From the NCBI GenBank assembly GCA_022826005.1, contig JAJDVT010000075.1, forward strand, positions 1-64,000: a stretch of DNA of 64,000 nt, written 5' to 3'. The stretch is from Gemmatimonadota bacterium (GTDB lineage Bacteria > Gemmatimonadota > Gemmatimonadetes > Longimicrobiales > Gaopeijiaceae). A program made the position numbers and the translations under genes. Positions 1 through 64,000 of this stretch are shown piece by piece. The notes below the pieces were generated by a model, which worked only from the letters and a program-made list of their open reading frames with translations, did not search any database and was not told the DNA's origin. How positions within the stretch are numbered: position 1 is the first letter of the stretch; each line of letters begins with the position of its first letter.

Positions 1-405
1 CGGCGGGGGGGGCGGGGGGGGCGGCGGGGCGGGGGGCCCCCGGGCGGCGATGTCGTGCCGGGCGAATACGTGGTGGGATGGGCGAAGCGGGGGCCCTCGG
101 GGGTGATCGGGACGAACAAGGCGGACGCGGCGGCCACGGTGGCGCTGATGCGCGAGGATCGGGAGGCGGGGGTCGTTGCCGGGGGGAGTGGGGCACCGGG
201 CCCTCGGGGGGCGTCCCTGGGGCGGAGCGGCGCGCCGGGCGAACTACCGGAACTCCTCCGCGAGCGCGGCGTGCACTGGGTCGACCACGAAGGATGGAAG
301 CGCCTCGACGCCCACGAGACCGCCAGCGGCAAAGCCGAAGGGAGGCCGCGGGTCAAGCTGTGCACCGTGGCGGAGATGCTGGAGGTGGCCGGCCCGCCGG
401 GCTGA
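1..405 (+). CDS. Ferredoxin/adrenodoxin-type NADP+ reductase, C-terminal part (5' end outside window)
   Basis: Frame 1 is open from the first base to the stop at 405, so the gene enters from the left. The visible end carries YVVGWAKRGPSGVIGTNKAD, the NADP-side signature of FprA/adrenodoxin reductase-type flavoproteins, followed by the family's usual tail (LRERGVHWVDHEGWKRLD, then GRPRVKLCTVAEML). Such enzymes pass electrons between NADPH and ferredoxin through FAD in the cytoplasm. The FAD-binding N-terminus is not in the window. The first 45 bases are an extreme G-rich run encoding Arg/Gly/Pro, probably a poorly conserved loop or low-quality sequence. The gene converges on feoB with 28 bases between stops. 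Confidence 0.82.
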   Translation, partial: RRGGRGGRRGGGPPGGDVVPGEYVVGWAKRGPSGVIGTNKADAAATVALMREDREAGVVAGGSGAPGPRGASLGRSGAPGELPELLRERGVHWVDHEGWKRLDAHETASGKAEGRPRVKLCTVAEMLEVAGPPG

Positions 406-433
406 GGCGCGGGAGCCATCCCCGTGCTGTCAG

Positions 434-2815
434 CTATCCACCCGCCAGACGCCAGATCTGCGCCACCAGGAAGCACACCACGAACCCCATCACCAGCGGC
501 AGCAGCGCGGACAGGGTCGTCCAGCGGCCGCTCCGCGTCTCCTTGTAGATCGTGTAGATCGTCGTCGAACACGGGTTATGGAGCAGGCTGAACAGCATGA
601 GGTTCACGCCGGTCAGGAGCGTCCAGCCCCCGGCGGCCAGAAGCCCTTCCACTTCTCCGACCGAGTCGCTCTCGAACATCACGCCCGCGCCTGCGCCCAG
701 TTCGGGGTTGCCGAGCGTAAGCACGGTGAGCATGAGCACGGTGGGGATCACAATCTCGTTCGCGGGGATCGCGATCACGTACGCGAGCAGGATCACCCCG
801 TTCAGGCCGATCAGGATGCCGAACGGGTCCAGGAGGCCGATCCCGTGCTCTGCGAGCGACGCGCCGCCCACCGAGATGTTGGAGATGAGCCAGATGACCG
901 CGCCGGCGGGGACAGCGAAGAGGACCGCCCGCCACAGGATGATCAGGGTGCGGTCGATAACCGAGGTGTAGAGGGTCTGCAGCACGCGTGGGGGGCGGTA
1001 GGGGGGGAGTTCCAGCGAGAAGGTGGTGGCTTCGCCCTTCAGCACCGTGCGGGAGAGGCCCCACGAGGTGAGGAACATGAAGAGGATGCCCAGCAGCGCG
1101 ATCGACAAGACGGCGCCCGCCGACACGACGCCCGCCAGATGCGGCGGCACCAGAGCGCCTATGAAGATGGCGGCGATCAGGATCTGGGTCGGCCAGCGCC
1201 CGTTGCACAGGGAAAAGTTGTTGGTGATGACCGCGATGAGCCGCTCGCGCGGGCTGTCGATCACGCGGGTGGCGACCACCCCGGCCGCGTTGCAGCCGAA
1301 GCCCATGCTCATGGTCAGCGCCTGCTTGCCGTGCGCGCCCGCCCGCCGGAAGAGCGAGTCGAGGTTGAAGGCGACCCGGGGCAGGTAGCCGAAGTCCTCC
1401 AACAGGGTGAAGAGTGGGAAGAAGATGGCCATCGGCGGCAGCATGACGCTGACCACCCAGGCGGTCGCGAGGTACACCCCGTCGAAGAGGAAGCCGCTCA
1501 GCCACCAGGGCAGTCCCGCCCAGGAGCCGAAGCCGTTCAGCACGGGGTGAACCCGGTCGATTAGCAACGTCGCCAGCATCGCGGACGGGACATTCGCGCC
1601 GGCGATGGTGAGCCAGAACACGACTGCCAGGACGGCCAGCATGAGGGGGAAGCCGAAGACGCGGCTGGTCAGCCAGCGGTCCAGGGCGCGGTCCAGCTGC
1701 GCTCCCGTCCTGCGCTTGCCCTGCCGGACGCTGGTGCCGGCGATGCGCTCGGCCTCCCGATAGACGTTCTCGGCAAGGGCGTCGTGGAAGCCCGGTTTCA
1801 GCGCCCACCGGTGTCGCGTCGCGGCTTTCAGGATGCGGGCGCGGCCAGCCGGGATCGAGGCGTCACGGGGGGACTCGCCAACGGGACCGCCGTCGTTGGA
1901 AGCGGCGACCGATGCACCCCGGCTGGAAGTCGCAGCCGAGCCCACCTCCGTGGGCGCGCCGTCCGGGCCATTGCCGCCGGCCAGGGCAGCGCGGCGTCCC
2001 GGTTCTCCGTTGCCGCACAGTTGCCCGATTTCTCCGGACCGCACCGCCTCCGTGACGCGCTCGTCGGCGTTCAACAGCCTCAGCGCGACCCAGCGCGCGT
2101 TGGGAAGCTCGGGGAATTCCGCGGCGACCAGCGGCGCGATGGCCACTACGGCTTCTTCAACCGCCGCTGGTTGCGACCCGAGTCGATGGGGCCGGTTCGT
2201 GCGCGCCCCCGTCGCTACCTCGGTGGCGACCCGCAACAGTGCATCGATCCCCTCCCCCTGGCGGGCGACCGTCGGCACCACGGGCACGCCCAGTTCCCGT
2301 TCCAGCCTCCCGGCGTCCACCGAGATACCGTGCCGTCCGGCCTCGTCGACCAGGTTGAGGCAGACCACCACCCGGTCGGTGATCTCCAGGATCTGCAGGA
2401 CGAGGTTCAGGTTGCGCTCCAGCCGCATGGCGTCGACAACCACCACCGTCACGTCGGGCTGCCCGAAGAGGATGAAGTCGCGCGCCACCTCCTCGTCGGC
2501 GCTGCCCGCCTGCAGCGAGTACGTCCCCGGCAGGTCCACCACCTTCACCCTGCGGCCGTCGTGCAGAAAGGCCCCCTCGGCGCGCACGACGGTCTTGCCG
2601 GGCCAGTTCCCCGTGTGCTGCCGCAGCCCCGTGAGCGCGTTGAAGACCGTCGTCTTGCCCACGTTCGGGTTGCCGGCCAGCGCGATCAGGTGGTCCCAGC
2701 GGTGTGGGCTCAACCCCAGCCGCACCAGGTTGCGCGCCCGCTGCCGGGGTGCACCCGCCGCGGCAACGGCTCCCTCCCTCGGCCCCGCAGCGCCGAACCG
2801 CGCCTCGGCGCTCAT
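434..2815 (-). CDS. feoB: Ferrous iron transport protein B (GTPase-gated Fe2+ permease)
   Basis: A protein of 793 residues that imports Fe2+ across the inner membrane. The N-terminal G domain shows G1 GNPNVGKT (residues 48-55), G3 DLPGTYSL and G4 NLVDE. The membrane part has the FeoB gate signature GFGCNAAGV and a second gate near the C-terminus around NPCSTTIY. Between the G domain and the first gate there is a low-complexity Gly/Ala/Ser-rich insert of about 60 residues that most FeoB lack. The ATG at 2815 overlaps the stop of the upstream DtxR-FeoA gene (ATGA), which fixes the start; a longer reading to 3007 is only overlap with that gene. It should be co-transcribed with, and controlled by, that regulator. 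Confidence 0.95.
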
Positions 2816-3849
2816 GAGGCCCGCTCCCCGACCGCCGCCGCCTCCCTGACCCGGATGTGGCGGGCCTGCTCCCTGCGCAGCGCGATCAGCGCGCCCCGGA
2901 TGTCGTACGCGACCGGGTCGCCCCCGGCGCTTTTCATGCGGGCGTGGATCACAGTGCCGGGGACCACCCCCAGGTCGAGGAGGCGCCGGCGGGCCGGTCC
3001 GCGGCACAGCGGTGAGATCCCCGCCACGGCCGCGGATTCGCCCGGCGCCACGTCAGCGAGCGTGCGAGACCAGCGCGGATCGGCCACATCGGTGGACAGC
3101 TCCACGGTAACGTTGCGGGCGAGCGCGCTGGAGACCTCGAAGCGCTTCGCCCCGGACCGGAAGCGCACCCTTCCCGCCTCTCCCCGAAGACGCTCCACCG
3201 GCGTCATCAGCCCCAGCCCCAGCCCGACGAGTTCCCGATAGACCTCCTCGGGTTCGTCCTCGAGATGGCTGATCAGCCCCCGTTCGCCGGGCGCGAGCGA
3301 GGACAGCGGCACCCCGGTTCGGGCCGGCATCTCGCCCTCGGCGGTCGGGATCGGGTCGCCGTGCGGGTCATAGACGGGGTGGCCCAGGGCGCTCGCGAGA
3401 CTGTCGGCCTCCGAGGCGGAGATCAGGTGCTCGTGTTCCTCGGCCTGCTCGTGCCACTCTTCGGGGCGCGTCCCTGTCCTGTCCGCCAGGAAGCGCTCCC
3501 AGAGACGGTGCGTGCGCACGATATGCAGCGCCTGGGTCCTTCCCGTGTCGGTGAGCCGGAAGTCGGAGGCGCCCGCGTTCACCAGCCGCGTCTCCTCCAG
3601 CCTCTGCAGGAGCCGCACGGCCTGGCCACGCTGGATCTGGACCCCGCCGGCCACGCTCTCGACGGTCGCGGGCAACCGGTCGTATTCCAGCTTGTAGAGC
3701 TGCTTCAAAACGTCTTCCATCCGCACCCGCTCGGTCAGGCGGGTGAAACGGCGCACCCGCGCGGCGAGCCCGTGGCCCGGCCAGAGCACGGTTGCGCAGA
3801 GCACCGCGAGCGCGGCGAAGATCAGGAGTGCAAGGACTGGATCGACCAT
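2812..3849 (-). CDS. Membrane-anchored DtxR-family metalloregulator fused to two FeoA domains
   Basis: A 345-residue protein with an unusual order. Residues about 4-25 form a hydrophobic anchor. Residues about 44-115 are a DtxR-like winged helix ([16 protein letters not shown] onward). Residues about 115-165 are His/Glu-rich, matching the metal-binding and dimerisation region ([23 protein letters not shown]). Two FeoA SH3-like domains follow at about 180-250 and 265-338 ([10 protein letters not shown] and [18 protein letters not shown] in the second). DtxR proteins repress iron genes when Fe2+ is bound; FeoA domains assist FeoB. The gene overlaps feoB by 4 bases, so sensor, FeoA and FeoB form one unit. 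An internal ATG (residue 44) would give a soluble form, but the promoter geometry upstream supports the long start. Confidence 0.88.
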
Positions 3850-3855
3850 GATTCA

Positions 3856-3884
3856 AATTTAGGCAAGCCTAAACTTTGTCGCAA
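3856..3884 (-). promoter_or_regulatory. Leaderless promoter with DtxR-like operator for the dtxR-feoA/feoB operon
   Basis: Read on the minus strand, TTGCGA (3884-3879) is followed by 17 bases and then TAAATT (3861-3856). The ATG follows after exactly 6 bases, so transcription should begin at or next to the start codon. Inside the spacer and overlapping the -10 lies the inverted repeat TTTAGGC-TT-GCCTAAA (3873-3858), with perfect 7-bp arms, close to the TTAGG-CCTAA form of DtxR/IdeR boxes. A bound repressor would cover the promoter, so autorepression by iron is the natural reading. The operator match is seen directly; regulation is inferred. Confidence 0.75.
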
Positions 3885-4045
3885 CGGGTGCGGCCGAAAG
3901 CGTATCCCGGCAGACCTTACCCGCCGCCCGCCTTTCCCGATATCGAGGCGCCCCCTAAGTTGCGGTCGCAGTTGCACCACCGGATACAGTCCACGCCCGC
4001 CAACCGGCCCGACGGCCCGACTCGTCACCCAGAGGGACCGACCGA

Positions 4046-4615
4046 ATGAGGAAACCACTGCTTTCCGCCGCCGCCTTCTGGGTCGCGACCGCCCTGCTGC
4101 CCGCCACGGGGGTCGCCCAGCGCCTACCGGGGACGCCGGGGGGCGACGGTTTCTCGGCTGCCATGAACCGGGCCGAGTTCTTCGCCGACGTGATGTTCCA
4201 CACGGACAGTCTGCTGAAGCAATGGCGTATTGCCTGGGCCGCCGACGACGCCGAGGCGCTCCTCGATCTCTACACGGAAGATGCCGTCATCATCTTCGAA
4301 CAGGACGCGCCCGTGCGTGGGCGAGAGGCGATCCAGGCGAAGCTGGCATCCCTTCTCGAGCAGTCGGGCGAAGTGCAGGTGTCGATCGGTGACTTCGACG
4401 CGAGCGGCCGCATGGGCATGATTTCCGGGCTTCTGACTGTTCAGATGCGCAGCCAGACCGGGTCCCGCACCATGACGGGCATCCATCTCACCGTCCTGAC
4501 GCGCCCCGGAAGGAACTGGAAGATCCGCAGCCAGGTCATCCGGCTGGGGACGGACATCGGGAAGGCGACGCGGACGCCAGGTGGCGTGTCAGACGGGCCG
4601 GGGAACCGCCGTTAG
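4046..4615 (+). CDS. Exported NTF2-like (SnoaL/DUF4440-type) protein
   Basis: A 189-residue protein with a signal peptide (MRKPLLSAAAFWVATALLPA, cleavage near GVAQ at 24). After it comes a single NTF2-like fold: the helix LLKQWRIAWAADDAEALLDLYTEDAVIIF, the strand-loop VRGREAIQAKLA, and C-terminal strands ending RNWKIRSQVI. This fold is used both by enzymes and as a small-ligand binding module; no catalytic set is recognisable, so the substrate is unknown. AGAGGG lies about 10 bases before the ATG. It stands alone on the plus strand, divergent from the iron operon and convergent with the propeller lipoprotein. The 170-base gap before it holds only the iron promoter. Confidence 0.7.
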   Translation: MRKPLLSAAAFWVATALLPATGVAQRLPGTPGGDGFSAAMNRAEFFADVMFHTDSLLKQWRIAWAADDAEALLDLYTEDAVIIFEQDAPVRGREAIQAKLASLLEQSGEVQVSIGDFDASGRMGMISGLLTVQMRSQTGSRTMTGIHLTVLTRPGRNWKIRSQVIRLGTDIGKATRTPGGVSDGPGNRR

Positions 4616-4642
4616 CCGGGCTGGGGCAAGAGCCCGAATGCA

Positions 4643-5914
4643 CTACCGGTCCAACCGGTACATCCGCACGTACTGCACGCCCAGCTCGCCGGTCCAGACG
4701 CCGAGCACGTAGTCCTCGCCGATCTCCATGTAGGGGGAACGGTAGTGGATGTAGGCGCGGACCAGCCCCGGCGGGAGCGCGACGGTCCCGAACCATGTAC
4801 CATCGGGCGCGAAGACATCGAACGGAGGCGGATCGGCCCCGGCCAGATGGAACGGCGCCACCCAGACGCTGCCCTGCGCATCGACATGCACGGAGCGCAG
4901 GACCGGTAGAACCGGGGCCCTGGCGTGCCCCCTCCACATCCGCCTGAACGCGTCCACCTCCTCGGCGGGCGCGGCATCGGGGTCCGGAAAGACCATCTCA
5001 ACGATGCCGTCCAGTTCGGCCTCGAAGACGGCGTCGGTCACCGCGCGCGGCGACACCTCCCTTCGGATGATCCGCTCGGTCGCGCCGTCCAGCGCGGAAA
5101 CGAGCTGAACCCGGTACGCCTCGGTGTCGATCACCGCAACGGCTCCCGCCGCCGATCCGAACTCGGGCATGTTGCCGAATACGTAGTAATTCTCCGAATA
5201 CCCGCCCCCATCGCCCCCGCGCAACTCGACCTCTTCCCCGTCGACCACGATGAGCGAGGTGGCGGAACCATCCCCCAGATCCAACGCCACCAGGCGATAG
5301 TCGATCCATCTCGCGATGCCGGGCGTCGCTTCGTCGTCCAGTTCGACGAACCGAATGATCAACCGGCCAGCTGCCACGCCCACCGCGCGATCCGCGGCCG
5401 ATCCGCCCGGCGAGCCCACGTCGCGCGGGAGTTCGGCCCGGAAGGTGCGGGACAGTTGGCCGGCCGCGCTAAAGACTTGAATCCGCAGCAGCATGGGGTC
5501 GTAGGTCACCAGTGAATCGCCGGCCATCCGGCCCAGAAAGTCGAGCCGCCGGAACTCGCCGGGCCCCTCCCCCTCTCTTCCGGCGCGCCACTGAAAGTTC
5601 CCCTCGGCGTCGTAGCTGCGCAGTTCGGAAGTCCCGCGGTCGGCGACCACGATGTTGCCGTTGTCGAGGCGCACCGCGGCTACGACATCCGCGAACTGGT
5701 ATTCGGGCGGGCCGTCGATGCTGCCGATCTCGGCCAGGAGTTCATCGACGGTCCATCCTTCGCCGGGGAGCGAGAGGGGGGTGACGGCGGTGGCCATGGG
5801 GACTCCGGCCGAGTCGGTGTGGAAGGTGCCGGTGGGGGTGGACTGGGTGTCGCAGGCCGCCAGGGTGAGGAGGAGTGCGGCCAGCACCCGATAAAAGTAT
5901 GGTGAACATGACAT
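4643..5914 (-). CDS. 6-bladed beta-propeller lipoprotein
   Basis: A 423-residue lipoprotein: signal MSCSPYFYRVLAALLLTLAAC with lipobox cysteine at 21, then the TDSAGVPMATAV start shared with the other propeller lipoproteins in this window. Repeated blade strands are visible (VRLDNGNIVVADRGTSELRSYDAEGNF; GREGEGPGEFRRLDFLGRM). The family is annotated as 6-bladed beta-propeller (NHL/TolB-like); substrates are unknown and an extracytoplasmic binding role is only inferred. The ATG lies inside the palindromic repeat at 5899-5935, so the repeat forms the leader of this gene and the 3' end of the gene before it. Confidence 0.75.
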   Translation of the reverse strand: MSCSPYFYRVLAALLLTLAACDTQSTPTGTFHTDSAGVPMATAVTPLSLPGEGWTVDELLAEIGSIDGPPEYQFADVVAAVRLDNGNIVVADRGTSELRSYDAEGNFQWRAGREGEGPGEFRRLDFLGRMAGDSLVTYDPMLLRIQVFSAAGQLSRTFRAELPRDVGSPGGSAADRAVGVAAGRLIIRFVELDDEATPGIARWIDYRLVALDLGDGSATSLIVVDGEEVELRGGDGGGYSENYYVFGNMPEFGSAAGAVAVIDTEAYRVQLVSALDGATERIIRREVSPRAVTDAVFEAELDGIVEMVFPDPDAAPAEEVDAFRRMWRGHARAPVLPVLRSVHVDAQGSVWVAPFHLAGADPPPFDVFAPDGTWFGTVALPPGLVRAYIHYRSPYMEIGEDYVLGVWTGELGVQYVRMYRLDR

Positions 5915-5935
5915 TTGGTAATGTTTTCTTTACAT
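5899..5935. repeat. Palindromic intergenic repeat, copy 1
   Basis: An AT-rich island in GC-rich surroundings. The left arm ATGGTGAACATGACA and the right arm TGGTAATGTTTTCTTTACAT form an imperfect inverted repeat. It spans the 15-base gap between two minus-strand genes: it contains the start codon of the propeller gene (5914) and the TAA of the VPS10-type gene (5932-5930). Six more copies occur in the window. Confidence 0.8.
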
Positions 5936-8900
5936 TCCTGGCCACCGCGGAATCGGCCGGCCGGGTGTCCAGGGGACCCCCGCGGCTTCGAGTTCAGTGC
6001 CGAGCGCGGCGAGGTCGGCCTCGACCAGCGTGCGCAGGGTTGCCGACATCTCGGCCAGTTGCGCCGAGGCCACCGCGTAGCTCTCGCGCTGGGTGGTCGT
6101 GGGCGCCGAAGTCGACCTGAACTGCGCGCCCACGATGCGCGAGATGCGCTGCATTACCGACGGCGGCGCGAACTCCGCCCGGTCGAGCGCGGTGCGGTCG
6201 CGGGAGAGCACGCGCTGGATGTCGAAGAGGCGGTCTTCGAAGGCGCTGATGCGCGTCTCGTACGGGGCCGCGTCCAGCCCGGGGGCAGCGCGCACCGCAC
6301 GGCGCAGGAGAACGAGGCGCTCAGAGGTCTCGCGGGCCGCGCGGTCGGTGGCGATGGCGGCGCGCTGCAGGGCGGCGACCTCGCGCTGGAAGGCAAGGAG
6401 CGCGTCCCGGTCGGCGGCGGCGAGGGTGGCCGTGCCGAGGGGACGCACCGTGAAGGACTCGGGGGCCGTGAGGTCGTCGTGGCCATCGTCGGTGACGAGG
6501 ACTACGCGGGCCGAATACTCGCCGGGCGCCACCATCGGGCCGTCGGCCTCGCCGCCGCCGGGGGAGGGAGGCTCCAGCGAGGCGTAGCGCAGGTCCCACG
6601 CGATACGGTGGAGGCCGCTCCGGCGGGGGGCGGGGACGCGCCGCACCACTTCTCCCGCGGCGTCCGACACGACAACGAACACCTCGGGAGGCCGCTCCAT
6701 GTCTTCGGCGGTCAGCGCGGCCTGGTCCGGGTATGTGATGTCATCGCCCCGTGCGAGGGCCTCCCGTTCCAGCCTCTGCCGCCGCTCCTTCAGCGACTCG
6801 TAGCCGCCCGGCAGGTAGTAGGTGAAAACGGCCCCGAACGGCGGGTTCGGCGCGGTGAAGAAGGCGTCGCCCATCGTCCCCTTCTCTGCCCCGCCCATGG
6901 GCCGCGCGGGGATGAACGCCCACGGATCCTCCACGGGGAAGAGATGGGCCGCCCCCTCCGCCACGGCCTCGTCCATAGTCCGTAGCGGCGAGTAGTCGTC
7001 CAGGATGTAGAACCCCCTCCCGAACGTCGCCAGCACCAGGTCGTTCTCGCGGCGCTGAATCTCCAGGTCGCGCACGGGAATCGTGGGCAGCCCGCCGCGC
7101 AGCCGCACCCACCCCCCACCCCCGTCCATCGTCGCGAACAGCCCGAACTCCGTCCCCAGGAAGAGCAGGTCCTCATCCACGTGGTCCTCCACCAGAGTCC
7201 AGCTCGACTGCCCGTCCGGCACGTCGCCCGTGATGTTCGTCCAGCTCGCGCCCCGGTCGTCGCTCCGCACCACGTACGGCCGGAAGTCCCCCTCCTTGTG
7301 ATTGTTGAAGACGGCGTACACCCGGTCCGGGTGGTGCCGCGAAGCCACCACGTCGGCCACATACGCCATCGCCGGCACCCCGGCGAACTCCTCCTCCCGC
7401 CGCCACTCCCCACCGCCGTCCTCGCTCACCTGCACGAGCCCGTCGTCCGTCCCCACGTACAGCAGCCCCTCTGCTAGCGTCGACTCGTCGAGCGCCACGA
7501 TTGTCCCGTACGGCGACGTGAACACGTTCTTCCACACCGCCTCGGGCGGCCAGATCCGGCCCATCACCGGGCGCTGGTTGCGGTCGAGTCCCCGGCTCAG
7601 ATCCCCGCTCACCGCGGTCCACGTCTCGGCCCGGTCGTCCGACCGGAACAGCTTCTGCGCCGCGAAGTAGATCCGCCGCGAATCGTGCGGGCTGATGATC
7701 AGCGGCGAGTCCCAGTGCCAGCGCAACGCCCCCTCCCCCGCCTCCGGCTGCGGCTGGATGTCCAGCTCCTCCCCGCTGGCCCGGTCGTACCGCACGATCC
7801 CCGCATACTGGGACTGCGTGTAGACGATGTTCGGGTCCTCGGGATCGATTCGCGCCTGAAAGCCGTCGCCCCCGTGCGTGATGAACCAGTCGCTGTTGCG
7901 GATCCCGTGCACGTTGTCGGTACGCGACGGCCCGCCCACCGACGAGTTGTCCTGCGTGCCGCCGTAGACCGTGTAGAAGGGCGCCTTGTTGTCGATGCCG
8001 ACGCGGTAGAACTGCATCAGCGGCATGTTCCCCGACACGTACCGCCAGGTCCGTGTGCGGTCAAAGGTCTCGTACAGCCCCCCGTCGGTGCCGACCAGCA
8101 TGTAGTCCGGGTCGTCCGGGTCGAAGACGATCGCGTGGTTGTCGACGTGCCGGAAGCGCGAATTCACCCGCTCGAAGGTACGGCCGCCGTCCTCGGTCAC
8201 GTGGATGAAGACGTCCACCGCGTAGACCCGGTCCATCCTGTGCGGATCCGGGTAGAGTTCGCCGTAGTACTGCGGGTCGACGACGATGTAGTCGGACATG
8301 CGCACCCACGTCTCGCCCCGGTCCGGCGACCGGTAGAAGCCGCTGCGGTCCTCGGTGGCGGCGGGGTTCGCGTAGAGGACATCGGGGTCGATTGGCGAGA
8401 CAGCCAGGCCAATCCGCCCGAGGTCGCCCCCCGGCAGCCCGCCCGTGATGTCGCGCCAACTGTCGCCGCCGTCGGTGCTCTTCCACACGCCGGACTCGGG
8501 GCCGCCCGCGATCAGAGTCCCCACGTGCCGCCGCCTCTGGTACGCCACCGCGTAGAGCACGTCCGGGTCGCGCGGATCGAAGTGCACGTCGGCGATGCCG
8601 GTATTCTCGCTGAGTTCCAGCACGGGGAACCAGCTGCCGCCTCCGTCGTTCGTCTTGAAGAGCCCCCGGTCACCGCCGGGAGCCCAGAGCCCGCCCATCG
8701 CGGCCGCGTACACCACGTCCGGGTCGCGGGGGTCGATGAGGATCTTGCCGATGTGTTCCGAAGTGTGGAGCCCCGTGTTCCGCCAGCTGCGCCCGCCGTC
8801 CAGGCTCTTGTAGACGCCGTCGCCCCACCCCACGCTGCGCTGGCTTGTGTTCTCGCCGGTGCCGAGCCAGATCACGTTCGAGTCGGTGGGGTCGATGGCG

Positions 8901-9217
8901 ATCGCGCCGGTGGAGTAGGCCGGATAGGAGTCGAAGACAGGGGTCCAGGTGGTGCCCCGGTTATCGGTCTTCCAGACGTTCGAGGACGAAGTGGCGACGT
9001 ACCGGACGCTCCGGTTCGAGGGGTCGACGGCGATGTCGGCGATCCGTCCGGACATGAAGGCCGGGCCGATGCCGCGGAGCTCGAGCGCGGAGAGGAAGCC
9101 GGTGGTGATGGCGGGGGGGACAGTGTCGTCGCCGGACTGGGCGGTGAGGGTGGTGGGGGCGGTGGGGGCGGTGGCGGCGGTGCACGCGGCGGCCAGTGTG
9201 AAAGCGATGAGCCTCAT
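5930..9217 (-). CDS. Exported VPS10/BNR-type beta-propeller protein (sortilin-like 'glycosyl hydrolase')
   Basis: A 1095-residue exported protein. The start ATG at 9217 gives a signal peptide (MRLIAFTLAAACTAATA). From about residue 40 to 700 there are many Asp-box/BNR motifs of the S-x-D-x-G-x-T-W kind: TDNRGTTW, SLDGGRSW, TNDGGGSW, STDGGDSW, SPDRGETW. Between them recurs ID-PxDxxVxY, typical of the VPS10/sortilin-like propeller proteins abundant in Gemmatimonadota and Acidobacteria and often labelled 'glycosyl hydrolase'. The last 200 residues look helical (DALLAFQREVAALQRAAIATD). No catalytic residue can be assigned, so enzyme activity is not claimed. The reading frame continues upstream to 9418 but without a signal peptide. 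Its stop codon lies in repeat copy 1. Confidence 0.82.
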   Translation of the reverse strand: MRLIAFTLAAACTAATAPTAPTTLTAQSGDDTVPPAITTGFLSALELRGIGPAFMSGRIADIAVDPSNRSVRYVATSSSNVWKTDNRGTTWTPVFDSYPAYSTGAIAIDPTDSNVIWLGTGENTSQRSVGWGDGVYKSLDGGRSWRNTGLHTSEHIGKILIDPRDPDVVYAAAMGGLWAPGGDRGLFKTNDGGGSWFPVLELSENTGIADVHFDPRDPDVLYAVAYQRRRHVGTLIAGGPESGVWKSTDGGDSWRDITGGLPGGDLGRIGLAVSPIDPDVLYANPAATEDRSGFYRSPDRGETWVRMSDYIVVDPQYYGELYPDPHRMDRVYAVDVFIHVTEDGGRTFERVNSRFRHVDNHAIVFDPDDPDYMLVGTDGGLYETFDRTRTWRYVSGNMPLMQFYRVGIDNKAPFYTVYGGTQDNSSVGGPSRTDNVHGIRNSDWFITHGGDGFQARIDPEDPNIVYTQSQYAGIVRYDRASGEELDIQPQPEAGEGALRWHWDSPLIISPHDSRRIYFAAQKLFRSDDRAETWTAVSGDLSRGLDRNQRPVMGRIWPPEAVWKNVFTSPYGTIVALDESTLAEGLLYVGTDDGLVQVSEDGGGEWRREEEFAGVPAMAYVADVVASRHHPDRVYAVFNNHKEGDFRPYVVRSDDRGASWTNITGDVPDGQSSWTLVEDHVDEDLLFLGTEFGLFATMDGGGGWVRLRGGLPTIPVRDLEIQRRENDLVLATFGRGFYILDDYSPLRTMDEAVAEGAAHLFPVEDPWAFIPARPMGGAEKGTMGDAFFTAPNPPFGAVFTYYLPGGYESLKERRQRLEREALARGDDITYPDQAALTAEDMERPPEVFVVVSDAAGEVVRRVPAPRRSGLHRIAWDLRYASLEPPSPGGGEADGPMVAPGEYSARVVLVTDDGHDDLTAPESFTVRPLGTATLAAADRDALLAFQREVAALQRAAIATDRAARETSERLVLLRRAVRAAPGLDAAPYETRISAFEDRLFDIQRVLSRDRTALDRAEFAPPSVMQRISRIVGAQFRSTSAPTTTQRESYAVASAQLAEMSATLRTLVEADLAALGTELEAAGVPWTPGRPIPRWPGM

Positions 9218-9395
9218 TCGTGTCCTCGGTTGCGGAGCAGGGTCGGGTGGTGCGGGTCCGGGCTCAACCCCGGCCCCCTGGCAGGATGCTCGCGGCCGCC
9301 CGGCACCGCAATCACCGGTTCCCGGAATGCCGGCCCGACTCCACCTCAGGAAGGAGCGCCTGACCGCGGCTCGGCACCGCGATCCGTCGGCCCGA

Positions 9396-9845
9396 TCACG
9401 ACGCGGCCGATGCGGCATCCCGCCTCCGCGTGAGCCAGGCGTCCAGGCTCAGCCCGTCCTCCTGGAACATGGCCATCGCCAGCACCAGCAGCACGACGCG
9501 CGGTATGACATGCGTGTTGAAGGCATACAGCGGGTCGGCCACCAGGTGTCCGAAGGTGACGATCACCAGCACGCCGCCGAGCCCGAACGCGGCAGGGAAC
9601 CGCTTCCAGCCGATCACCATGAGGCCCCCGCACATCAGTTCCACGAACGGGATTGACGTGCCGGCAACCCAGAGCAGCCACCCGGGCAGGAAACTCACGG
9701 CATACGGGACCACGAACAGCTCGCGGGCATGCTCGATGGCACCAAGAGAAAACACCTTCCAGAACCCGGCCGCGAAGAAGATCAGCCCCAGGATTACCCG
9801 GGCCACGAACGCGGCCCAGCTCTTCGGCGTGATTATCGTCATCAT
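9396..9845 (-). CDS. DoxX family membrane protein
   Basis: A 149-residue protein with about four membrane helices: VARVILGLIFFAAGFWKVFS, WLLWVAGTSIPFVELMCGGLMVIG, FGLGGVLVIVTFGHL, IPRVVLLVLAMAMF. The opening RVILGLIFFAAGFWKV is typical of DoxX proteins, a family linked to quinone or thiosulfate oxidation and oxidative stress, with no firm function. The start is taken as ATG at 9845. The same frame stays open to 10172, but that extension is just the translated MITE at 9847-10092 and not homologous protein. The MITE ends one base before this ATG, so the native leader has been replaced and expression must depend on the element or run without a Shine-Dalgarno sequence. Confidence 0.8.
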   Translation of the reverse strand: MMTIITPKSWAAFVARVILGLIFFAAGFWKVFSLGAIEHARELFVVPYAVSFLPGWLLWVAGTSIPFVELMCGGLMVIGWKRFPAAFGLGGVLVIVTFGHLVADPLYAFNTHVIPRVVLLVLAMAMFQEDGLSLDAWLTRRRDAASAAS

Positions 9846-9846
9846 C

Positions 9847-10092
9847 AGCAGGCCGTGGATAATCCCCGCGTCGCAACGAGGGCGGCGAGGCGCCGGGCTG
9901 GCAAGGCGCGACGAAGGGCGAATAGCGCAATTTGTCCGAGGAGCAACGCAGAGCGGCGCTTTGGACGCTCCGAATGTAAAGAAAACGCGACAGATTGTAA
10001 TGTTGTCATGGCAGTGCGAAGGGTGTGAGCGCCGCGGCCAGCGTGGATGCATCGCCGCCCGAATGCAGCGGGGACCTATTCCACGGCCTGCT
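9847..10092. mobile_element. MITE-like element, copy A (246 bp)
   Basis: A non-coding element repeated at 26841-27089. It begins AGCAGGCCGTGGA-TAATCCCCGC and ends with the inverted counterpart (GCGGGGACCTATTCCACGGCCTGCT), giving terminal inverted repeats of about 25 bp. The first 72 bases differ from copy B at about three positions and the last 65 bases are almost as close. The middle holds palindrome copy 2 and is the most divergent part. No transposase and no clear target-site duplication are seen, so it would be non-autonomous. The direction of past movement is unknown. Confidence 0.75.
9974..10009. repeat. Palindromic intergenic repeat, copy 2 (inside MITE copy A)
   Basis: Left arm ATGTAAAGAAAACGCGACA, 3-base centre, right arm TGTAATGTTGTCAT, the last part degenerate. 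It has the same arm sequence as the free-standing copies, placed near the middle of the MITE. Confidence 0.75.
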
Positions 10093-10243
10093 CGGGGAAC
10101 AACCTTGCGCGCCGCGTCCCGGAACACAACGTCGAGACGGAGCGAACCCGACGGCGGGCGGGGTGCCGCCATGCCGCAACGCGACCCATTGCTCCGGCGC
10201 CGACGAATGCCGCGCCGACGACGACATCCGTATCACTGCGGAG
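10093..10243. other. Intergenic stretch with no recognised feature
   Basis: About 150 bases between the MITE and the first 28-bp repeat. I find no start codon with coding character, no RNA gene and no clear promoter. The rest of the gene-free gap (9846-10381) is MITE, the repeat, and a leader for the DUF6483-like gene. That leader contains TTGACA at 10327-10332 without a matching -10. Confidence 0.5.
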
Positions 10244-10271
10244 GCCCGAAAACGTTTCAGCTGAAACGTCC
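10244..10271. repeat. 28-bp direct repeat with perfect palindrome, copy 1
   Basis: Starts GCCCGAAA and contains the perfect 18-bp palindrome ACGTTTCAGCTGAAACGT at 10252-10269. All 28 bases recur at 10844-10871, exactly 600 bases downstream. It lies upstream of the DUF6483-like gene. The half GAAAACGTTTCA resembles LacI/GalR-type operators; that function is speculative. Confidence 0.8.
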
Positions 10272-10381
10272 CCGCCTGTTTCCGCGTCCAGGGTCGGCTG
10301 GAGACCGCGGATGCGCCGAAGCGCATTTGACAACCGGTTCGGTCCCGCACACCCTCCCACGCATCGACACGGGGTAAAGCA

Positions 10382-10864
10382 ATGGCGCAACGGGACTACA
10401 TACTCCGCCTGATCGAGGAGCTGGGCGTGATCCTGATCGCGCTCCGCAAGGCGATCATGCGAGGAGCAGCCGGCAGGGAGGAGGTGGAGGCCACGCTCAG
10501 GCGGGCCACCAGCGCCGCGGGCATGGAGCTGGAACTCGCCCGCGCCCTGTCCGCCGACGCGCTTCCCGCCATGATCGCCCCCACCGGAGAGGTCGAGCCG
10601 GCCCGTTGCTGGGTGCTCGCCGAGGCGCTGATGACCGACGGAGCCGACCTGATGCAGCGCGAGGAAGGCGAAATGGCCCGGTCCTCGCTGGCCAAGGCGG
10701 CGGTGCTGTTCGAACTGGTCGCGCCGTGGGGGGCCTACCTGACGGGCTTCCCGGAGGCGCGGGAGCGGATTGAAGAGATCGAGGGAATGCTGGAGGCCAT
10801 CGGGGCCCCGGTCACCGGTGGTGACCCCGGCAGCGCCGCAGAAGCCCGAAAACGTTTCAGCTGA
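10382..10864 (+). CDS. Small helical cytoplasmic protein, DUF6483-like
   Basis: A 160-residue, almost wholly alpha-helical protein without signal peptide or membrane helix. Its opening MAQRDYILRLIEELGVILI resembles the start of DUF6483 proteins, whose function is unknown. The assignment rests on that opening and the helical, TPR-like remainder (EALMTDGADLMQ; RSSLAKAAVLFELV). The last residues, ARKRFS, are encoded by the second 28-bp repeat, whose palindrome supplies the TGA. The original C-terminus may therefore have been replaced. It lies between the two repeats and converges on the threonine aldolase gene. Confidence 0.6.
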   Translation: MAQRDYILRLIEELGVILIALRKAIMRGAAGREEVEATLRRATSAAGMELELARALSADALPAMIAPTGEVEPARCWVLAEALMTDGADLMQREEGEMARSSLAKAAVLFELVAPWGAYLTGFPEARERIEEIEGMLEAIGAPVTGGDPGSAAEARKRFS

Positions 10865-10871
10865 AACGTCC
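10844..10871. repeat. 28-bp direct repeat with perfect palindrome, copy 2
   Basis: Identical over 28 bases to 10244-10271, with the palindrome at 10852-10869. It overlaps the end of the DUF6483-like gene (stop 10862-10864) and fills the gap to the convergent threonine aldolase gene. In RNA the palindrome would make an 18-nt self-complementary stem with no loop and no U-tract, so it is not a classic terminator. Confidence 0.8.
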
Positions 10872-10882
10872 GCCCCACCCTC

Positions 10883-11926
10883 CTATCGGCCGGCCGCCTC
10901 CAGCACCTCCCGAATCACCTCTCCCGCGCGCCCAACATCCTCCATCGACACGTCCCGGTGGGCCACGGCACGGACGCTGTGCGCGCCCGATACGAGCATG
11001 GTGACGCCCCGCTCGCGGCACCCGTCCACGAAGTGCGCGGCGGCGCAGGGCACGTTGAAGCGCAGGATGTTCGTCTCCACGTGCTCGCGGACCAACTCCA
11101 CGCCCGGGATCGACACCAGCACATCCGCGAGGTGCCCCGCCTTCTCGTGGTCGCGGGCGAGGTCGCCGCGGTGGTTCTCCAGCGCGTACAGCGCCCCGGC
11201 GGCGATGATCCCCGCCTGGCGAAAACCGCCCCCGAACTGCTGCTTGAAGCGCCGGGCACGCGCCACGAACTCGGTCGAACCCGCCAGCGCCGATCCCACC
11301 GGCGCGCCGAGCGCCTTCGAGAAGCAGACCGAAACGGTGTCGAAGTCGCGTGCGTACCGGGCGGGCGGGATGCCGGTCGCCGCCGAAGCGTTCCAGACGC
11401 GGGCGCAGTCGAGGTGGCAGCGCAGCCCGGCCGCGCGGGCGATGGCAACCACTTCGTCGATGAGTTCCAGCGGCCAAATGCTCCCCCCGCCGCCGTTGTG
11501 GGTGTTCTCCACCGTGAGCAGCGTCGCGGGCGGGGTCAGGGTGGTGGGCGAACCCGGGTGCGTGACCCCGAGGGCGTCGCGCAACTGGGAAGCCGTGAAG
11601 ATGCCGCGGTCCCCCATCAGCGGGTGCACGGTGACGCCCGCGAGCGCCGCCGGTCCCCCGCCCTCCGAGCGCACGACGTGCGAGGCGATGTCCATGATGA
11701 CCCGGTCGCCGTGCTCGGTGTGTGCGCGGATCGCAACCTGGTTGGTCATCGTCCCGGTCGGCATGTAGACGGCGTCCGCCGTGCCCAGGATCTCCGCCGT
11801 CCGGGCCTCGAGACGCCTGACTGTCGGGTCGTCGCCGTAGACATCGTCGCCGACGGTGGCCCGGGCCATCGCCTCGCGCATGGCCGGGGTGGGCCGGGTA
11901 ACGGTATCGCTGCGGAGATCGATCAT
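10883..11926 (-). CDS. ltaE: Low-specificity L-threonine aldolase
   Basis: A 347-residue PLP enzyme that cleaves L-threonine or L-allo-threonine to glycine and acetaldehyde in the cytoplasm. The full-length family pattern is clear: MIDLRSDTVTRPTPAMREAM at the start, GDDVYGDDPTVRRLE, MPTGTMTNQVAIRAH, and the PLP lysine in SVCFSKALGAPVGS near residue 200. Length and both ends agree with the family. It is the last gene of a possible minus-strand run with the GNAT and FkbM genes, 57 bases after the GNAT stop. Confidence 0.92.
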   Translation of the reverse strand: MIDLRSDTVTRPTPAMREAMARATVGDDVYGDDPTVRRLEARTAEILGTADAVYMPTGTMTNQVAIRAHTEHGDRVIMDIASHVVRSEGGGPAALAGVTVHPLMGDRGIFTASQLRDALGVTHPGSPTTLTPPATLLTVENTHNGGGGSIWPLELIDEVVAIARAAGLRCHLDCARVWNASAATGIPPARYARDFDTVSVCFSKALGAPVGSALAGSTEFVARARRFKQQFGGGFRQAGIIAAGALYALENHRGDLARDHEKAGHLADVLVSIPGVELVREHVETNILRFNVPCAAAHFVDGCRERGVTMLVSGAHSVRAVAHRDVSMEDVGRAGEVIREVLEAAGR

Positions 11927-11983
11927 GTGCGATGAGGTGCGGTTGGGGGGAGATTGCGAAGTGTCACGTCAGTGCCGTCAACA

Positions 11984-12844
11984 TTAGCCGAACTCGACAT
12001 CCATGACATCCTGGAGCGCGCGATACCCCACACTGTGGTAGATCCTGTTGGAAGTGCGATTCGCGAGGTCGGTGTAGAGGACGCAGTGGCTGAAGCCCAG
12101 ATCGAGCGCATGGCTGCTCAACTCGGCTACCAGCGTGGTTGCGTAGCCTCTTCGGCGACGCGCCTCGGGGGTGTAGACATAGCCGATCCGCACACCGTGG
12201 CGGGTGTGCGCGGGGAATCCGGCCATCGACACCGGCTCTTCGTCCACCCATAGGGCCAGCAGGCGGTTTCCACCGTCGACGCCGCACAGTCGGCGGGCCC
12301 GCGCCCTGGGATTCCCCGGGTCCCACAGACCGCTCTCCCGCACGAACGAGCCCAGCCACCTGGTGACGAGCGGGACATCTGCGGGTCCGGCACGACGCAT
12401 TCTTCCCGGCGCCACCCGCGAAGGCGGCACCACACGCTCCAGGATGTGGATCCTTTGCCGGGCGCCGGGCGTGACCTCCACCCCCTTGAGTTGGCCCCAC
12501 GCGTCGCCGAAGGCGCGGGCCACCGTGTCGGGACCGAGAACGGCGGGCAACTCGCCGTACACCTTGGCCACATTCCGGGCCAGAAGGGGGACTGCGTCCA
12601 AAGGCATGCGTGTCAGGCCCAGCTTGTACGGAGGCGTGCGGAAGGCGCATCCGACGACTTCGCCTTCCCGTTCGCTGGTGGCGAAGTAGGTGGGGGATGC
12701 AGGAGCCGAAGGGGGACGCACGCCCACGAGCGACCCCGCCACTCCCAGAGCCAGATTGTTCTCGGCTTCGCGCCGGAGCAGCCAGGGTTCCGCCCGTTCG
12801 AGAAAGGCACGCGGTCCGGAGTGGCGCACGATTGTGTTCTCCAT
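11984..12844 (-). CDS. GNAT-family N-acetyltransferase
   Basis: A 286-residue protein whose C-terminal half is a GNAT domain. The acetyl-CoA loop is VYTPEARRRRGYATTLVAEL (R/Q-x-x-G-x-A-type), followed by the aromatic strand HCVLYTDLANRTSNRIYHSVGY. The N-terminal 140 residues are a second, degenerate GNAT-like region. The arrangement (GVRIGYVYTPE, FR47-like) suits small-molecule or amino-acid acylation; the substrate is unknown. The gene starts 16 bases after the FkbM methyltransferase stop, so the two are probably co-transcribed. Confidence 0.8.
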   Translation of the reverse strand: MENTIVRHSGPRAFLERAEPWLLRREAENNLALGVAGSLVGVRPPSAPASPTYFATSEREGEVVGCAFRTPPYKLGLTRMPLDAVPLLARNVAKVYGELPAVLGPDTVARAFGDAWGQLKGVEVTPGARQRIHILERVVPPSRVAPGRMRRAGPADVPLVTRWLGSFVRESGLWDPGNPRARARRLCGVDGGNRLLALWVDEEPVSMAGFPAHTRHGVRIGYVYTPEARRRRGYATTLVAELSSHALDLGFSHCVLYTDLANRTSNRIYHSVGYRALQDVMDVEFG

Positions 12845-12860
12845 GTGCGGTGCACTCCCC

Positions 12861-13796
12861 TCACGCCAGTCGGAACAGGCCGTTGAGCTTCGTGCAAAGC
12901 ACCCGGACGTATCCCCGCTCCGTCAGCCATTCTTCGAGCGCTTCCGCACTCACCTGCGTGCGGCGCCGGTTCGCGGCGTCGGCCTCGACGGCAGGCCCAT
13001 CGGCCGGTCCGCCGGGAACCCCGACGTCGGACGGCCGCTTCAGCTCGACGATCAGACATCCCGGCCACGCAGCGCGCGGAGCGTCGGTCAGAAACGGCTG
13101 GATGACCTCGGCCTCGCGCCCCTCCACATCGACCTTCAGGCAATCGATGCGGTCGATTCCGGCTTCGTCCACCAGGTCGGCGAGGGTGGCCACGCGCACC
13201 GGGACGGTCGCTTCGCCGGTACTCTCGCCGTCGCCCAGCAGACGATTCTCCCCCGAGTTGCGCGCCCCCAACGTGAGCGCCCCGGTGCCGCTTTCCGCCC
13301 CAACCGCCGCCTCGACCACACACATGCGGTCGCCCGCGCGATTGGCACGCATGTTGTACCGCAACTGCCGGGCGAGCGACGGGTTCGGTTCCACTGCAAC
13401 AACCCGCCCGCCGGCCGCCATCCGCGACGCGACCCAGAAGGAATAGCCGCCCACGTTGGCGCCGACATCCACGAAAGTGAACCCGGGTGCCAGCGCCCAC
13501 TCCCCGAGCAGCCGCCGCTCCTCGCGATCCCAGGAACGCGGCAGAAAGAGAATCCTGGCCTCGGAGACCGAGCGGTCCGGAAACAGCCGGAGCCTCTGCC
13601 CCCACACCCGCGTGTCGACAGGCCCGGTCAGGTGCCGTCGGGCGACACTGCGCGCGAGGAGGGCGAAGCGGCTCCACGGCCATCCCCCCGGCATCGCCCG
13701 CGCGACCTCCAGCCAGAATCCGCCCCATCCACGGGGCCGGTGTGCCCCCCACGGGTCCGTGGAAAAGGCCTCCACGGCGTTCGAGCGGCGTCGCAT
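12861..13796 (-). CDS. FkbM family SAM-dependent methyltransferase
   Basis: A 311-residue protein with the FkbM pattern: SAM-binding FVDVGANVGGYSFWVASRM, the acidic strand VVAVEPNPSLARQLRYNMRAN, and IDCLKVDVEGREAEVI. FkbM enzymes O-methylate sugars or polyketides; the acceptor is not evident. A run of about 30 polar residues after GCLIVELKRPSD is inserted before the last helix. It is divergent from the flippase gene at 13864, with 67 bases between the starts, so a shared divergent promoter region is likely. With the flippase it hints at glycan or lipid modification, which is an inference only. Confidence 0.85.
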   Translation of the reverse strand: MRRRSNAVEAFSTDPWGAHRPRGWGGFWLEVARAMPGGWPWSRFALLARSVARRHLTGPVDTRVWGQRLRLFPDRSVSEARILFLPRSWDREERRLLGEWALAPGFTFVDVGANVGGYSFWVASRMAAGGRVVAVEPNPSLARQLRYNMRANRAGDRMCVVEAAVGAESGTGALTLGARNSGENRLLGDGESTGEATVPVRVATLADLVDEAGIDRIDCLKVDVEGREAEVIQPFLTDAPRAAWPGCLIVELKRPSDVGVPGGPADGPAVEADAANRRRTQVSAEALEEWLTERGYVRVLCTKLNGLFRLA

Positions 13797-13863
13797 CCGG
13801 TCCCACCCCCCTTGTCGCCGAAGTTATCGTTCCTGTTTGCAATGGCACGGAGACTGAATCCTA

Positions 13864-15168
13864 ATGAATCCCGTTCCCGGCGGGACGCTCTCCGCCGGAA
13901 CCATCACCCGCTTCTGGTCGCCCCTGGCCGCGACCTGGGTCATGATGGCGGTGGAAGGGCCGCTCCTCGCCGCCACCATCGCGCGTCTCCCCGACGCCAA
14001 GATCAACCTGGCGGCGCACGGCGTGGCCTTCGCGATCGCCATCCTCGTCGAGGGCCCGGTCATCATGCTCATGACCGCGGCCACGGCGCTGGTTCGCGAC
14101 GCGCACAGCTACCGCAGGCTCCGCCTCTTCGCGCACGGCCTCAACGGCCTCGCGACGCTGCTCCTCTGCGGGCTCCTCATCCCCGCCGTTTTCGACGCGC
14201 TCTTCCTGGGGGTGCTGGCGCTGCCGCGCGAGGTGGCGGACATCGTCTACGGGTCGCTCTGGATCTACCTGCCGTGGGCCGCGGCAATCGGCTACCGGCG
14301 GTTCATCCACGGCGTGATGATCATCTCGGGGAAGACGCGCCAGGTCGCGGTGGGCACCGTCTTCCGGCTGGCGGCGATGGCGGGCACGGCCTTCGCGCTT
14401 GCAGCGTACACGGAGCTGCCGGGCGCGTGGGTCGCCGCGGCGGGCCTCACCGTGGGCGTCTGCATAGAGGCAGTGGCCGCGCGGCTGATGGCCTCCGGAG
14501 CGATCCGCCGCACGCTCGCCACGAGCACGGCCGAGAGCGGAACGCCACCCCTCACCTGGTCGGGGATGGTGTCGTTCTACTATCCGCTCGCCCTGACGTC
14601 CATGGTCGCGCTGGCGACGCATCCGGTGCTCACCTTCCTGGTCGGCCGGGCGCGGGTGCCGCTCGAATCACTGGCGGTTCTGCCGGTCATCCACTCGCTG
14701 TCGTTCCTCTTCCGCGCCATCGGGCTCAGCTACCAGGAGGCCGCCATCGCGCTCATGGGCCGGGAGTTTGAACACCGCCGCACGGTCGCGCGCTACGCCG
14801 TCGGCCTGGCGATCGTCACTTCGGCCGGCTACGCGCTCTTCGCCGTCACGCCGCTCTTCGACTTCTGGTTCGGGACGGTGTCCGCGCTCACGCCCGAGCT
14901 CCAGGAGTACGCGAGGATCCCCGCCGCGCTGATCATCCCGCTGCCGGCGCTGTCGGTCTGGCTGGCGTACCAGAGTGCGATTATGGTGATGAGGCGCCGG
15001 ACCAAGGCCATCACGGTGGCCACGTCGCTCGGGATGGCCGGCATCGTGGCGATCTTCGCCGTGCTGGCTTGGGGCCTGGGCTGGATCGGCGCCACCGCCG
15101 CGTTCGCCGCCTTCCTCGGGGGGCGGTTTCTGTCGAACCTTTACCTGCACTGGGCAGAATCAAGATGA
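13864..15168 (+). CDS. MOP-superfamily (MATE/ANKH-like) membrane transporter
   Basis: A 434-residue polytopic protein of about 12 helices with an internal two-fold pattern: ITRFWSPLAATWVMM at residue 14 and MVSFYYPLALTSMVA about residue 235. That duplication is typical of MOP flippases. The hydrophobic profile and the FWxPL-type openings resemble ANKH (progressive ankylosis) or MATE proteins more than Wzx; sequence alone does not settle the cargo. Its stop overlaps the ATG of the exported metallo-beta-lactamase gene (ATGA), so the two are translationally coupled. Confidence 0.72.
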   Translation: MNPVPGGTLSAGTITRFWSPLAATWVMMAVEGPLLAATIARLPDAKINLAAHGVAFAIAILVEGPVIMLMTAATALVRDAHSYRRLRLFAHGLNGLATLLLCGLLIPAVFDALFLGVLALPREVADIVYGSLWIYLPWAAAIGYRRFIHGVMIISGKTRQVAVGTVFRLAAMAGTAFALAAYTELPGAWVAAAGLTVGVCIEAVAARLMASGAIRRTLATSTAESGTPPLTWSGMVSFYYPLALTSMVALATHPVLTFLVGRARVPLESLAVLPVIHSLSFLFRAIGLSYQEAAIALMGREFEHRRTVARYAVGLAIVTSAGYALFAVTPLFDFWFGTVSALTPELQEYARIPAALIIPLPALSVWLAYQSAIMVMRRRTKAITVATSLGMAGIVAIFAVLAWGLGWIGATAAFAAFLGGRFLSNLYLHWAESR

Positions 15169-16226
15169 GTGTCAGTCGACGCCGCTTCGTTGCCGACGCC
15201 GCGGGTTGCGCGTCGGGTCTTGCCGCAGCCGCGGGCTGCGCGTCCTACCTGGCCGCGGTGGGCCGGTTCCTGCCGCGAGGGGCGGTGGGGCGGTGGGCGA
15301 TGGGGGGGGTGGGCCGGCATGTCGGGGGCATCGTCGCGCAGGATCCGTGGGCGCGGATCGAGGAGGTGGGCCCCGGGATGTACGCGGTGATCTCGACGCC
15401 GCTCGGCGGGGACTACACGACCGTGTGCAACGGCGGCATCATCGGGGGGTCGGCGGAGACACTGGTGGTGGAGGCCTTCATGTCGGAGCGGGGGGCTGCG
15501 TGGGTGGCCGGGAAGGCCAGGGAGCTCACGGGACGATGGCCCGGCCAGGTCGTGGTCAGCCACCACCACGCGGATCACTCGGCGGGCGCGGCCGGGTTTG
15601 CGGGCACCGGCGGCGATGCTGCCCCTGCGCTCCACGCGACCCAAGCCACACGCAACCTGGTGGTGACCTCGCCGACAAACGAGGGGCCGCTGGCGCCCTG
15701 GGCGGATGCGGTGCTGGTGCCGGAGGGGGCGCCGGTGACGTTTGATCTGGGAGATCGCTCGGTGACCGTCCAGCCGCGCGAGGGCCACACCGCAAGCGAC
15801 CTCACGGTGGAGGTGGACGGGAGCGAGGGGCCGGTGTGGTGCGGCGACCTGGTCTGGAATGCGATGTTCCCCAACTACGTGGACGCGACCCCCTCGCGCC
15901 TGTCGCGTTCGGTGCGTGCGCTCGGGCGACTTCCCGCGGCGGTCTTCGTCCCGGGGCACGGGCCGCTGGCGGACGCGGAGGCGATGGCGAGGTACACCGC
16001 GGTGATCGACTCGGTGGAGGAGGCGGCCCGGAGCGCGATGGAGGATGGGCGTACCGCCCAGGAGGCGGCGGCGGACTACGAGGTGCCGGAGGAGCTCGGG
16101 GAATGGACGCTCTTCAACCCGGCCTACTACCAGCGCGCGATCGAGGCGTGGATGAGGGAGTTGGCGGGCGGGTCCTGGTTCGGCCCCGCGTCCCGCCGCG
16201 ATGGACCACTCCCGAGAGCGATGTAA
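15165..16226 (+). CDS. Tat-exported metallo-beta-lactamase-fold hydrolase
   Basis: A 353-residue MBL-fold protein. The N-terminus MSVSRRRFVADAAGC is a twin-arginine signal followed by an Ala-rich core, so it folds with metal before export. Zinc ligands are visible: HHHADH, a later histidine in REGHTASD, the aspartate of WCGDLVWNAM, and GHGPLAD. This layout is typical of the SoxH/glyoxalase II-like branch of exported MBL proteins, not of a clinical beta-lactamase. Start ATG 15165 overlaps the flippase stop. The stop (TAA, 16224-16226) lies in palindrome copy 3. Confidence 0.87.
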   Translation: MSVSRRRFVADAAGCASGLAAAAGCASYLAAVGRFLPRGAVGRWAMGGVGRHVGGIVAQDPWARIEEVGPGMYAVISTPLGGDYTTVCNGGIIGGSAETLVVEAFMSERGAAWVAGKARELTGRWPGQVVVSHHHADHSAGAAGFAGTGGDAAPALHATQATRNLVVTSPTNEGPLAPWADAVLVPEGAPVTFDLGDRSVTVQPREGHTASDLTVEVDGSEGPVWCGDLVWNAMFPNYVDATPSRLSRSVRALGRLPAAVFVPGHGPLADAEAMARYTAVIDSVEEAARSAMEDGRTAQEAAADYEVPEELGEWTLFNPAYYQRAIEAWMRELAGGSWFGPASRRDGPLPRAM

Positions 16227-16261
16227 AGGCGACACGACAGTTTGTAATGTTCTCCTTACAT
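16221..16261. repeat. Palindromic intergenic repeat, copy 3
   Basis: The most symmetrical copy: ATGTAAAGGCGACACGACA, centre GTT, then TGTAATGTTCTCCTTACAT. It fills the 29-base gap between two convergent genes, and each arm's outer ATGTAA is the last sense codon plus stop of one gene (plus-strand stop 16224-16226, minus-strand stop 16258-16256). Both proteins therefore end in -R-A-M. A role as a bidirectional terminator is possible. Confidence 0.85.
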
Positions 16262-17416
16262 CGCCCGCCTGAACCGCTCCCCCAATCCCCGCAGCCTCTC
16301 CACCGGCTCGTTGCTGAAGACGATCCGCACGTACTGCCCCGCGTTGTCGCGCCCCCAGTGCGTCATCGGCGTCGCGGCCACCTTCCCGCGCTCCAGCAGG
16401 CGCACCGATGCGGCTTCCCCATCCAGGCCCAGCATGCCGGTATCCACCAGGAGCGACCACCCGCCATCGCACTGCACGAAGGGCAGCCCGGCCAGCTCGG
16501 CCTGCACCATGTCGCGCCTGCGCTCCCACTCCCGCACGGCCTCCACCACGCCCCCACCTGCCGGGTCGGTCAGCGCGGCGAGCGCGCCCGGCTGCGCGAT
16601 CCCCACCGGAGTCACCACGTTGTAGATGCTGACGAGCCCGATCCGGTTCATCGCGCGGTGCGGGCCCGCCACCCACCCCACCCGCCACCCGATCATGCGG
16701 TACTCCTTCGACACGGACCCCACTGTGATCGTGAGGTCCGCCAGGCCCGGCACGCTCGCCGGGTGAACATAAGGGCGGCCACCGTACAGGATGCGCTCCA
16801 TCGCGGCGTTGTAGAGGAGCCAGATGCCGCGCGGCTCGCACAGCCGGGCCACCTCCTCCCAGTCCTGCCGCGTCATGACCGCCCCCGACGGGATCGACGG
16901 GTTCATGAGGAACACCACCCGGGTCCGGTCGGTGACGGCGTCGCGCAGGCGTCCCGGATCGAGGGCCCAGCGCCCGCCGCGCGCCATGAAGGGCACGAAC
17001 CGCGCCACACCCCCCGCCAGGCGCACCCGGTACAGCATCCCCGCATAGGTCGGGTCGGTCACCACCACCTCGTCGCCCGGCTCGATCAGCGCCAGCAGCG
17101 CGTTGAAGAGCCCCTCCGTGCCGCCGGCCGTGATGATCGTTTGCGTGGCCGGGTCGTGCGGGACGCCGCTCAGCCGCGTGACGTGAGCGGCGACGGCCGC
17201 GCGCAGATCGTCGCCGCCCAGGAAGGGGAGGTAGCTGTTGGCGTCGTCCTCGCCCAGGGCGGCCCGGGTGGCCTCGATGGCGGCGCGAGGGGGCGGGATG
17301 TCCGTGTCGAGGTTTTCCAGCCGGAGGATCTCGGGGTCGGCGCCGGCAGCTTGGGCGACGCGGTCGATGGAGAAGCCGGCGATGCCGTGCAGGCGGGGGC
17401 CGCGCTGGCGCTTCAC
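16256..17416 (-). CDS. PLP-dependent aminotransferase, class I/II
   Basis: A 386-residue fold-type I enzyme. Visible landmarks are the substrate-side Tyr region NSYLPFLGGDDLRAA, the cofactor loop ITAGGTEGLFNALLA, MNPSIPSGAV (usual form NPxNPTG; here Ser-Ile-Pro-Ser), and the Schiff-base lysine in VGSVSKEYRMIGWRVGW. The substrate cannot be named. It starts with GTG at 17416, overlapping the stop of the SLOG gene by 4 bases (GTGA), so the pair is co-expressed. The stop lies in palindrome copy 3. Confidence 0.87.
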   Translation of the reverse strand: MKRQRGPRLHGIAGFSIDRVAQAAGADPEILRLENLDTDIPPPRAAIEATRAALGEDDANSYLPFLGGDDLRAAVAAHVTRLSGVPHDPATQTIITAGGTEGLFNALLALIEPGDEVVVTDPTYAGMLYRVRLAGGVARFVPFMARGGRWALDPGRLRDAVTDRTRVVFLMNPSIPSGAVMTRQDWEEVARLCEPRGIWLLYNAAMERILYGGRPYVHPASVPGLADLTITVGSVSKEYRMIGWRVGWVAGPHRAMNRIGLVSIYNVVTPVGIAQPGALAALTDPAGGGVVEAVREWERRRDMVQAELAGLPFVQCDGGWSLLVDTGMLGLDGEAASVRLLERGKVAATPMTHWGRDNAGQYVRIVFSNEPVERLRGLGERFRRAM

Positions 17417-18066
17417 GGTGCGACGGTCGTGGGACCCGCGTCGGCGGAACCGGTGTCACGGCTGGCCCCCGGGCCGGCGCCGCCGGGCTGGCCCCCCTGG
17501 CCGCCGCCGCCGGGTTCGCCAGGTTCGTGCCCCGCGCGGCCGTCCCGCAGCCGCTCACGCACGAACGCGATGACCTCCTCCACCGTGCACGCCGTGGCCA
17601 CTTCCGGGGGGAGGCCACGAGCGCGGTCCAGGTCGCCGAAGAGCACGACGGGGCGCCCATAGCGCACCGACAGCGCTACTTCCGAAGCCGTGCCGGCACT
17701 CCCGGGAAGCGCCACGACCACATCCGAGGTGAGGACATTGACGTGATTTCGCGAGCTGAACTCGGCCCCCTGCTTGCCCAAGTGGGTCCGGATCGCGATC
17801 TCGACCCAGGGGTTGGGATGGCCGGACTCGGCGCCCGTCTCCGGAAACGGCAACACCCCGATCACCAGCCCGTCCCGCTCCTGCACCGCGGCGAACGCCC
17901 GCGACACGGATTCCATGACTCCGCTGCCGCCCCCGGTCAGCAGATGAACCCCCAGCCGCGCGAGCCGCCGCCCCAGCGGCATGGCCAGTTCCTCATGAGC
18001 ACGCACACCCGAACCCATCACGCCGACAATCGGAAGTACAGTCACAGGGGCACCTGGAATACGCAT
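17413..18066 (-). CDS. SLOG/LOG-family nucleotide-binding protein (TIGR00725-like)
   Basis: A 217-residue Rossmann-like protein with the family's glycine motifs: PIVGVMGSG near the start, LLTGGGSGVMESVSRAF, and PGSAGTASEVAL. In LOG phosphoribohydrolases the last motif is PGGxGTxxE; here a serine replaces the second glycine, as in the TIGR00725/molybdenum-cofactor-carrier-like branch. A ligand-binding role is more likely than cytokinin activation. The last 40 residues are Gly/Pro-rich and probably disordered. The start is placed at ATG 18066 because the fold begins at once; ATG 18126 is possible. It overlaps the aminotransferase. Confidence 0.72.
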   Translation of the reverse strand: MRIPGAPVTVLPIVGVMGSGVRAHEELAMPLGRRLARLGVHLLTGGGSGVMESVSRAFAAVQERDGLVIGVLPFPETGAESGHPNPWVEIAIRTHLGKQGAEFSSRNHVNVLTSDVVVALPGSAGTASEVALSVRYGRPVVLFGDLDRARGLPPEVATACTVEEVIAFVRERLRDGRAGHEPGEPGGGGQGGQPGGAGPGASRDTGSADAGPTTVAP

Positions 18067-18135
18067 GAGGGGCGAAGTTTCTTCATCATGGGTTCCATCT
18101 TCGCCAATCGGGAGGTCCAAAGCCATTGATCGGGA

Positions 18136-18158
18136 AGCAGCCCGTGGACAGACCCGCG
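18136..18158. repeat. Solo terminal inverted repeat of the MITE family
   Basis: AGCAGCCCGTGGACAGACCC followed by GCG matches the left end of the MITEs at 9847 and 26841 at most positions. No other part of the element is present. It lies between the divergent SLOG and permease genes, and its last base is the first base of the permease GTG. Confidence 0.5.
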
Positions 18159-19495
18159 TGAGTACCGGGCGCAGCCGGGGCCGCTACGGGCCCTACGCCG
18201 CGACCTCCGTGGTCGTCGCCAACATGATCGGCACCGGCGTCTTCACGAGCCTCGGCTTCCAGCTCCTCGACATCCAGTCCACCTTCCCCCTCCTCCTCCT
18301 CTGGGTGGTCGGCGGCGCGGCGGCGTTCTGCGGCGCGATCTCCTACGCCGAACTGGGCGCGGCGATCCCCCGCTCGGGCGGCGAGTACACCTTCCTGTCG
18401 CGCGTCTATCACCCGGCTGCGGGCTTCGTTTCGGGGTTCGTCTCGGCGACCGTCGGGTTCTCGGCCCCCACCGCCCTCGCCGCCATCACCTTCGGCACCT
18501 ACCTCGCTTCGGTGTTCCCCTCCCTCTCGCCGACCTTGCTCGGCGCGGGGCTTGTGGCAGTGATGGCGGCCGTCCACGTCACCGATCACCGCAGCTCGGG
18601 ACTCCTGCAAAGCGGCTTCACGACCCTGAAGGTGGCGCTGATCGTCGCCTTCTGTCTCGCCGCCGCCGCCCTCGCCGACCCGGCCCAGCCCATCGCCCTC
18701 ACTCCCGCCCCCGGCGACGGCACGCTCGTCTTCGGCGGCGCCTTCGCGGTCTCTCTCATCTACGTCTCCTACGCCTACACCGGCTGGAACGCGGCCACCT
18801 ACCTGACCGGCGAGGTCGACGACCCGCAGCGCACCATCCCGCGCATCCTGGCGTCGGGCACGCTGCTCGTCACGGTACTGTACGTGGCGCTCAACTACGC
18901 CTTCCTGCGCGCCGCCCCCATGGCCGAGCTGGAAGGCCGCCTCGAGGTCGGCTACGTGGCGGCCACCCACCTCTTCGGCCCGGCGGGGGCCGCGATCATG
19001 GGCGTCACCCTCGCGGTGCTGCTCGTCTCGACGGTGAGCGCGATGGTGCTGGCGGGCCCGCGCGTCCTGCAGGTGATGGGCGAGGACCATCCCGCGCTCC
19101 GCCGCCTCGCGCGCACCAAGCCGAACGGCATCCCGGCGGTGGCGGTGCTGGCCCAGGCCGCGCTCACCCTCGCGTTCATCGTCACGGCGTCCTTCGAGAC
19201 GATCCTGGTCTTCGCGGGGCTCATCCTCGGGCTGAACAGCCTGCTCACCGTGGCGGGCGTCTTCGTCCTGCGGATGCGCGAACCGTCGCTGGCGCGGCCC
19301 TACCGGACGTGGGGATTCCCGGTCACACCCCTCGTCTACCTCGGGCTGACATCCTGGACACTCGTCTACATCGCGCTCGACCGCCCCGTGGAGGCGCAGG
19401 CTGCGGCCGCGTTGATCGCCGGAGGACTGCTGCTCTACCGGCTGGCCCGCTCCGGTCGCTACCCGCCGTCAGCCCCTCACCGGCCCGACGCGTGA
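18158..19495 (+). CDS. APC-superfamily amino-acid permease
   Basis: A 445-residue polytopic protein with about 12 helices. It opens with GPYAATSVVVANMIGTGVF, the conserved helix-1 motif of amino-acid/polyamine/organocation permeases, then AFCGAISYAELGAAIPRSGGEYTFLSRVY and SLIYVSYAYTGWNAATYLTGE. It imports or exchanges an amino acid; specificity is not readable. GTG 18158 is chosen because it gives a normal short cytoplasmic N-terminus; the frame is open further upstream to 18065. No good Shine-Dalgarno sequence precedes it, because a solo MITE end occupies the leader. Confidence 0.87.
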   Translation: MSTGRSRGRYGPYAATSVVVANMIGTGVFTSLGFQLLDIQSTFPLLLLWVVGGAAAFCGAISYAELGAAIPRSGGEYTFLSRVYHPAAGFVSGFVSATVGFSAPTALAAITFGTYLASVFPSLSPTLLGAGLVAVMAAVHVTDHRSSGLLQSGFTTLKVALIVAFCLAAAALADPAQPIALTPAPGDGTLVFGGAFAVSLIYVSYAYTGWNAATYLTGEVDDPQRTIPRILASGTLLVTVLYVALNYAFLRAAPMAELEGRLEVGYVAATHLFGPAGAAIMGVTLAVLLVSTVSAMVLAGPRVLQVMGEDHPALRRLARTKPNGIPAVAVLAQAALTLAFIVTASFETILVFAGLILGLNSLLTVAGVFVLRMREPSLARPYRTWGFPVTPLVYLGLTSWTLVYIALDRPVEAQAAAALIAGGLLLYRLARSGRYPPSAPHRPDA

Positions 19496-19513
19496 CCCGG
19501 CTCGGCGGCTCCC

Positions 19514-20227
19514 CTACTCGACCCCCAGCAGCTCGATCTCGAAGATGAGCACCTGACCAGGCCCGCCCGGCCCTGTCAGGGAGTCCCCGTACGCCAGGTC
19601 GGCCGGGAGGAAGGCGCGCAGGTGCCCGCCCACCTTCATCAGCATGATGGCTTCGGCGAAGCCGGGAATGACGCCTTCCACGCTGAAGGTTGCCGGATCG
19701 CCGCCGTACGAAGAGTCGAACTCGGTCCCGTCGATCAGCGTCCCGCGGTAGTGGACCTGAACCTGCTGGCCCGCCTCGGGGCTGTCGCCGTCGCCCTCGC
19801 GCAACACCTCGTACTGGAGCCCCGACTCGGTGACCACGATCCCCTCCCTCTCCGCGTTCGACGCGAGGAAGGCCTCGCCCGCAGCCCTGACTCCCGCTGC
19901 CCGTTCCGTCTGAGCCGACGCGAGCATCTCGTTGAACGCGATGATCGCATCCCGCATCTCCGTTTCCGTGAGCGCCGGACTGACTTCGCCGAGCCCGTCC
20001 GAGAATCCCCTGAAGAGCGCGGGCCGGTCGACAAAATCCACGATCTCGCCCAGCGAACCGGCAATGTCCTGCCCGATCGCGTAGCTGGCCCGGCGGACAT
20101 CGGTGTCGAGGGGGACATCGGCCCCGGGGGAGTCACCGCGCGAGCAGGCGGCGAGGGCCGCGAGAAGCGGCAGGGCGGCGAAGGCCGTCAGCGGCACTTC
20201 GGTGCGGGCGCGGAGGTGAGCGAACAT
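19514..20227 (-). CDS. FKBP-type peptidyl-prolyl isomerase lipoprotein (FkpA/FklB-like)
   Basis: A 237-residue protein. The signal sequence ends in the lipobox LAALAAC. An N-terminal helical dimerisation region follows (RRASYAIGQDIAGSL; GFSDGLGEVSPALTE; AIIAFNEMLASAQ). The C-terminal FKBP domain is about residues 135-237: VQVHYRGTLIDGTEFDSSY, IPGFAEAIMLMKVGG, LPADLAYGD, LIFEIELLGVE. It should assist folding of exported proteins in the periplasm. The start ATG 20227 has AAGGA upstream. A GTG at 20287 overlaps the stop of the upstream propeller gene (GTGA) but would add 20 residues before the signal peptide. Confidence 0.88.
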   Translation of the reverse strand: MFAHLRARTEVPLTAFAALPLLAALAACSRGDSPGADVPLDTDVRRASYAIGQDIAGSLGEIVDFVDRPALFRGFSDGLGEVSPALTETEMRDAIIAFNEMLASAQTERAAGVRAAGEAFLASNAEREGIVVTESGLQYEVLREGDGDSPEAGQQVQVHYRGTLIDGTEFDSSYGGDPATFSVEGVIPGFAEAIMLMKVGGHLRAFLPADLAYGDSLTGPGGPGQVLIFEIELLGVE

Positions 20228-20283
20228 GGCATGTATTCCTTGGGAAGGGGATTGCGGCAGTGAGAAGAGAATGTAACCCGGAC

Positions 20284-21444
20284 TCACCTCCGGTCGACAA
20301 TCCGCCGCAGCTCCACCGTCTCGACACCCAGTTCGTCCCGCCTGGCAACGACTGCGATATCGGCGTCAACGGCGAGCACCCACAGGGGTTCGGACGCTGT
20401 CACCGACCCGACCATCTCGCCTTCGTGCGAAAACACCGTCCAGCTGTACCCGACATCCTGCGGGCGTTCATGGTGAAGTACCCACAACGTCCCGGCGACC
20501 GCATGCACCGACCTGTAGTACGGATAGAACTCAGGCGGCTCCCGATTCAGATCGTCCGCCTGCCGGAAGCGACCGACATCTTCGCGAGTGACCCTGACGG
20601 GCCCAACATCGGGTTCCAGCGCGTGTCTGAATTCACCTGCCCGATCAAACACCTGGATCACGGGATCCATGTTGTCAAGCACGTAGTAGCCTTCTCCAGC
20701 CACGCCGGCATGATTCGACCGGCGAAACGGGACCAACCACCTCGGAATGGCTTCCCCTCCGCGTCCATAGGGCTCCACCAGGTACTCGGCCCCGAGATAG
20801 GTGCCCAAGCTGTCCACGTGGTTCCCCATGCTGTCATGTCGGCCCAGGATATGGGTGTCCCGGCGAACCATGGGAGATCGGGCCGTGTTTTCGAAGTCCC
20901 TTAGCGTGGCCGAAACAAGAATCGACCCGTCGGGAAAGATGCCGCGGACATTAGGGAATTGATACGTCGCTCCCGGAACGATGCCGACGGTCCGCTCCAC
21001 CGCGCCCGACATGTCCATCACGGTCAAACGGTAGGCGCGGAAGTCGTAGGTGTAGAGCCTGCCCCCGACAGATTGCATGAAGCCAAGGCCCTCGTACTCC
21101 CCTGGACCCTCCCCTCTCCCACCGACCGTGCGGAGCAGCTCACCCGTCGTGCGATCGTAGTAGCGCAGTGTATTCGTACTCTGTTCAGCGAGGATCAGCG
21201 TGTCCCCGTGAAAGACCGCGGCAATCACCCCGTAAAGCGGTTCGTCCGGGTTGTCGCCGATCGAGATCAGGGGGACGCTGTCTATCCGGGCGTCCGTCCG
21301 GGTCGTCGCTTCCGACCGGAGGGCCTGCAGGGCGCTCAAACGGGGCGTCGGCACCCCGATCTGCATGCACAGGAACAGCACAATCGCAAACCAGCCTCCG
21401 CGCCGGACGCTTTGCCGGCCGATCACTGCGTCGTTTCCTACCAT
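20284..21444 (-). CDS. 6-bladed beta-propeller protein
   Basis: A 386-residue exported protein. Start ATG 21444 is preceded by GGGAGGG. A signal anchor comes first (GGWFAIVLFLCMQIGV), then blade repeats: VFHGDTLILAEQSTNTLRYY, GGRGEGPGEYEGLGFMQSV, VRGIFPDGSILVSATL, GVETVELRRI at the end. The GxGEGPGE motif is shared with the other three propeller proteins in this window. It lacks a clear lipobox, unlike them. It overlaps the HAD gene upstream by 7 bases and the FKBP gene's alternative start by 4, suggesting one transcript from HAD through propeller to FKBP. Ligand unknown. Confidence 0.72.
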   Translation of the reverse strand: MVGNDAVIGRQSVRRGGWFAIVLFLCMQIGVPTPRLSALQALRSEATTRTDARIDSVPLISIGDNPDEPLYGVIAAVFHGDTLILAEQSTNTLRYYDRTTGELLRTVGGRGEGPGEYEGLGFMQSVGGRLYTYDFRAYRLTVMDMSGAVERTVGIVPGATYQFPNVRGIFPDGSILVSATLRDFENTARSPMVRRDTHILGRHDSMGNHVDSLGTYLGAEYLVEPYGRGGEAIPRWLVPFRRSNHAGVAGEGYYVLDNMDPVIQVFDRAGEFRHALEPDVGPVRVTREDVGRFRQADDLNREPPEFYPYYRSVHAVAGTLWVLHHERPQDVGYSWTVFSHEGEMVGSVTASEPLWVLAVDADIAVVARRDELGVETVELRRIVDRR

Positions 21445-22118
21445 TGGGAATCCCTCCCGAGAATGGTTTGTAGTTCCGCCAGGTCGTTCACAACCGCCAC
21501 GGCGACCTCTTCCACCCCACAACCCGTCAGCCCCGCCGGATCATGCCACACAACCCGCAGGCCCACCGCGTTCGCGCCCTCGACATCCAGCGGCGACCCT
21601 GCGACGAAGAGCACCTCCTCGACGCTGGCCCCCAGTGCGCCCACACCCGCCAGATAGATGCGCGGGTCAGGCTTGTAGCAGCCGACGGATTCGGCCGTGA
21701 CCACGGCGCTGAATGGCGCCCCGACGAGATCCGCCGCCCGCCGGCCCAGCACCTCCGAGCAGTTGGTCGCCACTCCGATCGGCCTGCCGCACGCGATCTC
21801 AAGCAGCACGGAGCCAGCTCCCGGCCAGGGCTTGAGTTCATCCCAGCGGGTCTCCAGCGCACCGGCCAGGTCACGGGGCAGCCCCACCGCCGCGGCCGAC
21901 TCGGCCACGAGATCCAGGTAGGGCACGTAGCCGCCCACCGCGTACGTGCGCCTCAGGTACTCGAAGCGCCACTCACGCCCCGGCCCCTCGCCCCCCGCGA
22001 TGTCGTCCCACAGCGACCAGGAGTCGAGGAGTGCGGATAGCAGGTCGAAGAGGACGGCTCTCACGGCCGGCACCGCGCTCCGCCCGTCGGCTGACCTCGC
22101 CCCACCGGCGTCCCTCAC
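21438..22118 (-). CDS. HAD-superfamily hydrolase (haloacid dehalogenase type II-like)
   Basis: A 226-residue protein with HAD motifs: motif I VLFDLLSALLDSW (nucleophile Asp kept, but the usual D-x-Y/D-GTL is D-L-LSAL), motif II GVATN, motif III lysine in YKPDPRIYLAGV, and motif IV FVAGSPLDVEGANAVGL (usual VGDS... replaced by AGSPLD). The last two match L-2-haloacid dehalogenase-type sequences best. The start GTG 22118 follows GAGGGACGCGGG; a later GTG at 22064 is possible. It lies just downstream of the AKR-RidA gene and upstream of a propeller gene, all on one strand. Confidence 0.75.
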   Translation of the reverse strand: MRDAGGARSADGRSAVPAVRAVLFDLLSALLDSWSLWDDIAGGEGPGREWRFEYLRRTYAVGGYVPYLDLVAESAAAVGLPRDLAGALETRWDELKPWPGAGSVLLEIACGRPIGVATNCSEVLGRRAADLVGAPFSAVVTAESVGCYKPDPRIYLAGVGALGASVEEVLFVAGSPLDVEGANAVGLRVVWHDPAGLTGCGVEEVAVAVVNDLAELQTILGRDSQW

Positions 22119-22128
22119 CCCGCGTCCC

Positions 22129-23586
22129 TCACGCAACCTCCGCGTCGGCCTCGATCTCGACCAGCAGGTCGTCGCCGACGGTGTTGGCATATACGGTGGT
22201 GTTGGCCGGTCGAATATCCGCGAAGCGGGCACCGTGCGCGCGGGCCACCGGCTCCCAATCGACGCCCTCGCGAATGTAGACACGGGTGCGCACGACATCC
22301 TCGAGGGTGGCGCCGAGCGATTGCAGCGCCCCCTCGATCTTGTCGATGATGAAGTGGGTCTGCGCGGCGGGATCGCGCCCCCCGATCAGGCGTGCGCCGT
22401 GTGAGGCGGTGGTTCCCGCGACATGGATGCGGCTCCCCCTGCGCACCGCTCGGCTGAACCCGGCGAACTCCTCCCAGGGCGTGCCGGTCGAGACGTACTC
22501 GGCGGCGCCGGACCGCCGGACCGGGTAGGGCGCCGGGAACGAAGTGACATGGTGGCTCAGGTCGCCGGAGGCGGTCAGGTAGGGGGGACGGCGGTATTCG
22601 TCTCCGCAGTCGCCGCCGATCGGGTCGAGCAGGGCGCAGGCGGCGTCCAGTTCGCGCCGGGCCTCGTCGTCCAACGCCATGCAGAGGACCCTGAGGTTGT
22701 CCCCGGCGTGACTGTTCTCGCCCAGCCGTGCCCCGACAATGATCCCGGCCACCGCCGGCTGCTCCAGGACGTAGCGGCAGGCCACGTTGGCCATGGACAC
22801 GCCCGTCGGCTGCCCCTCGCCCAGCCGCCTCGCCACCCCGTCCACCACCCCGAGCAGCCCCTGGAAGCGGTCCCACCCCCCTGCCCGGTCGATGAAACGG
22901 CGGTACTTCATCTGCGACCAGGTCAGCGATTCATCAATGGGCGGCTCGTCGCGCCCAAGCCAGCGATCGCTGAGGAAGCCGCCGGCCAGCGTCCCGTACG
23001 CGAGCAGCCTGATCCCGTGAGCGCGGCAGACCTCCGTCATCGCCCCCGCCGCGCGCCGGTCCAGCAGGGAGAAGCAGACCTGGTTGGAGACGATCGGCAC
23101 GCCGCTGCGCACGGCCATGTCGAGGTGGACGGCGTCGCAGTTGGTCAGCCCCAGATGCCGGATGCGCCCGGCCGCCTGATGCTCGGCCAGCATGAAGAGG
23201 CAGTCCAGCCAGCTCGGGTCGGCGTAGCTCCAGGCGTGGAACTGCAGCAGATCGATGCAGTCGGTGCCCAGCCGCTCGAGGGCGCGCGCGACCGCCTCGT
23301 CCACCGCCTCCTCGCTGGCAGGCCCCGGCTCCGGCACCCACTTGGTGAGGAACTGCAGGTCATCGCGGCGGGCTGCCAGAGTGCCCGCGATCACTTCTGC
23401 CGACCCGTAGTGGTCGGCCATGTCGAAGGTGGTGAGCCCGGTGTCGGCGTAGTCGCCCATGGCGTCGGCGGCCGCCCTGGGATCAAGCGCCGCCCCGGCC
23501 CGCTCCTGGTCCGCCACCTGCCAGAGCCCGGTGACGATCCGGGAGATCTCGAGGCCGGGGGCGAGGGGGGTGCGGGGGTCTTCCAC
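22129..23586 (-). CDS. Aldo/keto reductase fused to a RidA-family domain
   Basis: A 485-residue two-domain protein. Residues 1-330 form an aldo/keto reductase: FDMADHYGSAE (catalytic Asp/Tyr), LTKWVPEPG (catalytic Lys), LLQFHAWSY (catalytic-His region), and the NADPH-binding end VAGIIVGARLGENSHAGDNL. Residues about 355-485 form a Rid/YjgF domain: STGTPWEEFAGFSRAVRRG, HFIIDKIEGALQSLGATLED, VVRTRVYIREG. Rid proteins hydrolyse reactive enamines/imines, so reductase and deaminase may act on one reactive intermediate; this is inferred from the fusion. The GTG start at 23586 follows a degenerate MITE fragment. Confidence 0.85.
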   Translation of the reverse strand: MEDPRTPLAPGLEISRIVTGLWQVADQERAGAALDPRAAADAMGDYADTGLTTFDMADHYGSAEVIAGTLAARRDDLQFLTKWVPEPGPASEEAVDEAVARALERLGTDCIDLLQFHAWSYADPSWLDCLFMLAEHQAAGRIRHLGLTNCDAVHLDMAVRSGVPIVSNQVCFSLLDRRAAGAMTEVCRAHGIRLLAYGTLAGGFLSDRWLGRDEPPIDESLTWSQMKYRRFIDRAGGWDRFQGLLGVVDGVARRLGEGQPTGVSMANVACRYVLEQPAVAGIIVGARLGENSHAGDNLRVLCMALDDEARRELDAACALLDPIGGDCGDEYRRPPYLTASGDLSHHVTSFPAPYPVRRSGAAEYVSTGTPWEEFAGFSRAVRRGSRIHVAGTTASHGARLIGGRDPAAQTHFIIDKIEGALQSLGATLEDVVRTRVYIREGVDWEPVARAHGARFADIRPANTTVYANTVGDDLLVEIEADAEVA

Positions 23587-23616
23587 GGAGCGGGCGTTGT
23601 CGATGGTTCGTCACTT

Positions 23617-23740
23617 GCAGCCCGCGGACAAGACCCCCGCGGCATTCAAGCGGCGGTGGATCCGCTGTGGGCCGCTTCGTTCACTCGGCCAAACCGTAAT
23701 GTCCACTTTACGATTTGTCGTGCTCTCTTTACAGTTCACG
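23617..23740. mobile_element. Degenerate half of a MITE-family element, with palindrome copy 4
   Basis: GCAGCCCGCGGACAAGACCC, a CCGC, and then GGCATTCAAGCGGCGG correspond, with substitutions, to the reverse complement of the MITE right end. The palindromic core follows at the expected side. The other end of the element is not recognisable. It lies in the 190-base gap upstream of the AKR-RidA gene. Confidence 0.55.
23696..23733. repeat. Palindromic intergenic repeat, copy 4
   Basis: On the minus strand: TGTAAAGAGAGCACGACA, then AATCGTAAAGTGGACATTAC. In this copy the two halves also read as a direct repeat (GTAAAG-G--GA/CAT/C), as in copies 6 and 7. It is between two minus-strand genes. Confidence 0.75.
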
Positions 23741-23776
23741 TCTTCGCCGTGCGCCAAGCCGACTCCTCGCGCACGG

Positions 23777-24610
23777 TCAGCCCCTGTATAGAAGGACCAG
23801 CAGGCTGCCGCCGAATTCGTCTTCGGTGACGACGACCGTGACCAACCGGTCTCCCCACTTCATCGCGAACCCATCGCGAACTCCGCCGACCGGCCCCATC
23901 CGTGCCGTCTTCACCGGCGATGGCGCCTGGGCCGAGGGATCCGCCTCGCCCATGGAATCCGCAACATCCTGATACCAGTCGACGATCTCCTCGGCACTGG
24001 CGTCCACCATGAAGACCGAGTATCCCATCTCGGTCCCCCGGCTTCTGGTAAGCGGAGCGTGCTGGCCGGGGTACACCGGGACCCAATCGGGCACCTGCGT
24101 GCGAGTGTCCGCAAACCGTGTTTCCCCGCGTGCGGCTCTTTCCAGAAGGTCATCGATGCTGGAGATGGTTACGACGGGGGAGATGGTTACGGTCCCGGCC
24201 CCTTCCCGCTTCGGAAGCTCCGCCGAAAGCGCGAATCCGTAGGGCTGCCCCTCGAGCACCACACTGAACACTTCGTCCTCCGTGACCTCCGACAACACCG
24301 TAGCGGCCGCCTCGGCGAGTTCCCGGGCATCGGCAATCTCCCGCGTCAGCCTGGCCCGGACCGGGCGCTGTTCGGACAGCTCGGGTTCCGGCGCGAGCGC
24401 TCTGGCCCCCGCGATTTGCGCAGCCATACGACGGAAATCCGCCTCCTCGACCGTTTCGAGCGGCTCCACCACCGCCTCCTCGGTGGTCACGGTCATCCAC
24501 AGGCCCATGGCCACAAAGAGGACCGCCACGAGTCCACCCCCGAGGAAGGCGAGGTATTTCGGCACCCTTATGTACTCGTGCCGCGTGGCTTCGTTGTAGA
24601 GATCCGACAT
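23777..24610 (-). CDS. Membrane-anchored protein of unknown family, paralogue 1 of 3
   Basis: A 277-residue protein not assignable to a named family. It starts MSDLYNEATRHEYIRVPKYL, then has one membrane helix (residues about 20-42), so most of the protein lies outside the cytoplasm. Two blocks are shared with the next two genes: RAARGETRFADTRTQVPDWV-PVYPG and EEIVDWYQDVADSMG. It ends DRLVTVVVTEDEFGGSLLVL-LYRG. A variable Glu/Ala-rich helical stretch lies between anchor and first block. GGAGGAAC precedes the ATG. The three genes are tandem with gaps of 62 and 114 bases and likely arose by duplication. Confidence 0.8.
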   Translation of the reverse strand: MSDLYNEATRHEYIRVPKYLAFLGGGLVAVLFVAMGLWMTVTTEEAVVEPLETVEEADFRRMAAQIAGARALAPEPELSEQRPVRARLTREIADARELAEAAATVLSEVTEDEVFSVVLEGQPYGFALSAELPKREGAGTVTISPVVTISSIDDLLERAARGETRFADTRTQVPDWVPVYPGQHAPLTRSRGTEMGYSVFMVDASAEEIVDWYQDVADSMGEADPSAQAPSPVKTARMGPVGGVRDGFAMKWGDRLVTVVVTEDEFGGSLLVLLYRG

Positions 24611-24672
24611 GAGTTCCTCCGCTGTTTCGTCGCCTCAGGCGATCCTGTCGTCCGACCCCTGGCCCGGGGTGG

Positions 24673-25518
24673 TCACCCCCTGTACGCGACGACGAACAGG
24701 CTGCCGCCGTGGTCGTCCTCCGTAGCCAGCACCATCAGCGACCGGTCCTTCGACTTTGCGATAAAGCGATGAGCGTCGATTCGGCCGGCCTCCGGTTCTC
24801 CGTCAACCTTTACCGTGGCCGAGGTGCGGACGACGGAGACGCCGCGCAGTCCCGCGCGATCCGCCGCTTCCCGGTACCAGTCCAACACATCTTCGGCCCC
24901 CATGTCCGCGACGAGCACCGTGACGCCAAGGGAAACATCGCCGCGAGCGTAGAGTCCGCTGCCGCTGTGCCCCGCGCCCGGGTGAACGGGTACCCAGTCC
25001 GGCATCTTCCCGACTGCGCTCCCCAGGTCAGCGTCGGCAAACCGTGCCTCGCCACGCGCAACCCTGTCCAGAATCTCGGTCGCCCGGGGGAAACTCAAGC
25101 CGACCGGGTTTCCGTTCGGCGTCTCGAGGTTGAGGGCCAGACCGGGATCCTCGCCGGCCGTGGCCGAGAACCCGTGTTCCGTCAGGATGGCATCCAGACC
25201 CGATGCCGTGAGACCCGCCAGCAGCGACCCGACGCTCAGGTCGCGCGCGGCGCCCTCCGGGAGTTGTTGTTCGGGCAGTTCGTTCGTCGCGGCACGCACG
25301 CCGGAGGTGCCGGCGGTGATGACGTCCGGTGGCACCTCCAGGCTATAATCCGCTGCCTTGACGATGTCATCCATCCATCTGTCCACGGTGACGGTTACCC
25401 AGACGACAAGCGCAATCACGACGGCCACCAGCAGTCCGCCCCCGATGAGGAACACCTTCGCGACTGTGGACAGGCCGGTGCGTTCGTGGCGGGTGGCTTC
25501 CTGGTATGGATCGGTCAT
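24673..25518 (-). CDS. Membrane-anchored protein of unknown family, paralogue 2 of 3
   Basis: A 281-residue protein: MTDPYQEATRHERTGLST, one membrane helix (about 20-47), a spacer, then RVARGEARFADADLG...PDWVPVHPGAG and AEDVLDWYREAADRAG, and the end RSLMVLATEDDHGGSLFVV-AYRG. The WVPVxPG segment with DxLxWYxxxAD is reminiscent of small extracytoplasmic domains in many lipoproteins of unknown role. AAGGAGGAAG precedes the ATG, a strong ribosome-binding site by the standards of this window. No catalytic residues are recognisable. Confidence 0.8.
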   Translation of the reverse strand: MTDPYQEATRHERTGLSTVAKVFLIGGGLLVAVVIALVVWVTVTVDRWMDDIVKAADYSLEVPPDVITAGTSGVRAATNELPEQQLPEGAARDLSVGSLLAGLTASGLDAILTEHGFSATAGEDPGLALNLETPNGNPVGLSFPRATEILDRVARGEARFADADLGSAVGKMPDWVPVHPGAGHSGSGLYARGDVSLGVTVLVADMGAEDVLDWYREAADRAGLRGVSVVRTSATVKVDGEPEAGRIDAHRFIAKSKDRSLMVLATEDDHGGSLFVVAYRG

Positions 25519-25632
25519 TTCTTCCTCCTTCGCTGGAGCATGGGTCTCATTATAGGTGTAGGTGGGGTGTTGAGCGAGTGTCGGCAGCGCTTCGGGGGCG
25601 CGGCGTCCTGATGCCCGAATGTCCGCCGGCCG

Positions 25633-26682
25633 TCACCCCTTGTACACCAGCACCAACAGACTGTCGCCGTGGCCGTCCTCGGTGACGAAGACACTCATCT
25701 GGCGGTCTTCCCCCCCCATCTCCAACCGCCCCAACTCGCCGGTCGCGCCCGGTTGGCCATCTGCCCGCAGCTGTCTGAAGGAGAAATCCGTACCGGCGCG
25801 TTCCATCCGGTCGGCAGCACGGAAATACCAGAGGAGGATGTCAGGACCGGAGGCCTCAGCCACGAAAACCGCCGTTCCCAGGGCAAAATCACCGACTTCC
25901 ACCGAGAGACTTTTCTTCCGGTCCACTCCGGGAAACACCGGCACCCACTCCGGCAGGGGTTTCCCCCTTGCCTCGGCCCGCTCGGTTGCGTCGTCCGGCC
26001 ACAGGTCGGCAAACCGCCCTTCCCCGCGGGACACCCGGTCCAGCATCTCGGGATCCGAAACCAGGTCGAAGCGCGTCGACACCTTCCCGGAACGAATGTC
26101 GAACGACAGGCCAACGCCTGCCCCAACCGGCTCGACGCTGAACCCCTCGTCCTCGAACGCCGACTCCAGGAAGGTATTCACCGCCCGGCTCAGCTCTTCG
26201 GCGACCGATTCCTGTTCGGGCGCGCCCGACGACTCCCGTTGGTGCAGGTTGGCCGCAACAGCAGCCTCCTCTGCCGCCCGCACCTGCTCCCGACGCGATT
26301 CAGCCAGGGCTTCGGCCTGTTGCGCGAGGCGGTCCATGATCTCCTGGTGTCTCCGAACCGCCTCGGTAGCGTTTTCGCGGACCCGAGCGAGTTCGGCAGC
26401 CTCGAGGCGGGCTCGCGCGGCCACGAGTTCCTCGCGGGCTTCCTGCAAGGCGGCCTCCGCTTCCGCCTGCTCCGCCGCGCGCTTGAGCGACACCTCGACA
26501 GGCGGGGGCGGCGGGGGCGGCGAGGACATGCCGCCGAACATCATGGGCATCGAGACGAAGGACCAGATGAACAGCGCCGCCAGCGCCGACACGACCAGTC
26601 CGCCCCCGACAAGGAAGACCCGTGCCAGGGTGGACATGCCTTTGCGTTCGTTGCGGGTGGCTTCGGTGTACGGGTCGGACAT
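25633..26682 (-). CDS. Membrane-anchored protein of unknown family, paralogue 3 of 3 (with coiled coil)
   Basis: A 349-residue protein, the longest of the tandem set. It starts MSDPYTEATRNERKGMST at ATG 26682, aligned with the paralogues; GAGGAG sits 6 bases upstream. ATG 26685 is possible. A membrane helix is at about 20-42. A Pro-rich SSPPPPPPPVEV linker follows, then about 110 residues of Ala/Glu/Arg-rich coiled coil (AAEQAEAEAALQEAREELVA onward) absent from the other two. The shared blocks RVSRGEGRFADL, PEWVPVFPG, DILLWYFRAADRM and the TEDGHGDSLLVLVYKG end come last. First gene of the tandem run. Confidence 0.8.
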   Translation of the reverse strand: MSDPYTEATRNERKGMSTLARVFLVGGGLVVSALAALFIWSFVSMPMMFGGMSSPPPPPPPVEVSLKRAAEQAEAEAALQEAREELVAARARLEAAELARVRENATEAVRRHQEIMDRLAQQAEALAESRREQVRAAEEAAVAANLHQRESSGAPEQESVAEELSRAVNTFLESAFEDEGFSVEPVGAGVGLSFDIRSGKVSTRFDLVSDPEMLDRVSRGEGRFADLWPDDATERAEARGKPLPEWVPVFPGVDRKKSLSVEVGDFALGTAVFVAEASGPDILLWYFRAADRMERAGTDFSFRQLRADGQPGATGELGRLEMGGEDRQMSVFVTEDGHGDSLLVLVYKG

Positions 26683-26840
26683 CATTCACTCCTCGGTCAG
26701 CGGTTCATTCGGCGGTGCCTGCTGGTGTACCTACGCGCGCGACGTCGCCACCGGTTTCGCGTGGGTCGGGGAGGCGAAGATACGCTTCAGTTCTTGGACG
26801 CGCGACAGTGGGTGGGGGGATGCCCACGAGGCTCCCCCGC
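26683..26840. other. Gene-free leader upstream of the tandem paralogue run
   Basis: About 160 bases between the paralogue 3 start and MITE copy B. No gene, hairpin or convincing -35/-10 pair was found. Confidence 0.4.
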
Positions 26841-27089
26841 AGCAGCCCGTGGATAATCCCCGCGTAGCACCGAGGGCGGCGAGGCGCCGGGCTGGCAAGG
26901 CGCGACGAAGGGTGACTTGCAGCGCTATTCGCCCGAGGAGCAACGCAGAGCGGCGCTCCAGGAACCCTGAAAGTAAAGACAACATGACATTTGGTAATGT
27001 CCTCATTACATCGCGAGTCCTTGAGCGCCGCGGCCCAGCCCGGATGCATCGCCGCCCGAATGCAGCGGGGACTTATTCCACGGGCTGCT
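26841..27089. mobile_element. MITE-like element, copy B (249 bp)
   Basis: It begins AGCAGCCCGTGGA-TAATCCCCGC and ends with the inverted counterpart (GCGGGGACTTATTCCACGGGCTGCT). Ends and flanking segments are near-identical to copy A; the palindromic core sits centrally at 26971-27011. No protein and no target duplication are seen. The last two bases of the element plus one flanking base form the TAG stop of the permease gene downstream (27090-27088), so insertion has probably altered that gene's C-terminus. Confidence 0.78.
26971..27011. repeat. Palindromic intergenic repeat, copy 5 (inside MITE copy B)
   Basis: AAGTAAAGACAACATGACA, centre TTT, then GGTAATGTCCTCATTACAT. The arms match copies 1 and 3. 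Confidence 0.8.
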
Positions 27090-28569
27090 AACCGCGCGGC
27101 AGCTCCCGGAAGAGCGTGCGGATATCCGTGCCGGCGTCGCGCAACCGCGCCACCCCGCGGAAGAAGATCGCCGAGGCGACCGCCATCACGCCCAGCCAGA
27201 CCCAGGTTGAGTGGAAGTACCAGGCACCCGCGTCCGCGGTCAGGTCCTTGTGTATGTGGACCACGAGGAAGACGGTGAGCAGCGTGACGCCCGCCGCGCC
27301 GGCGACCAGCCGCCCCGTGCGCCCGCGCAGCACCTTCATGCGCGCCGCCTGCTCGGGGTTGCGCCGCGCCAGCGTCAGCAGCGACAGCGACATGAGCAGG
27401 AAGTTGACCAGCATCGAGGTGACGAGAATGTCGATGCCGAGGAAGAAGTCGCCGGCGAAGTGGCTGCCGAGGATGCCGACCGACGCCATGGCGCCACTCG
27501 CCAGCAGCGCCGTGTGGGGAGTGCGCCAGCGCGCGTTGATGGCCGCCATCCTGCGCGGGAAGACCCCGTCCTCGCCCCACGCGAAGATAAGGCGCGAGAC
27601 CGCCAGCAGCATCGCGGGGAGGTCGTTGATGAGCGCGATGGCGGCGCCTGCGACGATCGCCACCGTCCAGCCCGCGGGGAGGAGGTAGCCGAGGAGGCCG
27701 GGCGCGGTGAGGTCGCGCAGCTGCGCCTCCTCCGCGACGAAGGGCCACGGGATCGCGTGGTAGATGGCAGCCGTGAAGAGGAGGTAGAAGGTGCCCACCG
27801 TGACAACGGCGAGGCCGGTCGCGAGGGGGAGGTTGCGTCCGGGCTGCCGCGCCTCGCCCCCGGCCTGCGCGATGGAATCGAAGCCGATGAAGGAGGAGAA
27901 GAGGAGGGCCGAGGCCGCGAGGAAGGGGCCGAGACGGAAGGGGGCGTCGGGTTCGGGGGGGACCGCGCGGCCTTCCGTGGCCGCCAGGGCAGCCGCGAAG
28001 TCGGCGTGGTCGAACATGAACCCGGCCACGATCACCACGCTCCCCAGCGCGAACATCAGGAACATCATCGGGATCAGGGTGACCTGGTAGGCGCCGAGGC
28101 CGCGCAGATTGACGCCGACGAAGGCCCACAGGAAGACGAGCGCGAGGCCGACGCGCACCGGTCCCGTGTCGAGCGCGGCCGCCGTTCCCGCCCACCCGAC
28201 CGCGTCCGCGATGTCCCGGATGAACGGGATGAGCACGTAGGACACCACCCCGATCGCGATCGACAGCCCGAACCACTGCGAGAAGCTGGCCACGAACCCC
28301 CAATACGGGCTGAGTGACCGGCTCACGTAGACGTAGCTGCCGCCCGCACGGGGCATGGCGGAGGCGAGGCTGGCGTAGGCGAGCGCGGCCAGCAGCGCGG
28401 GGAACGCCGCGAAGACGTACGCCGACATCACGTGAGGCCCGATCCCCGGTACGTTCCGCTGCAGCATGATGGGGATGACGTTGATCGCGGCGCCCAGCAT
28501 CGCGCAGATGCCGGTGGCGGTGAGGCCGAGGAGGCCCAGCCGCCGGCTGAGGCCGGGACCGGAGGTCAA
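27088..28569 (-). CDS. APC-superfamily amino-acid permease
   Basis: A 493-residue polytopic protein with about 12-13 helices. Helix 1 reads LGLLGLTATGICAMLGAAIN; AYASLASAMPRAGGSYVYVS is the helix-3 signature; SALLFSSFIGFDSIAQAGGE follows, as in cationic amino-acid/APC transporters. The substrate is not readable. The start is TTG 28569, fixed by overlap with the stop of the NTF2-like gene upstream (TTGA). The stop codon is formed at the junction with MITE copy B; the last residues, FRELPRG, may therefore not be the ancestral end. Confidence 0.87.
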   Translation of the reverse strand: MTSGPGLSRRLGLLGLTATGICAMLGAAINVIPIMLQRNVPGIGPHVMSAYVFAAFPALLAALAYASLASAMPRAGGSYVYVSRSLSPYWGFVASFSQWFGLSIAIGVVSYVLIPFIRDIADAVGWAGTAAALDTGPVRVGLALVFLWAFVGVNLRGLGAYQVTLIPMMFLMFALGSVVIVAGFMFDHADFAAALAATEGRAVPPEPDAPFRLGPFLAASALLFSSFIGFDSIAQAGGEARQPGRNLPLATGLAVVTVGTFYLLFTAAIYHAIPWPFVAEEAQLRDLTAPGLLGYLLPAGWTVAIVAGAAIALINDLPAMLLAVSRLIFAWGEDGVFPRRMAAINARWRTPHTALLASGAMASVGILGSHFAGDFFLGIDILVTSMLVNFLLMSLSLLTLARRNPEQAARMKVLRGRTGRLVAGAAGVTLLTVFLVVHIHKDLTADAGAWYFHSTWVWLGVMAVASAIFFRGVARLRDAGTDIRTLFRELPRG

Positions 28570-29156
28570 GGGCGTTCACCTGGCTCTTCGGCCGCCGCGC
28601 CGTCGGCCCGTGGGCGGGCGGAAGACGTGTGCCCCGAGACGAAGAACCAGCGACCGTTCTCGCGACGCAGCACGATCGTCATCGCCCCCGAGAACGCGAA
28701 GCTCGTCCCACCCTCCTCGATGTGGACCGTCTGCTCGAAGTGGCAGGTCGCAAGCGCGATGTCGGCGCTCAGGCCCGTGACCGAGAGATCCGACAGCGCC
28801 AACTCCAGAGACGACGCCATCGCACCCAGTCCCGCAAGCGATTCCCGGGATGCCTGTGCGGATCGGTAGCTCACCTCGCCGTCTTCGATCCATTGAAAGT
28901 CCGGGGATTCGGAGTAGAACGCGCCGGCCGAATCGAGGTCCATCGCATTCACGGCCTCGACGTAGGCGCCAATGGCATCTCGGGCCCGCGCGGCGGCGGC
29001 AGCCATGGCGGGATCAGCCGCGGCACCGGCCGCTTCGCCAAAGGAGACATCCGTTCCCGCGTCTCGAGGGGTGCCCTCCCCGCAGGCTCCCAGCGCGCAA
29101 ACCGCAGCCGCCGAGATGGAGAGCGCAACCGAGCGGCGGTATCCGGGTTCACTCAT
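28566..29156 (-). CDS. NTF2-like (SnoaL/DUF4440-type) lipoprotein
   Basis: A 196-residue protein starting at ATG 29156 (MSEPGYRRSVALSISAAAVC). Its signal sequence ends VCALGAC with a lipobox cysteine. The mature part is one NTF2-like domain: AIGAYVEAVNAMDLDSAGAF, then YSESPDFQWIEDGEVSYRS, and strands ending SGAMTIVLRRENGRWFFVSG, closest to DUF4440/SnoaL_3 proteins. Ligand unknown. A longer reading to 29528 only covers antisense sequence of the FmdB region. It overlaps the permease start by 4 bases and follows FmdB by 20 bases, so FmdB-NTF2-permease may be one transcript. Confidence 0.72.
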   Translation of the reverse strand: MSEPGYRRSVALSISAAAVCALGACGEGTPRDAGTDVSFGEAAGAAADPAMAAAAARARDAIGAYVEAVNAMDLDSAGAFYSESPDFQWIEDGEVSYRSAQASRESLAGLGAMASSLELALSDLSVTGLSADIALATCHFEQTVHIEEGGTSFAFSGAMTIVLRRENGRWFFVSGHTSSARPRADGAAAEEPGERP

Positions 29157-29176
29157 GCGCAAGAAACGATGCGCCC

Positions 29177-29428
29177 TCACCCGTGGCGGTCGTGGCTCTC
29201 TTCGTACCGGATCCGCTCGTGCATCCGGTCGCGAGCCTGGGACGCGTCCCGCTTCTTCGCCGCGCGCATGGCCATTCCGCGGGTCGTGGAGGACTTGACG
29301 CGGGGCAACGACAGCTTCCGTTTCAGGTTTTCGCTCTCGCAGGCCGGGCAGGTGGGCGTCTTCTGTCCGAGCACGAGCCGTTCGAAGTCCAGTCCGCAAT
29401 CCCCGCAGGTGTATTCGTAGATGGGCAT
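29177..29428 (-). CDS. FmdB-type zinc-ribbon protein
   Basis: An 83-residue protein: MPIYEYTCGDCGLDFERLV with paired cysteines C8-x2-C11 and CPAC further on, forming a single zinc ribbon as in FmdB/CxxC_CXXC_SSSS regulatory proteins. The basic C-terminal tail (MRAAKKRDASQARDRMHERI) is typical of the family, which has been linked to amide/formamide gene regulation, although the function of most members is open. The start at ATG 29428 is 5 bases from a MITE-end fragment, so no normal ribosome-binding site is present. Confidence 0.85.
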   Translation of the reverse strand: MPIYEYTCGDCGLDFERLVLGQKTPTCPACESENLKRKLSLPRVKSSTTRGMAMRAAKKRDASQARDRMHERIRYEESHDRHG

Positions 29429-29433
29429 GGTTG

Positions 29434-29470
29434 GCAGTCCGTGGAACAGGTCCCCGCTGCATTCGGGCGG
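29434..29470. repeat. Fragment of the MITE right end
   Basis: GCAGTCCGTGGAACAGGTCC, CCGC, then TGCATTCGGGCGG is the reverse complement of the right end of the MITEs, with about three changes. The palindromic core and left end are absent. It sits 5 bases upstream of the FmdB start codon. Confidence 0.7.
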
Positions 29471-29558
29471 CTGACAGCTTGAAGGTAAGCGGGAAAGCAA
29501 GCCGCGACCATCCGCAACCGGTTGACACGAAGCGGGGACCACCCCAACCTCGCTCATC

Positions 29559-30269
29559 ATGACACGGACACGGTTGCTACCACTTGTCGGCGCGTCCTGC
29601 GCCGTGCTGCTCCCGGCCAGCCCGTCTCGGGCCCAGGTCTCGTATTCCTTCGGGCTCGGTCCCGAGATCAAATGGCTCACCGTCGAGCACACCAAGACGG
29701 TAACGATCGGAGGCGGATCGAGCACCAGCACGTCGGCCGCTTCCGGGCCTGGGTTGGCCGCGAGGGTGTTCGGTGCGGGCCACCTGGATCTCTCCGGCGG
29801 CCTGCTGCGGTTGAGCGGCGGGATCGAGGTAATCGTCCCGGCGCGGCGCGTGGTCGAGGGCACGATCAGCCCGACCAACAGCGGCAACCCCCACGATGTC
29901 TGGCCCGGTCGCTGGGACTTCAGTGACGGGATCGGGTTGGGCGCCAACTTCCGGGTCGGACGATCCGTCGGCGACGGCAACTCCCTGGTGTACGGGATCG
30001 TGGGGGCACGGAGGCTAAGGTCGGAGTTCGCCACCGGGGGCACCAACCCGGAAACCGGTATCGCCGGCGAGGACCGGACCCGGCTGGCCCGGTGGCCGTT
30101 GTCCGTGGGCGCGGGACTCGCCCTGGGCGGTCCCTGGCCCGCGGACCTGCGCATCATCTACACCCGTTCGACCACGGATTGGCTGGTGACCCAGCCCGGT
30201 CTGAGACTCGACTACAGGTATGTGACGAGCGGGGTCTCCTTCTCGGTGGGGATCGCGCACCGGCGCTGA
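29559..30269 (+). CDS. Exported small outer-membrane beta-barrel-like protein
   Basis: A 236-residue protein with a signal peptide (MTRTRLLPLVGASCAVLLPA, cleavage after SRAQ). The mature part is alternating hydrophobic/polar strands separated by Gly/Ser-rich turns: VSYSFGLGPEIKWLTVEH, LRLSGGIEVIVPA, GIGLGANFRVGRSV, LVYGIVGARRL, LSVGAGLALGG, YVTSGVSFSVGIAHRR. The pattern suits an 8-stranded outer-membrane barrel, but no family motif is recognised and the terminal residue is not aromatic. It stands alone on the plus strand between FmdB and the ATPase gene. Confidence 0.6.
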   Translation: MTRTRLLPLVGASCAVLLPASPSRAQVSYSFGLGPEIKWLTVEHTKTVTIGGGSSTSTSAASGPGLAARVFGAGHLDLSGGLLRLSGGIEVIVPARRVVEGTISPTNSGNPHDVWPGRWDFSDGIGLGANFRVGRSVGDGNSLVYGIVGARRLRSEFATGGTNPETGIAGEDRTRLARWPLSVGAGLALGGPWPADLRIIYTRSTTDWLVTQPGLRLDYRYVTSGVSFSVGIAHRR

Positions 30270-30302
30270 CGAAATAATTGGTGCTGCCCTTCTCAGAAGG
30301 TT

Positions 30303-31481
30303 CTACCCCTTCGGCATCACGCGCTTCAGGTATTGGTCGAAGAGCGGCACCGTGAACGCGGTATCACCGTGGGCCGGACTGTAAACCATCCCCTTTTGGA
30401 CCAGCCTGGCCCGCGTGGGGGCTACACTCTGGACCGGCCTACCGAGTGCATCGGCGATGGTTCCGGATCTGTGCGGGCCAGGTCCGAGTTCGGCCATCGC
30501 ACGCAGGTAGCGTCTCTCGAACGGCGTAGTCCGCTCCACGCGCACCCGAAAAAACGTCGAGTCCAGTTCCCGGACCGCCACCGGCGTGGCTTCACGAACG
30601 TCGGACAAAGTGATCGCCGGTCCCGGAGCACCGCGCCAGCAGGCGCTGCCCCATTCCTGCAGAAAGTAGGGATAACCCTGCGTGAGCCCCAGTATCTCGT
30701 CGAGGGCCTCGGCCGAATAGGCGACACCCAGGCGATTCGCAGGCGCTTCAAGTGCCTTCGCCGCCGCCTCGCGGGTCAGCGGTCCCACCACTGGAAACGA
30801 GAACATGCGCTCGGCGTAGGACTTCGCAGCCCCCGCGTGCCCTGCCAGCTGAGGCAGTCCCGACCCGATCAGAACCACCGGCAGCCGCAACTGTGCGGTG
30901 CGGTGCAGAGCGGCGATCAGGGCCCCAAGCTGGTATTCCTCCACGTACTGCATCTCATCGATGAAGAGCGCCAACGCCGTGTTCCGGGCGCGCGCGGCCT
31001 CCCCGGCAACCTGCAGTAGCGCCGTCAGGTCGGTGTCCAGGTCACCGCTGTCGGCCACGCCTTCCTCCTTCTCCAGATCGAGGGAGAACGCGACATCGTC
31101 GAAGGAGAGCTTCATCGCGCCCACGAACCCGGCCAGCGCCCTCCGGGCACGCTTCGCGCGCTCCGTAGCGGCCGCGGTTCGGCTCATGCGAATGAGAGCC
31201 GAGTTCAGCGGCCCCGCCAACGCCGCGGGGAGCGAACGATCTTCCGGCGCCTCGATCAGAACGCACTCGAACCCCTTGCCGTCCGCATCGAGAAAGAGCC
31301 GGTTCAGCAACACGGTCTTCCCGACGCCGCGCAGCCCTACCATGAGGAGGCTCTTTGCAGAGAGGCCGTTGCGGAGCCGGTGAAGCGCGATCTCGGCGTC
31401 CTCGATCAGCTCGTCTCGCCCCACCAGTTCGGGGGGAGGAGTGCCCGCGCCGGGCGCGTAGGGGTCGGTGCGTCGGTCCAT
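30303..31481 (-). CDS. AAA-type ATP-binding protein with C-terminal winged helix
   Basis: A 392-residue STAND/ORC-like ATPase. Walker A is LMVGLRGVGKTVLLNRLF (residues about 46-63) and Walker B ALALFIDEMQYVEEYQL (about 170-185). Sensor-like VVLIGSGLPQL follows. Residues about 300-390 form a helical/winged-helix region (FERRYLRAMAELGP; IADALGRPVQSVAPTRARLV). Such proteins are often annotated simply as 'ATP-binding protein'; their roles, including regulation or toxin-related functions, are mostly unproven. An AT-rich inverted repeat lies just upstream and could be its operator. Confidence 0.75.
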   Translation of the reverse strand: MDRRTDPYAPGAGTPPPELVGRDELIEDAEIALHRLRNGLSAKSLLMVGLRGVGKTVLLNRLFLDADGKGFECVLIEAPEDRSLPAALAGPLNSALIRMSRTAAATERAKRARRALAGFVGAMKLSFDDVAFSLDLEKEEGVADSGDLDTDLTALLQVAGEAARARNTALALFIDEMQYVEEYQLGALIAALHRTAQLRLPVVLIGSGLPQLAGHAGAAKSYAERMFSFPVVGPLTREAAAKALEAPANRLGVAYSAEALDEILGLTQGYPYFLQEWGSACWRGAPGPAITLSDVREATPVAVRELDSTFFRVRVERTTPFERRYLRAMAELGPGPHRSGTIADALGRPVQSVAPTRARLVQKGMVYSPAHGDTAFTVPLFDQYLKRVMPKG

Positions 31482-31493
31482 TTATATCGAAGT

Positions 31494-31513
31494 TATCGGG
31501 GTTTATCCCGATA
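31494..31513. promoter_or_regulatory. Inverted repeat upstream of the ATPase gene
   Basis: TATCGGG-6 nt-CCCGATA, perfect 7-bp arms, centred about 22 bases upstream of the ATPase ATG in an AT-rich patch (GATATAA immediately before the start). It could be an operator or a leader hairpin; no protein partner can be named. Confidence 0.4.
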
Positions 31514-31569
31514 GACAACGACTGGATACGACAATACACGTTGGGACGCTCCACCCGCACGACCACAGT

Positions 31570-31609
31570 GTAGTGTCTGCTTTACAAGATGTCGCGTTCT
31601 CTTTACAAT
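31570..31609. repeat. Palindromic intergenic repeat, copy 6
   Basis: On the minus strand: ATTGTAAAGAGAACGCGACA, TCT, then TGTAAAGCAGACACTAC. It stands free, without recognisable MITE ends, in the gap between two minus-strand genes, 71 bases beyond the S9 peptidase stop. Confidence 0.75.
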
Positions 31610-31679
31610 TCCTGCGTTCAAGCCGCCTATCCAACGCGGCGCGGCACCACTCCGCTCACGCGGGCTGGTCCACCGACGT

Positions 31680-34631
31680 CTACGAAATCCTCCTTGCCCT
31701 GAACCCCAGTCCGAGCTCCTTCCCCTTCAGGATCGCCGGCACGCCTTCCTCCATCCAGATCGGCGCGGGCGCGTCCATCAGGTAGTGGTCGAAGAACTGT
31801 TGCATGCGGATTCCCCAGTCCTTGCGGTCGGCCTCGCGGCTGAGTCCGTGGCCCTGGCCGTTGTAGTTAAGCATCCACACCGGCTTGCCGAGGCGCCGCA
31901 TGGCGACGAAGAGCTCGATGCCCTGGTACCACGGCACCGCCCCGTCCTCGTCGTTGTGCAGCATCAGCAGCGGGGTCTCTATCTTGTCGGCGAAGAAGAC
32001 CGGGGAGTTGTGCAGGTACTCGGCCGTCGACTCCCACAGCGTCCCGCCGATGCGGCTCTGCGTGCGCTCGTACTGGAACATGCGGCTCATCCCCGACTGC
32101 CAGCGGATGCCGCCGTAGGCGCTGGTCATGTTGCTGACCGGGGCGCCGGCCTCGGCCGCCGCGAAGAGGTCCGTCTTGGTGATCATATAGGCGATCTGGT
32201 AGCCGCCCCAGGAGTGGCCCTGCACCCCGATCCTGTCCGGGTCGATGAAGCCCTGCTCGACGATGCTGAGCACGCCGGGCACGACGGCGTCCAGCGCGCT
32301 CTCACCGGGATAGCCGATCTCGTAGGGGATGTCGGGGACGAACACCACGTACCCGCGGCTGGCGTAGAACGACAGCGAGACCGACGAGCCGCCGGGCACG
32401 GGCGAGCGGTAGGAGTGCAGTCCGTCGGAGCTGCGCTCGTAGAAGTAGACCATCATCGGGTACTGCTGCGTGGGATCGAATCCGTCGGGCTTGATGAGGA
32501 TGCCCTGCAGCGGGATGCGGTCGGCGGAGGTCCACTCGGCGACCTCCGCGGTGCCCCACCGGTAGTCGGCCTGCTGGGGGTTGGCATCGGTGAGCTTCAC
32601 CATGTCGGTGAACTCCCCGTTGGTGACCCACAGGTCCGGGTACTCGCGGAAATCCTGCCGGGCGATCAGCCAGCGCTCGGCGTCCTCGGCCTTGCCGCGC
32701 ATCTGGAAGCTCTTGTCCGCCATGATGACCTGTTCCGGCATGGTCGTCCGGTCGGTGCGGCCGCGGTAGAAGCCGGATTGCTTGGTCTTGTAGTGGAAGG
32801 CCTGCCAGAGCGCTTCCCCGTCCTCGATGCCGGCGCTGCCGCCCGGCCCGAAGCCGAAGCCGGTGCGCGCGTAGCGCAGGCGCATGCCGGAGTCGCGGCC
32901 CGCCCCGCCGGTCAGGTTGGTGGTCTCGCCGGTTGCGGGCTCAAAGCGCCACACGTCGTAGCGGTCGTAGAAGATGAAGGCTTCGTCGTCCTCGGTCCAT
33001 CCTGCGATGCCGTAGGAACCCGGCAGGTCGGGGCGGTCGTCCAGCTCGTTCCAGACCGGGTGGGGGACGTCCCCGCTCGCGGCCACCGGGTCGCCTCCGG
33101 CCATCGGGGCCACCATCCAGTGCCGCGCGGCGCCGTCCCACCATGACATGTACGTGCCCTGCGGGGAGACCGCCGGGGAGCCCCTGGTCATCTCCGCGAC
33201 CATGCGGCGCTCTCCGGTGGCGATGTCCACGACGTAGAAGTCGTTGTAGGTCCCGTCCCACGACACCAGCTGGCGGTAGGGGAGCGGCGTGGTGCCCACG
33301 GCGTAAGGCTGGTCCCCCTCGGGGGCGAAGCGAACGGTGGGCAGGTCCTCGCTGGCAAGCTGGACCACCGTGCCCATGTCGAGATGCGCGACCGCGGTGT
33401 AGGTGCGGTTGCGCTCCTGGTTGGCGCGGACCAGCTGCATCGGCTGCAGGTAGGGGTCCTTCCAGTTCCAGACGTCGAGAGTGACTCTGTCGGAGTCCAG
33501 CATCTCCTCTTCCTCCTCCGGCTCCGGCTCCGGCCTCGGCGCGGTCCCGAAGACCAGGCGACCGCCCCCGTCGGAGAAGCTGACGCCACCGTTGTCGCTG
33601 ACCCACCAGCCCTCCGGGATGCCCTCGGTCTGCGAGTTCGCGATCGCCGCGCCCTGCCAATCGGGGCCGGCGCCGTGATAAACGGTGAACTCGGGCTGGT
33701 CGGCTTCGTAGTCGTCCCGGTCGGTGCGGAAGGCGACCTGGTTCCCGTCCTCGGTGATGACCAGGCGTTCGTAGTTCCCGAGGCCTTCGATCACGGCGTG
33801 CTGCGCCATGTCGTCCAGGTTCACCACGAAGACGCCGTCGCCCTCGCCGTCCTCGGCGGAGGTGGCGTAGGTCATGACCTCCGCCTCGGCGGCGAAGAGG
33901 TAGCTGGTCACCTTCTCGTAACGCATCTCCGCGCCGGTGGAGAGGTTCAGCAGGACCATCGGGTCTCCATCATCCTTCTCCCGCTCGTCGTCGTCCTCTC
34001 CACCCGCTCCCGGCCCTCCGCGTCCACCCCCCGGCCGCCCTCCCCTTCCCGGACGCGCCCGGGGTTGCGGCTCCGGCTCAGGCTCCGCGCCAGCCTCCTC
34101 CCCCTCCTCCTCTTCCTCTTCCTCCTCCTCCTCGTCCGGCTTGTAGGCGATCCAGCTTCCCTCCCGCGCGACCCTGAAGTTGGTCACCACACCGATGCGG
34201 CGCGGCATATAACCGTCATCGCCCAAGGCCGCGAGTTCAGCGATCGCCAGGGTGTCCGACGGCAGCGCATCGCCCCGCTCGCCCGCGAGCCGGAGTGAGT
34301 CCACCAGCGCCTCCGGCGGCGGGATCTGGAAGATCACGAAGCGCGAATCGGAGGTAATGGTCGGCCGGTTGCCGCGGAACGAGAACTCGCGGCCGCCTTC
34401 GCGGGCCTCGCGGATGTTGAGGACGGGGTCGCCCTCCATCGCGGTGAGCACGTAGACGAGCCAGGTGCCGTCCGCTGACAGGGAGGGGCTGCCGATGTTC
34501 TTCCACTGCAGCACGTCTTCGTGGTCGAGCGCGGGCTGCTGCGCGGTTGAGGGGGCGGCCGTGGCGGCGAGAGCCAGGGCGGCTCCAAGGACGAGCGTGC
34601 CAGCGAGTGGGCGGATGCGGGGGAGCGTCAT
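31680..34631 (-). CDS. Exported S9-family (prolyl oligopeptidase-like) peptidase with acidic insert
   Basis: A 983-residue serine peptidase. The signal peptide ends near TAAPSTAQQ (residue 31). A long beta-propeller follows, then an alpha/beta-hydrolase domain with the nucleophile elbow IGVQGHSWGGYQIAY about 190 residues from the end, the acid in MLHNDEDGAVPW and the histidine in NYNGQGHGLSRE. That is a complete Ser-Asp-His triad of the DPP/acylaminoacyl peptidase type. The propeller carries an insert near residues 165-225: a run of glutamates, then Pro/Arg/Gly-rich repeats, then DDDEREKDD, which is not normal for the family. It probably degrades peptides in the periplasm or outside the cell. 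Confidence 0.9.
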   Translation of the reverse strand: MTLPRIRPLAGTLVLGAALALAATAAPSTAQQPALDHEDVLQWKNIGSPSLSADGTWLVYVLTAMEGDPVLNIREAREGGREFSFRGNRPTITSDSRFVIFQIPPPEALVDSLRLAGERGDALPSDTLAIAELAALGDDGYMPRRIGVVTNFRVAREGSWIAYKPDEEEEEEEEEEGEEAGAEPEPEPQPRARPGRGGRPGGGRGGPGAGGEDDDEREKDDGDPMVLLNLSTGAEMRYEKVTSYLFAAEAEVMTYATSAEDGEGDGVFVVNLDDMAQHAVIEGLGNYERLVITEDGNQVAFRTDRDDYEADQPEFTVYHGAGPDWQGAAIANSQTEGIPEGWWVSDNGGVSFSDGGGRLVFGTAPRPEPEPEEEEEMLDSDRVTLDVWNWKDPYLQPMQLVRANQERNRTYTAVAHLDMGTVVQLASEDLPTVRFAPEGDQPYAVGTTPLPYRQLVSWDGTYNDFYVVDIATGERRMVAEMTRGSPAVSPQGTYMSWWDGAARHWMVAPMAGGDPVAASGDVPHPVWNELDDRPDLPGSYGIAGWTEDDEAFIFYDRYDVWRFEPATGETTNLTGGAGRDSGMRLRYARTGFGFGPGGSAGIEDGEALWQAFHYKTKQSGFYRGRTDRTTMPEQVIMADKSFQMRGKAEDAERWLIARQDFREYPDLWVTNGEFTDMVKLTDANPQQADYRWGTAEVAEWTSADRIPLQGILIKPDGFDPTQQYPMMVYFYERSSDGLHSYRSPVPGGSSVSLSFYASRGYVVFVPDIPYEIGYPGESALDAVVPGVLSIVEQGFIDPDRIGVQGHSWGGYQIAYMITKTDLFAAAEAGAPVSNMTSAYGGIRWQSGMSRMFQYERTQSRIGGTLWESTAEYLHNSPVFFADKIETPLLMLHNDEDGAVPWYQGIELFVAMRRLGKPVWMLNYNGQGHGLSREADRKDWGIRMQQFFDHYLMDAPAPIWMEEGVPAILKGKELGLGFRARRIS

Positions 34632-34854
34632 CTTGGGAATCTCCGGGTTGGGGTACGGCGGTCCACCTTCACGGAGTCAGATTGCGAAGGAAAGCGGGCT
34701 GGCGCCAGTGGGGGAGGCTGGGCGAGGAGATGCGGCACCGGGGCTGCGTGGTGCGGGAGACGCCCGACCCCGGTACGGACGGACCGGACACGGATGGCCC
34801 GGAGACGGACGGCCTGGAGATACGCGGCCCGGGGCGGGCAGCTCAGGCGATCCC

Positions 34855-35220
34855 CTACTCGGCGTCCGTGCCGAAGACCGTCGCGAGCATCTCCTGGTTG
34901 TGGCCGACCACGAGGGTGGTGCCGACCTTCAACGTCGGGGCGCGGAGCTTGCCCCAGCGGCTGACCATCAGCTTGACCAGCTCTTCATTCGGGGGGCGAT
35001 CCGCAGTCGAGAGGTCCACCTGCACGACCTTCTTCCCCTTGGCGACCCGAAGCTCGGTCATCCCCTCAAGCAGTGTGAGCGCCTCGGCGGTGTGCACGGG
35101 CTCCTTGGCCGCGCTGCGGATCTCCGCGGGCTCGATGCCGTTCTGCGCAAGAAACTCTTGCGTGCGCTTGCAACCGGTTCAGCCGGGGCGGTGGTACCGC
35201 CAGTCGAGGCTCGGGGTCAT
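34855..35220 (-). CDS. Probable selenoprotein, thioredoxin-fold (Spx/ArsC-like) with U-x-x-C, read through in-frame UGA
   Basis: The frame runs ATG 35220 to TAG-class end at 34855 with one in-frame TGA at 35181-35179. Reading it as selenocysteine gives 121 residues starting MTPSLDWRYHRPG-U14-TGC17-KRTQEFLAQNGIEP. The U-x-x-C pair sits where ArsC/Spx/glutaredoxin-type proteins have their redox cysteine, between beta1 and helix 1; the region after it is normal for that fold and ends WGKLRAPTLKVGTTLVVGHN. A hairpin with a G-first loop starts right after the UGA (see separate entry). Without read-through the recognisable protein would begin at residue 42 and lose the active site. A nonsense mutation is the alternative. 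It lies 60 bases after a propeller gene; selA/B/C/D are not in this window. Confidence 0.8.
35146..35181 (-). promoter_or_regulatory. Candidate bacterial SECIS hairpin and its UGA codon
   Basis: After the UGA (35181-35179) there are 23 nucleotides to the loop of a perfect 7-bp hairpin, CGCAAGA-GTT-TCTTGCG (35162-35146). A small apical loop with G in its first two positions, at a distance of 16-37 nucleotides from the UGA, is the published consensus for bacterial SECIS elements, and all three conditions are met. The hairpin lies within the coding sequence, as bacterial SECIS elements do. Confidence 0.75.
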
Positions 35221-35280
35221 CGGGGGTCAGGTCCTTTTGAGGATGGATGGTGGCGTGGCGCGCGGTGGGGATTCGGTGCG

Positions 35281-36540
35281 CTACCTCAAGATAAGCTCGC
35301 GAATCTGCACGCGCTCGACGCCGAGTTCGTCGGTCGCGACGCCGAGAGCATCACCCCGGCTGATCTCCTCGATGCGGAACGAGGCAGGGACGGCCACCCG
35401 GCCGAGGTAGACTCCGTCGGCGGCGAAGACGTCCCAGCGGAGCATCGGCGCGCCCCGGATTGCGTAGCGCACCGCCCAGATCTCCCCGGTATCGGCAAAC
35501 CTCACGTTCGTGTACCCGGGCAAGGATTCCGGCAGGGGCAGCTCACGGTATCTCTCGATCGATTGACGGATCGAAGCCGCGTCGCGCTCGCGGGTTCTGG
35601 AACGCGTCACATACGCCTCCAGGTGTGCATCCGTGAGGACCGGCGGGACTTCGTCGAGGCGCGCGATCATGAGCCGGGAGCCGTCCTGGCCAAAGACGTC
35701 GATCTCGAAGTGCCGGCCGCCCGTGACCGCAACGCCATGCGAAGATCCCGTCGCGGCGGCTCGTGGGGCAAAGGGGATTTGCATCGCTACGGTCTGCGAA
35801 AAGCGGCCATCGCCAAAGTCGCGGATTTCGGCTGACGAGACCGGCGCCCTCCGCTGGATCCTCACCTCCGCCACCGTGTCCACAAGGACCCCGTCGAGGC
35901 CGTGGCGGATGTAGAAGATCGGAGGGTTCAGGTCACCCAACAACTCCCTCATGACGTCCTCGGGTGATCCGGAAAGGGCCAAGGCGTCCGGAGACGGAGC
36001 ATTGAAGGGGCTCGCGCGGCTCAGCAGCAAGCCGGAGCCACCGAGCCCAATCGGAATAATCGTGGCGCGGTCCGGTCCCAGCAACCTTGCGGTGCGGACC
36101 GCCGTCCCTTCCGGGCCGAACCGGGTAATGTCCTGAAAGTCGGCCGCCACGATACTCCCCTCCTCGGCCGGCCAGGCGCCCTGAAGCGATTCGAACTCCC
36201 CCGGACCCTCGCCTTCTCGCCCCAGCGACCGCAGGTGGCGGCCCTCCGAGTCGAATACGCGGATCTCCAGTGCCTGGTTGTCGGCCACGACCAGGTTTCC
36301 CGCCGCATCACGCGCCACGGACTCGATGTCGCCGAAGAGGATTTCCTCCGGCCCGGTGAAGTCGCCGATCGACAACGCCGGTTCTTCAGCCAGCTCCGCG
36401 TAGACGAGGTCGCCGGGCGCGGTGGTGACGACACGGATCCCGGCGGAGTCGGTGACTTCCGTCGCCGGGGAGGAAGTCGCTGCCGGGTCAGCGCAGGCGG
36501 CCATGGCAATAACCAGGCCCGGGAAAAGCAGGTGCTTCAT
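35281..36540 (-). CDS. 6-bladed beta-propeller lipoprotein (tandem pair, downstream member)
   Basis: A 419-residue lipoprotein: MKHLLFPGLVIAMAAC with the lipobox at residue 16, then EVTDSAGIRVVTTAPGDLVY. Blade repeats include VARDAAGNLVVADNQALEIR, GREGEGPGEFESLQGAWP, and the end DELGVERVQIREL. It is a clear paralogue of the gene upstream: the openings and ends are nearly the same and the middle diverges. The binding partner is unknown. It is separated from the upstream gene by 94 bases and from the selenoprotein gene by 60. Confidence 0.8.
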   Translation of the reverse strand: MKHLLFPGLVIAMAACADPAATSSPATEVTDSAGIRVVTTAPGDLVYAELAEEPALSIGDFTGPEEILFGDIESVARDAAGNLVVADNQALEIRVFDSEGRHLRSLGREGEGPGEFESLQGAWPAEEGSIVAADFQDITRFGPEGTAVRTARLLGPDRATIIPIGLGGSGLLLSRASPFNAPSPDALALSGSPEDVMRELLGDLNPPIFYIRHGLDGVLVDTVAEVRIQRRAPVSSAEIRDFGDGRFSQTVAMQIPFAPRAAATGSSHGVAVTGGRHFEIDVFGQDGSRLMIARLDEVPPVLTDAHLEAYVTRSRTRERDAASIRQSIERYRELPLPESLPGYTNVRFADTGEIWAVRYAIRGAPMLRWDVFAADGVYLGRVAVPASFRIEEISRGDALGVATDELGVERVQIRELILR

Positions 36541-36634
36541 CAGGTTCCTCGGGTGTTGGGGTTGCTTACGTCGCCCGGTGACGGCGCCGGCAACGATGCC
36601 GAGGCTCTCCGAACGGCGTTGGCGACCGCCAGGG

Positions 36635-37876
36635 TTACAATCCGTTCAAGGTAAGCTGGCGAATCTGCACGCGCTCCACTCCGAGTTCGTCGGTCGCGAC
36701 GCCGAGGATCTGGCTGCGGCTCACTTCCTCGATGCGGAAGGAAGCGGGCACGTTCACGCGGCCCAGATAGATGCCGTCGGCGGCGAAGACGTCCCAGAGA
36801 AACTCTGTCTCGCCGGTCAAGCGGTAACGCCGCGCCCAGACTTCCCCTTCTTCGGCGAAGAGGATGTCCTCGTACGCCGGTAGCCGGTCCGGCAGGGGGA
36901 CCTGGCGGTATCGTTCTATCCGCTCGCGGATCTCCGCTTCATCGGGCTCGGAGCTTCCGTAGCCGGCGTACCTCTCAAGGTGCTCGTCGGTGCGGACCTC
37001 AGGGGCGTCGTCGAGACGTGCGATCATGCGCATTGACCCGCTCTGGTCGAAGAATCTGATCTCGTAGATGGCGCCGTGCGAAACCACGATGCCGTACGGG
37101 GATCCCGCGGCGATTGACCTGGGCGAGAAGGGAATCGTGAAGGTCATGGCCGCCGCATCACCCACCGCCACGCTTGCCACGGGCGCGTCCCTTCCCTCCG
37201 CCAGGGTATCGACCAGCGCACCGGCCAATCGATGGCGCACAAAAAGGAGTCGGCGGTTTTGCTCCCCACCGAACCAGGCATCCATCATGTCCGCCATGGA
37301 TCCGCCCATATTCTCGAAGTCAGGGACGTTGCGGGGGGAGGCGCGGCTCAGGACCATGTCGGGACCGGCAAGCCCGATGGTAAAGATCCCTCTGAGGTTG
37401 TCCCTCTCGGCAAGCGTCGCCGTTCCGGCCGGGATTCCCTCGCCATCGAACTGCGTGATCCGCTCCAGTATGAGGTCCGCCGCCACGATGCCTCCGTCCG
37501 TGACCGGCCAGGCGCCTTGAAGCGACTCGAACTCCCCCGGACCCTCCCCTTCCCTTCCCAGCGTTTTGAGATGGCGGCCCTCTGGGTCGAAGATGCGGAT
37601 CTCATGAGCCTGCACATCGGCGACGACCAGGTTGCCGGCGGCGTCGCGACGGGCCGACTGGATCCTGCCGAAAAGGAGCTCGTCCGGGCCGCTGAGCTGG
37701 CCGATCGACAGCGTGGGTTCTGCCGCCAGCTCCGCGTAGACCAGGTCGCCGGGCGGGTTGGTGACCACCCGGATTCCGGCGGAGTCGGTGACGGTGGCGG
37801 CGGAAGGGGGTGGCGCGCCGGAGTCGGCGCAGGCGAGGGGGGCGAGCAATGAGACGACAACCGCCGTGCGTATCAT
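36635..37876 (-). CDS. 6-bladed beta-propeller lipoprotein (tandem pair, upstream member)
   Basis: A 413-residue lipoprotein starting at ATG 37876 (MIRTAVVVSLLAPLACA, lipobox LAC); a GTG at 37900 would add eight residues before the signal peptide. TVTDSAGIRVVTNPPGDLVY and GREGEGPGEFESLQGAWPVT match the next gene almost word for word, as does the end DELGVERVQIRQLTL. Divergence is concentrated in the blade faces, as expected if the pair binds different ligands (inference). It follows the BtuB-like gene on the same strand after 98 bases. Confidence 0.8.
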   Translation of the reverse strand: MIRTAVVVSLLAPLACADSGAPPPSAATVTDSAGIRVVTNPPGDLVYAELAAEPTLSIGQLSGPDELLFGRIQSARRDAAGNLVVADVQAHEIRIFDPEGRHLKTLGREGEGPGEFESLQGAWPVTDGGIVAADLILERITQFDGEGIPAGTATLAERDNLRGIFTIGLAGPDMVLSRASPRNVPDFENMGGSMADMMDAWFGGEQNRRLLFVRHRLAGALVDTLAEGRDAPVASVAVGDAAAMTFTIPFSPRSIAAGSPYGIVVSHGAIYEIRFFDQSGSMRMIARLDDAPEVRTDEHLERYAGYGSSEPDEAEIRERIERYRQVPLPDRLPAYEDILFAEEGEVWARRYRLTGETEFLWDVFAADGIYLGRVNVPASFRIEEVSRSQILGVATDELGVERVQIRQLTLNGL

Positions 37877-37974
37877 CGAAATCCGTATCGCGGGGGGCAC
37901 AGTGCCCCGGTTTTCTGGATGGTGCAGCTACCAGAAGGTAGGGTCCCACGCCTGCACACGCTTCAGCAGCCACT

Positions 37975-39966
37975 TCAGGGATTCGGCGCACCTCCTCCGA
38001 GCGCCAGCCTTCCTCCCACGTACACCCCTCTCCCCGGCGCGGCGAATCCCCACACCTCCTCGTACTCGGCGCCCATCAGGTTTTCGGTGCGCACGGTCAG
38101 CACGAAGCCTGGCCTCCCGGCACCCGCGCGGACCACTTCGATCTCCGCCGACAGATCCACCAAAGTGTAGGCCGGCAGCGTTACCGGCGTTGCGGGGTAG
38201 GCGGAGAAGTCGCGATCCCCACGCTCGCCCGTGTGGCGCATACCCGCCTCGAACCGCACCGCTCGCGTCACCTGCACAGACGCGGACACGCCCGCCGTAT
38301 GCTTCGGCCGCCTGAGGAGCGGTTCGCCCGCCACGAAGGCCGCCCCCGGTCCCTCGTGGAACCCTGCGTCAATGACCTCCGTGTCGAGCCACGTGTACGT
38401 CACGGTGAGCCGGCCCGGCCCGGCGTCCACCACGCCCTTGGCCTCCAGCCCCCGGCTCCGCGCCTTCGCCACGTTGTGATAGTTGGGCCCTCCCTGCGTC
38501 GGTGGCGAAGAGGTGTACTGGATGAGGCCGCGGTAGCTCTGGCTGAAGCCGGTGAGCGAAAGGCCGGCGCCGCCGCCGAGTTCCTGATCCACCCCGGCCT
38601 CGAAGCTGGTGGAAAGCTCCGGTTCCAGATCCGGGTTGCCCCTGGTGAAGCCGCTGGCGTAGGTCTCGAGGAAGGTGGGTTCCTTGATCCCGGTCCCGGC
38701 CGCCGCCCGCAGGCGCGTCCGCCCGGAGGGAGGCTGCCACGCCGCCCCGGCCTTCCAGGTGGCCGCGCTGCCGTAGCGCTCGTTTCTCTCGGCCCGCAGG
38801 CCGCCGTTCAGCGCCAACCCGCCCCTCTGCCACGACAGTTGGGTGTACGCGGCGTGGTTTCGACGGTCGTTTTCGGAGCTGGACGAACTGGAACCGTACT
38901 GGGAAAAGGACCGGCTGAACGCGCGGATGGACTGCAGCTCCAGTTCGTATCCGGCAGCCAGGACGGTTCCGTCAGCGGGACGCCAGATGGCGCGCGCGCC
39001 GCCGCCCACGCGGCGAATGTCGTTCAGGTTGGTGTACCCGAAGAATCCCAGGGTGTCGGCCGGACCATCGGGAGAGTCGTCGCTGCCGCGGTCGCTTTCG
39101 TTGACCTCGAAGCTGAGACGGGTCTCGAAAGCGTCGGTCGAACGGCGACCGACTTCAAGGTTCAGGGTCAGGGCGTCGCCGTAGGTATGCGCGTTGCGGT
39201 CGACGAGGGCACCGGAGCCGTCGGTGGGGAAGTGATAGCGGTAGTCGTCATAGCGGATGGTCAGGGCCGCGTCGGAGCGGGGGCCCAGCCGTCCCTGGAC
39301 CCTGCCGGTGAACGTGGATCGACGGTGGTGATTGTTGTACTCGAGAATGCCGTCGGTGTGGTTGCCGCCCAGGGAAAAGGCGTAGGAGAGATCTTCGGTG
39401 CCGCCCGAAAGCGTACCCTGCCAACGGCGTGTGGCGTAGCTGCCCGCCCGTAACGACAGGGTACCCGTGACCGGGCCCGCGCCACGGCGTGTCAAGATCT
39501 GGATGATGCCGCCGACCGCGTCCGATCCGTAGAGCGCCGACGCGGGTCCCCGGATGATCTCGATGCGCTCGATGTTGTCGGTGGACAGCGACCCGAAGTC
39601 GAAGGCGCCACCGGGCTCGTTCACGGCGACGCCGTCGATGAGCACCTGCACGTAGTCGGATTCGCCGCCGCGCAGGAACACCGACGTGACGGCGCCGAAG
39701 GACCCGCCCCGCACCACCGCCACACCGGGCGCGTGGCGCAGCGCATCGGCGACATACTCGATCCCGGCGCGCCGTAGCTCAACGCCCTCGATGACCGTGG
39801 CGTGAGCGGCCACCGTCCAGGCGGGCTCGGCCCAGCGGTTCGCGGTAATAACGAGGCCCTCGAGCTCGATGGGGCCCTGGGCTTCGAGGTGAGTTGGCAG
39901 AAGCGCCGCCACCAGGGTGAAGGTGGCAACGGCGAAGGGGACCGGCGGGATGATGCGATGTGTCAT
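37975..39966 (-). CDS. btuB: TonB-dependent outer-membrane receptor, BtuB-like (cobalamin uptake)
   Basis: A 663-residue receptor. The signal peptide ends near THLEAQ. The plug domain has VTSVFLRGGESDYVQVLIDG, DNIERIEIIRGPASALYGSD and AVGGIIQILTRRG, which is the BtuB/CirA-type plug; the barrel follows, with typical aromatic strands and end. B12 specificity is supported by the cobalamin riboswitch in its leader more than by the protein itself. Uptake needs TonB-ExbBD energy. GGGAGGGAGAGCCAG precedes the ATG. It is the only recognisable B12 gene in the window. Confidence 0.88.
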   Translation of the reverse strand: MTHRIIPPVPFAVATFTLVAALLPTHLEAQGPIELEGLVITANRWAEPAWTVAAHATVIEGVELRRAGIEYVADALRHAPGVAVVRGGSFGAVTSVFLRGGESDYVQVLIDGVAVNEPGGAFDFGSLSTDNIERIEIIRGPASALYGSDAVGGIIQILTRRGAGPVTGTLSLRAGSYATRRWQGTLSGGTEDLSYAFSLGGNHTDGILEYNNHHRRSTFTGRVQGRLGPRSDAALTIRYDDYRYHFPTDGSGALVDRNAHTYGDALTLNLEVGRRSTDAFETRLSFEVNESDRGSDDSPDGPADTLGFFGYTNLNDIRRVGGGARAIWRPADGTVLAAGYELELQSIRAFSRSFSQYGSSSSSSENDRRNHAAYTQLSWQRGGLALNGGLRAERNERYGSAATWKAGAAWQPPSGRTRLRAAAGTGIKEPTFLETYASGFTRGNPDLEPELSTSFEAGVDQELGGGAGLSLTGFSQSYRGLIQYTSSPPTQGGPNYHNVAKARSRGLEAKGVVDAGPGRLTVTYTWLDTEVIDAGFHEGPGAAFVAGEPLLRRPKHTAGVSASVQVTRAVRFEAGMRHTGERGDRDFSAYPATPVTLPAYTLVDLSAEIEVVRAGAGRPGFVLTVRTENLMGAEYEEVWGFAAPGRGVYVGGRLALGGGAPNP

Positions 39967-40069
39967 TCTGGCTCTCCCTCCCCGCGCGGAGAAAAGGGAG
40001 ATGCCGCGGCATCGGGCAGCGTTGGCGGTCCCCGCGGTCAGGGGCCGTTGTCACCGGCTGCCCCACCCT

Positions 40070-40087
40070 CACCTCCCCGCGGAGGTG
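40070..40087 (-). promoter_or_regulatory. Hairpin between riboswitch and btuB start (possible expression platform)
   Basis: CACCTCC-GCGG-GGAGGTG, perfect 7-bp stem with a 4-base loop, located between the aptamer and the btuB ribosome-binding site. The stem contains both an SD-like GGAGG and its complement. There is no U-tract, so it may act through pairing or translation control and not as an intrinsic terminator. The role is inferred from position. Confidence 0.45.
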
Positions 40088-40127
40088 CTTGGCGATCCAC
40101 GGATGTCTAACCGCGGACTGCGTGTGG

Positions 40128-40312
40128 GCGCCGGACGGGCACGTCTCCTGGCTCGAGGCCTCCTGACCCGCCTTCCCGGGATCGTGGGTGGATCCCAGTG
40201 GCGCGCCGGGCAGGGGTTCCGGGTGTTCCCGGACCTCTCACAGTGGCGGGGCCGCGCCGGACTTGCACCGGCTTCCGTTGGCCCCTCCGGCCGATTGGTG
40301 ATGTCGCGAGGA
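40128..40312 (-). ncRNA. Cobalamin (B12) riboswitch
   Basis: Read on the minus strand the leader contains the conserved cobalamin core: GCCGGTGCAAGTCCGGC (40272-40256), then CCCCGCCACTGTGA (40251-40238), and about 85 bases further on the B12-box AGCCAGGAGACGTGCC (40153-40138). Order and spacing agree with Rfam-type cobalamin riboswitches upstream of btuB genes. Adenosyl- or methylcobalamin binding should lower btuB expression. The outer borders are approximate. It accounts for most of the 543-base gene-free gap 39967-40508; the rest holds no other recognised feature. Confidence 0.9.
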
Positions 40313-40508
40313 TGGTAGTGGGGGCGGCCGGGGGGGTCAAGGGGTCAATCACTCCCGAGTGGATGGCCTTGCCCGCCCGAGCCGGGGTACCGTAGAATCG
40401 CAACCGGAGCCGAGACCCCGGCCGCCCCTCGGGCACCGGCGCCACACGCACCGGTCGCAGTCACACCACAATGCCCCGATTCACCCAACCGCCAATGGAG
40501 TTGCCGCC

Positions 40509-41027
40509 ATGACCCGATCAGCCCTGCCCATCCTCCCGGTCCTGTTTTTCGCCGCAGCGTGCGAGGACGACGCCGCAGAGATGGACGCGACGCACGACGA
40601 GATGCACGCCATGCACCACGCCGTCGAGTACGTGAACCCCCGCTCCCCCGCCGACGGCAACGTGGCCCCCTTCAGCGCTGCCGTGTGGGTCGGCAACACG
40701 CTCCACCTCTCCGGCGCGCTCGGGGTGCAGGGGTCACCCGAAACCGCGGAGCAGGAGGCGACCAACGTCCTGGACAACATCAAGGCCACGCTGGAAGAGG
40801 CGGGACTGACGATGGACGATCTGGTCAGCGTCCAGGTGTACGCTTCGGACGTGGGGGACTACGGCGCCTTCAACGATGTCTACCGCACCTACTTCACCAG
40901 CGAGTATCCGGCGAGGGCGTTCCTCGGGTCGGGGGACCTGCTCTTCGGGGCGCGGTTCGAGGTGATGGGGATCGCGGTTCGGAGCGAGGGAGCGGGCGAG
41001 GGTGACGCTGGCGATCCTGAAATGTAA
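40509..41027 (+). CDS. Exported RidA/YjgF-family lipoprotein
   Basis: A 172-residue protein starting at ATG 40509: signal MTRSALPILPVLFFAAAC with lipobox cysteine at 18, then a His/Met/Asp-rich linker (EMDATHDEMHAMHHA), then a Rid domain: FSAAVWVGNTLHLSGALGV, ATNVLDNIKATLEEAGLTMD, DLVSVQVYASDV, YRTYFTSEYPARAFLGSGD. The domain's catalytic arginine is expected in the PARxFL strand and an Arg is present. Rid proteins are normally cytoplasmic imine/enamine deaminases, so export is unusual. The stop TAA (41025-41027) lies in palindrome copy 7. Confidence 0.82.
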   Translation: MTRSALPILPVLFFAAACEDDAAEMDATHDEMHAMHHAVEYVNPRSPADGNVAPFSAAVWVGNTLHLSGALGVQGSPETAEQEATNVLDNIKATLEEAGLTMDDLVSVQVYASDVGDYGAFNDVYRTYFTSEYPARAFLGSGDLLFGARFEVMGIAVRSEGAGEGDAGDPEM

Positions 41028-41060
41028 AGAATACACTACATTTTATAAAGTATACATTAC
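41022..41060. repeat. Palindromic intergenic repeat, copy 7
   Basis: ATGTAAAGAATACACTACA, TTT, then TATAAAGTATACATTAC, the most AT-rich copy. Its first six bases are the last codon and stop of the RidA gene. It lies in the gap to a convergent gene. Confidence 0.78.
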
Positions 41061-41182
41061 GTCCCGTCCGCTGGACCGGTAGTCCGTGGACCGAGCCCTC
41101 GCCGTATTGAGTTGGCGAAGGCCGTGGTGACGGCGCTTGGCCGGTTACCAGCGCGGGCCGCCTGCTTCCGCAGACAGCCCGG

Positions 41183-42469
41183 TCAGCCCAGGATCACCTC
41201 GCGCAGCGTGCTCGCCGCGTGGATGGCGCGGTCGATGTGGTCCATCGTGTTGTAGACGTGGGGGCAGAGCCGCAGCCCCCCCGTCCCCGCCCCCGCGATG
41301 CCGTGTTCCTCGTACAGGCGGCGGAGCGCGGTGCCGCGGTCGCCCGGCACCTCGATGATGCACACGCCGCCGGAGAGTGCGGGGTCCTGCGGCGTCACCA
41401 GCGTCATCCCCAGCCCGGCCAACCCCTCCTTGAGGGCGGTGGCGAGTTCGGTGACACGTGAATCGACCGCGGCCGCGCCGATGGCCGCGTGGAACTCGGC
41501 TCCCGTGGCGACCGCGGCGAGGCAGGCGTCGTCCCGCTGACCGAGCGACTCGAACTTGCGTGCGCCCACCACGTCCGGATCGGCGTCGTTGCCCCAACCG
41601 GGCGCCACGATGTTGGGCCAGATCTCGCCGATCCGATCTTCCTTCACGTAGAGGACGCCGGCCTCCTTCGGGCCCATGAACCACTTGTGCGCGGAACCCG
41701 TGTAGGAGTCGCAGCCGAGCCGGCGCAGGTCGACATCCAGCGCGCCCCAGCTCTGTGCGCCATCGACGTGCACGTGGATGCCGCGCCGGTGGGCGATTTC
41801 GGCGAGCTCGGGCACCGGGAGACGGATTCCGCTGACGTTGGAGACGTGGGTGAGCGCGAGGACGCGGGTGCGGTCGGTGAGGGCCGCGGCGAAGGGGTCG
41901 ATGAGCGCCTGGGGGGAGGCCGGGTGGCGGGGCACGGAAACGCGCCGCACGATGATCCCGAAGCGGGCCGCCCGAACGTCCCACGCGACGTTGTTGGTGG
42001 GGTGGTTCTGGTCCCAGATCACGACCTCGTCGCCCGGGCGGAGCGGCACGCCGTTGTTGATGGTGTTGTTCGCCTCGCTGGTGTTGCGCACGAGCGCGAT
42101 CTCGTCCGCGCTCACGCCGAGCTGCGCCGCCACCGCCCCGCGCGACTCCTCGGTGAGGCCGCGGAACTTGGCGCGGTTGTTGAAGGAGCAGTCGCGGTCG
42201 ATGTCGCGGGTGAGCTCTTCGACCCGGTTCGCGACCGCGCGCGGAGACGGGCACAGGTTGGCCGCGTTCATCGGCACCCGCTCCTCACGGAAGGAAAACC
42301 GGGCGCGAACCTGCTCCCAGTAGGCTTCGTCGGGGGCAGCAGGCGGCCGGGGGGGAAGCGTCGTCGGTCGGTTCGACTCCGCCGTCAGCCCCGAGAGCGT
42401 GCGCGGCATCAGGGCGGCGCCTGCCGCCATCCCGGTGAGGAACGAGCGTCGAGTGGGATCGCGCTTCAT
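41183..42469 (-). CDS. Tat-exported class V PLP-dependent enzyme (isopenicillin N epimerase/cysteine desulfurase-like)
   Basis: A 428-residue protein starting at ATG 42469 with a twin-arginine signal (MKRDPTRRSFLTGMAAGAAL). The class V fold follows: SADEIALVRNTSEANNTINN, DEVVIWDQNHPTNNVAW, VHVDGAQSWGALDVDLRRLG (PLP Asp/Gln) and the Schiff-base lysine in YTGSAHKWFMGPKEAG. It resembles CefD-like epimerases of unassigned substrate. Tat export fits an enzyme that must take up PLP in the cytoplasm before crossing the membrane. A longer frame to 42676 lacks a signal. It converges on the exported RidA gene. Confidence 0.87.
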   Translation of the reverse strand: MKRDPTRRSFLTGMAAGAALMPRTLSGLTAESNRPTTLPPRPPAAPDEAYWEQVRARFSFREERVPMNAANLCPSPRAVANRVEELTRDIDRDCSFNNRAKFRGLTEESRGAVAAQLGVSADEIALVRNTSEANNTINNGVPLRPGDEVVIWDQNHPTNNVAWDVRAARFGIIVRRVSVPRHPASPQALIDPFAAALTDRTRVLALTHVSNVSGIRLPVPELAEIAHRRGIHVHVDGAQSWGALDVDLRRLGCDSYTGSAHKWFMGPKEAGVLYVKEDRIGEIWPNIVAPGWGNDADPDVVGARKFESLGQRDDACLAAVATGAEFHAAIGAAAVDSRVTELATALKEGLAGLGMTLVTPQDPALSGGVCIIEVPGDRGTALRRLYEEHGIAGAGTGGLRLCPHVYNTMDHIDRAIHAASTLREVILG

Positions 42470-42693
42470 GCGGCGAGCTCCTTGTTGCCGGGTGTTGCCG
42501 GGCGGGTGGCGATGGTCCGCCTTGACACCATGATACGGGGCGGGTGCCCGCGGTGCCATTGCATCGCCCGCGCCATCGCTCCAGCTTCCTTCGCCAGCAG
42601 TCCGAAAGCTGTGTCCGCGGGCTGCCGGATCCGGCGACCGACCGGCAGGTGTTCGCCGGAGCATCGACCCGCCCAACCGTGGAGGCTCCCGCC

Positions 42694-44010
42694 GTGGCCG
42701 TGATCGCCCGCCGCATCAGCCATCTGGGGACCGAGAACGCGTTCAAGCTCGGCGACGACATCCAGCGTTGCCTGGACCGGGGCATGGATGTAATCCGCTT
42801 CAACCTCGGCGCTCCGGACTTTCGCAGCGCCCCGCACCTGAACCGGGTGGCCAGCGACGCCCTGGACGCCGGCCGGTCCGGCTACTGCGACCCCGCCGGC
42901 ATCCTGCCCTTCCGCCAGGCGATCGCGGCGCACGTGACGCGTACCCGCGGCGTCGAAGCAGGCCCGGATCGGGTCGTCGTCACGCCCGGAGCGAAGCCAC
43001 CGATCGGCTACACCCTGCAGACCTACGTCGACGAGGGCGACGAGGTCATCTACCCCTCCCCCGGCTTCCCCATCTACGAATCCTGGGTGCGATTCGTGGG
43101 CGCGGTTCCGGTTCCGCTGCACCTCTCGGACGACCGCGACTTCGCCTTCAACGCCGACGACCTCTCCACGCTCATCACTGAGCGCACCAAGCTCATCATC
43201 CTTTGCTCCCCTTCCAACCCGACCGGCGGCGTGCTCTCGCGCGACGAACTGGCGGGGATCGCCGCACTGATCCGGGAACGCTGCCGCCCCGACATCCGAA
43301 TCTACTCCGACGAGATCTACGAGCAGATCCTCTTTGACGGCCTCGAACACGAGAGCATCGTCTCGCACCCCGGGATGGAGGAGCGCACCGTGCTCGCCAG
43401 CGGCCACTCCAAGGGGTTCGCCATGACCGGATGGCGGCTCGGGTGGGCCGTTCTGCCGACCGCGGAGGAGGCTGCGGTCTTCAAGCGCATCAACATCAAC
43501 ATCATGTCCTGCGTGCCGCCGTTCCTGCAGGAGGCGGGGGTGGCGGCGTACGAGGATCCGGCCTCGGCCGGGGTGGTGCGTGCGATGGTCGACGAGTTCG
43601 AGCGGCGTCGCGACTGGATCGTGCCGGCGCTGAACGCGGTTCCCGGGGTGCGGTGCCGGACGCCGAAGGGCGCGTTCTACGTCTTCCCGGACGTGTCGCG
43701 GATGTGCGAGAGCCTGGGCGTGGGCGAGGCATATGCGGCACTGCCCGCCGGAGCGCGGAGCCGAACGACCCCGGCCGGGATGCTCCAGATGTTCCTGCTC
43801 TACCGGTACGGAGTCGCCACCATGGACAGGGCCTCGTTCGGGCGGATCGGGGCCGAGGGGCAGGACTTCCTGCGCCTGTCGATCGCGAACAGCATGGACG
43901 ATATCCGGCGTGGGGTGGCGCGCATCGGGGCCGCGGCGGAGGACGCCGCAGGGTTCGCTGGATTCGTCGCCGAAGAAGCCGCCAGGGGCGACGAGGGACT
44001 CTTCGCGTGA
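42694..44010 (+). CDS. PLP-dependent aminotransferase, class I/II (aspartate aminotransferase-like)
   Basis: A 438-residue enzyme starting at GTG 42694 with GGAGG 8 bases upstream. It opens with VIARRISHLGTENAFKLGDD and continues DVIRFNLGAPDFRSAPHL, YPSPGFPIYESWVRFVG, LCSPSNPTGGVLSRDEL, YSDEIYEQILFDG, SGHSKGFAMTGWRLGW (PLP lysine) and FLRLSIANSMDDIRRGV (substrate carboxylate Arg). This is the aspartate/aromatic aminotransferase Ib pattern. Frame upstream to 42544 is open but not homologous. It is divergent from the exported class V gene (225 bases, no feature recognised). Confidence 0.88.
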   Translation: MAVIARRISHLGTENAFKLGDDIQRCLDRGMDVIRFNLGAPDFRSAPHLNRVASDALDAGRSGYCDPAGILPFRQAIAAHVTRTRGVEAGPDRVVVTPGAKPPIGYTLQTYVDEGDEVIYPSPGFPIYESWVRFVGAVPVPLHLSDDRDFAFNADDLSTLITERTKLIILCSPSNPTGGVLSRDELAGIAALIRERCRPDIRIYSDEIYEQILFDGLEHESIVSHPGMEERTVLASGHSKGFAMTGWRLGWAVLPTAEEAAVFKRININIMSCVPPFLQEAGVAAYEDPASAGVVRAMVDEFERRRDWIVPALNAVPGVRCRTPKGAFYVFPDVSRMCESLGVGEAYAALPAGARSRTTPAGMLQMFLLYRYGVATMDRASFGRIGAEGQDFLRLSIANSMDDIRRGVARIGAAAEDAAGFAGFVAEEAARGDEGLFA

Positions 44011-44013
44011 GTT

Positions 44014-45165
44014 TTACAGGAGACGGTCAACGTGTCCTGCCTGCGATATGGGGAGGGCCGAGATCCGGTCGTCGAGCGGGTAGGCCTCCTCGCCGGGATA
44101 GACGATCCAAAGGTGCGAGAGATCGAGGTCCTTCAACGCGACCCGCATGGACCGCGTGGTGCCCGGCGCGTCGGCGAGCTTGCACTCGAAGCCGTACCTC
44201 CTCCCTTCGCGAAGCACGAGCAGGTCGAGTTCCGCGCCTCCGTGCGTCGCCCAGAAGTAGGCGTCCCTCGTATCGAGACCGCCGAGCAGCTGTTCCACCG
44301 CGAAACCCTCGAAAGACGCACCGACCTTGTGGTGGCCGGCCAATTCCTCCGCACGCGACAACCCGAGAAGCACATGCAGGAGTCCGGTGTCCCGTACATA
44401 CACCTTGGGCGCCTTCACCTGCCGCTTCCTCAGATTCTCGAACCATGGAGGGAGGGCGCGGACCATGAAGGCGCCCGTGAGGATGTCGAGGTATCTGCGC
44501 GCCGTGGCTTCGCCTGTTCCCAGCGCTCGGGCGAATTCCGCCGCGTTCCACTTCTGACCGTGGTAGTGGGCGATCATCGTCCAGAACCGCCTCAGCCGGT
44601 CCGCCGGAATCGTGATCCCGAGCTGGGGGATGTCGCGTTCGAGGAAGGTGCGGGCGAAACTCCGCCGCCACAGGAACGACCGCCGGTCTCCGCGCGCCAG
44701 GTAGCTGCGCGGGAAGCCCCCGCGCGTCCACAGCCTTCGCCAGTCCCCAGCGTCCACCTCTCCGAGCTGGAAACCCCCCAGATCGACGAGCCCGACCCGG
44801 CCCGCGAGCGACTCGGAGACACCCCTGACCAGCCGCGGCGAGGCGCTGCCGAGAAGGAGGAACCGCGCGGAGTCCGGGGGCCGGTCCACCAGCACCCGGA
44901 TCGTCTCGAAGAGGGACGGGTCACGCTGGATCTCGTCGATCACGACGAGTCCCTCGAGCGGGGCCAGCGTCTGCTCGGGCGTGGCCAGGCGGCGGCGGTC
45001 CACCCCGGCCTCGAGATCGAAATACGTACTCGCCGGATCCTCCGCCGCGATCCGTCCGGCCAAGGTGGACTTGCCGCACTGGCGCGGACCGGTGAGCGCG
45101 ACGCAGGGATGCACCGAGAACTCCTCCCGGATGCGACGCACGGGGTTCGGACGCTCAATGAACAT
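44014..45165 (-). CDS. AAA_14/DUF4143 ATPase
   Basis: A 383-residue protein of the widespread 'ATP-binding, DUF4143' family. Walker A GPRQCGKSTLAGRIA is at residues 26-40, Walker B GLVVIDEIQRDPSLFE follows, then the sensor FLLLGSASPRLV. A winged-helix segment (WNAAEFARALGTGEATARRYLDIL) is followed by a DUF4143 nuclease-like end with GGAELDLLVLREGRRYGFECKLAD, resembling PD-(D/E)xK. Cellular role unknown; the genes are mobile between genomes and often solitary. The promoter upstream is of the leaderless type. Confidence 0.85.
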   Translation of the reverse strand: MFIERPNPVRRIREEFSVHPCVALTGPRQCGKSTLAGRIAAEDPASTYFDLEAGVDRRRLATPEQTLAPLEGLVVIDEIQRDPSLFETIRVLVDRPPDSARFLLLGSASPRLVRGVSESLAGRVGLVDLGGFQLGEVDAGDWRRLWTRGGFPRSYLARGDRRSFLWRRSFARTFLERDIPQLGITIPADRLRRFWTMIAHYHGQKWNAAEFARALGTGEATARRYLDILTGAFMVRALPPWFENLRKRQVKAPKVYVRDTGLLHVLLGLSRAEELAGHHKVGASFEGFAVEQLLGGLDTRDAYFWATHGGAELDLLVLREGRRYGFECKLADAPGTTRSMRVALKDLDLSHLWIVYPGEEAYPLDDRISALPISQAGHVDRLL

Positions 45166-45171
45166 ACCAGA

Positions 45172-45200
45172 ATAATACTTGCAAATCCTTCATCCGACAA
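45172..45200 (-). promoter_or_regulatory. Leaderless promoter of the AAA_14 gene
   Basis: On the minus strand TTGTCG (45200-45195), 17 bases, TATTAT (45177-45172), then exactly 6 bases to the ATG. The AT-rich composition is exceptional for this window. No Shine-Dalgarno sequence is present. The geometry is the same as upstream of dtxR-feoA and abiEi. Confidence 0.7.
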
Positions 45201-45226
45201 CCGATTTTCCCGAAACTCTGCTTCGC

Positions 45227-46009
45227 CTACCCCCCGCTGATCGCGATCTCGAACATCTGCGGCCACAGCTTGCCGGTCACGTAGAAGGTCCCCGTGGCCC
45301 CATCATGGGCGATCCCGTTGAACACCGCGCCCACATCGGACGGGCGGTTGCTCGTCAGTGCCAGCGACAGCGCGTCGAGTTCCCCGGTGATCTCGCCCGT
45401 GGATTTGTCGATCCGCAGGATTTCGTTCGTCATGTACACGTTGGCGTACACGTGTTCCCCCACGCACTCCAGCTCGTTGAGGTCACGCACCGAAAAGCCG
45501 TCGCGGGTGACGCGGATCTCCTCCAGCACCGCGAATGTCACCGGATCGCGGCGGAACAGGATTCCACTACCGTCGGTCATGAAGAGCGAGGCGCCGTCGT
45601 GGCAGAGCCCCCATCCCTCGCCCTCGTACTCCAGCGTGTGCTGCACCGCGAATGTCTCCAGATCGTATACGAGTGCCAGGCCGGCTTTCCAGGTCAGCTG
45701 GATCACTCGGTCGCCGACTACGGCGATCCCCTCTCCGAAGTGCTCGTCCGAGAGCGCGTGGCTCCGGAGTACCCGGCCGGTGGCGATGTCGACCTGGCGC
45801 AGCGTCGAGGTGCCGTACTGGCCGGTGCTCTCCAGGAAAGTTCCCTCGTGGATGAGGAGCCCCTGGGTGTAGGCCCCCGGGTCGTGCGGCAGGGTGCGCC
45901 GCACCTCGAAGTCCAGCTGGGCAATGCCCGCTTCGCCGCATCCCGCGACCGGCAGCGCCAGCGCGCAGGCCGTCAGCAGCGCGCATCGAAATCTGTTGCG
46001 TGTGTTCAT
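45227..46009 (-). CDS. Glutaminyl-peptide cyclotransferase (plant/bacterial 5-bladed propeller type), lipoprotein
   Basis: A 260-residue protein starting at ATG 46009 (MNTRNRFRCALLTACALALP, lipobox VAGC). The mature protein shows the glutamine cyclotransferase propeller: LPHDPGAYTQGLLIHEGTFL, ESTGQYGTSTLRQVDIATG, HFGEGIAVVGDRVIQLTWK, DLNELECVGEHVYANVYMTN, NGIAHDGATGTFYVTGKLWP. Such enzymes turn N-terminal glutamine into pyroglutamate; here outside the cytoplasm. It is divergent from the class V aminotransferase at 46052, with 42 bases between the starts. Confidence 0.9.
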   Translation of the reverse strand: MNTRNRFRCALLTACALALPVAGCGEAGIAQLDFEVRRTLPHDPGAYTQGLLIHEGTFLESTGQYGTSTLRQVDIATGRVLRSHALSDEHFGEGIAVVGDRVIQLTWKAGLALVYDLETFAVQHTLEYEGEGWGLCHDGASLFMTDGSGILFRRDPVTFAVLEEIRVTRDGFSVRDLNELECVGEHVYANVYMTNEILRIDKSTGEITGELDALSLALTSNRPSDVGAVFNGIAHDGATGTFYVTGKLWPQMFEIAISGG

Positions 46010-46051
46010 TCTCGTTAAAGTATCCTTTCCCATTCAGTCAAGGAGGTAAGT

Positions 46052-47212
46052 GTGCCCGGGCTGCTCCCCAATATCGACCCCGACGGGCTTCTGGAATACT
46101 CCGTCGTCTTCACCGATCGATCATTGAATCACATGTCGGCTCGCTTCCGCGAGGTGATGAGGGACATATCCGCGACGCTGAAGGAGGTGTACGCGGCGGA
46201 TGCCGTAGCGGTCGTCCCGGGTGGTGGGACCTACGCAATGGAAGCGGTTGCGCGCCAGTTCGGAACCGGCAAGCGATGCCTGGTCCTGCGCAACGGCTGG
46301 TTCAGCTACCGCTGGTCGCAGATCTTCGAGGCAGGCGGAATCCCGGCTGAATCGGAGGTGCTCAAGGCACGTCCGCAGGACGCGGGCGCCAGGCCCGCCT
46401 TCTCCCCTGCCCCGATCGACGAGGTGGTGGCGACCATCGAGTCCTTCCGGCCCGATGCCGTTTTCGTTCCCCACGTCGAGACCTCGTCCGGGATCATCCT
46501 GCCGGACGACTATGCGCGCGCGGTTGCGGATGCGGCCCGCGGGGTCGGCGCGCTCCTCGTGCTGGACAGCATCGCGTCGGGCGCGATTTGGGTCGACATG
46601 CGGGGATCGGGGGTGGACGTGCTCCTCAGCGCCCCGCAGAAGGGGTGGAGCGGGTCCCCGTGCGCGGGACTCGTGATGCTCGGCCAACGGGCGCTCGATC
46701 GCATGGACGCAAGCGCCAACACCAGCTTCAGCTGTGACCTGCTGCGCTGGCTCGAGGTGATGCGAAGCTACGAGGCGGGCGGCCACACCTACCACACGAC
46801 CATGCCGACCGACGCGCTGGGTATGTTCCACGCTTCGATGTCCGAGACGCGTGCCTTCGGCTTCGACAGGGCGCGGGCCCGCCAGCGGGAGCTGGGCGAC
46901 CGGGTCCGGACACTGCTCGCGGACAGGGGTTACAGGAGCGTCGCGGCGGCAGGCTGCGGGGCACCGGGCGTCGTTGTCAGCTACACCGACGATCCGGCCA
47001 TCCAGAACGGCAGCCGTTTCGCGGCAGCCGGACTGCAGATCGCGGCGGGCGTACCGCTGCGATGCGGCGAGCCCTCGCCCTTCCGCACCTTCCGCCTCGG
47101 CCTCTTCGGGCTGGACAAGCTGGGCAATGTAGGCCGGACGGTGACCACCCTCGCCGAGGCGCTGGACCGGGTCGCGCCGCAACCGGTCGGACCGGGCGCC
47201 GGTCGAGCGTAG
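46052..47212 (+). CDS. Class V aminotransferase (alanine-glyoxylate/phosphonate-type)
   Basis: A 386-residue PLP enzyme starting with GTG at 46052 after a strong AAGGAGGT. Landmarks are VVPGGGTYAMEAVARQFG, VPHVETSSGIILPDDYARAV, LLVLDSIASGAIWVDM and the Schiff-base lysine in VLLSAPQKGWSGSPCAGLVM. The layout fits the small-molecule class V aminotransferases (alanine-glyoxylate, serine-pyruvate, 2-aminoethylphosphonate); the substrate is not settled. It precedes the efflux operon by about 100 bases but probably is a separate unit. Confidence 0.85.
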   Translation: MPGLLPNIDPDGLLEYSVVFTDRSLNHMSARFREVMRDISATLKEVYAADAVAVVPGGGTYAMEAVARQFGTGKRCLVLRNGWFSYRWSQIFEAGGIPAESEVLKARPQDAGARPAFSPAPIDEVVATIESFRPDAVFVPHVETSSGIILPDDYARAVADAARGVGALLVLDSIASGAIWVDMRGSGVDVLLSAPQKGWSGSPCAGLVMLGQRALDRMDASANTSFSCDLLRWLEVMRSYEAGGHTYHTTMPTDALGMFHASMSETRAFGFDRARARQRELGDRVRTLLADRGYRSVAAAGCGAPGVVVSYTDDPAIQNGSRFAAAGLQIAAGVPLRCGEPSPFRTFRLGLFGLDKLGNVGRTVTTLAEALDRVAPQPVGPGAGRA

Positions 47213-47315
47213 CCGCTTGGGCCGGTTTGCGCGCCCGGTTGCGCCGACTCCGCGCAGGACCAAAGTTTCCCAAGCCATCGAAGGGAACCATGTCCCCAAG
47301 GGGTTCAAGAGGACC

Positions 47316-48884
47316 ATGTCGCCAACACTTCGACCTGCGCCCCGCCGGGCTCCTGCCGCCAACGTGCGTTTTGGCGTTGGGCTGGCCTGGATAGTCCTGG
47401 CGGGAGCCTGTTCCTTCGTGCCCGCCCCGTCGGTTCCGGAGCCGGTGGCGGAGCTGCCGGACGCCTTCGCCGAACCGGCCGCCGCGGGCAGCCCCGAGGC
47501 GCTTGAATGGTGGAGGGGATTCGAGGATCCCGCGCTGAACGCGGTCGTGGACTCGGTGCTGGCCTCGAACTTCGATCTGGCCGAGGCGGTCGCGCGCGTG
47601 CAACAGGCCCGGGCCCAGGCCGGGATCGCGCGGGCCGGGCTCTTCCCCGTCGTCCAGGCGACGGCGACGGCCACCGACCAGGACACCCCCGCGAACGCGG
47701 GGTTCGGCCAGCAGTTCCGAGAACTCACGGGCACCGAAGAGGGCGACGCCATCGGCGGCTTCCAGTTCCCGGACCGGCTGGGGGTCACGACCTGGTCGCT
47801 CGGCGCGGAGTTCGCCTACGAGCTCGACTTCTGGGGCCGGGCCCGCAACGACGCGAGGGCCGCCGGGCTGAGCTACCTCGCGTCCGAATCCGACTACGAC
47901 GCCGCCCGCGTTGGCGTGCTGGCCGAGACGATCACCACCTACTTCGAGATCGCGGACTTGCGCACCCGCATCGCGCTCACCGGCGAGACCGCCGATGTCC
48001 TGCTCGAGCGCGAAGAGCTCGCGGACACCCGCTACGAGAGCGGACTGATTACCTCGCAGGAGCTCTATCAGGTCAGGCAGGAGTTGCTCAACACGCAGGC
48101 GGTGCTGCCGCAGCTGGAGAGCCAGCTGGTGAACGCGGAGGGGCGGCTGGCCGTGCTGATGGGCGGTTTCAGGGACAAGCTGGACGGGGTGCTGCCGGGG
48201 GAGCTGGCTCCCGTTCCGTCCGCGGACCCGGTCGCGGCGGGAGTCCCGGCGGACCTGCTTGTGCAGCGGCCGGACGTGCGGGCGGCAGCCCTGCGGCTCG
48301 AGGCCGCGCGCCACTCGATCGGGGCGCGCCGGGCGGAACTGCTTCCCTCGCTGTCGCTCTCCGGCACAATCGGCGTCCAGGCCGCCGAGGCCGACGGTCT
48401 CTTCAACGTCGACCAGTGGTTCCGCAACCTCCTCGGCAGTCTCACCGCGCCGATCTTCCAGGGCGGCCGACTGAGGAACAACGTCGCGGCCGCCGAGGCG
48501 GCCTTTCAGCAGGCGGCGGCGGCGTACGGGCGGACCGTGGTGACCGCGGTGCACGAGGTGGAGGCGGCGCTCGCCGCGCTGCAGAACGAGGGGCGGCGAT
48601 ACGATTACCTGACGTCGCAACTCGCGGAGGCCAACGCCTCCGTCGGGCTCCAGCTCGAGCGCTATTCGTCCGGGGTGGCCGGCTACACCGACTATCTGGA
48701 CGCCCTCCGGTCCCGGCTGAACGTGGAGTCCACCCTGGCGGGATCGCGGCGGGATCTTGCGCTGGCCCGCCTGGCGGTACACCGGGCGCTTGGGGGCGAC
48801 TGGACCGCGCCGCCGGAGGTGCTCGAAGCGATGCGGATGGTGCCCACCAACGACGGAAACCCCGAAAACGGAAGGAACAGATAG
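47316..48884 (+). CDS. Outer-membrane efflux lipoprotein (NodT/OprM type)
   Basis: A 522-residue TolC-like factor starting at ATG 47316 with AAGAGGACC upstream. The signal ends in the lipobox VLAGAC. Two OEP repeats are visible: EWWRGFEDPALNAVVDSVLA-SNFDL with EAVARVQQARAQAGIARAGL, and in the second half DLLVQRPDVRAAALRLEAAR with SLSLSGTIGVQAA. WWRGFEDP..L is typical of NodT family proteins. It forms the outer-membrane channel of the tripartite pump. Its stop codon is immediately followed by the ATG of the adaptor gene. Confidence 0.92.
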   Translation: MSPTLRPAPRRAPAANVRFGVGLAWIVLAGACSFVPAPSVPEPVAELPDAFAEPAAAGSPEALEWWRGFEDPALNAVVDSVLASNFDLAEAVARVQQARAQAGIARAGLFPVVQATATATDQDTPANAGFGQQFRELTGTEEGDAIGGFQFPDRLGVTTWSLGAEFAYELDFWGRARNDARAAGLSYLASESDYDAARVGVLAETITTYFEIADLRTRIALTGETADVLLEREELADTRYESGLITSQELYQVRQELLNTQAVLPQLESQLVNAEGRLAVLMGGFRDKLDGVLPGELAPVPSADPVAAGVPADLLVQRPDVRAAALRLEAARHSIGARRAELLPSLSLSGTIGVQAAEADGLFNVDQWFRNLLGSLTAPIFQGGRLRNNVAAAEAAFQQAAAAYGRTVVTAVHEVEAALAALQNEGRRYDYLTSQLAEANASVGLQLERYSSGVAGYTDYLDALRSRLNVESTLAGSRRDLALARLAVHRALGGDWTAPPEVLEAMRMVPTNDGNPENGRNR

Positions 48885-50096
48885 ATGAGCCGATTGCGGA
48901 GCGCCCTTATCGCCGTTGGAATCCTCGGGGGAGCGATCGTGGTGGCCGTCGTCATGATCCGTCTCAGGCCCGAACCGCCGGTGCGCGAACCTCCCTCCAC
49001 CGCGCCCTTCGTGACAACGGGCGTGGCCACGGCGGAAGAGGGCGCAATCCCTGTGCACGGGGCCGGGACGGTCCGACCCCGGGCGGAGATCGACGTGGCG
49101 GCCCAGGTGGGCGGGACGGTGACGTGGGTGGCCCCCTCCTTCCAGGGCGGCGGCCGGGTTCGGGCGGACGAGGTTCTCTTCCGCATCGAGGACGCGGACT
49201 ACGTAAACCGGGTCCAGCAGGCGCAGGCCAACGTCGCCGCGCAGCAGGTGGCACTCCTGCAGGAGGAGGAACGGGCGCGAATCGCGCGCGAGGAGTACCA
49301 GAGGATGCAGCGGCGAAGCGGAGGTGGGGCAAGCGGCGCGGCGAGCGCCCTGACGTTGCGCCAACCGCAACTGGAGGCCGCGCGGGCGGCGCTGGCGCGG
49401 GACAGCGCGGCGCTGGCCGACGCGGAGCTTGCGCTGAGCCGCACCGAGGTCAAGGCGCCCTTCAGCGGCGCCGTGCGGTCCGAGTCGGTGGATGTGGGGC
49501 AGTTCGTGGCGCCGGGGCAGAGCGTGGGACGGCTCTACGCTGCCGACGCGGTCGAGGTGGTCGTGCCGCTGTCGGACGCAGACGCGGCGCTGATCCCGCG
49601 GCTGTGGAACCTCGTCGCCGGCGACGGGAACCGGAGCGTGCGTGCGACCGTCGCGGCAGCGTACGGCGACGCGCGCTACACCTGGAGCGGCTACGTGGAC
49701 CGCGCCGAGGCCGCGCTCGACGAGCAGACCCGCACGATCGACGTGATCGTCCGCGTCCCCAATCCCTTCCGGGGCGGGACGCCGGCGGATGAGGACGGCG
49801 GCGGCGCGACCGGAGCGGGCTCGTCCGGGCCGCCGCTCCTGGTGGGCCAGTTCGTGGACGTGCGGATCGACGGGGTCGCGCCGGAGCGCTACTTCGCCGT
49901 GCCGCGCGCCGCGCTCAGGACCGGGAACGAGGTGTGGGCAGTGCGCGCCGGCACCACGATCACGATCGTTCCGGTGCGCGTTCTGCAGCGTATCGACGAT
50001 GTTGTCTACGTGACCGGCGGTTTGGAGGACGGCCAGACGGTCGTCGTGAGCGGCATCCAGATCGCCACCGAGGGCATGCAGGTCCGGTCGCAGTAG
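48885..50096 (+). CDS. RND efflux periplasmic adaptor (membrane fusion protein)
   Basis: A 403-residue adaptor. One N-terminal membrane helix (LIAVGILGGAIVVAVVMIRL) anchors it. Lipoyl/barrel-sandwich halves are GTVRPRAEIDVAAQVGGTVT and ELALSRTEVKAPFSGAVRSE, split by a coiled-coil hairpin (residues about 105-165: VQQAQANVAAQQVALLQEEE, LEAARAALARDSAALADAEL). A beta-barrel and membrane-proximal domain follow (VLQRIDDVVYVTGGLEDGQT). It links the outer-membrane factor and pump. It has no gap to the gene before and 11 bases to the next. Confidence 0.92.
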   Translation: MSRLRSALIAVGILGGAIVVAVVMIRLRPEPPVREPPSTAPFVTTGVATAEEGAIPVHGAGTVRPRAEIDVAAQVGGTVTWVAPSFQGGGRVRADEVLFRIEDADYVNRVQQAQANVAAQQVALLQEEERARIAREEYQRMQRRSGGGASGAASALTLRQPQLEAARAALARDSAALADAELALSRTEVKAPFSGAVRSESVDVGQFVAPGQSVGRLYAADAVEVVVPLSDADAALIPRLWNLVAGDGNRSVRATVAAAYGDARYTWSGYVDRAEAALDEQTRTIDVIVRVPNPFRGGTPADEDGGGATGAGSSGPPLLVGQFVDVRIDGVAPERYFAVPRAALRTGNEVWAVRAGTTITIVPVRVLQRIDDVVYVTGGLEDGQTVVVSGIQIATEGMQVRSQ

Positions 50097-50107
50097 GGTA
50101 GCCGGGC

Positions 50108-53100
50108 GTGAATCAAGACGGGGGCGGCGCCAGGGGTCCCATCGCCTACATGGCCCGCAACGGGGTCGCGGCCAACCTCCTGATGCTGTTCATCCTGATC
50201 GCCGGCCTCTTCGCGCTGCGCGGTCTGGTCCAGGAGGTATTCCCGGAGATCTCGTTGGACCGGGTGCTCGTCTCGGTGGTGTACCCGGGCGCCACGCCGG
50301 ACGAGATCGAGGAATCGATCATCCTCAAGATCGAGGAGCAGATCGAGGGCGTCGAGGGCCTGAAACACGTTCGGTCCACGGTATCGGAGGGGCGCGGTTC
50401 CGTTGTGGCGGAACTCAACATGGGAGAGGACCTGAACCGGGCCCTGGACGACATCAAGGCACAGGTCGACCGGATCCAGACCTTCCCCGGCGGTGCCGAG
50501 CGCCCCGAGGTCTCCGAGGTAACCAACCAGCAGAGCGTGATCCGGCTCGTCGTTTACGGCGATGTCTCCGAACGCACCCTCAAGGAGCTCGCCTACCGCA
50601 CCGAGGACGCGCTCGCCGCGCTCCCGGTGGTCTCCTACGTGGAGACGACGGGCGTTCGCGATTACGAGATCTCCATCGAGGTTCCGCTCCGCCGGCTGCG
50701 GGCGCTGGGCCTCACCCTGGGAGATATCGCGAATGCCGTGCGGGGCGGCTCGCTGGACCTGTCGGCCGGGAGCATCGCCACCCGCGACGAAGAGGTGCGG
50801 ATCCGCACGACGGGGCAGAACTACACCCAGCAGGATTTCGAAGAGATCATCGTCCTGAGCCGCGCGGACGGGACCGTGGTGAGGCTCGGGGACATCGCCG
50901 ATGTGCGGGACGGGTTCCGCGACGTGGATCTGATCGGCCGCTACCGGGGTGAGCCCGCGGCATACGTCGAGGTCTTCCGCACCGCCGACGAGAAGGTCCT
51001 TGAGATCGTCGCCGCGGTGGAAGCCCACCTGGAGGAAGAGGTGATCCCGTCCCTGCCCGCGGGCGTGGGCCTCGAGATCTGGAACAACGACGCCGACATC
51101 CTGCAGTCGCGCCTGGGACTCCTGGTCAAGAACGGCTTCCTGGGGCTGGCCCTGGTTCTGCTCGCGCTGGCGCTCTTCCTCGAGATCCGGCTGGCCTTCT
51201 GGGTCGCGGTGGGAATCGCGGTTTCCTTCGTCGGCACCTTCGCGGTGATGTCCGTACTGGGCGTGTCCATCAACCTGATGTCGCTCTTCGCCTTCATCCT
51301 CGCGATCGGGATCGTGGTCGACGACGCGATCGTGGTGGGCGAGAACATCTACGCCGAGCGGGAACGGGGGGCCAGGGGGGTGGTGGCCTCGATCCGCGGC
51401 ACCCGCCGGATCACCAGACCCGTGATCTTCGCGGTCCTGACCACTGTGGTGGCCTTCTGTCCCCTCTTCTTCATCCCCAGTTCGATCGGCAGGATCATCG
51501 GGGAGATCCCCATCATCGTGATGTCGGTCCTGCTCTTCTCGCTGCTCGAGTCCCTGCTCGTCCTCCCGAACCACCTCTCGCACCTGCCCGACCGCAACGG
51601 CCGCCCCACGCGGCACAAGCCTCATCTGATCGGCCGCATTCAGTCCGGCGTGGAATCGGGACTCCAGCGCTTCATCGCGGGGCCGCTCGACCGGAGCCTC
51701 CGCTTCGCCACCGGCCGGCCCGGAGTCGTGATCGCCTCGGGCGTCGCGATGATCATCGTATGCGTCGCGATGATCCCGGCGGGGATCATCAAGGTGGACT
51801 TCATGCCGTCGGTGGAAGGTGACCTCATCACCGCAAGCCTGGAGATGCCGGAGGGAACGCCGGTTCAGCGCACCACCGACGTCGCCCGAACCCTGGAGAC
51901 GACCGGTTACCGGGCGCTCGAACGGCTCGCGTCCGGCACGGGCGAGGAAGTCGATGCCCTCCTCACCGGCGTCAACGTCACCATCGGCCTGCCGGCGAGG
52001 CAGTCCGGGCCCGGAGGCGCGGCGGCTGATGCGGCCAGCCCGCAATCCAACATCGCGGCCGTCGAATTCAAGTTCGTCAGCCCCGAGGACCGGGCCGTGT
52101 CCGCGATCGACTTCCAGCAGGCATGGCGTGAAGAGGTGGGCGTGCTGCCCGAGGCCAAGTCGCTCGGCATCACGGCGGAACTCATCAGCTTCGGAGCCCC
52201 GGTTCATGTCGAGCTCTCCCATCCGGACCCCGCCCGTCTGGCCCTTATCGGCGACTCGCTCATGGCGCGGCTCCAGGAATTCGGCGGCGTCTTCGACATC
52301 CAGGCCGACCAGGACCAGGGACTCCGCGAGATCCAGCTCGACCTGTTGCCTGAGGCCCGTACCCTGGGGCTGACCCTCGACAACCTGGCCCGGCAGGTCC
52401 GCTCCGCATTCTTCGGGAACGAAGCCCTGCGCGTTCAGCGCGGCCGCGAGGAGATGCGCGTCTATGTGCGGCTGCCCGAGGAAGAGCGCAACGCGATCGC
52501 CGACGTGGAGAACTACCAGGTCCGGACACCCGCCGGCGGCGAGGTCCCGCTCGGCCGGGTGGCGTCGGTGCGCTTCGGCAACTCGCCCACCACCATACGG
52601 AGGAAGGACGGCCAGCGGGTCCTCACCGTCACCGCCGACGTGAACACAGCCATCGTCACCGGCGACGAGGTGACGAACCAGCTCGAAAGCTCGGTCCTTC
52701 CCGCGCTCGCGGCCGCAAGTCCGGGACTGAGCTATGCCTTCGGCGGCGAGCAGCAGGAACAGGTCGAGTCCTTCGGCGCCCTCTTCGGCGGCTTCGCCCT
52801 GGCGATGCTGGCAATCTACGCGTTGCTGGCCATCCCGTTCGGCTCCTACTCCAAACCCCTGATCATCATGGCGGCCATCCCCTTCGGGATCATCGGCGCC
52901 GTCCTCGGCCACGTCATCCTCGGGCTTCAGATGGCCATCATGTCACTCTTCGGGGTCATCGGCCTGAGCGGCGTCGTCGTGAACGACTCCCTGGTCATGA
53001 TCGATTTCATCGACGAGCGCAGGCGCGGGGGCATGTCCGGACGGGAAGCGATCGTCGAGGGGGCGAAGGCGCGCTTCCGCCCGATCTTCCTCACCTCGGT

Positions 53101-53329
53101 GACGACCTTCCTGGGCGTTGCGCCCCTGGTATTCGAAACCAGCATCCAGGCGCAGTTCCTGATCCCGATGGCGGCATCGCTGGGGTTCGGGATCCTCTTC
53201 GCGACAGGGGTGCTGATGATGATCGTGCCCGCGCTCGCCATGGTGCATCACCGGGTGGTGGGTGGGTGGCGGGTTCGTACCACAGCGCCGCTGGGCGATC
53301 CCTGCCAGGCCCCTACCGCCGCTGGGTGA
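50108..53329 (+). CDS. RND-family efflux pump, inner-membrane permease
   Basis: A 1073-residue proton-driven pump of the AcrB/HAE1-like group, starting at GTG 50108. The first helix is NGVAANLLMLFILIAGLFAL, the docking/porter domain opens with PEISLDRVLVSVVYPGATPD, and the central helices contain NLMSLFAFILAIGIVVDDAIVVGENI, where the paired Asp form the proton relay. The second half repeats this with MSLFGVIGLSGVVVNDSLVM. Substrates are not predictable. The last 17 bases overlap the end of a convergent gene. Confidence 0.95.
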   Translation: MNQDGGGARGPIAYMARNGVAANLLMLFILIAGLFALRGLVQEVFPEISLDRVLVSVVYPGATPDEIEESIILKIEEQIEGVEGLKHVRSTVSEGRGSVVAELNMGEDLNRALDDIKAQVDRIQTFPGGAERPEVSEVTNQQSVIRLVVYGDVSERTLKELAYRTEDALAALPVVSYVETTGVRDYEISIEVPLRRLRALGLTLGDIANAVRGGSLDLSAGSIATRDEEVRIRTTGQNYTQQDFEEIIVLSRADGTVVRLGDIADVRDGFRDVDLIGRYRGEPAAYVEVFRTADEKVLEIVAAVEAHLEEEVIPSLPAGVGLEIWNNDADILQSRLGLLVKNGFLGLALVLLALALFLEIRLAFWVAVGIAVSFVGTFAVMSVLGVSINLMSLFAFILAIGIVVDDAIVVGENIYAERERGARGVVASIRGTRRITRPVIFAVLTTVVAFCPLFFIPSSIGRIIGEIPIIVMSVLLFSLLESLLVLPNHLSHLPDRNGRPTRHKPHLIGRIQSGVESGLQRFIAGPLDRSLRFATGRPGVVIASGVAMIIVCVAMIPAGIIKVDFMPSVEGDLITASLEMPEGTPVQRTTDVARTLETTGYRALERLASGTGEEVDALLTGVNVTIGLPARQSGPGGAAADAASPQSNIAAVEFKFVSPEDRAVSAIDFQQAWREEVGVLPEAKSLGITAELISFGAPVHVELSHPDPARLALIGDSLMARLQEFGGVFDIQADQDQGLREIQLDLLPEARTLGLTLDNLARQVRSAFFGNEALRVQRGREEMRVYVRLPEEERNAIADVENYQVRTPAGGEVPLGRVASVRFGNSPTTIRRKDGQRVLTVTADVNTAIVTGDEVTNQLESSVLPALAAASPGLSYAFGGEQQEQVESFGALFGGFALAMLAIYALLAIPFGSYSKPLIIMAAIPFGIIGAVLGHVILGLQMAIMSLFGVIGLSGVVVNDSLVMIDFIDERRRGGMSGREAIVEGAKARFRPIFLTSVTTFLGVAPLVFETSIQAQFLIPMAASLGFGILFATGVLMMIVPALAMVHHRVVGGWRVRTTAPLGDPCQAPTAAG

Positions 53330-53831
53330 CTCCGGCTTCCCTCGCTTCGTTGTGGCAGTTTCCGCAGCCATTCCAGAAGATCGTCCACAGATGCCACATG
53401 CCGGTCTCCGCCGCGAATGTGAGCAGATGGCGAGGTCGTGATTCCGGCACTTCATAGTGGAAGTACTCATCGAGTGGATGCCGGTGGGACCGGTCTGCCC
53501 GCTCCCAGTCCACGCACTTCAGGAAGTTGTGGGCTCCCCCGGCTGACGGATCGGCCGCAACGCTGCATGCGGGAGTCGTGAAGACAGACCAGGGATGCTG
53601 GGCGGCAGCCCGGACCTCCAACTCCGTGCCGGCAACCATCCCCAAGAGTTCGGCGCGGCCCCCCAGGCCAACGGTCTGCAGGAACAGTGCTCTCCACGGA
53701 GTCCCCGCCCACACGTCCATGCCCCGGTCCTCGTCTTCGATCGGCGGGGCCGCGGGGTTCGGATCGTGACAGCTGCTGGCGCCAGCGAAGGCCAGCAGCA
53801 GAGCCACGGGCCTGATCCATTTCATCGTCAT
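53313..53831 (-). CDS. Lipoprotein with a single haem-binding CxxCH motif
   Basis: A 172-residue protein. The signal MTMKWIRPVALLLAFAGASSC suggests a lipid-anchored cysteine at 21. The mature part contains PWRALFLQTVGLGGRAELLG and ends with FWNGCGNCHNEAREAGVTQR, i.e. CGNCH near the C-terminus. One CxxCH motif is the attachment site for haem c; the usual distal Met cannot be assigned, so class is uncertain. No family was recognised. It converges on the RND permease (17-base overlap). Confidence 0.6.
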   Translation of the reverse strand: MTMKWIRPVALLLAFAGASSCHDPNPAAPPIEDEDRGMDVWAGTPWRALFLQTVGLGGRAELLGMVAGTELEVRAAAQHPWSVFTTPACSVAADPSAGGAHNFLKCVDWERADRSHRHPLDEYFHYEVPESRPRHLLTFAAETGMWHLWTIFWNGCGNCHNEAREAGVTQRR

Positions 53832-53941
53832 CGGCTGCCTCCCTTTCGCAAGGGGTCGTCAACTTGGTACGGATGGTGACCCGCTGACAGGTGATACGCC
53901 GAATGGGATGTCAGGTTCCCGGGGCAGCGCTGCCTGCCGGA

Positions 53942-54736
53942 TCACTTCAGCAACTCGAGCACCTCCCCCTTCTCCACCACTTCCCCGGTCCCCTCCAGGA
54001 ACGGCCGCACGTCCGCCGCCACCTCGTCCCAGCACAGTCGCCTCACCCGGCCGGCGACCGCTCTACGCCACGTGCCCTCGGTAAGCGGCTCGGCCTCTGC
54101 GGCGCTCTGCCGCACCGCTGCGTTCAGCAGCGCCAGATTCGGTGCCGGCCAGCCCGGGTCGCTCAGATACCAAGCCAGGTCGTAGATGTCCCTTCCCTTG
54201 GTCCAGGGCCGGCAGAGCACTGCGTGCAGCTTCCCGGCGAGGAGCGACGCCCGGTCATGATGGTGAATCCGCAGGGAGACGTGCCGCCTCACCAGGCGCG
54301 TCGCGGTCACGGCGCCCGCGGGAGGGTTGGTGTCCACATCGATCCTGATGCCAAGCACCTGGTCCCGGTGCGGCGAAATGCGCGCGTCGTGGAGTACGCC
54401 CCGGAAGCGAAGCCAGCCGGCGTGTACGTTGCCGCGGTCGCGCAGCGAACCCGCGACCTCGTACCCCTCCCGCCGGAACTGCCGCGAGATGTCGCCGACC
54501 CAGCCGCGCAGGTCGTACGACTCCGGCGGACCCTCGAGCGCGAAGTCGAGGTCCTCGGAATATCTGGGCAATCCGTAGAGGAAACGCAGCGCCGTGCCAC
54601 CCTGGAACGCGAGCGGCGACATCGCTCCGGCCCGCTGCAGCGCCTCGAGGATCCGGGCCTGCAGGTATTCGCGCAGCACGTTGCGCCCCGCCAGCGGATC
54701 CATGCCGCGGACCAGAGAACGAAGATGGTCTCTCAC
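53942..54736 (-). CDS. abiEii: AbiEii-type nucleotidyltransferase toxin
   Basis: A 264-residue protein of the type IV toxin family. The nucleotidyltransferase core GGTALRFLYG (residues 46-55) and RYSEDLDFAL (58-67) match GG-x-S/T...D-x-D, and TKGRDIYDLAWYL near residue 190 is the second conserved element. AbiEii enzymes transfer nucleotides (to tRNA acceptor ends in studied cases), arresting growth and aborting phage infection. The start codon overlaps the stop of the cognate antitoxin gene (54733-54736), giving coupled translation. Confidence 0.88.
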   Translation of the reverse strand: MRDHLRSLVRGMDPLAGRNVLREYLQARILEALQRAGAMSPLAFQGGTALRFLYGLPRYSEDLDFALEGPPESYDLRGWVGDISRQFRREGYEVAGSLRDRGNVHAGWLRFRGVLHDARISPHRDQVLGIRIDVDTNPPAGAVTATRLVRRHVSLRIHHHDRASLLAGKLHAVLCRPWTKGRDIYDLAWYLSDPGWPAPNLALLNAAVRQSAAEAEPLTEGTWRRAVAGRVRRLCWDEVAADVRPFLEGTGEVVEKGEVLELLK

Positions 54737-55419
54737 GGTGCTCGATTCACCCCTGTGTGCGGCGGCAATTCATGGCCGGTCGGCAGCGGCTCATACGCGG
54801 ATGCGGGATCGTCGGCCAATTGCCGCACGTGAGCCGCCGCGCGGGCCAGCTTGGGGCTTGCCGTCTCGCAGGCAATCGCTTCCACCCTCTCCGCCGAGAG
54901 GACTTCCACATTCAGCCGCAAGGCATCGATCCAGGCGGGGTTGTCACCTCCCGGCTGGAGATGCACCAGGTCCAGCAAGGCCTTCTCCACCGAAGCGACG
55001 AAGGCACGCTGATCGCCGGCGAACTCGACAAGGCGGTACCAGCTTCTGAGGCCGGCCTTGATGTAACGGAAAGAAAAGCGGCCGAGCGGCGTGGTCCTGA
55101 CGTGCGGACGGCCCGGGCCGCAACTCGTCACCTCGGGAACGAATTCCGGGATGGCGCCGGCAAAGGCAAGTGCCGAGAGACCGCTGACATACGACCCCGG
55201 CACCAGGCGATTCGCCACCAGGAACGGGTGGGGGATCACCTTGCGGTAGGGTGGAGCCAGGGCGAACAGGCCGCGCCGCAGCCGGAGCAGCCTGCCGGCC
55301 GCGCACCACCGGCTCAGTTGGGCTGGAAGTCCCGGTTCTCGAGGCCGGCCGGCCGTGAGGAAGCCGGTCTCGAATACGGGCTCATCCTCTACGATTTCGA
55401 GTAGCTGCGCAAATTTCAT
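54733..55419 (-). CDS. abiEi: AbiEi-type antitoxin/transcriptional repressor
   Basis: A 228-residue protein starting at ATG 55419. The N-terminal winged helix reads MKFAQLLEIVEDEPVFETGF, then LPAQLSRWCAAGRLLRLRRG and LFALAPPYRKVIPHPFLVAN, as in AbiEi/AbiEi_4 antitoxins; the C-terminal domain includes VASVEKALLDLVHLQPGGDN (the conserved EKAL..L). AbiEi represses the operon and neutralises AbiEii. It precedes the toxin with a 4-base overlap and has its own AT-rich promoter. An upstream ATG at 55491 would place the start outside that promoter and is rejected. Confidence 0.85.
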   Translation of the reverse strand: MKFAQLLEIVEDEPVFETGFLTAGRPREPGLPAQLSRWCAAGRLLRLRRGLFALAPPYRKVIPHPFLVANRLVPGSYVSGLSALAFAGAIPEFVPEVTSCGPGRPHVRTTPLGRFSFRYIKAGLRSWYRLVEFAGDQRAFVASVEKALLDLVHLQPGGDNPAWIDALRLNVEVLSAERVEAIACETASPKLARAAAHVRQLADDPASAYEPLPTGHELPPHTGVNRAP

Positions 55420-55425
55420 ATAGGA

Positions 55426-55454
55426 ATTATGGCATGATTTACAATGTTCTACAA
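55426..55454 (-). promoter_or_regulatory. Leaderless promoter of the abiE operon
   Basis: Minus strand: TTGTAG (55454-55449), 17 bases, CATAAT (55431-55426), then 6 bases to the ATG. The spacer and -35 include TGTAGAACATTGTAAA (near-palindromic TGTA-GAACAT-TGTA), a possible AbiEi operator. The patch is strongly AT-rich compared with its surroundings. Confidence 0.7.
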
Positions 55455-55511
55455 TAATTCTGTCTTGGCTAGGGAACAACGGCCCGAACACGCGGCGTTT
55501 GCGAAACGTTG

Positions 55512-56621
55512 TCAGGGACGCGTTTTGTCGTCCCGCCGCCCATCCCGCGGATCCGCCCCCATCTCCGTCGGCAGGTCCGCCCGGTCCCCCCAGTCGCGCC
55601 AGCTGGCGTCGTAGAAGCGTACGTCCAGACCCATCATGCGGGCCGCGATGTAGTCGACGCTCGCGCGCATGCCGATCATGCAGTAGACGACGTGGGTCCT
55701 GTCCTCGCCGGCGCCGTGGCGCTCCAGGATCCGGGCGATCTCGTCCGCCGCCCGAAAGAGGGTGTTGTTCACGGGGTCCATCAGCTCCTCCCAGTAGAGC
55801 TGGGCCGCGCCGGGGATGTGCCCCGGACGTCCCGCGCCTCCGAGTCCGCCGTCGGCGCCGGTGTACTCGTCGTCCGGACGCGCGTCGAGGAGGACCAGCA
55901 AAGGGTCGTCCAGCCGCTCGTGGATCCAGTCCGCCGAGACGCGGAAGTCGATGGGATTGACCGCCGCCACGTCACCGGGCTCCACCGGGCCGGGCTCGCC
56001 GCTCTCCACCGCCCCACCGGCCGCCTTCCACGCCGTGATTCCCCCGTTCAGCAGGAACGCCCGGTCGCCGAGCCCCAGGAGGTCGAAGGTCACCCAGGCG
56101 CGAGCCGTCGCCGTCATGCTGCTCCCGTAGATCACCACTCTCGATTCCCGCCCGATCCCGGCAGCCTGCAACACATCGACGGTCTCCTCCAGGGTCCGGA
56201 ACTCGGACCGCCACCCCCGCTCCCCATCCCAGGTGATCGCGCCGAAGCGCAGGAGGCGTGCGCCCGGGATGTGCTCCTCCGCGTACTCCCCGTTACGGCG
56301 CTCGAGCTGCACCACGACGACGTCTTCCGTGCCGATGTTGCGCATCAGCCACTCGGCATCGACCAGCGGTTCAACCGGCATCGTCTGCAGCCCGGGAGGG
56401 CCAAATGCCGACGCCGGCGCCCCGGCACCCCCCGCCGGATCCTGCGCCGCAGCCGCCGAGGGCGACAGAATGGCGCAAGCGACCAGGGCGCAGGCCAGCG
56501 GCCCGCCCGGGACACCAGGGGAATTCGCGTTGTGGATCGACGGCGTCCCGAGGAACAGAGGTGACCTCCCGCCAAAGCACCCGACCACCGCCGGACCCGC
56601 CCCCGGCACCAATCGCATCAT
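55512..56621 (-). CDS. Exported two-domain rhodanese (sulfurtransferase)
   Basis: Up to 369 residues with two rhodanese domains. The first (about 85-200) has an inactive loop, VVIYGSSMTATARAW. The second (about 220-350) has the catalytic-cysteine loop VVYCMIGMRASVDYIAARMM. DARPDDEYTGADGG...GHIPGAAQLYWEEL is the typical CH2-type segment. Signal-like PLACALVACAILSPSAAAAQ lies around residues 41-60, so the real start may be nearer to it than the annotated ATG 56621. It should transfer sulfur from thiosulfate or 3-mercaptopyruvate in the periplasm. The start is 6 bases after the TonB receptor stop. Confidence 0.85.
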   Translation of the reverse strand: MMRLVPGAGPAVVGCFGGRSPLFLGTPSIHNANSPGVPGGPLACALVACAILSPSAAAAQDPAGGAGAPASAFGPPGLQTMPVEPLVDAEWLMRNIGTEDVVVVQLERRNGEYAEEHIPGARLLRFGAITWDGERGWRSEFRTLEETVDVLQAAGIGRESRVVIYGSSMTATARAWVTFDLLGLGDRAFLLNGGITAWKAAGGAVESGEPGPVEPGDVAAVNPIDFRVSADWIHERLDDPLLVLLDARPDDEYTGADGGLGGAGRPGHIPGAAQLYWEELMDPVNNTLFRAADEIARILERHGAGEDRTHVVYCMIGMRASVDYIAARMMGLDVRFYDASWRDWGDRADLPTEMGADPRDGRRDDKTRP

Positions 56622-56627
56622 CCCGCC

Positions 56628-58865
56628 TCAGAACCTTGACGTAAGGGTGATACGGAAGCTCCGCGTGGCCCCCGGGTTGCGCTCCTGGACGTCCACGTAT
56701 TCGGCTTGAAGGAGATTCTCGACCTTGGCCTGCACATCTACGTCCATCAGGGTCGTGCCCATGCGCAGGTCCACAAGGGTGATGTCCCCCCGCTCGTCCA
56801 GAGGGAAGGCAAGGACCTGATCCGCGCGGCTCCGGTAGCGCAGATCGAGCGCGAGACGTTCCGCCCACGTGGAGAGCGTCGTCGTCAGGTTGTGGTCCGA
56901 TCGGTAGACGAGGGGACGACCGGTTCGCTTGTCCTCCGTATCGAGATAGAGGTACGTCGTTTGCAGAGCGAGCTTTTCGGGGATGATGCCGACCTTGGCG
57001 CCGGCATCGATCCCGCGGACGCGCGCCTCCGCGACGTTGCGGAACTGGAAGGTCAGCACCTGGCCCGGCGCCGCGGACACCTCGATCAGCTCATCGTATT
57101 CGCTCCAGAAGAGACCCACGTCGAACCACAGCCAGTTCCTGGGGCTCATCGTGGCCCCCACTTCGCTTGCCCACGCCGATTCCCCGCGCAGCTCCAGATT
57201 GGGGACCACGCGGAATCCGAACACGACCGTCGAACTGTACTGCTCGGAGACACTCGGGGCCCGGTAGCCGCGGCTCAGCGAGGTCCGCAGGCTGAGCCGG
57301 TCGGACGGCTCGTACACGAGACCGATCTTGGGGTTGATCGAAAAGTCATTCTCCGCCGAGGAGGCTCGGTGCAGGTCCAGCCGCACTCCGGTGGTTCCCC
57401 GGACGCGGTCCGAGATTTCAATCTCATCCTGCAGGAAGAAGGCCAGGTCGGTGGTCGTCGGAGTCGGTTCGAGGAAGTTGGAGGAGATTTCGGTGTACGA
57501 GGCCTCCGCGCCGGTCGTGAAGGAGTGGCGCCCTCCGGTGAACCGGGAGAGCTGCACGTCCGCACCCCAACGGGTGGAGCGGTGGAAGTCGTCGTTGTCG
57601 TAGAAGTAGTTCTGCGAGCGCACGTGCTGCACCTGAGGCCGGATCTGCAGCTTCAGCACCGGCGTCACGACCGGCGTGGCCGTCATGCCAAGGACCAGGG
57701 CGATGTCCCGCTTCCAGTCGCCGAGGTGGGTGGGGTCCACTTCCAGCGGGCGTTCTGGCGAGAGCCATGTGAAGAACTCTTCCGCTTCCTCGTGCTTCCA
57801 GTTGACAAACAGCTCCAGGGGAGTGGTCGTTTCCGCTCCGAATACGGTCTTGGCCCGCAACCTCCACCGCTCCACACCGCCGTTCTGCCTGAAGCCGTCG
57901 GAGCCCTCGCGTCCCACAAACACGGTTGTTCCGGCGCGCCCGATCTGGCGCGAATGCTGGATCTGGAGCCCCCGCATGCTGAGAAGCTCCTCGGTGAAGT
58001 CGCGCTCGCCGGGCGTATCGAAAATCCCGTAGTACCCGCGCACGATGGTTCGCTCCCCGTCGACCGGGGGACGCGTGATCACGTTGACCACCCCGCCCAT
58101 GGCGTTGGTGCCGAAGAGGGTCGAGTGCGGGCCCTTGACGATCTCGATCCGCTCGACGTCCAGGAGCGGCAGGAGGCCGAAGTCGATCGACGACCCGACG
58201 TTCGCCAGCGCGCGATGGCCATCGAGCAGCATGAGCACCCGGCTGCCCACGCCCCGTGCGATGCCGCTGGAGCCGCGGATGTCCATCTGGCCGGCGTTGA
58301 AGGTCACACCCTGGGCGAACGGGAGCGCTTCGTTGAGGCTGGTGACGTCCCGGCTGCGCAGCTCGTCGCGCCCGATGACGGAGACGCTCACCGGTGCCTC
58401 CCCGGGCCGTGCATTGCCCCGGTTGGCCGTTACCATGACCCCCGGCAGATCGAACAGCATCCGCTCCAGGGCGATCGTCGGAGGCTCCCTGACTGCCGCG
58501 CGAGGATCGACCGCCCGGTCCACCGTTCTGTACAGCCCGGCTACCACGACCAGCCGAACGGGCCCGTCCTGGTCCGGAAGCGTGAGCTCGAATCGGCCCT
58601 CGGCGCCGGTTAGTGTGCGCAGTTGCATGGAGCGGACCCGCACCTGGGCCCCCTCGATGCCCTCCCCGGACTCGGAGTCGATCACCCTTCCCCGAATCGT
58701 GACCTCCTGGGCCGCCAGCAATCCGGCGGGGACGACAAGCGGCAGCGAGAGGGGAATACGGAGCGCGGCGCGGCGCGTCCGGGCGACCAGGGCCGCGGAC
58801 ACCGCGAAGAACCCTGCTCTGTGCCGCCGCTCTCGGCGCGGCACCGGCACAAACCGCCAACCCAT
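56628..58865 (-). CDS. TonB-dependent receptor with N-terminal carboxypeptidase-regulatory-like domain
   Basis: A 745-residue outer-membrane receptor. The signal region is IPLSLPLVVPAGLLAAQ, then a CarboxypepD_reg-like/TonB-C domain (VTIRGRVIDSESGEGIEGAQ), plug (VARGVG-type SGIARGVGSRVLMLLDGHRA; VERIEIVKGPHSTLFGTNAM; GGVVNVITRPP) and a barrel ending RSFRITLTSRF with terminal Phe. The plug resembles catecholate-siderophore/BtuB-like receptors; ligand unknown. It sits between a small lipoprotein gene and the rhodanese gene with gaps of 3 and 6 bases, so the three are one operon. Confidence 0.9.
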   Translation of the reverse strand: MGWRFVPVPRRERRHRAGFFAVSAALVARTRRAALRIPLSLPLVVPAGLLAAQEVTIRGRVIDSESGEGIEGAQVRVRSMQLRTLTGAEGRFELTLPDQDGPVRLVVVAGLYRTVDRAVDPRAAVREPPTIALERMLFDLPGVMVTANRGNARPGEAPVSVSVIGRDELRSRDVTSLNEALPFAQGVTFNAGQMDIRGSSGIARGVGSRVLMLLDGHRALANVGSSIDFGLLPLLDVERIEIVKGPHSTLFGTNAMGGVVNVITRPPVDGERTIVRGYYGIFDTPGERDFTEELLSMRGLQIQHSRQIGRAGTTVFVGREGSDGFRQNGGVERWRLRAKTVFGAETTTPLELFVNWKHEEAEEFFTWLSPERPLEVDPTHLGDWKRDIALVLGMTATPVVTPVLKLQIRPQVQHVRSQNYFYDNDDFHRSTRWGADVQLSRFTGGRHSFTTGAEASYTEISSNFLEPTPTTTDLAFFLQDEIEISDRVRGTTGVRLDLHRASSAENDFSINPKIGLVYEPSDRLSLRTSLSRGYRAPSVSEQYSSTVVFGFRVVPNLELRGESAWASEVGATMSPRNWLWFDVGLFWSEYDELIEVSAAPGQVLTFQFRNVAEARVRGIDAGAKVGIIPEKLALQTTYLYLDTEDKRTGRPLVYRSDHNLTTTLSTWAERLALDLRYRSRADQVLAFPLDERGDITLVDLRMGTTLMDVDVQAKVENLLQAEYVDVQERNPGATRSFRITLTSRF

Positions 58866-58868
58866 CGC

Positions 58869-59324
58869 CTACCTTCGTTGCCAGATCGACAACGAGACTG
58901 CCAGGGCAGGCTCCGTGACAGTCACGGTGAAGGTCCGGCCCTCCAGCGTGTACGTCCCCCTGGCCTGATTGAGGTTGCCCGCCTGCTCCCAGGTCCCGTC
59001 GCTGCGGACCGTGTAGGTCCCCTCGTCGTCGAATGCGGTGGTCCCGCCCAGCCCGTCCGGCACCGAGATGCTCATCTCGAAGGTTCCCATGGACACGTTC
59101 CCTGTCGGGGGATCCTGGCGCAGTATGAAGACCCCCGAAACCAGGGGCGGCTCCAGCGTCCGGCCCCCGGTCACCAAGGGCGATGAGAACGCTGCAAGGT
59201 CATAGGTTCCGGCAAGGTTGGGCGCCAGGTCCTCCTCCGGCGGCGTCGGTTCGTCTCCGCCGCAACCGGCAACCAGGACCCCCCCGGCGAGGAGAGCCGG
59301 CAGCACGGTCGAACGGTGGTTCAT
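58869..59324 (-). CDS. Small lipoprotein, first gene of the TonB-receptor operon
   Basis: A 151-residue protein starting at ATG 59324 with AAGGAGATC upstream. The signal MNHRSTVLPALLAGGVLVAG ends in a lipobox cysteine, followed by an acidic/Pro linker (GGDEPTPPEEDLAPN). The rest is a lipocalin-like run of strands: LAGTYDLAAFSSPLV, GVFILRQDPPTGNVSMGTF, DEGTYTVRSDGTWEQAG, ARGTYTLEGRTFTVTV. No family is recognised with confidence; by position it may deliver ligand to the receptor or stabilise it (inference). Confidence 0.7.
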   Translation of the reverse strand: MNHRSTVLPALLAGGVLVAGCGGDEPTPPEEDLAPNLAGTYDLAAFSSPLVTGGRTLEPPLVSGVFILRQDPPTGNVSMGTFEMSISVPDGLGGTTAFDDEGTYTVRSDGTWEQAGNLNQARGTYTLEGRTFTVTVTEPALAVSLSIWQRR

Positions 59325-59485
59325 TGCGTTGATCTCCTTGCGCCCGGCGGGCCGCCAATGTGCGGAAGCCGGCCGGGCCCCCAGTTGTCCCCTTGGTGAA
59401 CCAGCGGTCAGAATGACAACGTAAGATGGCACTGCACGCCTGACCAGACCGATCCACGCGAGCACCAGCGACACGGCATCCCTGC

Positions 59486-60037
59486 ATGAAGGACACCGAA
59501 CCCTTCCTGATCGACGGCAGCATACCCCGGGGAGCCGGGGACCTCTTTGCCCGGCTCGACGAACTGGGCATCGCCCATAATACCTTCGACCATGTGCCCG
59601 TGTTCACCGTCGAGGAGGCCCGCCGCCTCCGCGGGCGAATCGACGGGGCGCACTCCAAGAACCTGTTCGTGCGAGACAAGAAGGAGCGGCACTGGCTGGT
59701 GTCGTGTCTCAGCGAACGGAAGGTCGACCTGAAGTGGCTCGCCCTGGAACTTGGGACCAAGCGCCTGACCTTCTGCACCCCGCGCCGCCTGGCCGGCTTC
59801 CTGGGCATCCGCGCGGGAGCCGTTTCGCCGTTCGCCATCCTCAACGACACCGGAGGCGTTGTACGCGTGGCCATCGACGCGCAACTCCTCGCCGGCGAGC
59901 CGCTCAACTTCCATCCGCTCGACAACTCCAGGACCACGTCGGTCTCCCGGGAGGGGCTCTTGCGCTTCCTCGAAGCGGAAGGACACCCGCCGAAGATCCT
60001 GCACTTCCCGGCGGCCGCGACACCCGCCCGGGGCTGA
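59486..60037 (+). CDS. YbaK/ProX-type aminoacyl-tRNA deacylase (prolyl-tRNA synthetase-associated)
   Basis: A 183-residue cytoplasmic editing protein. The family pattern is clear: LFARLDELGIAHNTFDHVPV, FTVEEARRLRGRIDGAHSKN-LFVRDKK (catalytic lysine), HWLVSCLSERKVDLKWLALE, GIRAGAVSPFAILND and FHPLDNSRTTSVSREGLLRF. It matches the PrdX/ProXp 'prolyl-tRNA synthetase associated domain' group, which hydrolyses mischarged Ala-tRNA(Pro). It is divergent from the lipoprotein gene at 59324; promoters for both should lie in the 160-base gap, where none was picked out with confidence. Confidence 0.9.
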   Translation: MKDTEPFLIDGSIPRGAGDLFARLDELGIAHNTFDHVPVFTVEEARRLRGRIDGAHSKNLFVRDKKERHWLVSCLSERKVDLKWLALELGTKRLTFCTPRRLAGFLGIRAGAVSPFAILNDTGGVVRVAIDAQLLAGEPLNFHPLDNSRTTSVSREGLLRFLEAEGHPPKILHFPAAATPARG

Positions 60038-60097
60038 GCGCGGCCTGTCCCGACAGCGCGTTGGACAAGCCCGCCGCGGCATTCGAGCGTCGGACCG

Positions 60098-61282
60098 CTA
60101 CCGAAACGCCGGTATGATGTCCTGGACCAGGATGTCCATCGTCAGACGCTCGTAACGGCGGGCCCCACCGTCCTCCCCGGCTCCCACCCAGTCGTTGGTG
60201 GCCACGACCACGAGGAGAAGGTCCGGCACTACGATCACGTACTGACCTGCATGCCCCCATGCGAAATGGAGCGGGTCGCCCGCCCCGGGAACGGCCCACC
60301 AGAGATAGCCGTAGGAAATCCCACTGAGAGCCCCCAGATCGAAACGCCAGTCGAACCGCGACGCGGTGGAGGCCGCGGCCCAGTCGGCGGGAATGAGCTG
60401 GCGGCCGCCGCTCGATCCGCGCTGCAGGAAGAGCTGTCCGAACCGCAACATGTCCCGCGGCCGCAGGTCCAGGCCCGCGCCGCCATTCCAGGATCCGTCG
60501 CCCAGCGGCTCCCACGGGCTGCGCGAAAACCCCATGGGATCGAAGAGCGTGGACCGGGCCAGCGCGGGCAGCTCCGTCCCGGTGGCCTGCTGGACGACGA
60601 CCCCAAGCAGGTGGACCGCCGCCGAGTTGTAGTTGAATTCTTCCCCGGGAGGCGACGCAAACGGCCTCGCAAGGAGGTAGCCGAGGTGGTCGTCGGAGCG
60701 AATCCACTCCATGTACGATCCGAACCCGCCGGTCTCGTCCCACTCCAGGCCGCTGGTCATCGTGAGCAGATGCCGGATCGTGATCGCTCCCTTGTCGGGG
60801 TCGAGATCCGGCACGAGCGAACTCAGGTAGTCGGCCACCGGGTCGTCCAGGCTCTGGATATCCCCACGCTCAAGGGCGATTCCGGTCAGCGCCGAGACCA
60901 CGCTCTTCGTGACCGAGCGCACGTCGTGCAGCGTGTTCGCGCGAGCGCCGCCGAAGTACTCCTCGACGACGAGCCGCCCGTTCCTGGCGACCAGCAGGCT
61001 GCGCATGCGATGGTTGGTGCGGGCGCGGTCGATTCCCCTTTCCACCATCGCGGGAGAGCCGCCGACGTCGGCAACGGTGGCGGTGGTCCAGGGCTGCGCG
61101 AGATCGATCTCGACGAGTCTGTCGGGCCCGGGAGCCACGGTCGCTTCGGCGCACGCCGCCAGCGCAATACACAGCCCCACCGCGACGGGGAAGAACCCGG
61201 AACAGCGACGCGGCAACCTCGTGCGGCCCGCCGGGGAAAGCACCGATTCACGCTCCTTTGCAGGTTTGGTCCCGTCGTCCAC
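60098..61282 (-). CDS. Serine hydrolase of the beta-lactamase/class C family, lipoprotein
   Basis: A 394-residue protein whose signal ends with the lipobox ALAAC about residue 44. Conserved motifs are S-x-x-K in DVRSVTKSVVSALTGIALER, Y-x-N-type FNYNSAAVHLLG, and HxG-type HFAWGHAGQYVIVVP. This matches beta-lactamase-fold esterases/peptidases (AmpC/EstB-like) in the periplasm. The substrate is not known, and drug resistance should not be inferred. It stands alone and is convergent with the tRNA-editing gene. Confidence 0.87.
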   Translation of the reverse strand: MDDGTKPAKERESVLSPAGRTRLPRRCSGFFPVAVGLCIALAACAEATVAPGPDRLVEIDLAQPWTTATVADVGGSPAMVERGIDRARTNHRMRSLLVARNGRLVVEEYFGGARANTLHDVRSVTKSVVSALTGIALERGDIQSLDDPVADYLSSLVPDLDPDKGAITIRHLLTMTSGLEWDETGGFGSYMEWIRSDDHLGYLLARPFASPPGEEFNYNSAAVHLLGVVVQQATGTELPALARSTLFDPMGFSRSPWEPLGDGSWNGGAGLDLRPRDMLRFGQLFLQRGSSGGRQLIPADWAAASTASRFDWRFDLGALSGISYGYLWWAVPGAGDPLHFAWGHAGQYVIVVPDLLLVVVATNDWVGAGEDGGARRYERLTMDILVQDIIPAFR

Positions 61283-61470
61283 GGGTGGAATCTGAACGTT
61301 GAACCGCTACCCGCGCCAATCGGGCGAACACCGCCGCCACGATGCAAATGTCGGCACCCGGCGGGCGAAATCCGCGTACGGTTCCTATCTTGGACACCGT
61401 TGTCCCGCGCCGTTGGCCGGAACCCTCCGGAACGGCCCGCGGGCTTCGTTCCTTCAACCAGAGGTGATGA

Positions 61471-62058
61471 ATGCTGATCCAACGTGTTTCCGTCTGCGTG
61501 ACCGCCTTGGCGGTGTCCGCTTCGTGGAGCTGTGCTTCCTCCCAGGTCGCGAACCCCGACGAGCAGGTCGCGCAGGCGCTGGCGGCTGCGCCCGAAGACA
61601 AGGCCGAGGGTGCGCGCGTCCTGGGTTACGCCACGGACGGCAGCGTGGTCGAGCTGCGGCCGGGCTCGAACGACTTCATCTGCCTGGCGTCCAACCCGGC
61701 GAACGAGCGCTTCTCCAGCTCCTGCTATCACGCTTCGCTGGAGCCCTACTTCGCAAGGGGCCGTGAACTCGATGCCGAGGGCGCGGACCGGAATGACCGC
61801 TACCGGATCCGCTATGAGGAGATGGAGGCGGGCACGCTGGCCATGCCGGTCATGTCGGCCACCCAGTACATCCTCGACGGCACGTGGGACGCCGAGACCC
61901 ACACGGCCACGGGCATGGTGCGCTGGGTAATCTACGTCCCGGGTGCCACTGCAGAGTCGACCGGGCTTTCGGAGCGCCCCCAGGAGGGGGGACCGTGGAT
62001 AATGGCTCCCGGTACTCCCGGCGCCCACATCATGATTACGCCCCCGCGCGGCGGATAG
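61471..62058 (+). CDS. Exported protein of unknown family
   Basis: A 195-residue protein with GAGGTGATGA before the ATG. The signal is MLIQRVSVCVTALAVSASWS and a cysteine follows at once, though the lipobox is imperfect. The mature part shows EGARVLGYATDGSVVELRPG, SNDFICLASNPANERFSSSC with cysteines that might pair, and ATGMVRWVIYVPGATAESTG. The strand-rich pattern suggests a beta sandwich. No family was recognised. It stands 32 bases upstream of cardiolipin synthase on the same strand and may share its transcript. Confidence 0.65.
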   Translation: MLIQRVSVCVTALAVSASWSCASSQVANPDEQVAQALAAAPEDKAEGARVLGYATDGSVVELRPGSNDFICLASNPANERFSSSCYHASLEPYFARGRELDAEGADRNDRYRIRYEEMEAGTLAMPVMSATQYILDGTWDAETHTATGMVRWVIYVPGATAESTGLSERPQEGGPWIMAPGTPGAHIMITPPRGG

Positions 62059-62090
62059 CCCGGCCACCACCCGTGCGTCGGTAATCCCGC

Positions 62091-63533
62091 ATGTTCGGCA
62101 CGCTTTCAGGGTTCACCCTGGCCGCCGCGGCGCTCGGCCTTCAACTCGTTTTCGTAGTCGCGGTTCTGCTCCGCCCGCGCACCCGGCAGTCATCGTCCAT
62201 GGCGTGGATCCTGGTGATCGTCGTGTTGCCGGTGGCCGGGATCATCCTCTACCTGATCGTCGGCGAGGTCCGCTCCGGAAGCAGCCGCAAGCGACGTCAC
62301 AGGGTGATTCAGGGCAGCATCCGGGCGGCGCTGCGGCGGGCATGGCGGGACGAGCCGGACGGGGCGATGATCCCGTGGAGTACCGAGGCGGTGGCCCGGC
62401 TTGCCCGCCTCGGGAGCGACACGCAGCCGCACCCGGGGAACCGCCTGACGCTCCTGGCAGGAGCCACCGACTTCGCCGAGACGCTGACGGAGGACATCGA
62501 CCAAGCCCGGCAGCACGTGCACCTCCTCTTCTACATCTACCTGGACGACGGTACCGGGCGCGCGGTCGCCGATGCGCTGATCCGAGCCGAAGCCAGGGGC
62601 GTGGAGTGCCGCCTGCTGGTCGACAACGTGGGTTCCAGCGCTTTCTTGAAGTCCGAACTCCGACGCGAACTCGAGCGCGGGGGCGTTCAGGTTGTCGCGG
62701 CGCTGCCGACCCGCATCACGCAGATCGCCTCGATCCGGCTGGACATGCGGAACCACCGGAAGCTCGCGGTGATCGACGGCAGGATCGGGTACACGGGCAG
62801 CCACAACGTGGCCGAGGAAGCCTTTCACCCCAAGCCCCGCTTCGCGCCCTGGGTCGATGCGACACTGCGCATCGAAGGGCCGACGGTCCGGGACCTGCAG
62901 GCGCTCTTCATCGAGGACTGGTTCATGGACACGGCCGAGAACCTGGACGGACTCGTCGCCATCGCGCCGAAGGGGTTCCCCGATGGACGCATCGTTCAGG
63001 TCGTCGGCACGGGGGTGAATTCGCAGAATCAGGCGCTCGTGCGCGTGGTCCAGTCTGCCGTGCACATGGCCCGCGAGGAGCTCATCCTGACCACGCCCTA
63101 CTTCGTGCCGGACGAGGGCACGCTGGCCGCGATCACCACGGCCGCCGTCCGTGGCGTGCGCACCATCGTCGTTGTTCCCGCCCGGAACGATTCGCCGATC
63201 GTGTCGCTGGCCAGCCGCAGCTTCTACCAGCCGCTGCTGGACGCGGGGGCCGAAGTCCACGAGTACACACGCGGTCTTCTTCACGCCAAGACGATCACGG
63301 TGGACCGCGACTTCGCCCTCGTGAGCACCGCGAATCTTGACCGGCGGAGCTTCGAGATCAACTTCGAGGTGACGACCCTGGTATACGACAGCGACTTCGC
63401 ATCCCAGCTCCGGCTTCTGCAGATGCGGTATCTGGAGGACTGCCAAATGGTGGATGCGGCCAAGTGGTCAGCTCGCCGCTGGCCCCGCCGGCTGGTCGAG
63501 AACGCGGCCGGGCTCTTCAGCCCCCTCCTGTGA
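62091..63533 (+). CDS. cls: Cardiolipin synthase
   Basis: A 480-residue phospholipase-D-superfamily enzyme that joins two phosphatidylglycerols into cardiolipin at the inner membrane. Two N-terminal helices (LAAAALGLQLVFVVAVLLRP and WILVIVVLPVAGIILYLIVG) are followed by two HKD motifs: MRNHRKLAVIDGRIGYTGSH and LHAKTITVDRDFALVSTANL. The EEAFHPKPRFAPWVDATLRI segment and the length agree with ClsA/B. Its TGA overlaps the GTG of the gene that follows. Confidence 0.95.
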   Translation: MFGTLSGFTLAAAALGLQLVFVVAVLLRPRTRQSSSMAWILVIVVLPVAGIILYLIVGEVRSGSSRKRRHRVIQGSIRAALRRAWRDEPDGAMIPWSTEAVARLARLGSDTQPHPGNRLTLLAGATDFAETLTEDIDQARQHVHLLFYIYLDDGTGRAVADALIRAEARGVECRLLVDNVGSSAFLKSELRRELERGGVQVVAALPTRITQIASIRLDMRNHRKLAVIDGRIGYTGSHNVAEEAFHPKPRFAPWVDATLRIEGPTVRDLQALFIEDWFMDTAENLDGLVAIAPKGFPDGRIVQVVGTGVNSQNQALVRVVQSAVHMAREELILTTPYFVPDEGTLAAITTAAVRGVRTIVVVPARNDSPIVSLASRSFYQPLLDAGAEVHEYTRGLLHAKTITVDRDFALVSTANLDRRSFEINFEVTTLVYDSDFASQLRLLQMRYLEDCQMVDAAKWSARRWPRRLVENAAGLFSPLL

Positions 63534-64000
63534 CCCCCCCACACGGTGAAACACCCTCCGAGGTGGCCGCCGAGTGGGCCCGGCGGCGCCCCCCGCGCGG
63601 CGGCGACACAGGTCGCGCATCCGCACCCCACGGCGGCCACCCCCTCGCAACCGGCAACCTCCCCCGCGCGCAACCCGGTGGCGCCACGGCCTCCACGCCC
63701 GCCACCCCACCCCACCCCCCCACCGCCCTCGTGCTGGGCGATCCCGCGCCCCACCTCCCCCGCGCCCTCGTGCAGACCGGCTACGAGGTCACCCGGTGGC
63801 GCCGCAACCTCACGCGTGGCCAGCTCTGCTCGCCGTGGCCCCCATCCGGCCCCTTCGGCGAGGTGTGGGCGCGGATGCCGCGCTCCTCGCTGGAGGCGGC
63901 CATGCTGCTGCACGCCGCCGCGGCGCGGGTCGCCGACGGCGCGCGCATCCACCTCTACGGCGCCACCAGGGAGGGGATCCGCTCGGCAGCGCGGCACTTC
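63530..64000 (+). CDS. RsmC/RlmG-like class I methyltransferase, N-terminal part (3' end outside window)
   Basis: Starting from GTG 63530, which overlaps the cls stop (GTGA), the frame is open to the end of the window (157 codons). After a Pro/Gly-rich start of about 65 residues it reads TALVLGDPAPHLPRALVQTG, YEVTRWRRN, LCSPWPPSGPFGEVWARMPR, SSLEAAMLLHAAAARVADGA and RIHLYGATREGIRSAARHF. That is the N-terminal, substrate-side domain of RsmC/RlmG-type rRNA guanine N2-methyltransferases (WPPxGPF..VxxRMP, LxGAxxEGIRS). The SAM-binding domain should follow outside the window. The N-terminal extension looks disordered; the true start could be later. Confidence 0.72.
   Translation, partial: MTPPHGETPSEVAAEWARRRPPRGGDTGRASAPHGGHPLATGNLPRAQPGGATASTPATPPHPPTALVLGDPAPHLPRALVQTGYEVTRWRRNLTRGQLCSPWPPSGPFGEVWARMPRSSLEAAMLLHAAAARVADGARIHLYGATREGIRSAARHF

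Follow-up and report, generated by a model that had tools for sequence, protein, structure and literature searches.

An in-frame UGA at codon 14 of a 121-residue open reading frame is read as selenocysteine (Sec) with a probability that we put at about 0.97, and we are hardly less confident that the protein receiving the Sec is an ArsC/Spx-like one. The gene lies on the minus strand of the window, that is, of the whole 64,000-nt stretch of DNA analysed here. Sec insertion, as proposed in an earlier note on this DNA, is supported by a conserved TGA, a covarying hairpin and the presence of the Sec machinery. The features of the locus are as follows.

34855..35220, minus strand: selenoprotein open reading frame of 121 aa, ArsC/Spx-like, with a UxxC motif (U14-T-G-C17); based on the frame, the NF041106 match and the relatives
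35179..35181, minus strand: in-frame UGA at codon 14, predicted selenocysteine; TGA in 85/85 distinct sequences, aligned with Cys10 of Spx
34855..35097, minus strand: shortened conventional open reading frame with a GTG at codon 42, likely a mis-call without the active site; based on the ORF call
35146..35162, minus strand: bSECIS hairpin that begins 16 nt past the UGA, has a 7-bp stem and a GUU loop, and overlaps the TQEFLA codons; based on shuffles, covariation and published criteria

Reading frame and conservation of the UGA

The frame running from 35220 to 34855 on the minus strand translates as MTPSLDWRYHRPG-TGA-TGCKRTQEFLAQNG... and ends at a TAG, and the translation reproduces the single internal TGA (codon 14, 35181-35179) described in the earlier note. 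Conventional gene calling yields an 80-aa ORF that starts at the GTG at 35097 (minus strand), codon 42, which confirms the statement that an ordinary call begins at residue 42 and misses the active site; Sec-blind annotation would shorten the protein in just this way. The epithet "hidden" given to the selenoprotein has to be dropped, as the family is already catalogued in NCBIfam as NF041106 and the gene is therefore visible to current annotation models.

The existence of the shorter ORF lends some support to the notion of a pseudogene or a sequencing error, on which view the TGA would be a stop that arose by chance, and any working product would be the 80-aa protein. However, TGA occupies the codon 14 position in all 85 distinct sequences (window included), which come from Gemmatimonadota, Planctomycetes, Acidobacteria, Methylomirabilota and others; it is kept down to about 31% identity and is never replaced by TAA, TAG or a sense codon. 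In addition, the N-terminal W-x-Y-x-R-P-G segment ranks among the best conserved of the protein. The notion of a pseudogene or error is rejected because the TGA is universal among the relatives, and we regard it as almost certainly wrong. The comparison of homologues at position 14, which the earlier note had suggested, is thus favourable to Sec, and the unrelated stops or frameshifts at the same place in close relatives that it had named as counter-evidence were not seen.

When the genome contigs were searched with the read-through protein, 39 relatives emerged, each with TGA at codon 14, and no pattern of this search spanned the UGA codon, so the result is not biased towards TGA. The single TGG row in the alignment is a spurious alignment in L128. 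Among 395 genomes of the phylum, each match above the NF041106 cut-off contains exactly one TGA. The phylum also has stop-free matches to this model, all of them weak, with E-values no better than 5.8e-9. Those that were fetched (among L121-L129) gave no tblastn alignment to the gene at E <= 1 other than the spurious row; they are probably other ArsC/Spx-like proteins.

The residues that are invariant in 42 relatives include Y9, R11, U14, C17, R93 and P95. Cys17 is conserved in all relatives but L011, a close one, where (at 1382-1741) UTGY replaces UTGC, i.e. a Tyr stands for the resolving Cys; the resolving Cys may therefore be dispensable, or else the base may be erroneous.

A SECIS-like hairpin within the coding sequence

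Past the UGA, the sequence forms a perfect 7-bp hairpin, CGCAAGA-GUU-UCUUGCG, whose stem begins 16 nt and whose loop begins 23 nt downstream of the codon, with G as the first and U as the second nucleotide of the loop. The perfect stem and the 3-nt loop starting with G had been recognised before, while the distance of 23 nt, given then for the centre of the hairpin, is really that of the loop start. Bacterial SECIS (bSECIS) elements are described as having a loop of 3-9 nt with a G in the first two positions, a stem of 4-16 bp, a spacing of 16-37 nt between UGA and loop and an MFE of <= -7.5 kcal/mol (PMC13188914). The hairpin agrees with this description in its GUU loop, its 7 bp, its spacing of 23 nt and its energy, the MFE being -7.4 kcal/mol when the 17-mer is folded alone, -8.5 for the surrounding 23-mer and -10.1 for a 42-nt window, and its stem covaries, which bears out the SECIS-like character claimed for it. 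An Rfam search around the selenoprotein gene returned chance matches only.

The folding energy is ordinary for the base composition (z about 0 against dinucleotide shuffles); thermodynamic stability is therefore uninformative, and the hairpin was judged by synonymous shuffles and covariation. When the window sequence was recoded synonymously with local codon usage, all 7 pairs survived in 83 of 50,000 recodings. Across 78 sequences, 97.1% of the pairs are formed, as compared with 57.5 +/- 1.3% in synonymous shuffles. In a set of 62 distinct sequences, 96.3% of the stem cells are paired, double-changed stem cells number 29 (5.0 +/- 1.9 when shuffled), and the covariation score is 0.288 (0.139 +/- 0.011 when shuffled). 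Furthermore, versions of the stem with slid partners score much lower, and RNAalifold recovers the same stem unprompted. The hairpin exceeds chance, chiefly on comparative evidence, because of these synonymous-shuffle and cross-sequence pairing results.

Judged from the aligned sequences, compensatory changes keep the stem, and some of them alter the encoded amino acids. At the second pair, replacement of GC by UA gives FLE for FLA; at the fourth pair, replacement of AU by GC, along with a CTT-to-CTC change, gives TR for TQ; and at the last pair, replacement of AU by GC, along with a TTT-to-TTC change, gives G for E. A bacterial SECIS that lies within an ORF would be expected to show such dual coding. 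The last pair is open in five sequences, which, to go by these sequences and the fold of L080, seem to adopt a loop that is a little larger and has G as its second nucleotide.

Shorter TGA-containing relatives (FYQRPGU...) from the genus g73 (L113-L119) are without the CGCAAGA hairpin. The hairpin of this clade is GCACC-CGUGC-GGUGY, with a loop 18 nt past the UGA; its loop, stem and spacing still agree with the bSECIS description, and its energy is weaker. Together, the 78 sequences with compensatory changes and the clade with a differing hairpin offer a large, clean set of coding-embedded SECIS elements from a little-studied phylum.

Selenocysteine machinery and its co-occurrence with the gene

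The genome that contains the window (4.85 Mb, 96.8% complete) encodes a tRNA-Sec with a TCA anticodon (C58:6655-6747, 77.9 bits), as well as selA (contig C3), selB (C95) and selD (C71). All four components that the earlier note had listed for a search of the rest of the genome are thus present. The selD gene (G000:C71:75102-76019, minus strand) has one in-frame TGA in its N-terminal active-site motif GAG-U-ACKLG, and the SelD of this genome is likely a selenoprotein as well because of this codon.

Within the 395 genomes of the phylum, selA is found in 78 of the 79 genomes that carry the TGA-containing gene, as judged by a strong match, versus 212 of the 316 others (Fisher p 3.5e-11, with relatedness ignored), and selB is likewise found in 78 of the 79. 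None of the 79 is without both genes: G339 and G122, which each lack one of them, have the other, and both absences are therefore likely to be assembly gaps. Two genomes of the same genus, G174 and G394, contain selA and selB without a match to the selenoprotein gene, a possible loss or assembly gap.

These data also bear on the possibility that the UGA is read as Trp, Cys or some other ordinary residue and not as Sec, for which nothing in particular speaks. Against it stand the covarying SECIS-like hairpin at the expected distance, the complete Sec machinery that co-occurs with the gene, and the fact that the aligned residue of Spx is a redox Cys; we consider it highly improbable.

Gene neighbourhood

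In close relatives, the selenoprotein gene is flanked by beta-propeller genes upstream and an S9 peptidase gene downstream, and no operon partner is conserved past these close relatives, the neighbours being different elsewhere. The neighbouring genes give no clue to substrate or role. A promoter and terminator scan found nothing. In the window, two adjoining paralogous genes for 6-bladed beta-propellers (DUF5128-like; 35281-37900, minus strand) lie directly upstream of the selenoprotein gene. Further away, a cobalamin riboswitch (40141-40278, minus strand; Rfam RF00174, 72.1 bits) precedes a TonB-dependent receptor gene (37975-39966), an order that suggests an ordinary B12 uptake locus.

Predicted fold and function

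An AlphaFold2 model of the protein, with Cys substituted for Sec, has a mean pLDDT of 93.5. Its closest structure matches are Spx proteins, with a Foldseek E-value of 5.9e-5, while VIA-align to Spx 3ihq_A gives a Z of 8.7 and an rmsd of 2.7 over 88 residues; the TM-scores are modest, near 0.53. A Z of about 8.7 is weak by itself, and the sequence profile, which finds Spx nearest in the PDB with E 4e-13, therefore weighs more. By sequence and predicted fold, the protein is nearest to Spx/ArsC. In the alignment, UxxC coincides with the CxxC of Spx (Cys10-x-x-Cys13), so that the UGA falls on Cys10, in keeping with the proposal that it replaces a redox cysteine.

The preferred reading, which we hold to be probable, is that the protein works as a selenol/thiol oxidoreductase whose active site is formed by Sec14 and Cys17. 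SelB carrying Sec-tRNA-Sec would bind the hairpin just 3' of the UGA, and selenocysteine would then be inserted at codon 14. The product would be a small thioredoxin-fold member of the ArsC/Spx superfamily that carries the Sec14-x-x-Cys17 pair where helix 1 of the predicted fold begins, and the invariant R93-x-P95 (R93-A-P95) loop probably provides the cis-Pro of the fold. Sec14 and Cys17 may act as a redox pair together with this loop, in a catalytic cycle that would pass through a Sec-Cys selenenylsulfide and be completed by reduction with thioredoxin or a low-molecular-weight thiol.

With Sec inserted, the protein could also regulate transcription in the manner of Spx, binding RNA polymerase and sensing redox state with the Sec-Cys pair as a switch. 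The proximity to Spx in both profile and fold comparisons and the position of UxxC at the Spx CxxC point this way, and the Spx/MgsR model (TIGR01617) is also matched by 41 of the 42 members. However, the window protein scores 33.4 bits against the 75.05-bit cut-off of that model, and UxxC selenoproteins are customarily redox enzymes, which makes a regulator unlikely. A bolder variant, which we view as improbable, is a nearly Sec-only branch of Spx/ArsC proteins in which the SECIS dictates the helix-1 sequence, the T-Q/R-E/G-F-L-A/E changes tracking the base-pair changes, and in which the protein would be a selenium redox switch of transcription instead of an enzyme.

A genuine arsenate reductase that uses Sec is likewise improbable. 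It would suit the shared superfamily, the Pfam ArsC match of 20.4 bits and the name "arsenate reductase-like" in the literature, but the Pfam score is under its cut-off of 24, the arsenate reductase model TIGR00014 gives 16 bits against a cut-off of 106, and no ars gene was found in the five neighbouring genes scanned. As to the three arsenate-binding arginines of ArsC, the alignment of the 42 relatives, which covers the protein's own family, shows R11 and R93 as the only invariant arginines. Of these readings, the oxidoreductase is the one that we prefer, and the family lends itself to work on assigning its function.

Comparison with known selenoproteins and with Spx and ArsC

The protein is a further member of an already known selenoprotein family. 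Residues 5-111 of its 121 match NF041106, "ArsC family (seleno)protein" (ArsC_rel_Se_1), at 112.2 bits, where the cut-off is 85, and the same model is matched by all 42 aligned relatives. NF041106 appears in a 2026 review among the UxxC selenoproteins, under the name "arsenate reductase-like protein" (PMC13188914), and an earlier review also includes a UxxC arsenate reductase-like protein (PMC9312934). The window protein shares with the family the above-cut-off score, the match along the whole length, the UxxC and the active-site UGA; nothing distinguishes it, and it is an ordinary member. The selenoproteome of the Global Ocean Sampling contains an "arsenate reductase 2" (cd03032) with UxxC (PMC2398784), which is ArsC/Spx-like as is the window protein and, likened by description, probably belongs to the same family.

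The UXX-star glutaredoxin-like selenoproteins (NF041212, NF047338) also combine a thioredoxin fold with an N-terminal Sec, but they are shorter (about 70 aa) and their match to the window protein is weak and partial. Spx of B. subtilis (PDB 1z3e, 3gfk, 6ghb) has the same fold, aligns over nearly the whole length and has CxxC where UxxC stands here; it differs in having Cys in place of the predicted Sec, at about 20-25% identity, and the window protein is far under the Spx/MgsR cut-off. The glutaredoxin-dependent arsenate reductase ArsC (TIGR00014) belongs to the same fold superfamily and has its active-site residue in the same place, but it relies on a single catalytic Cys, whereas the window protein has UxxC and scores far below the cut-off of that model.
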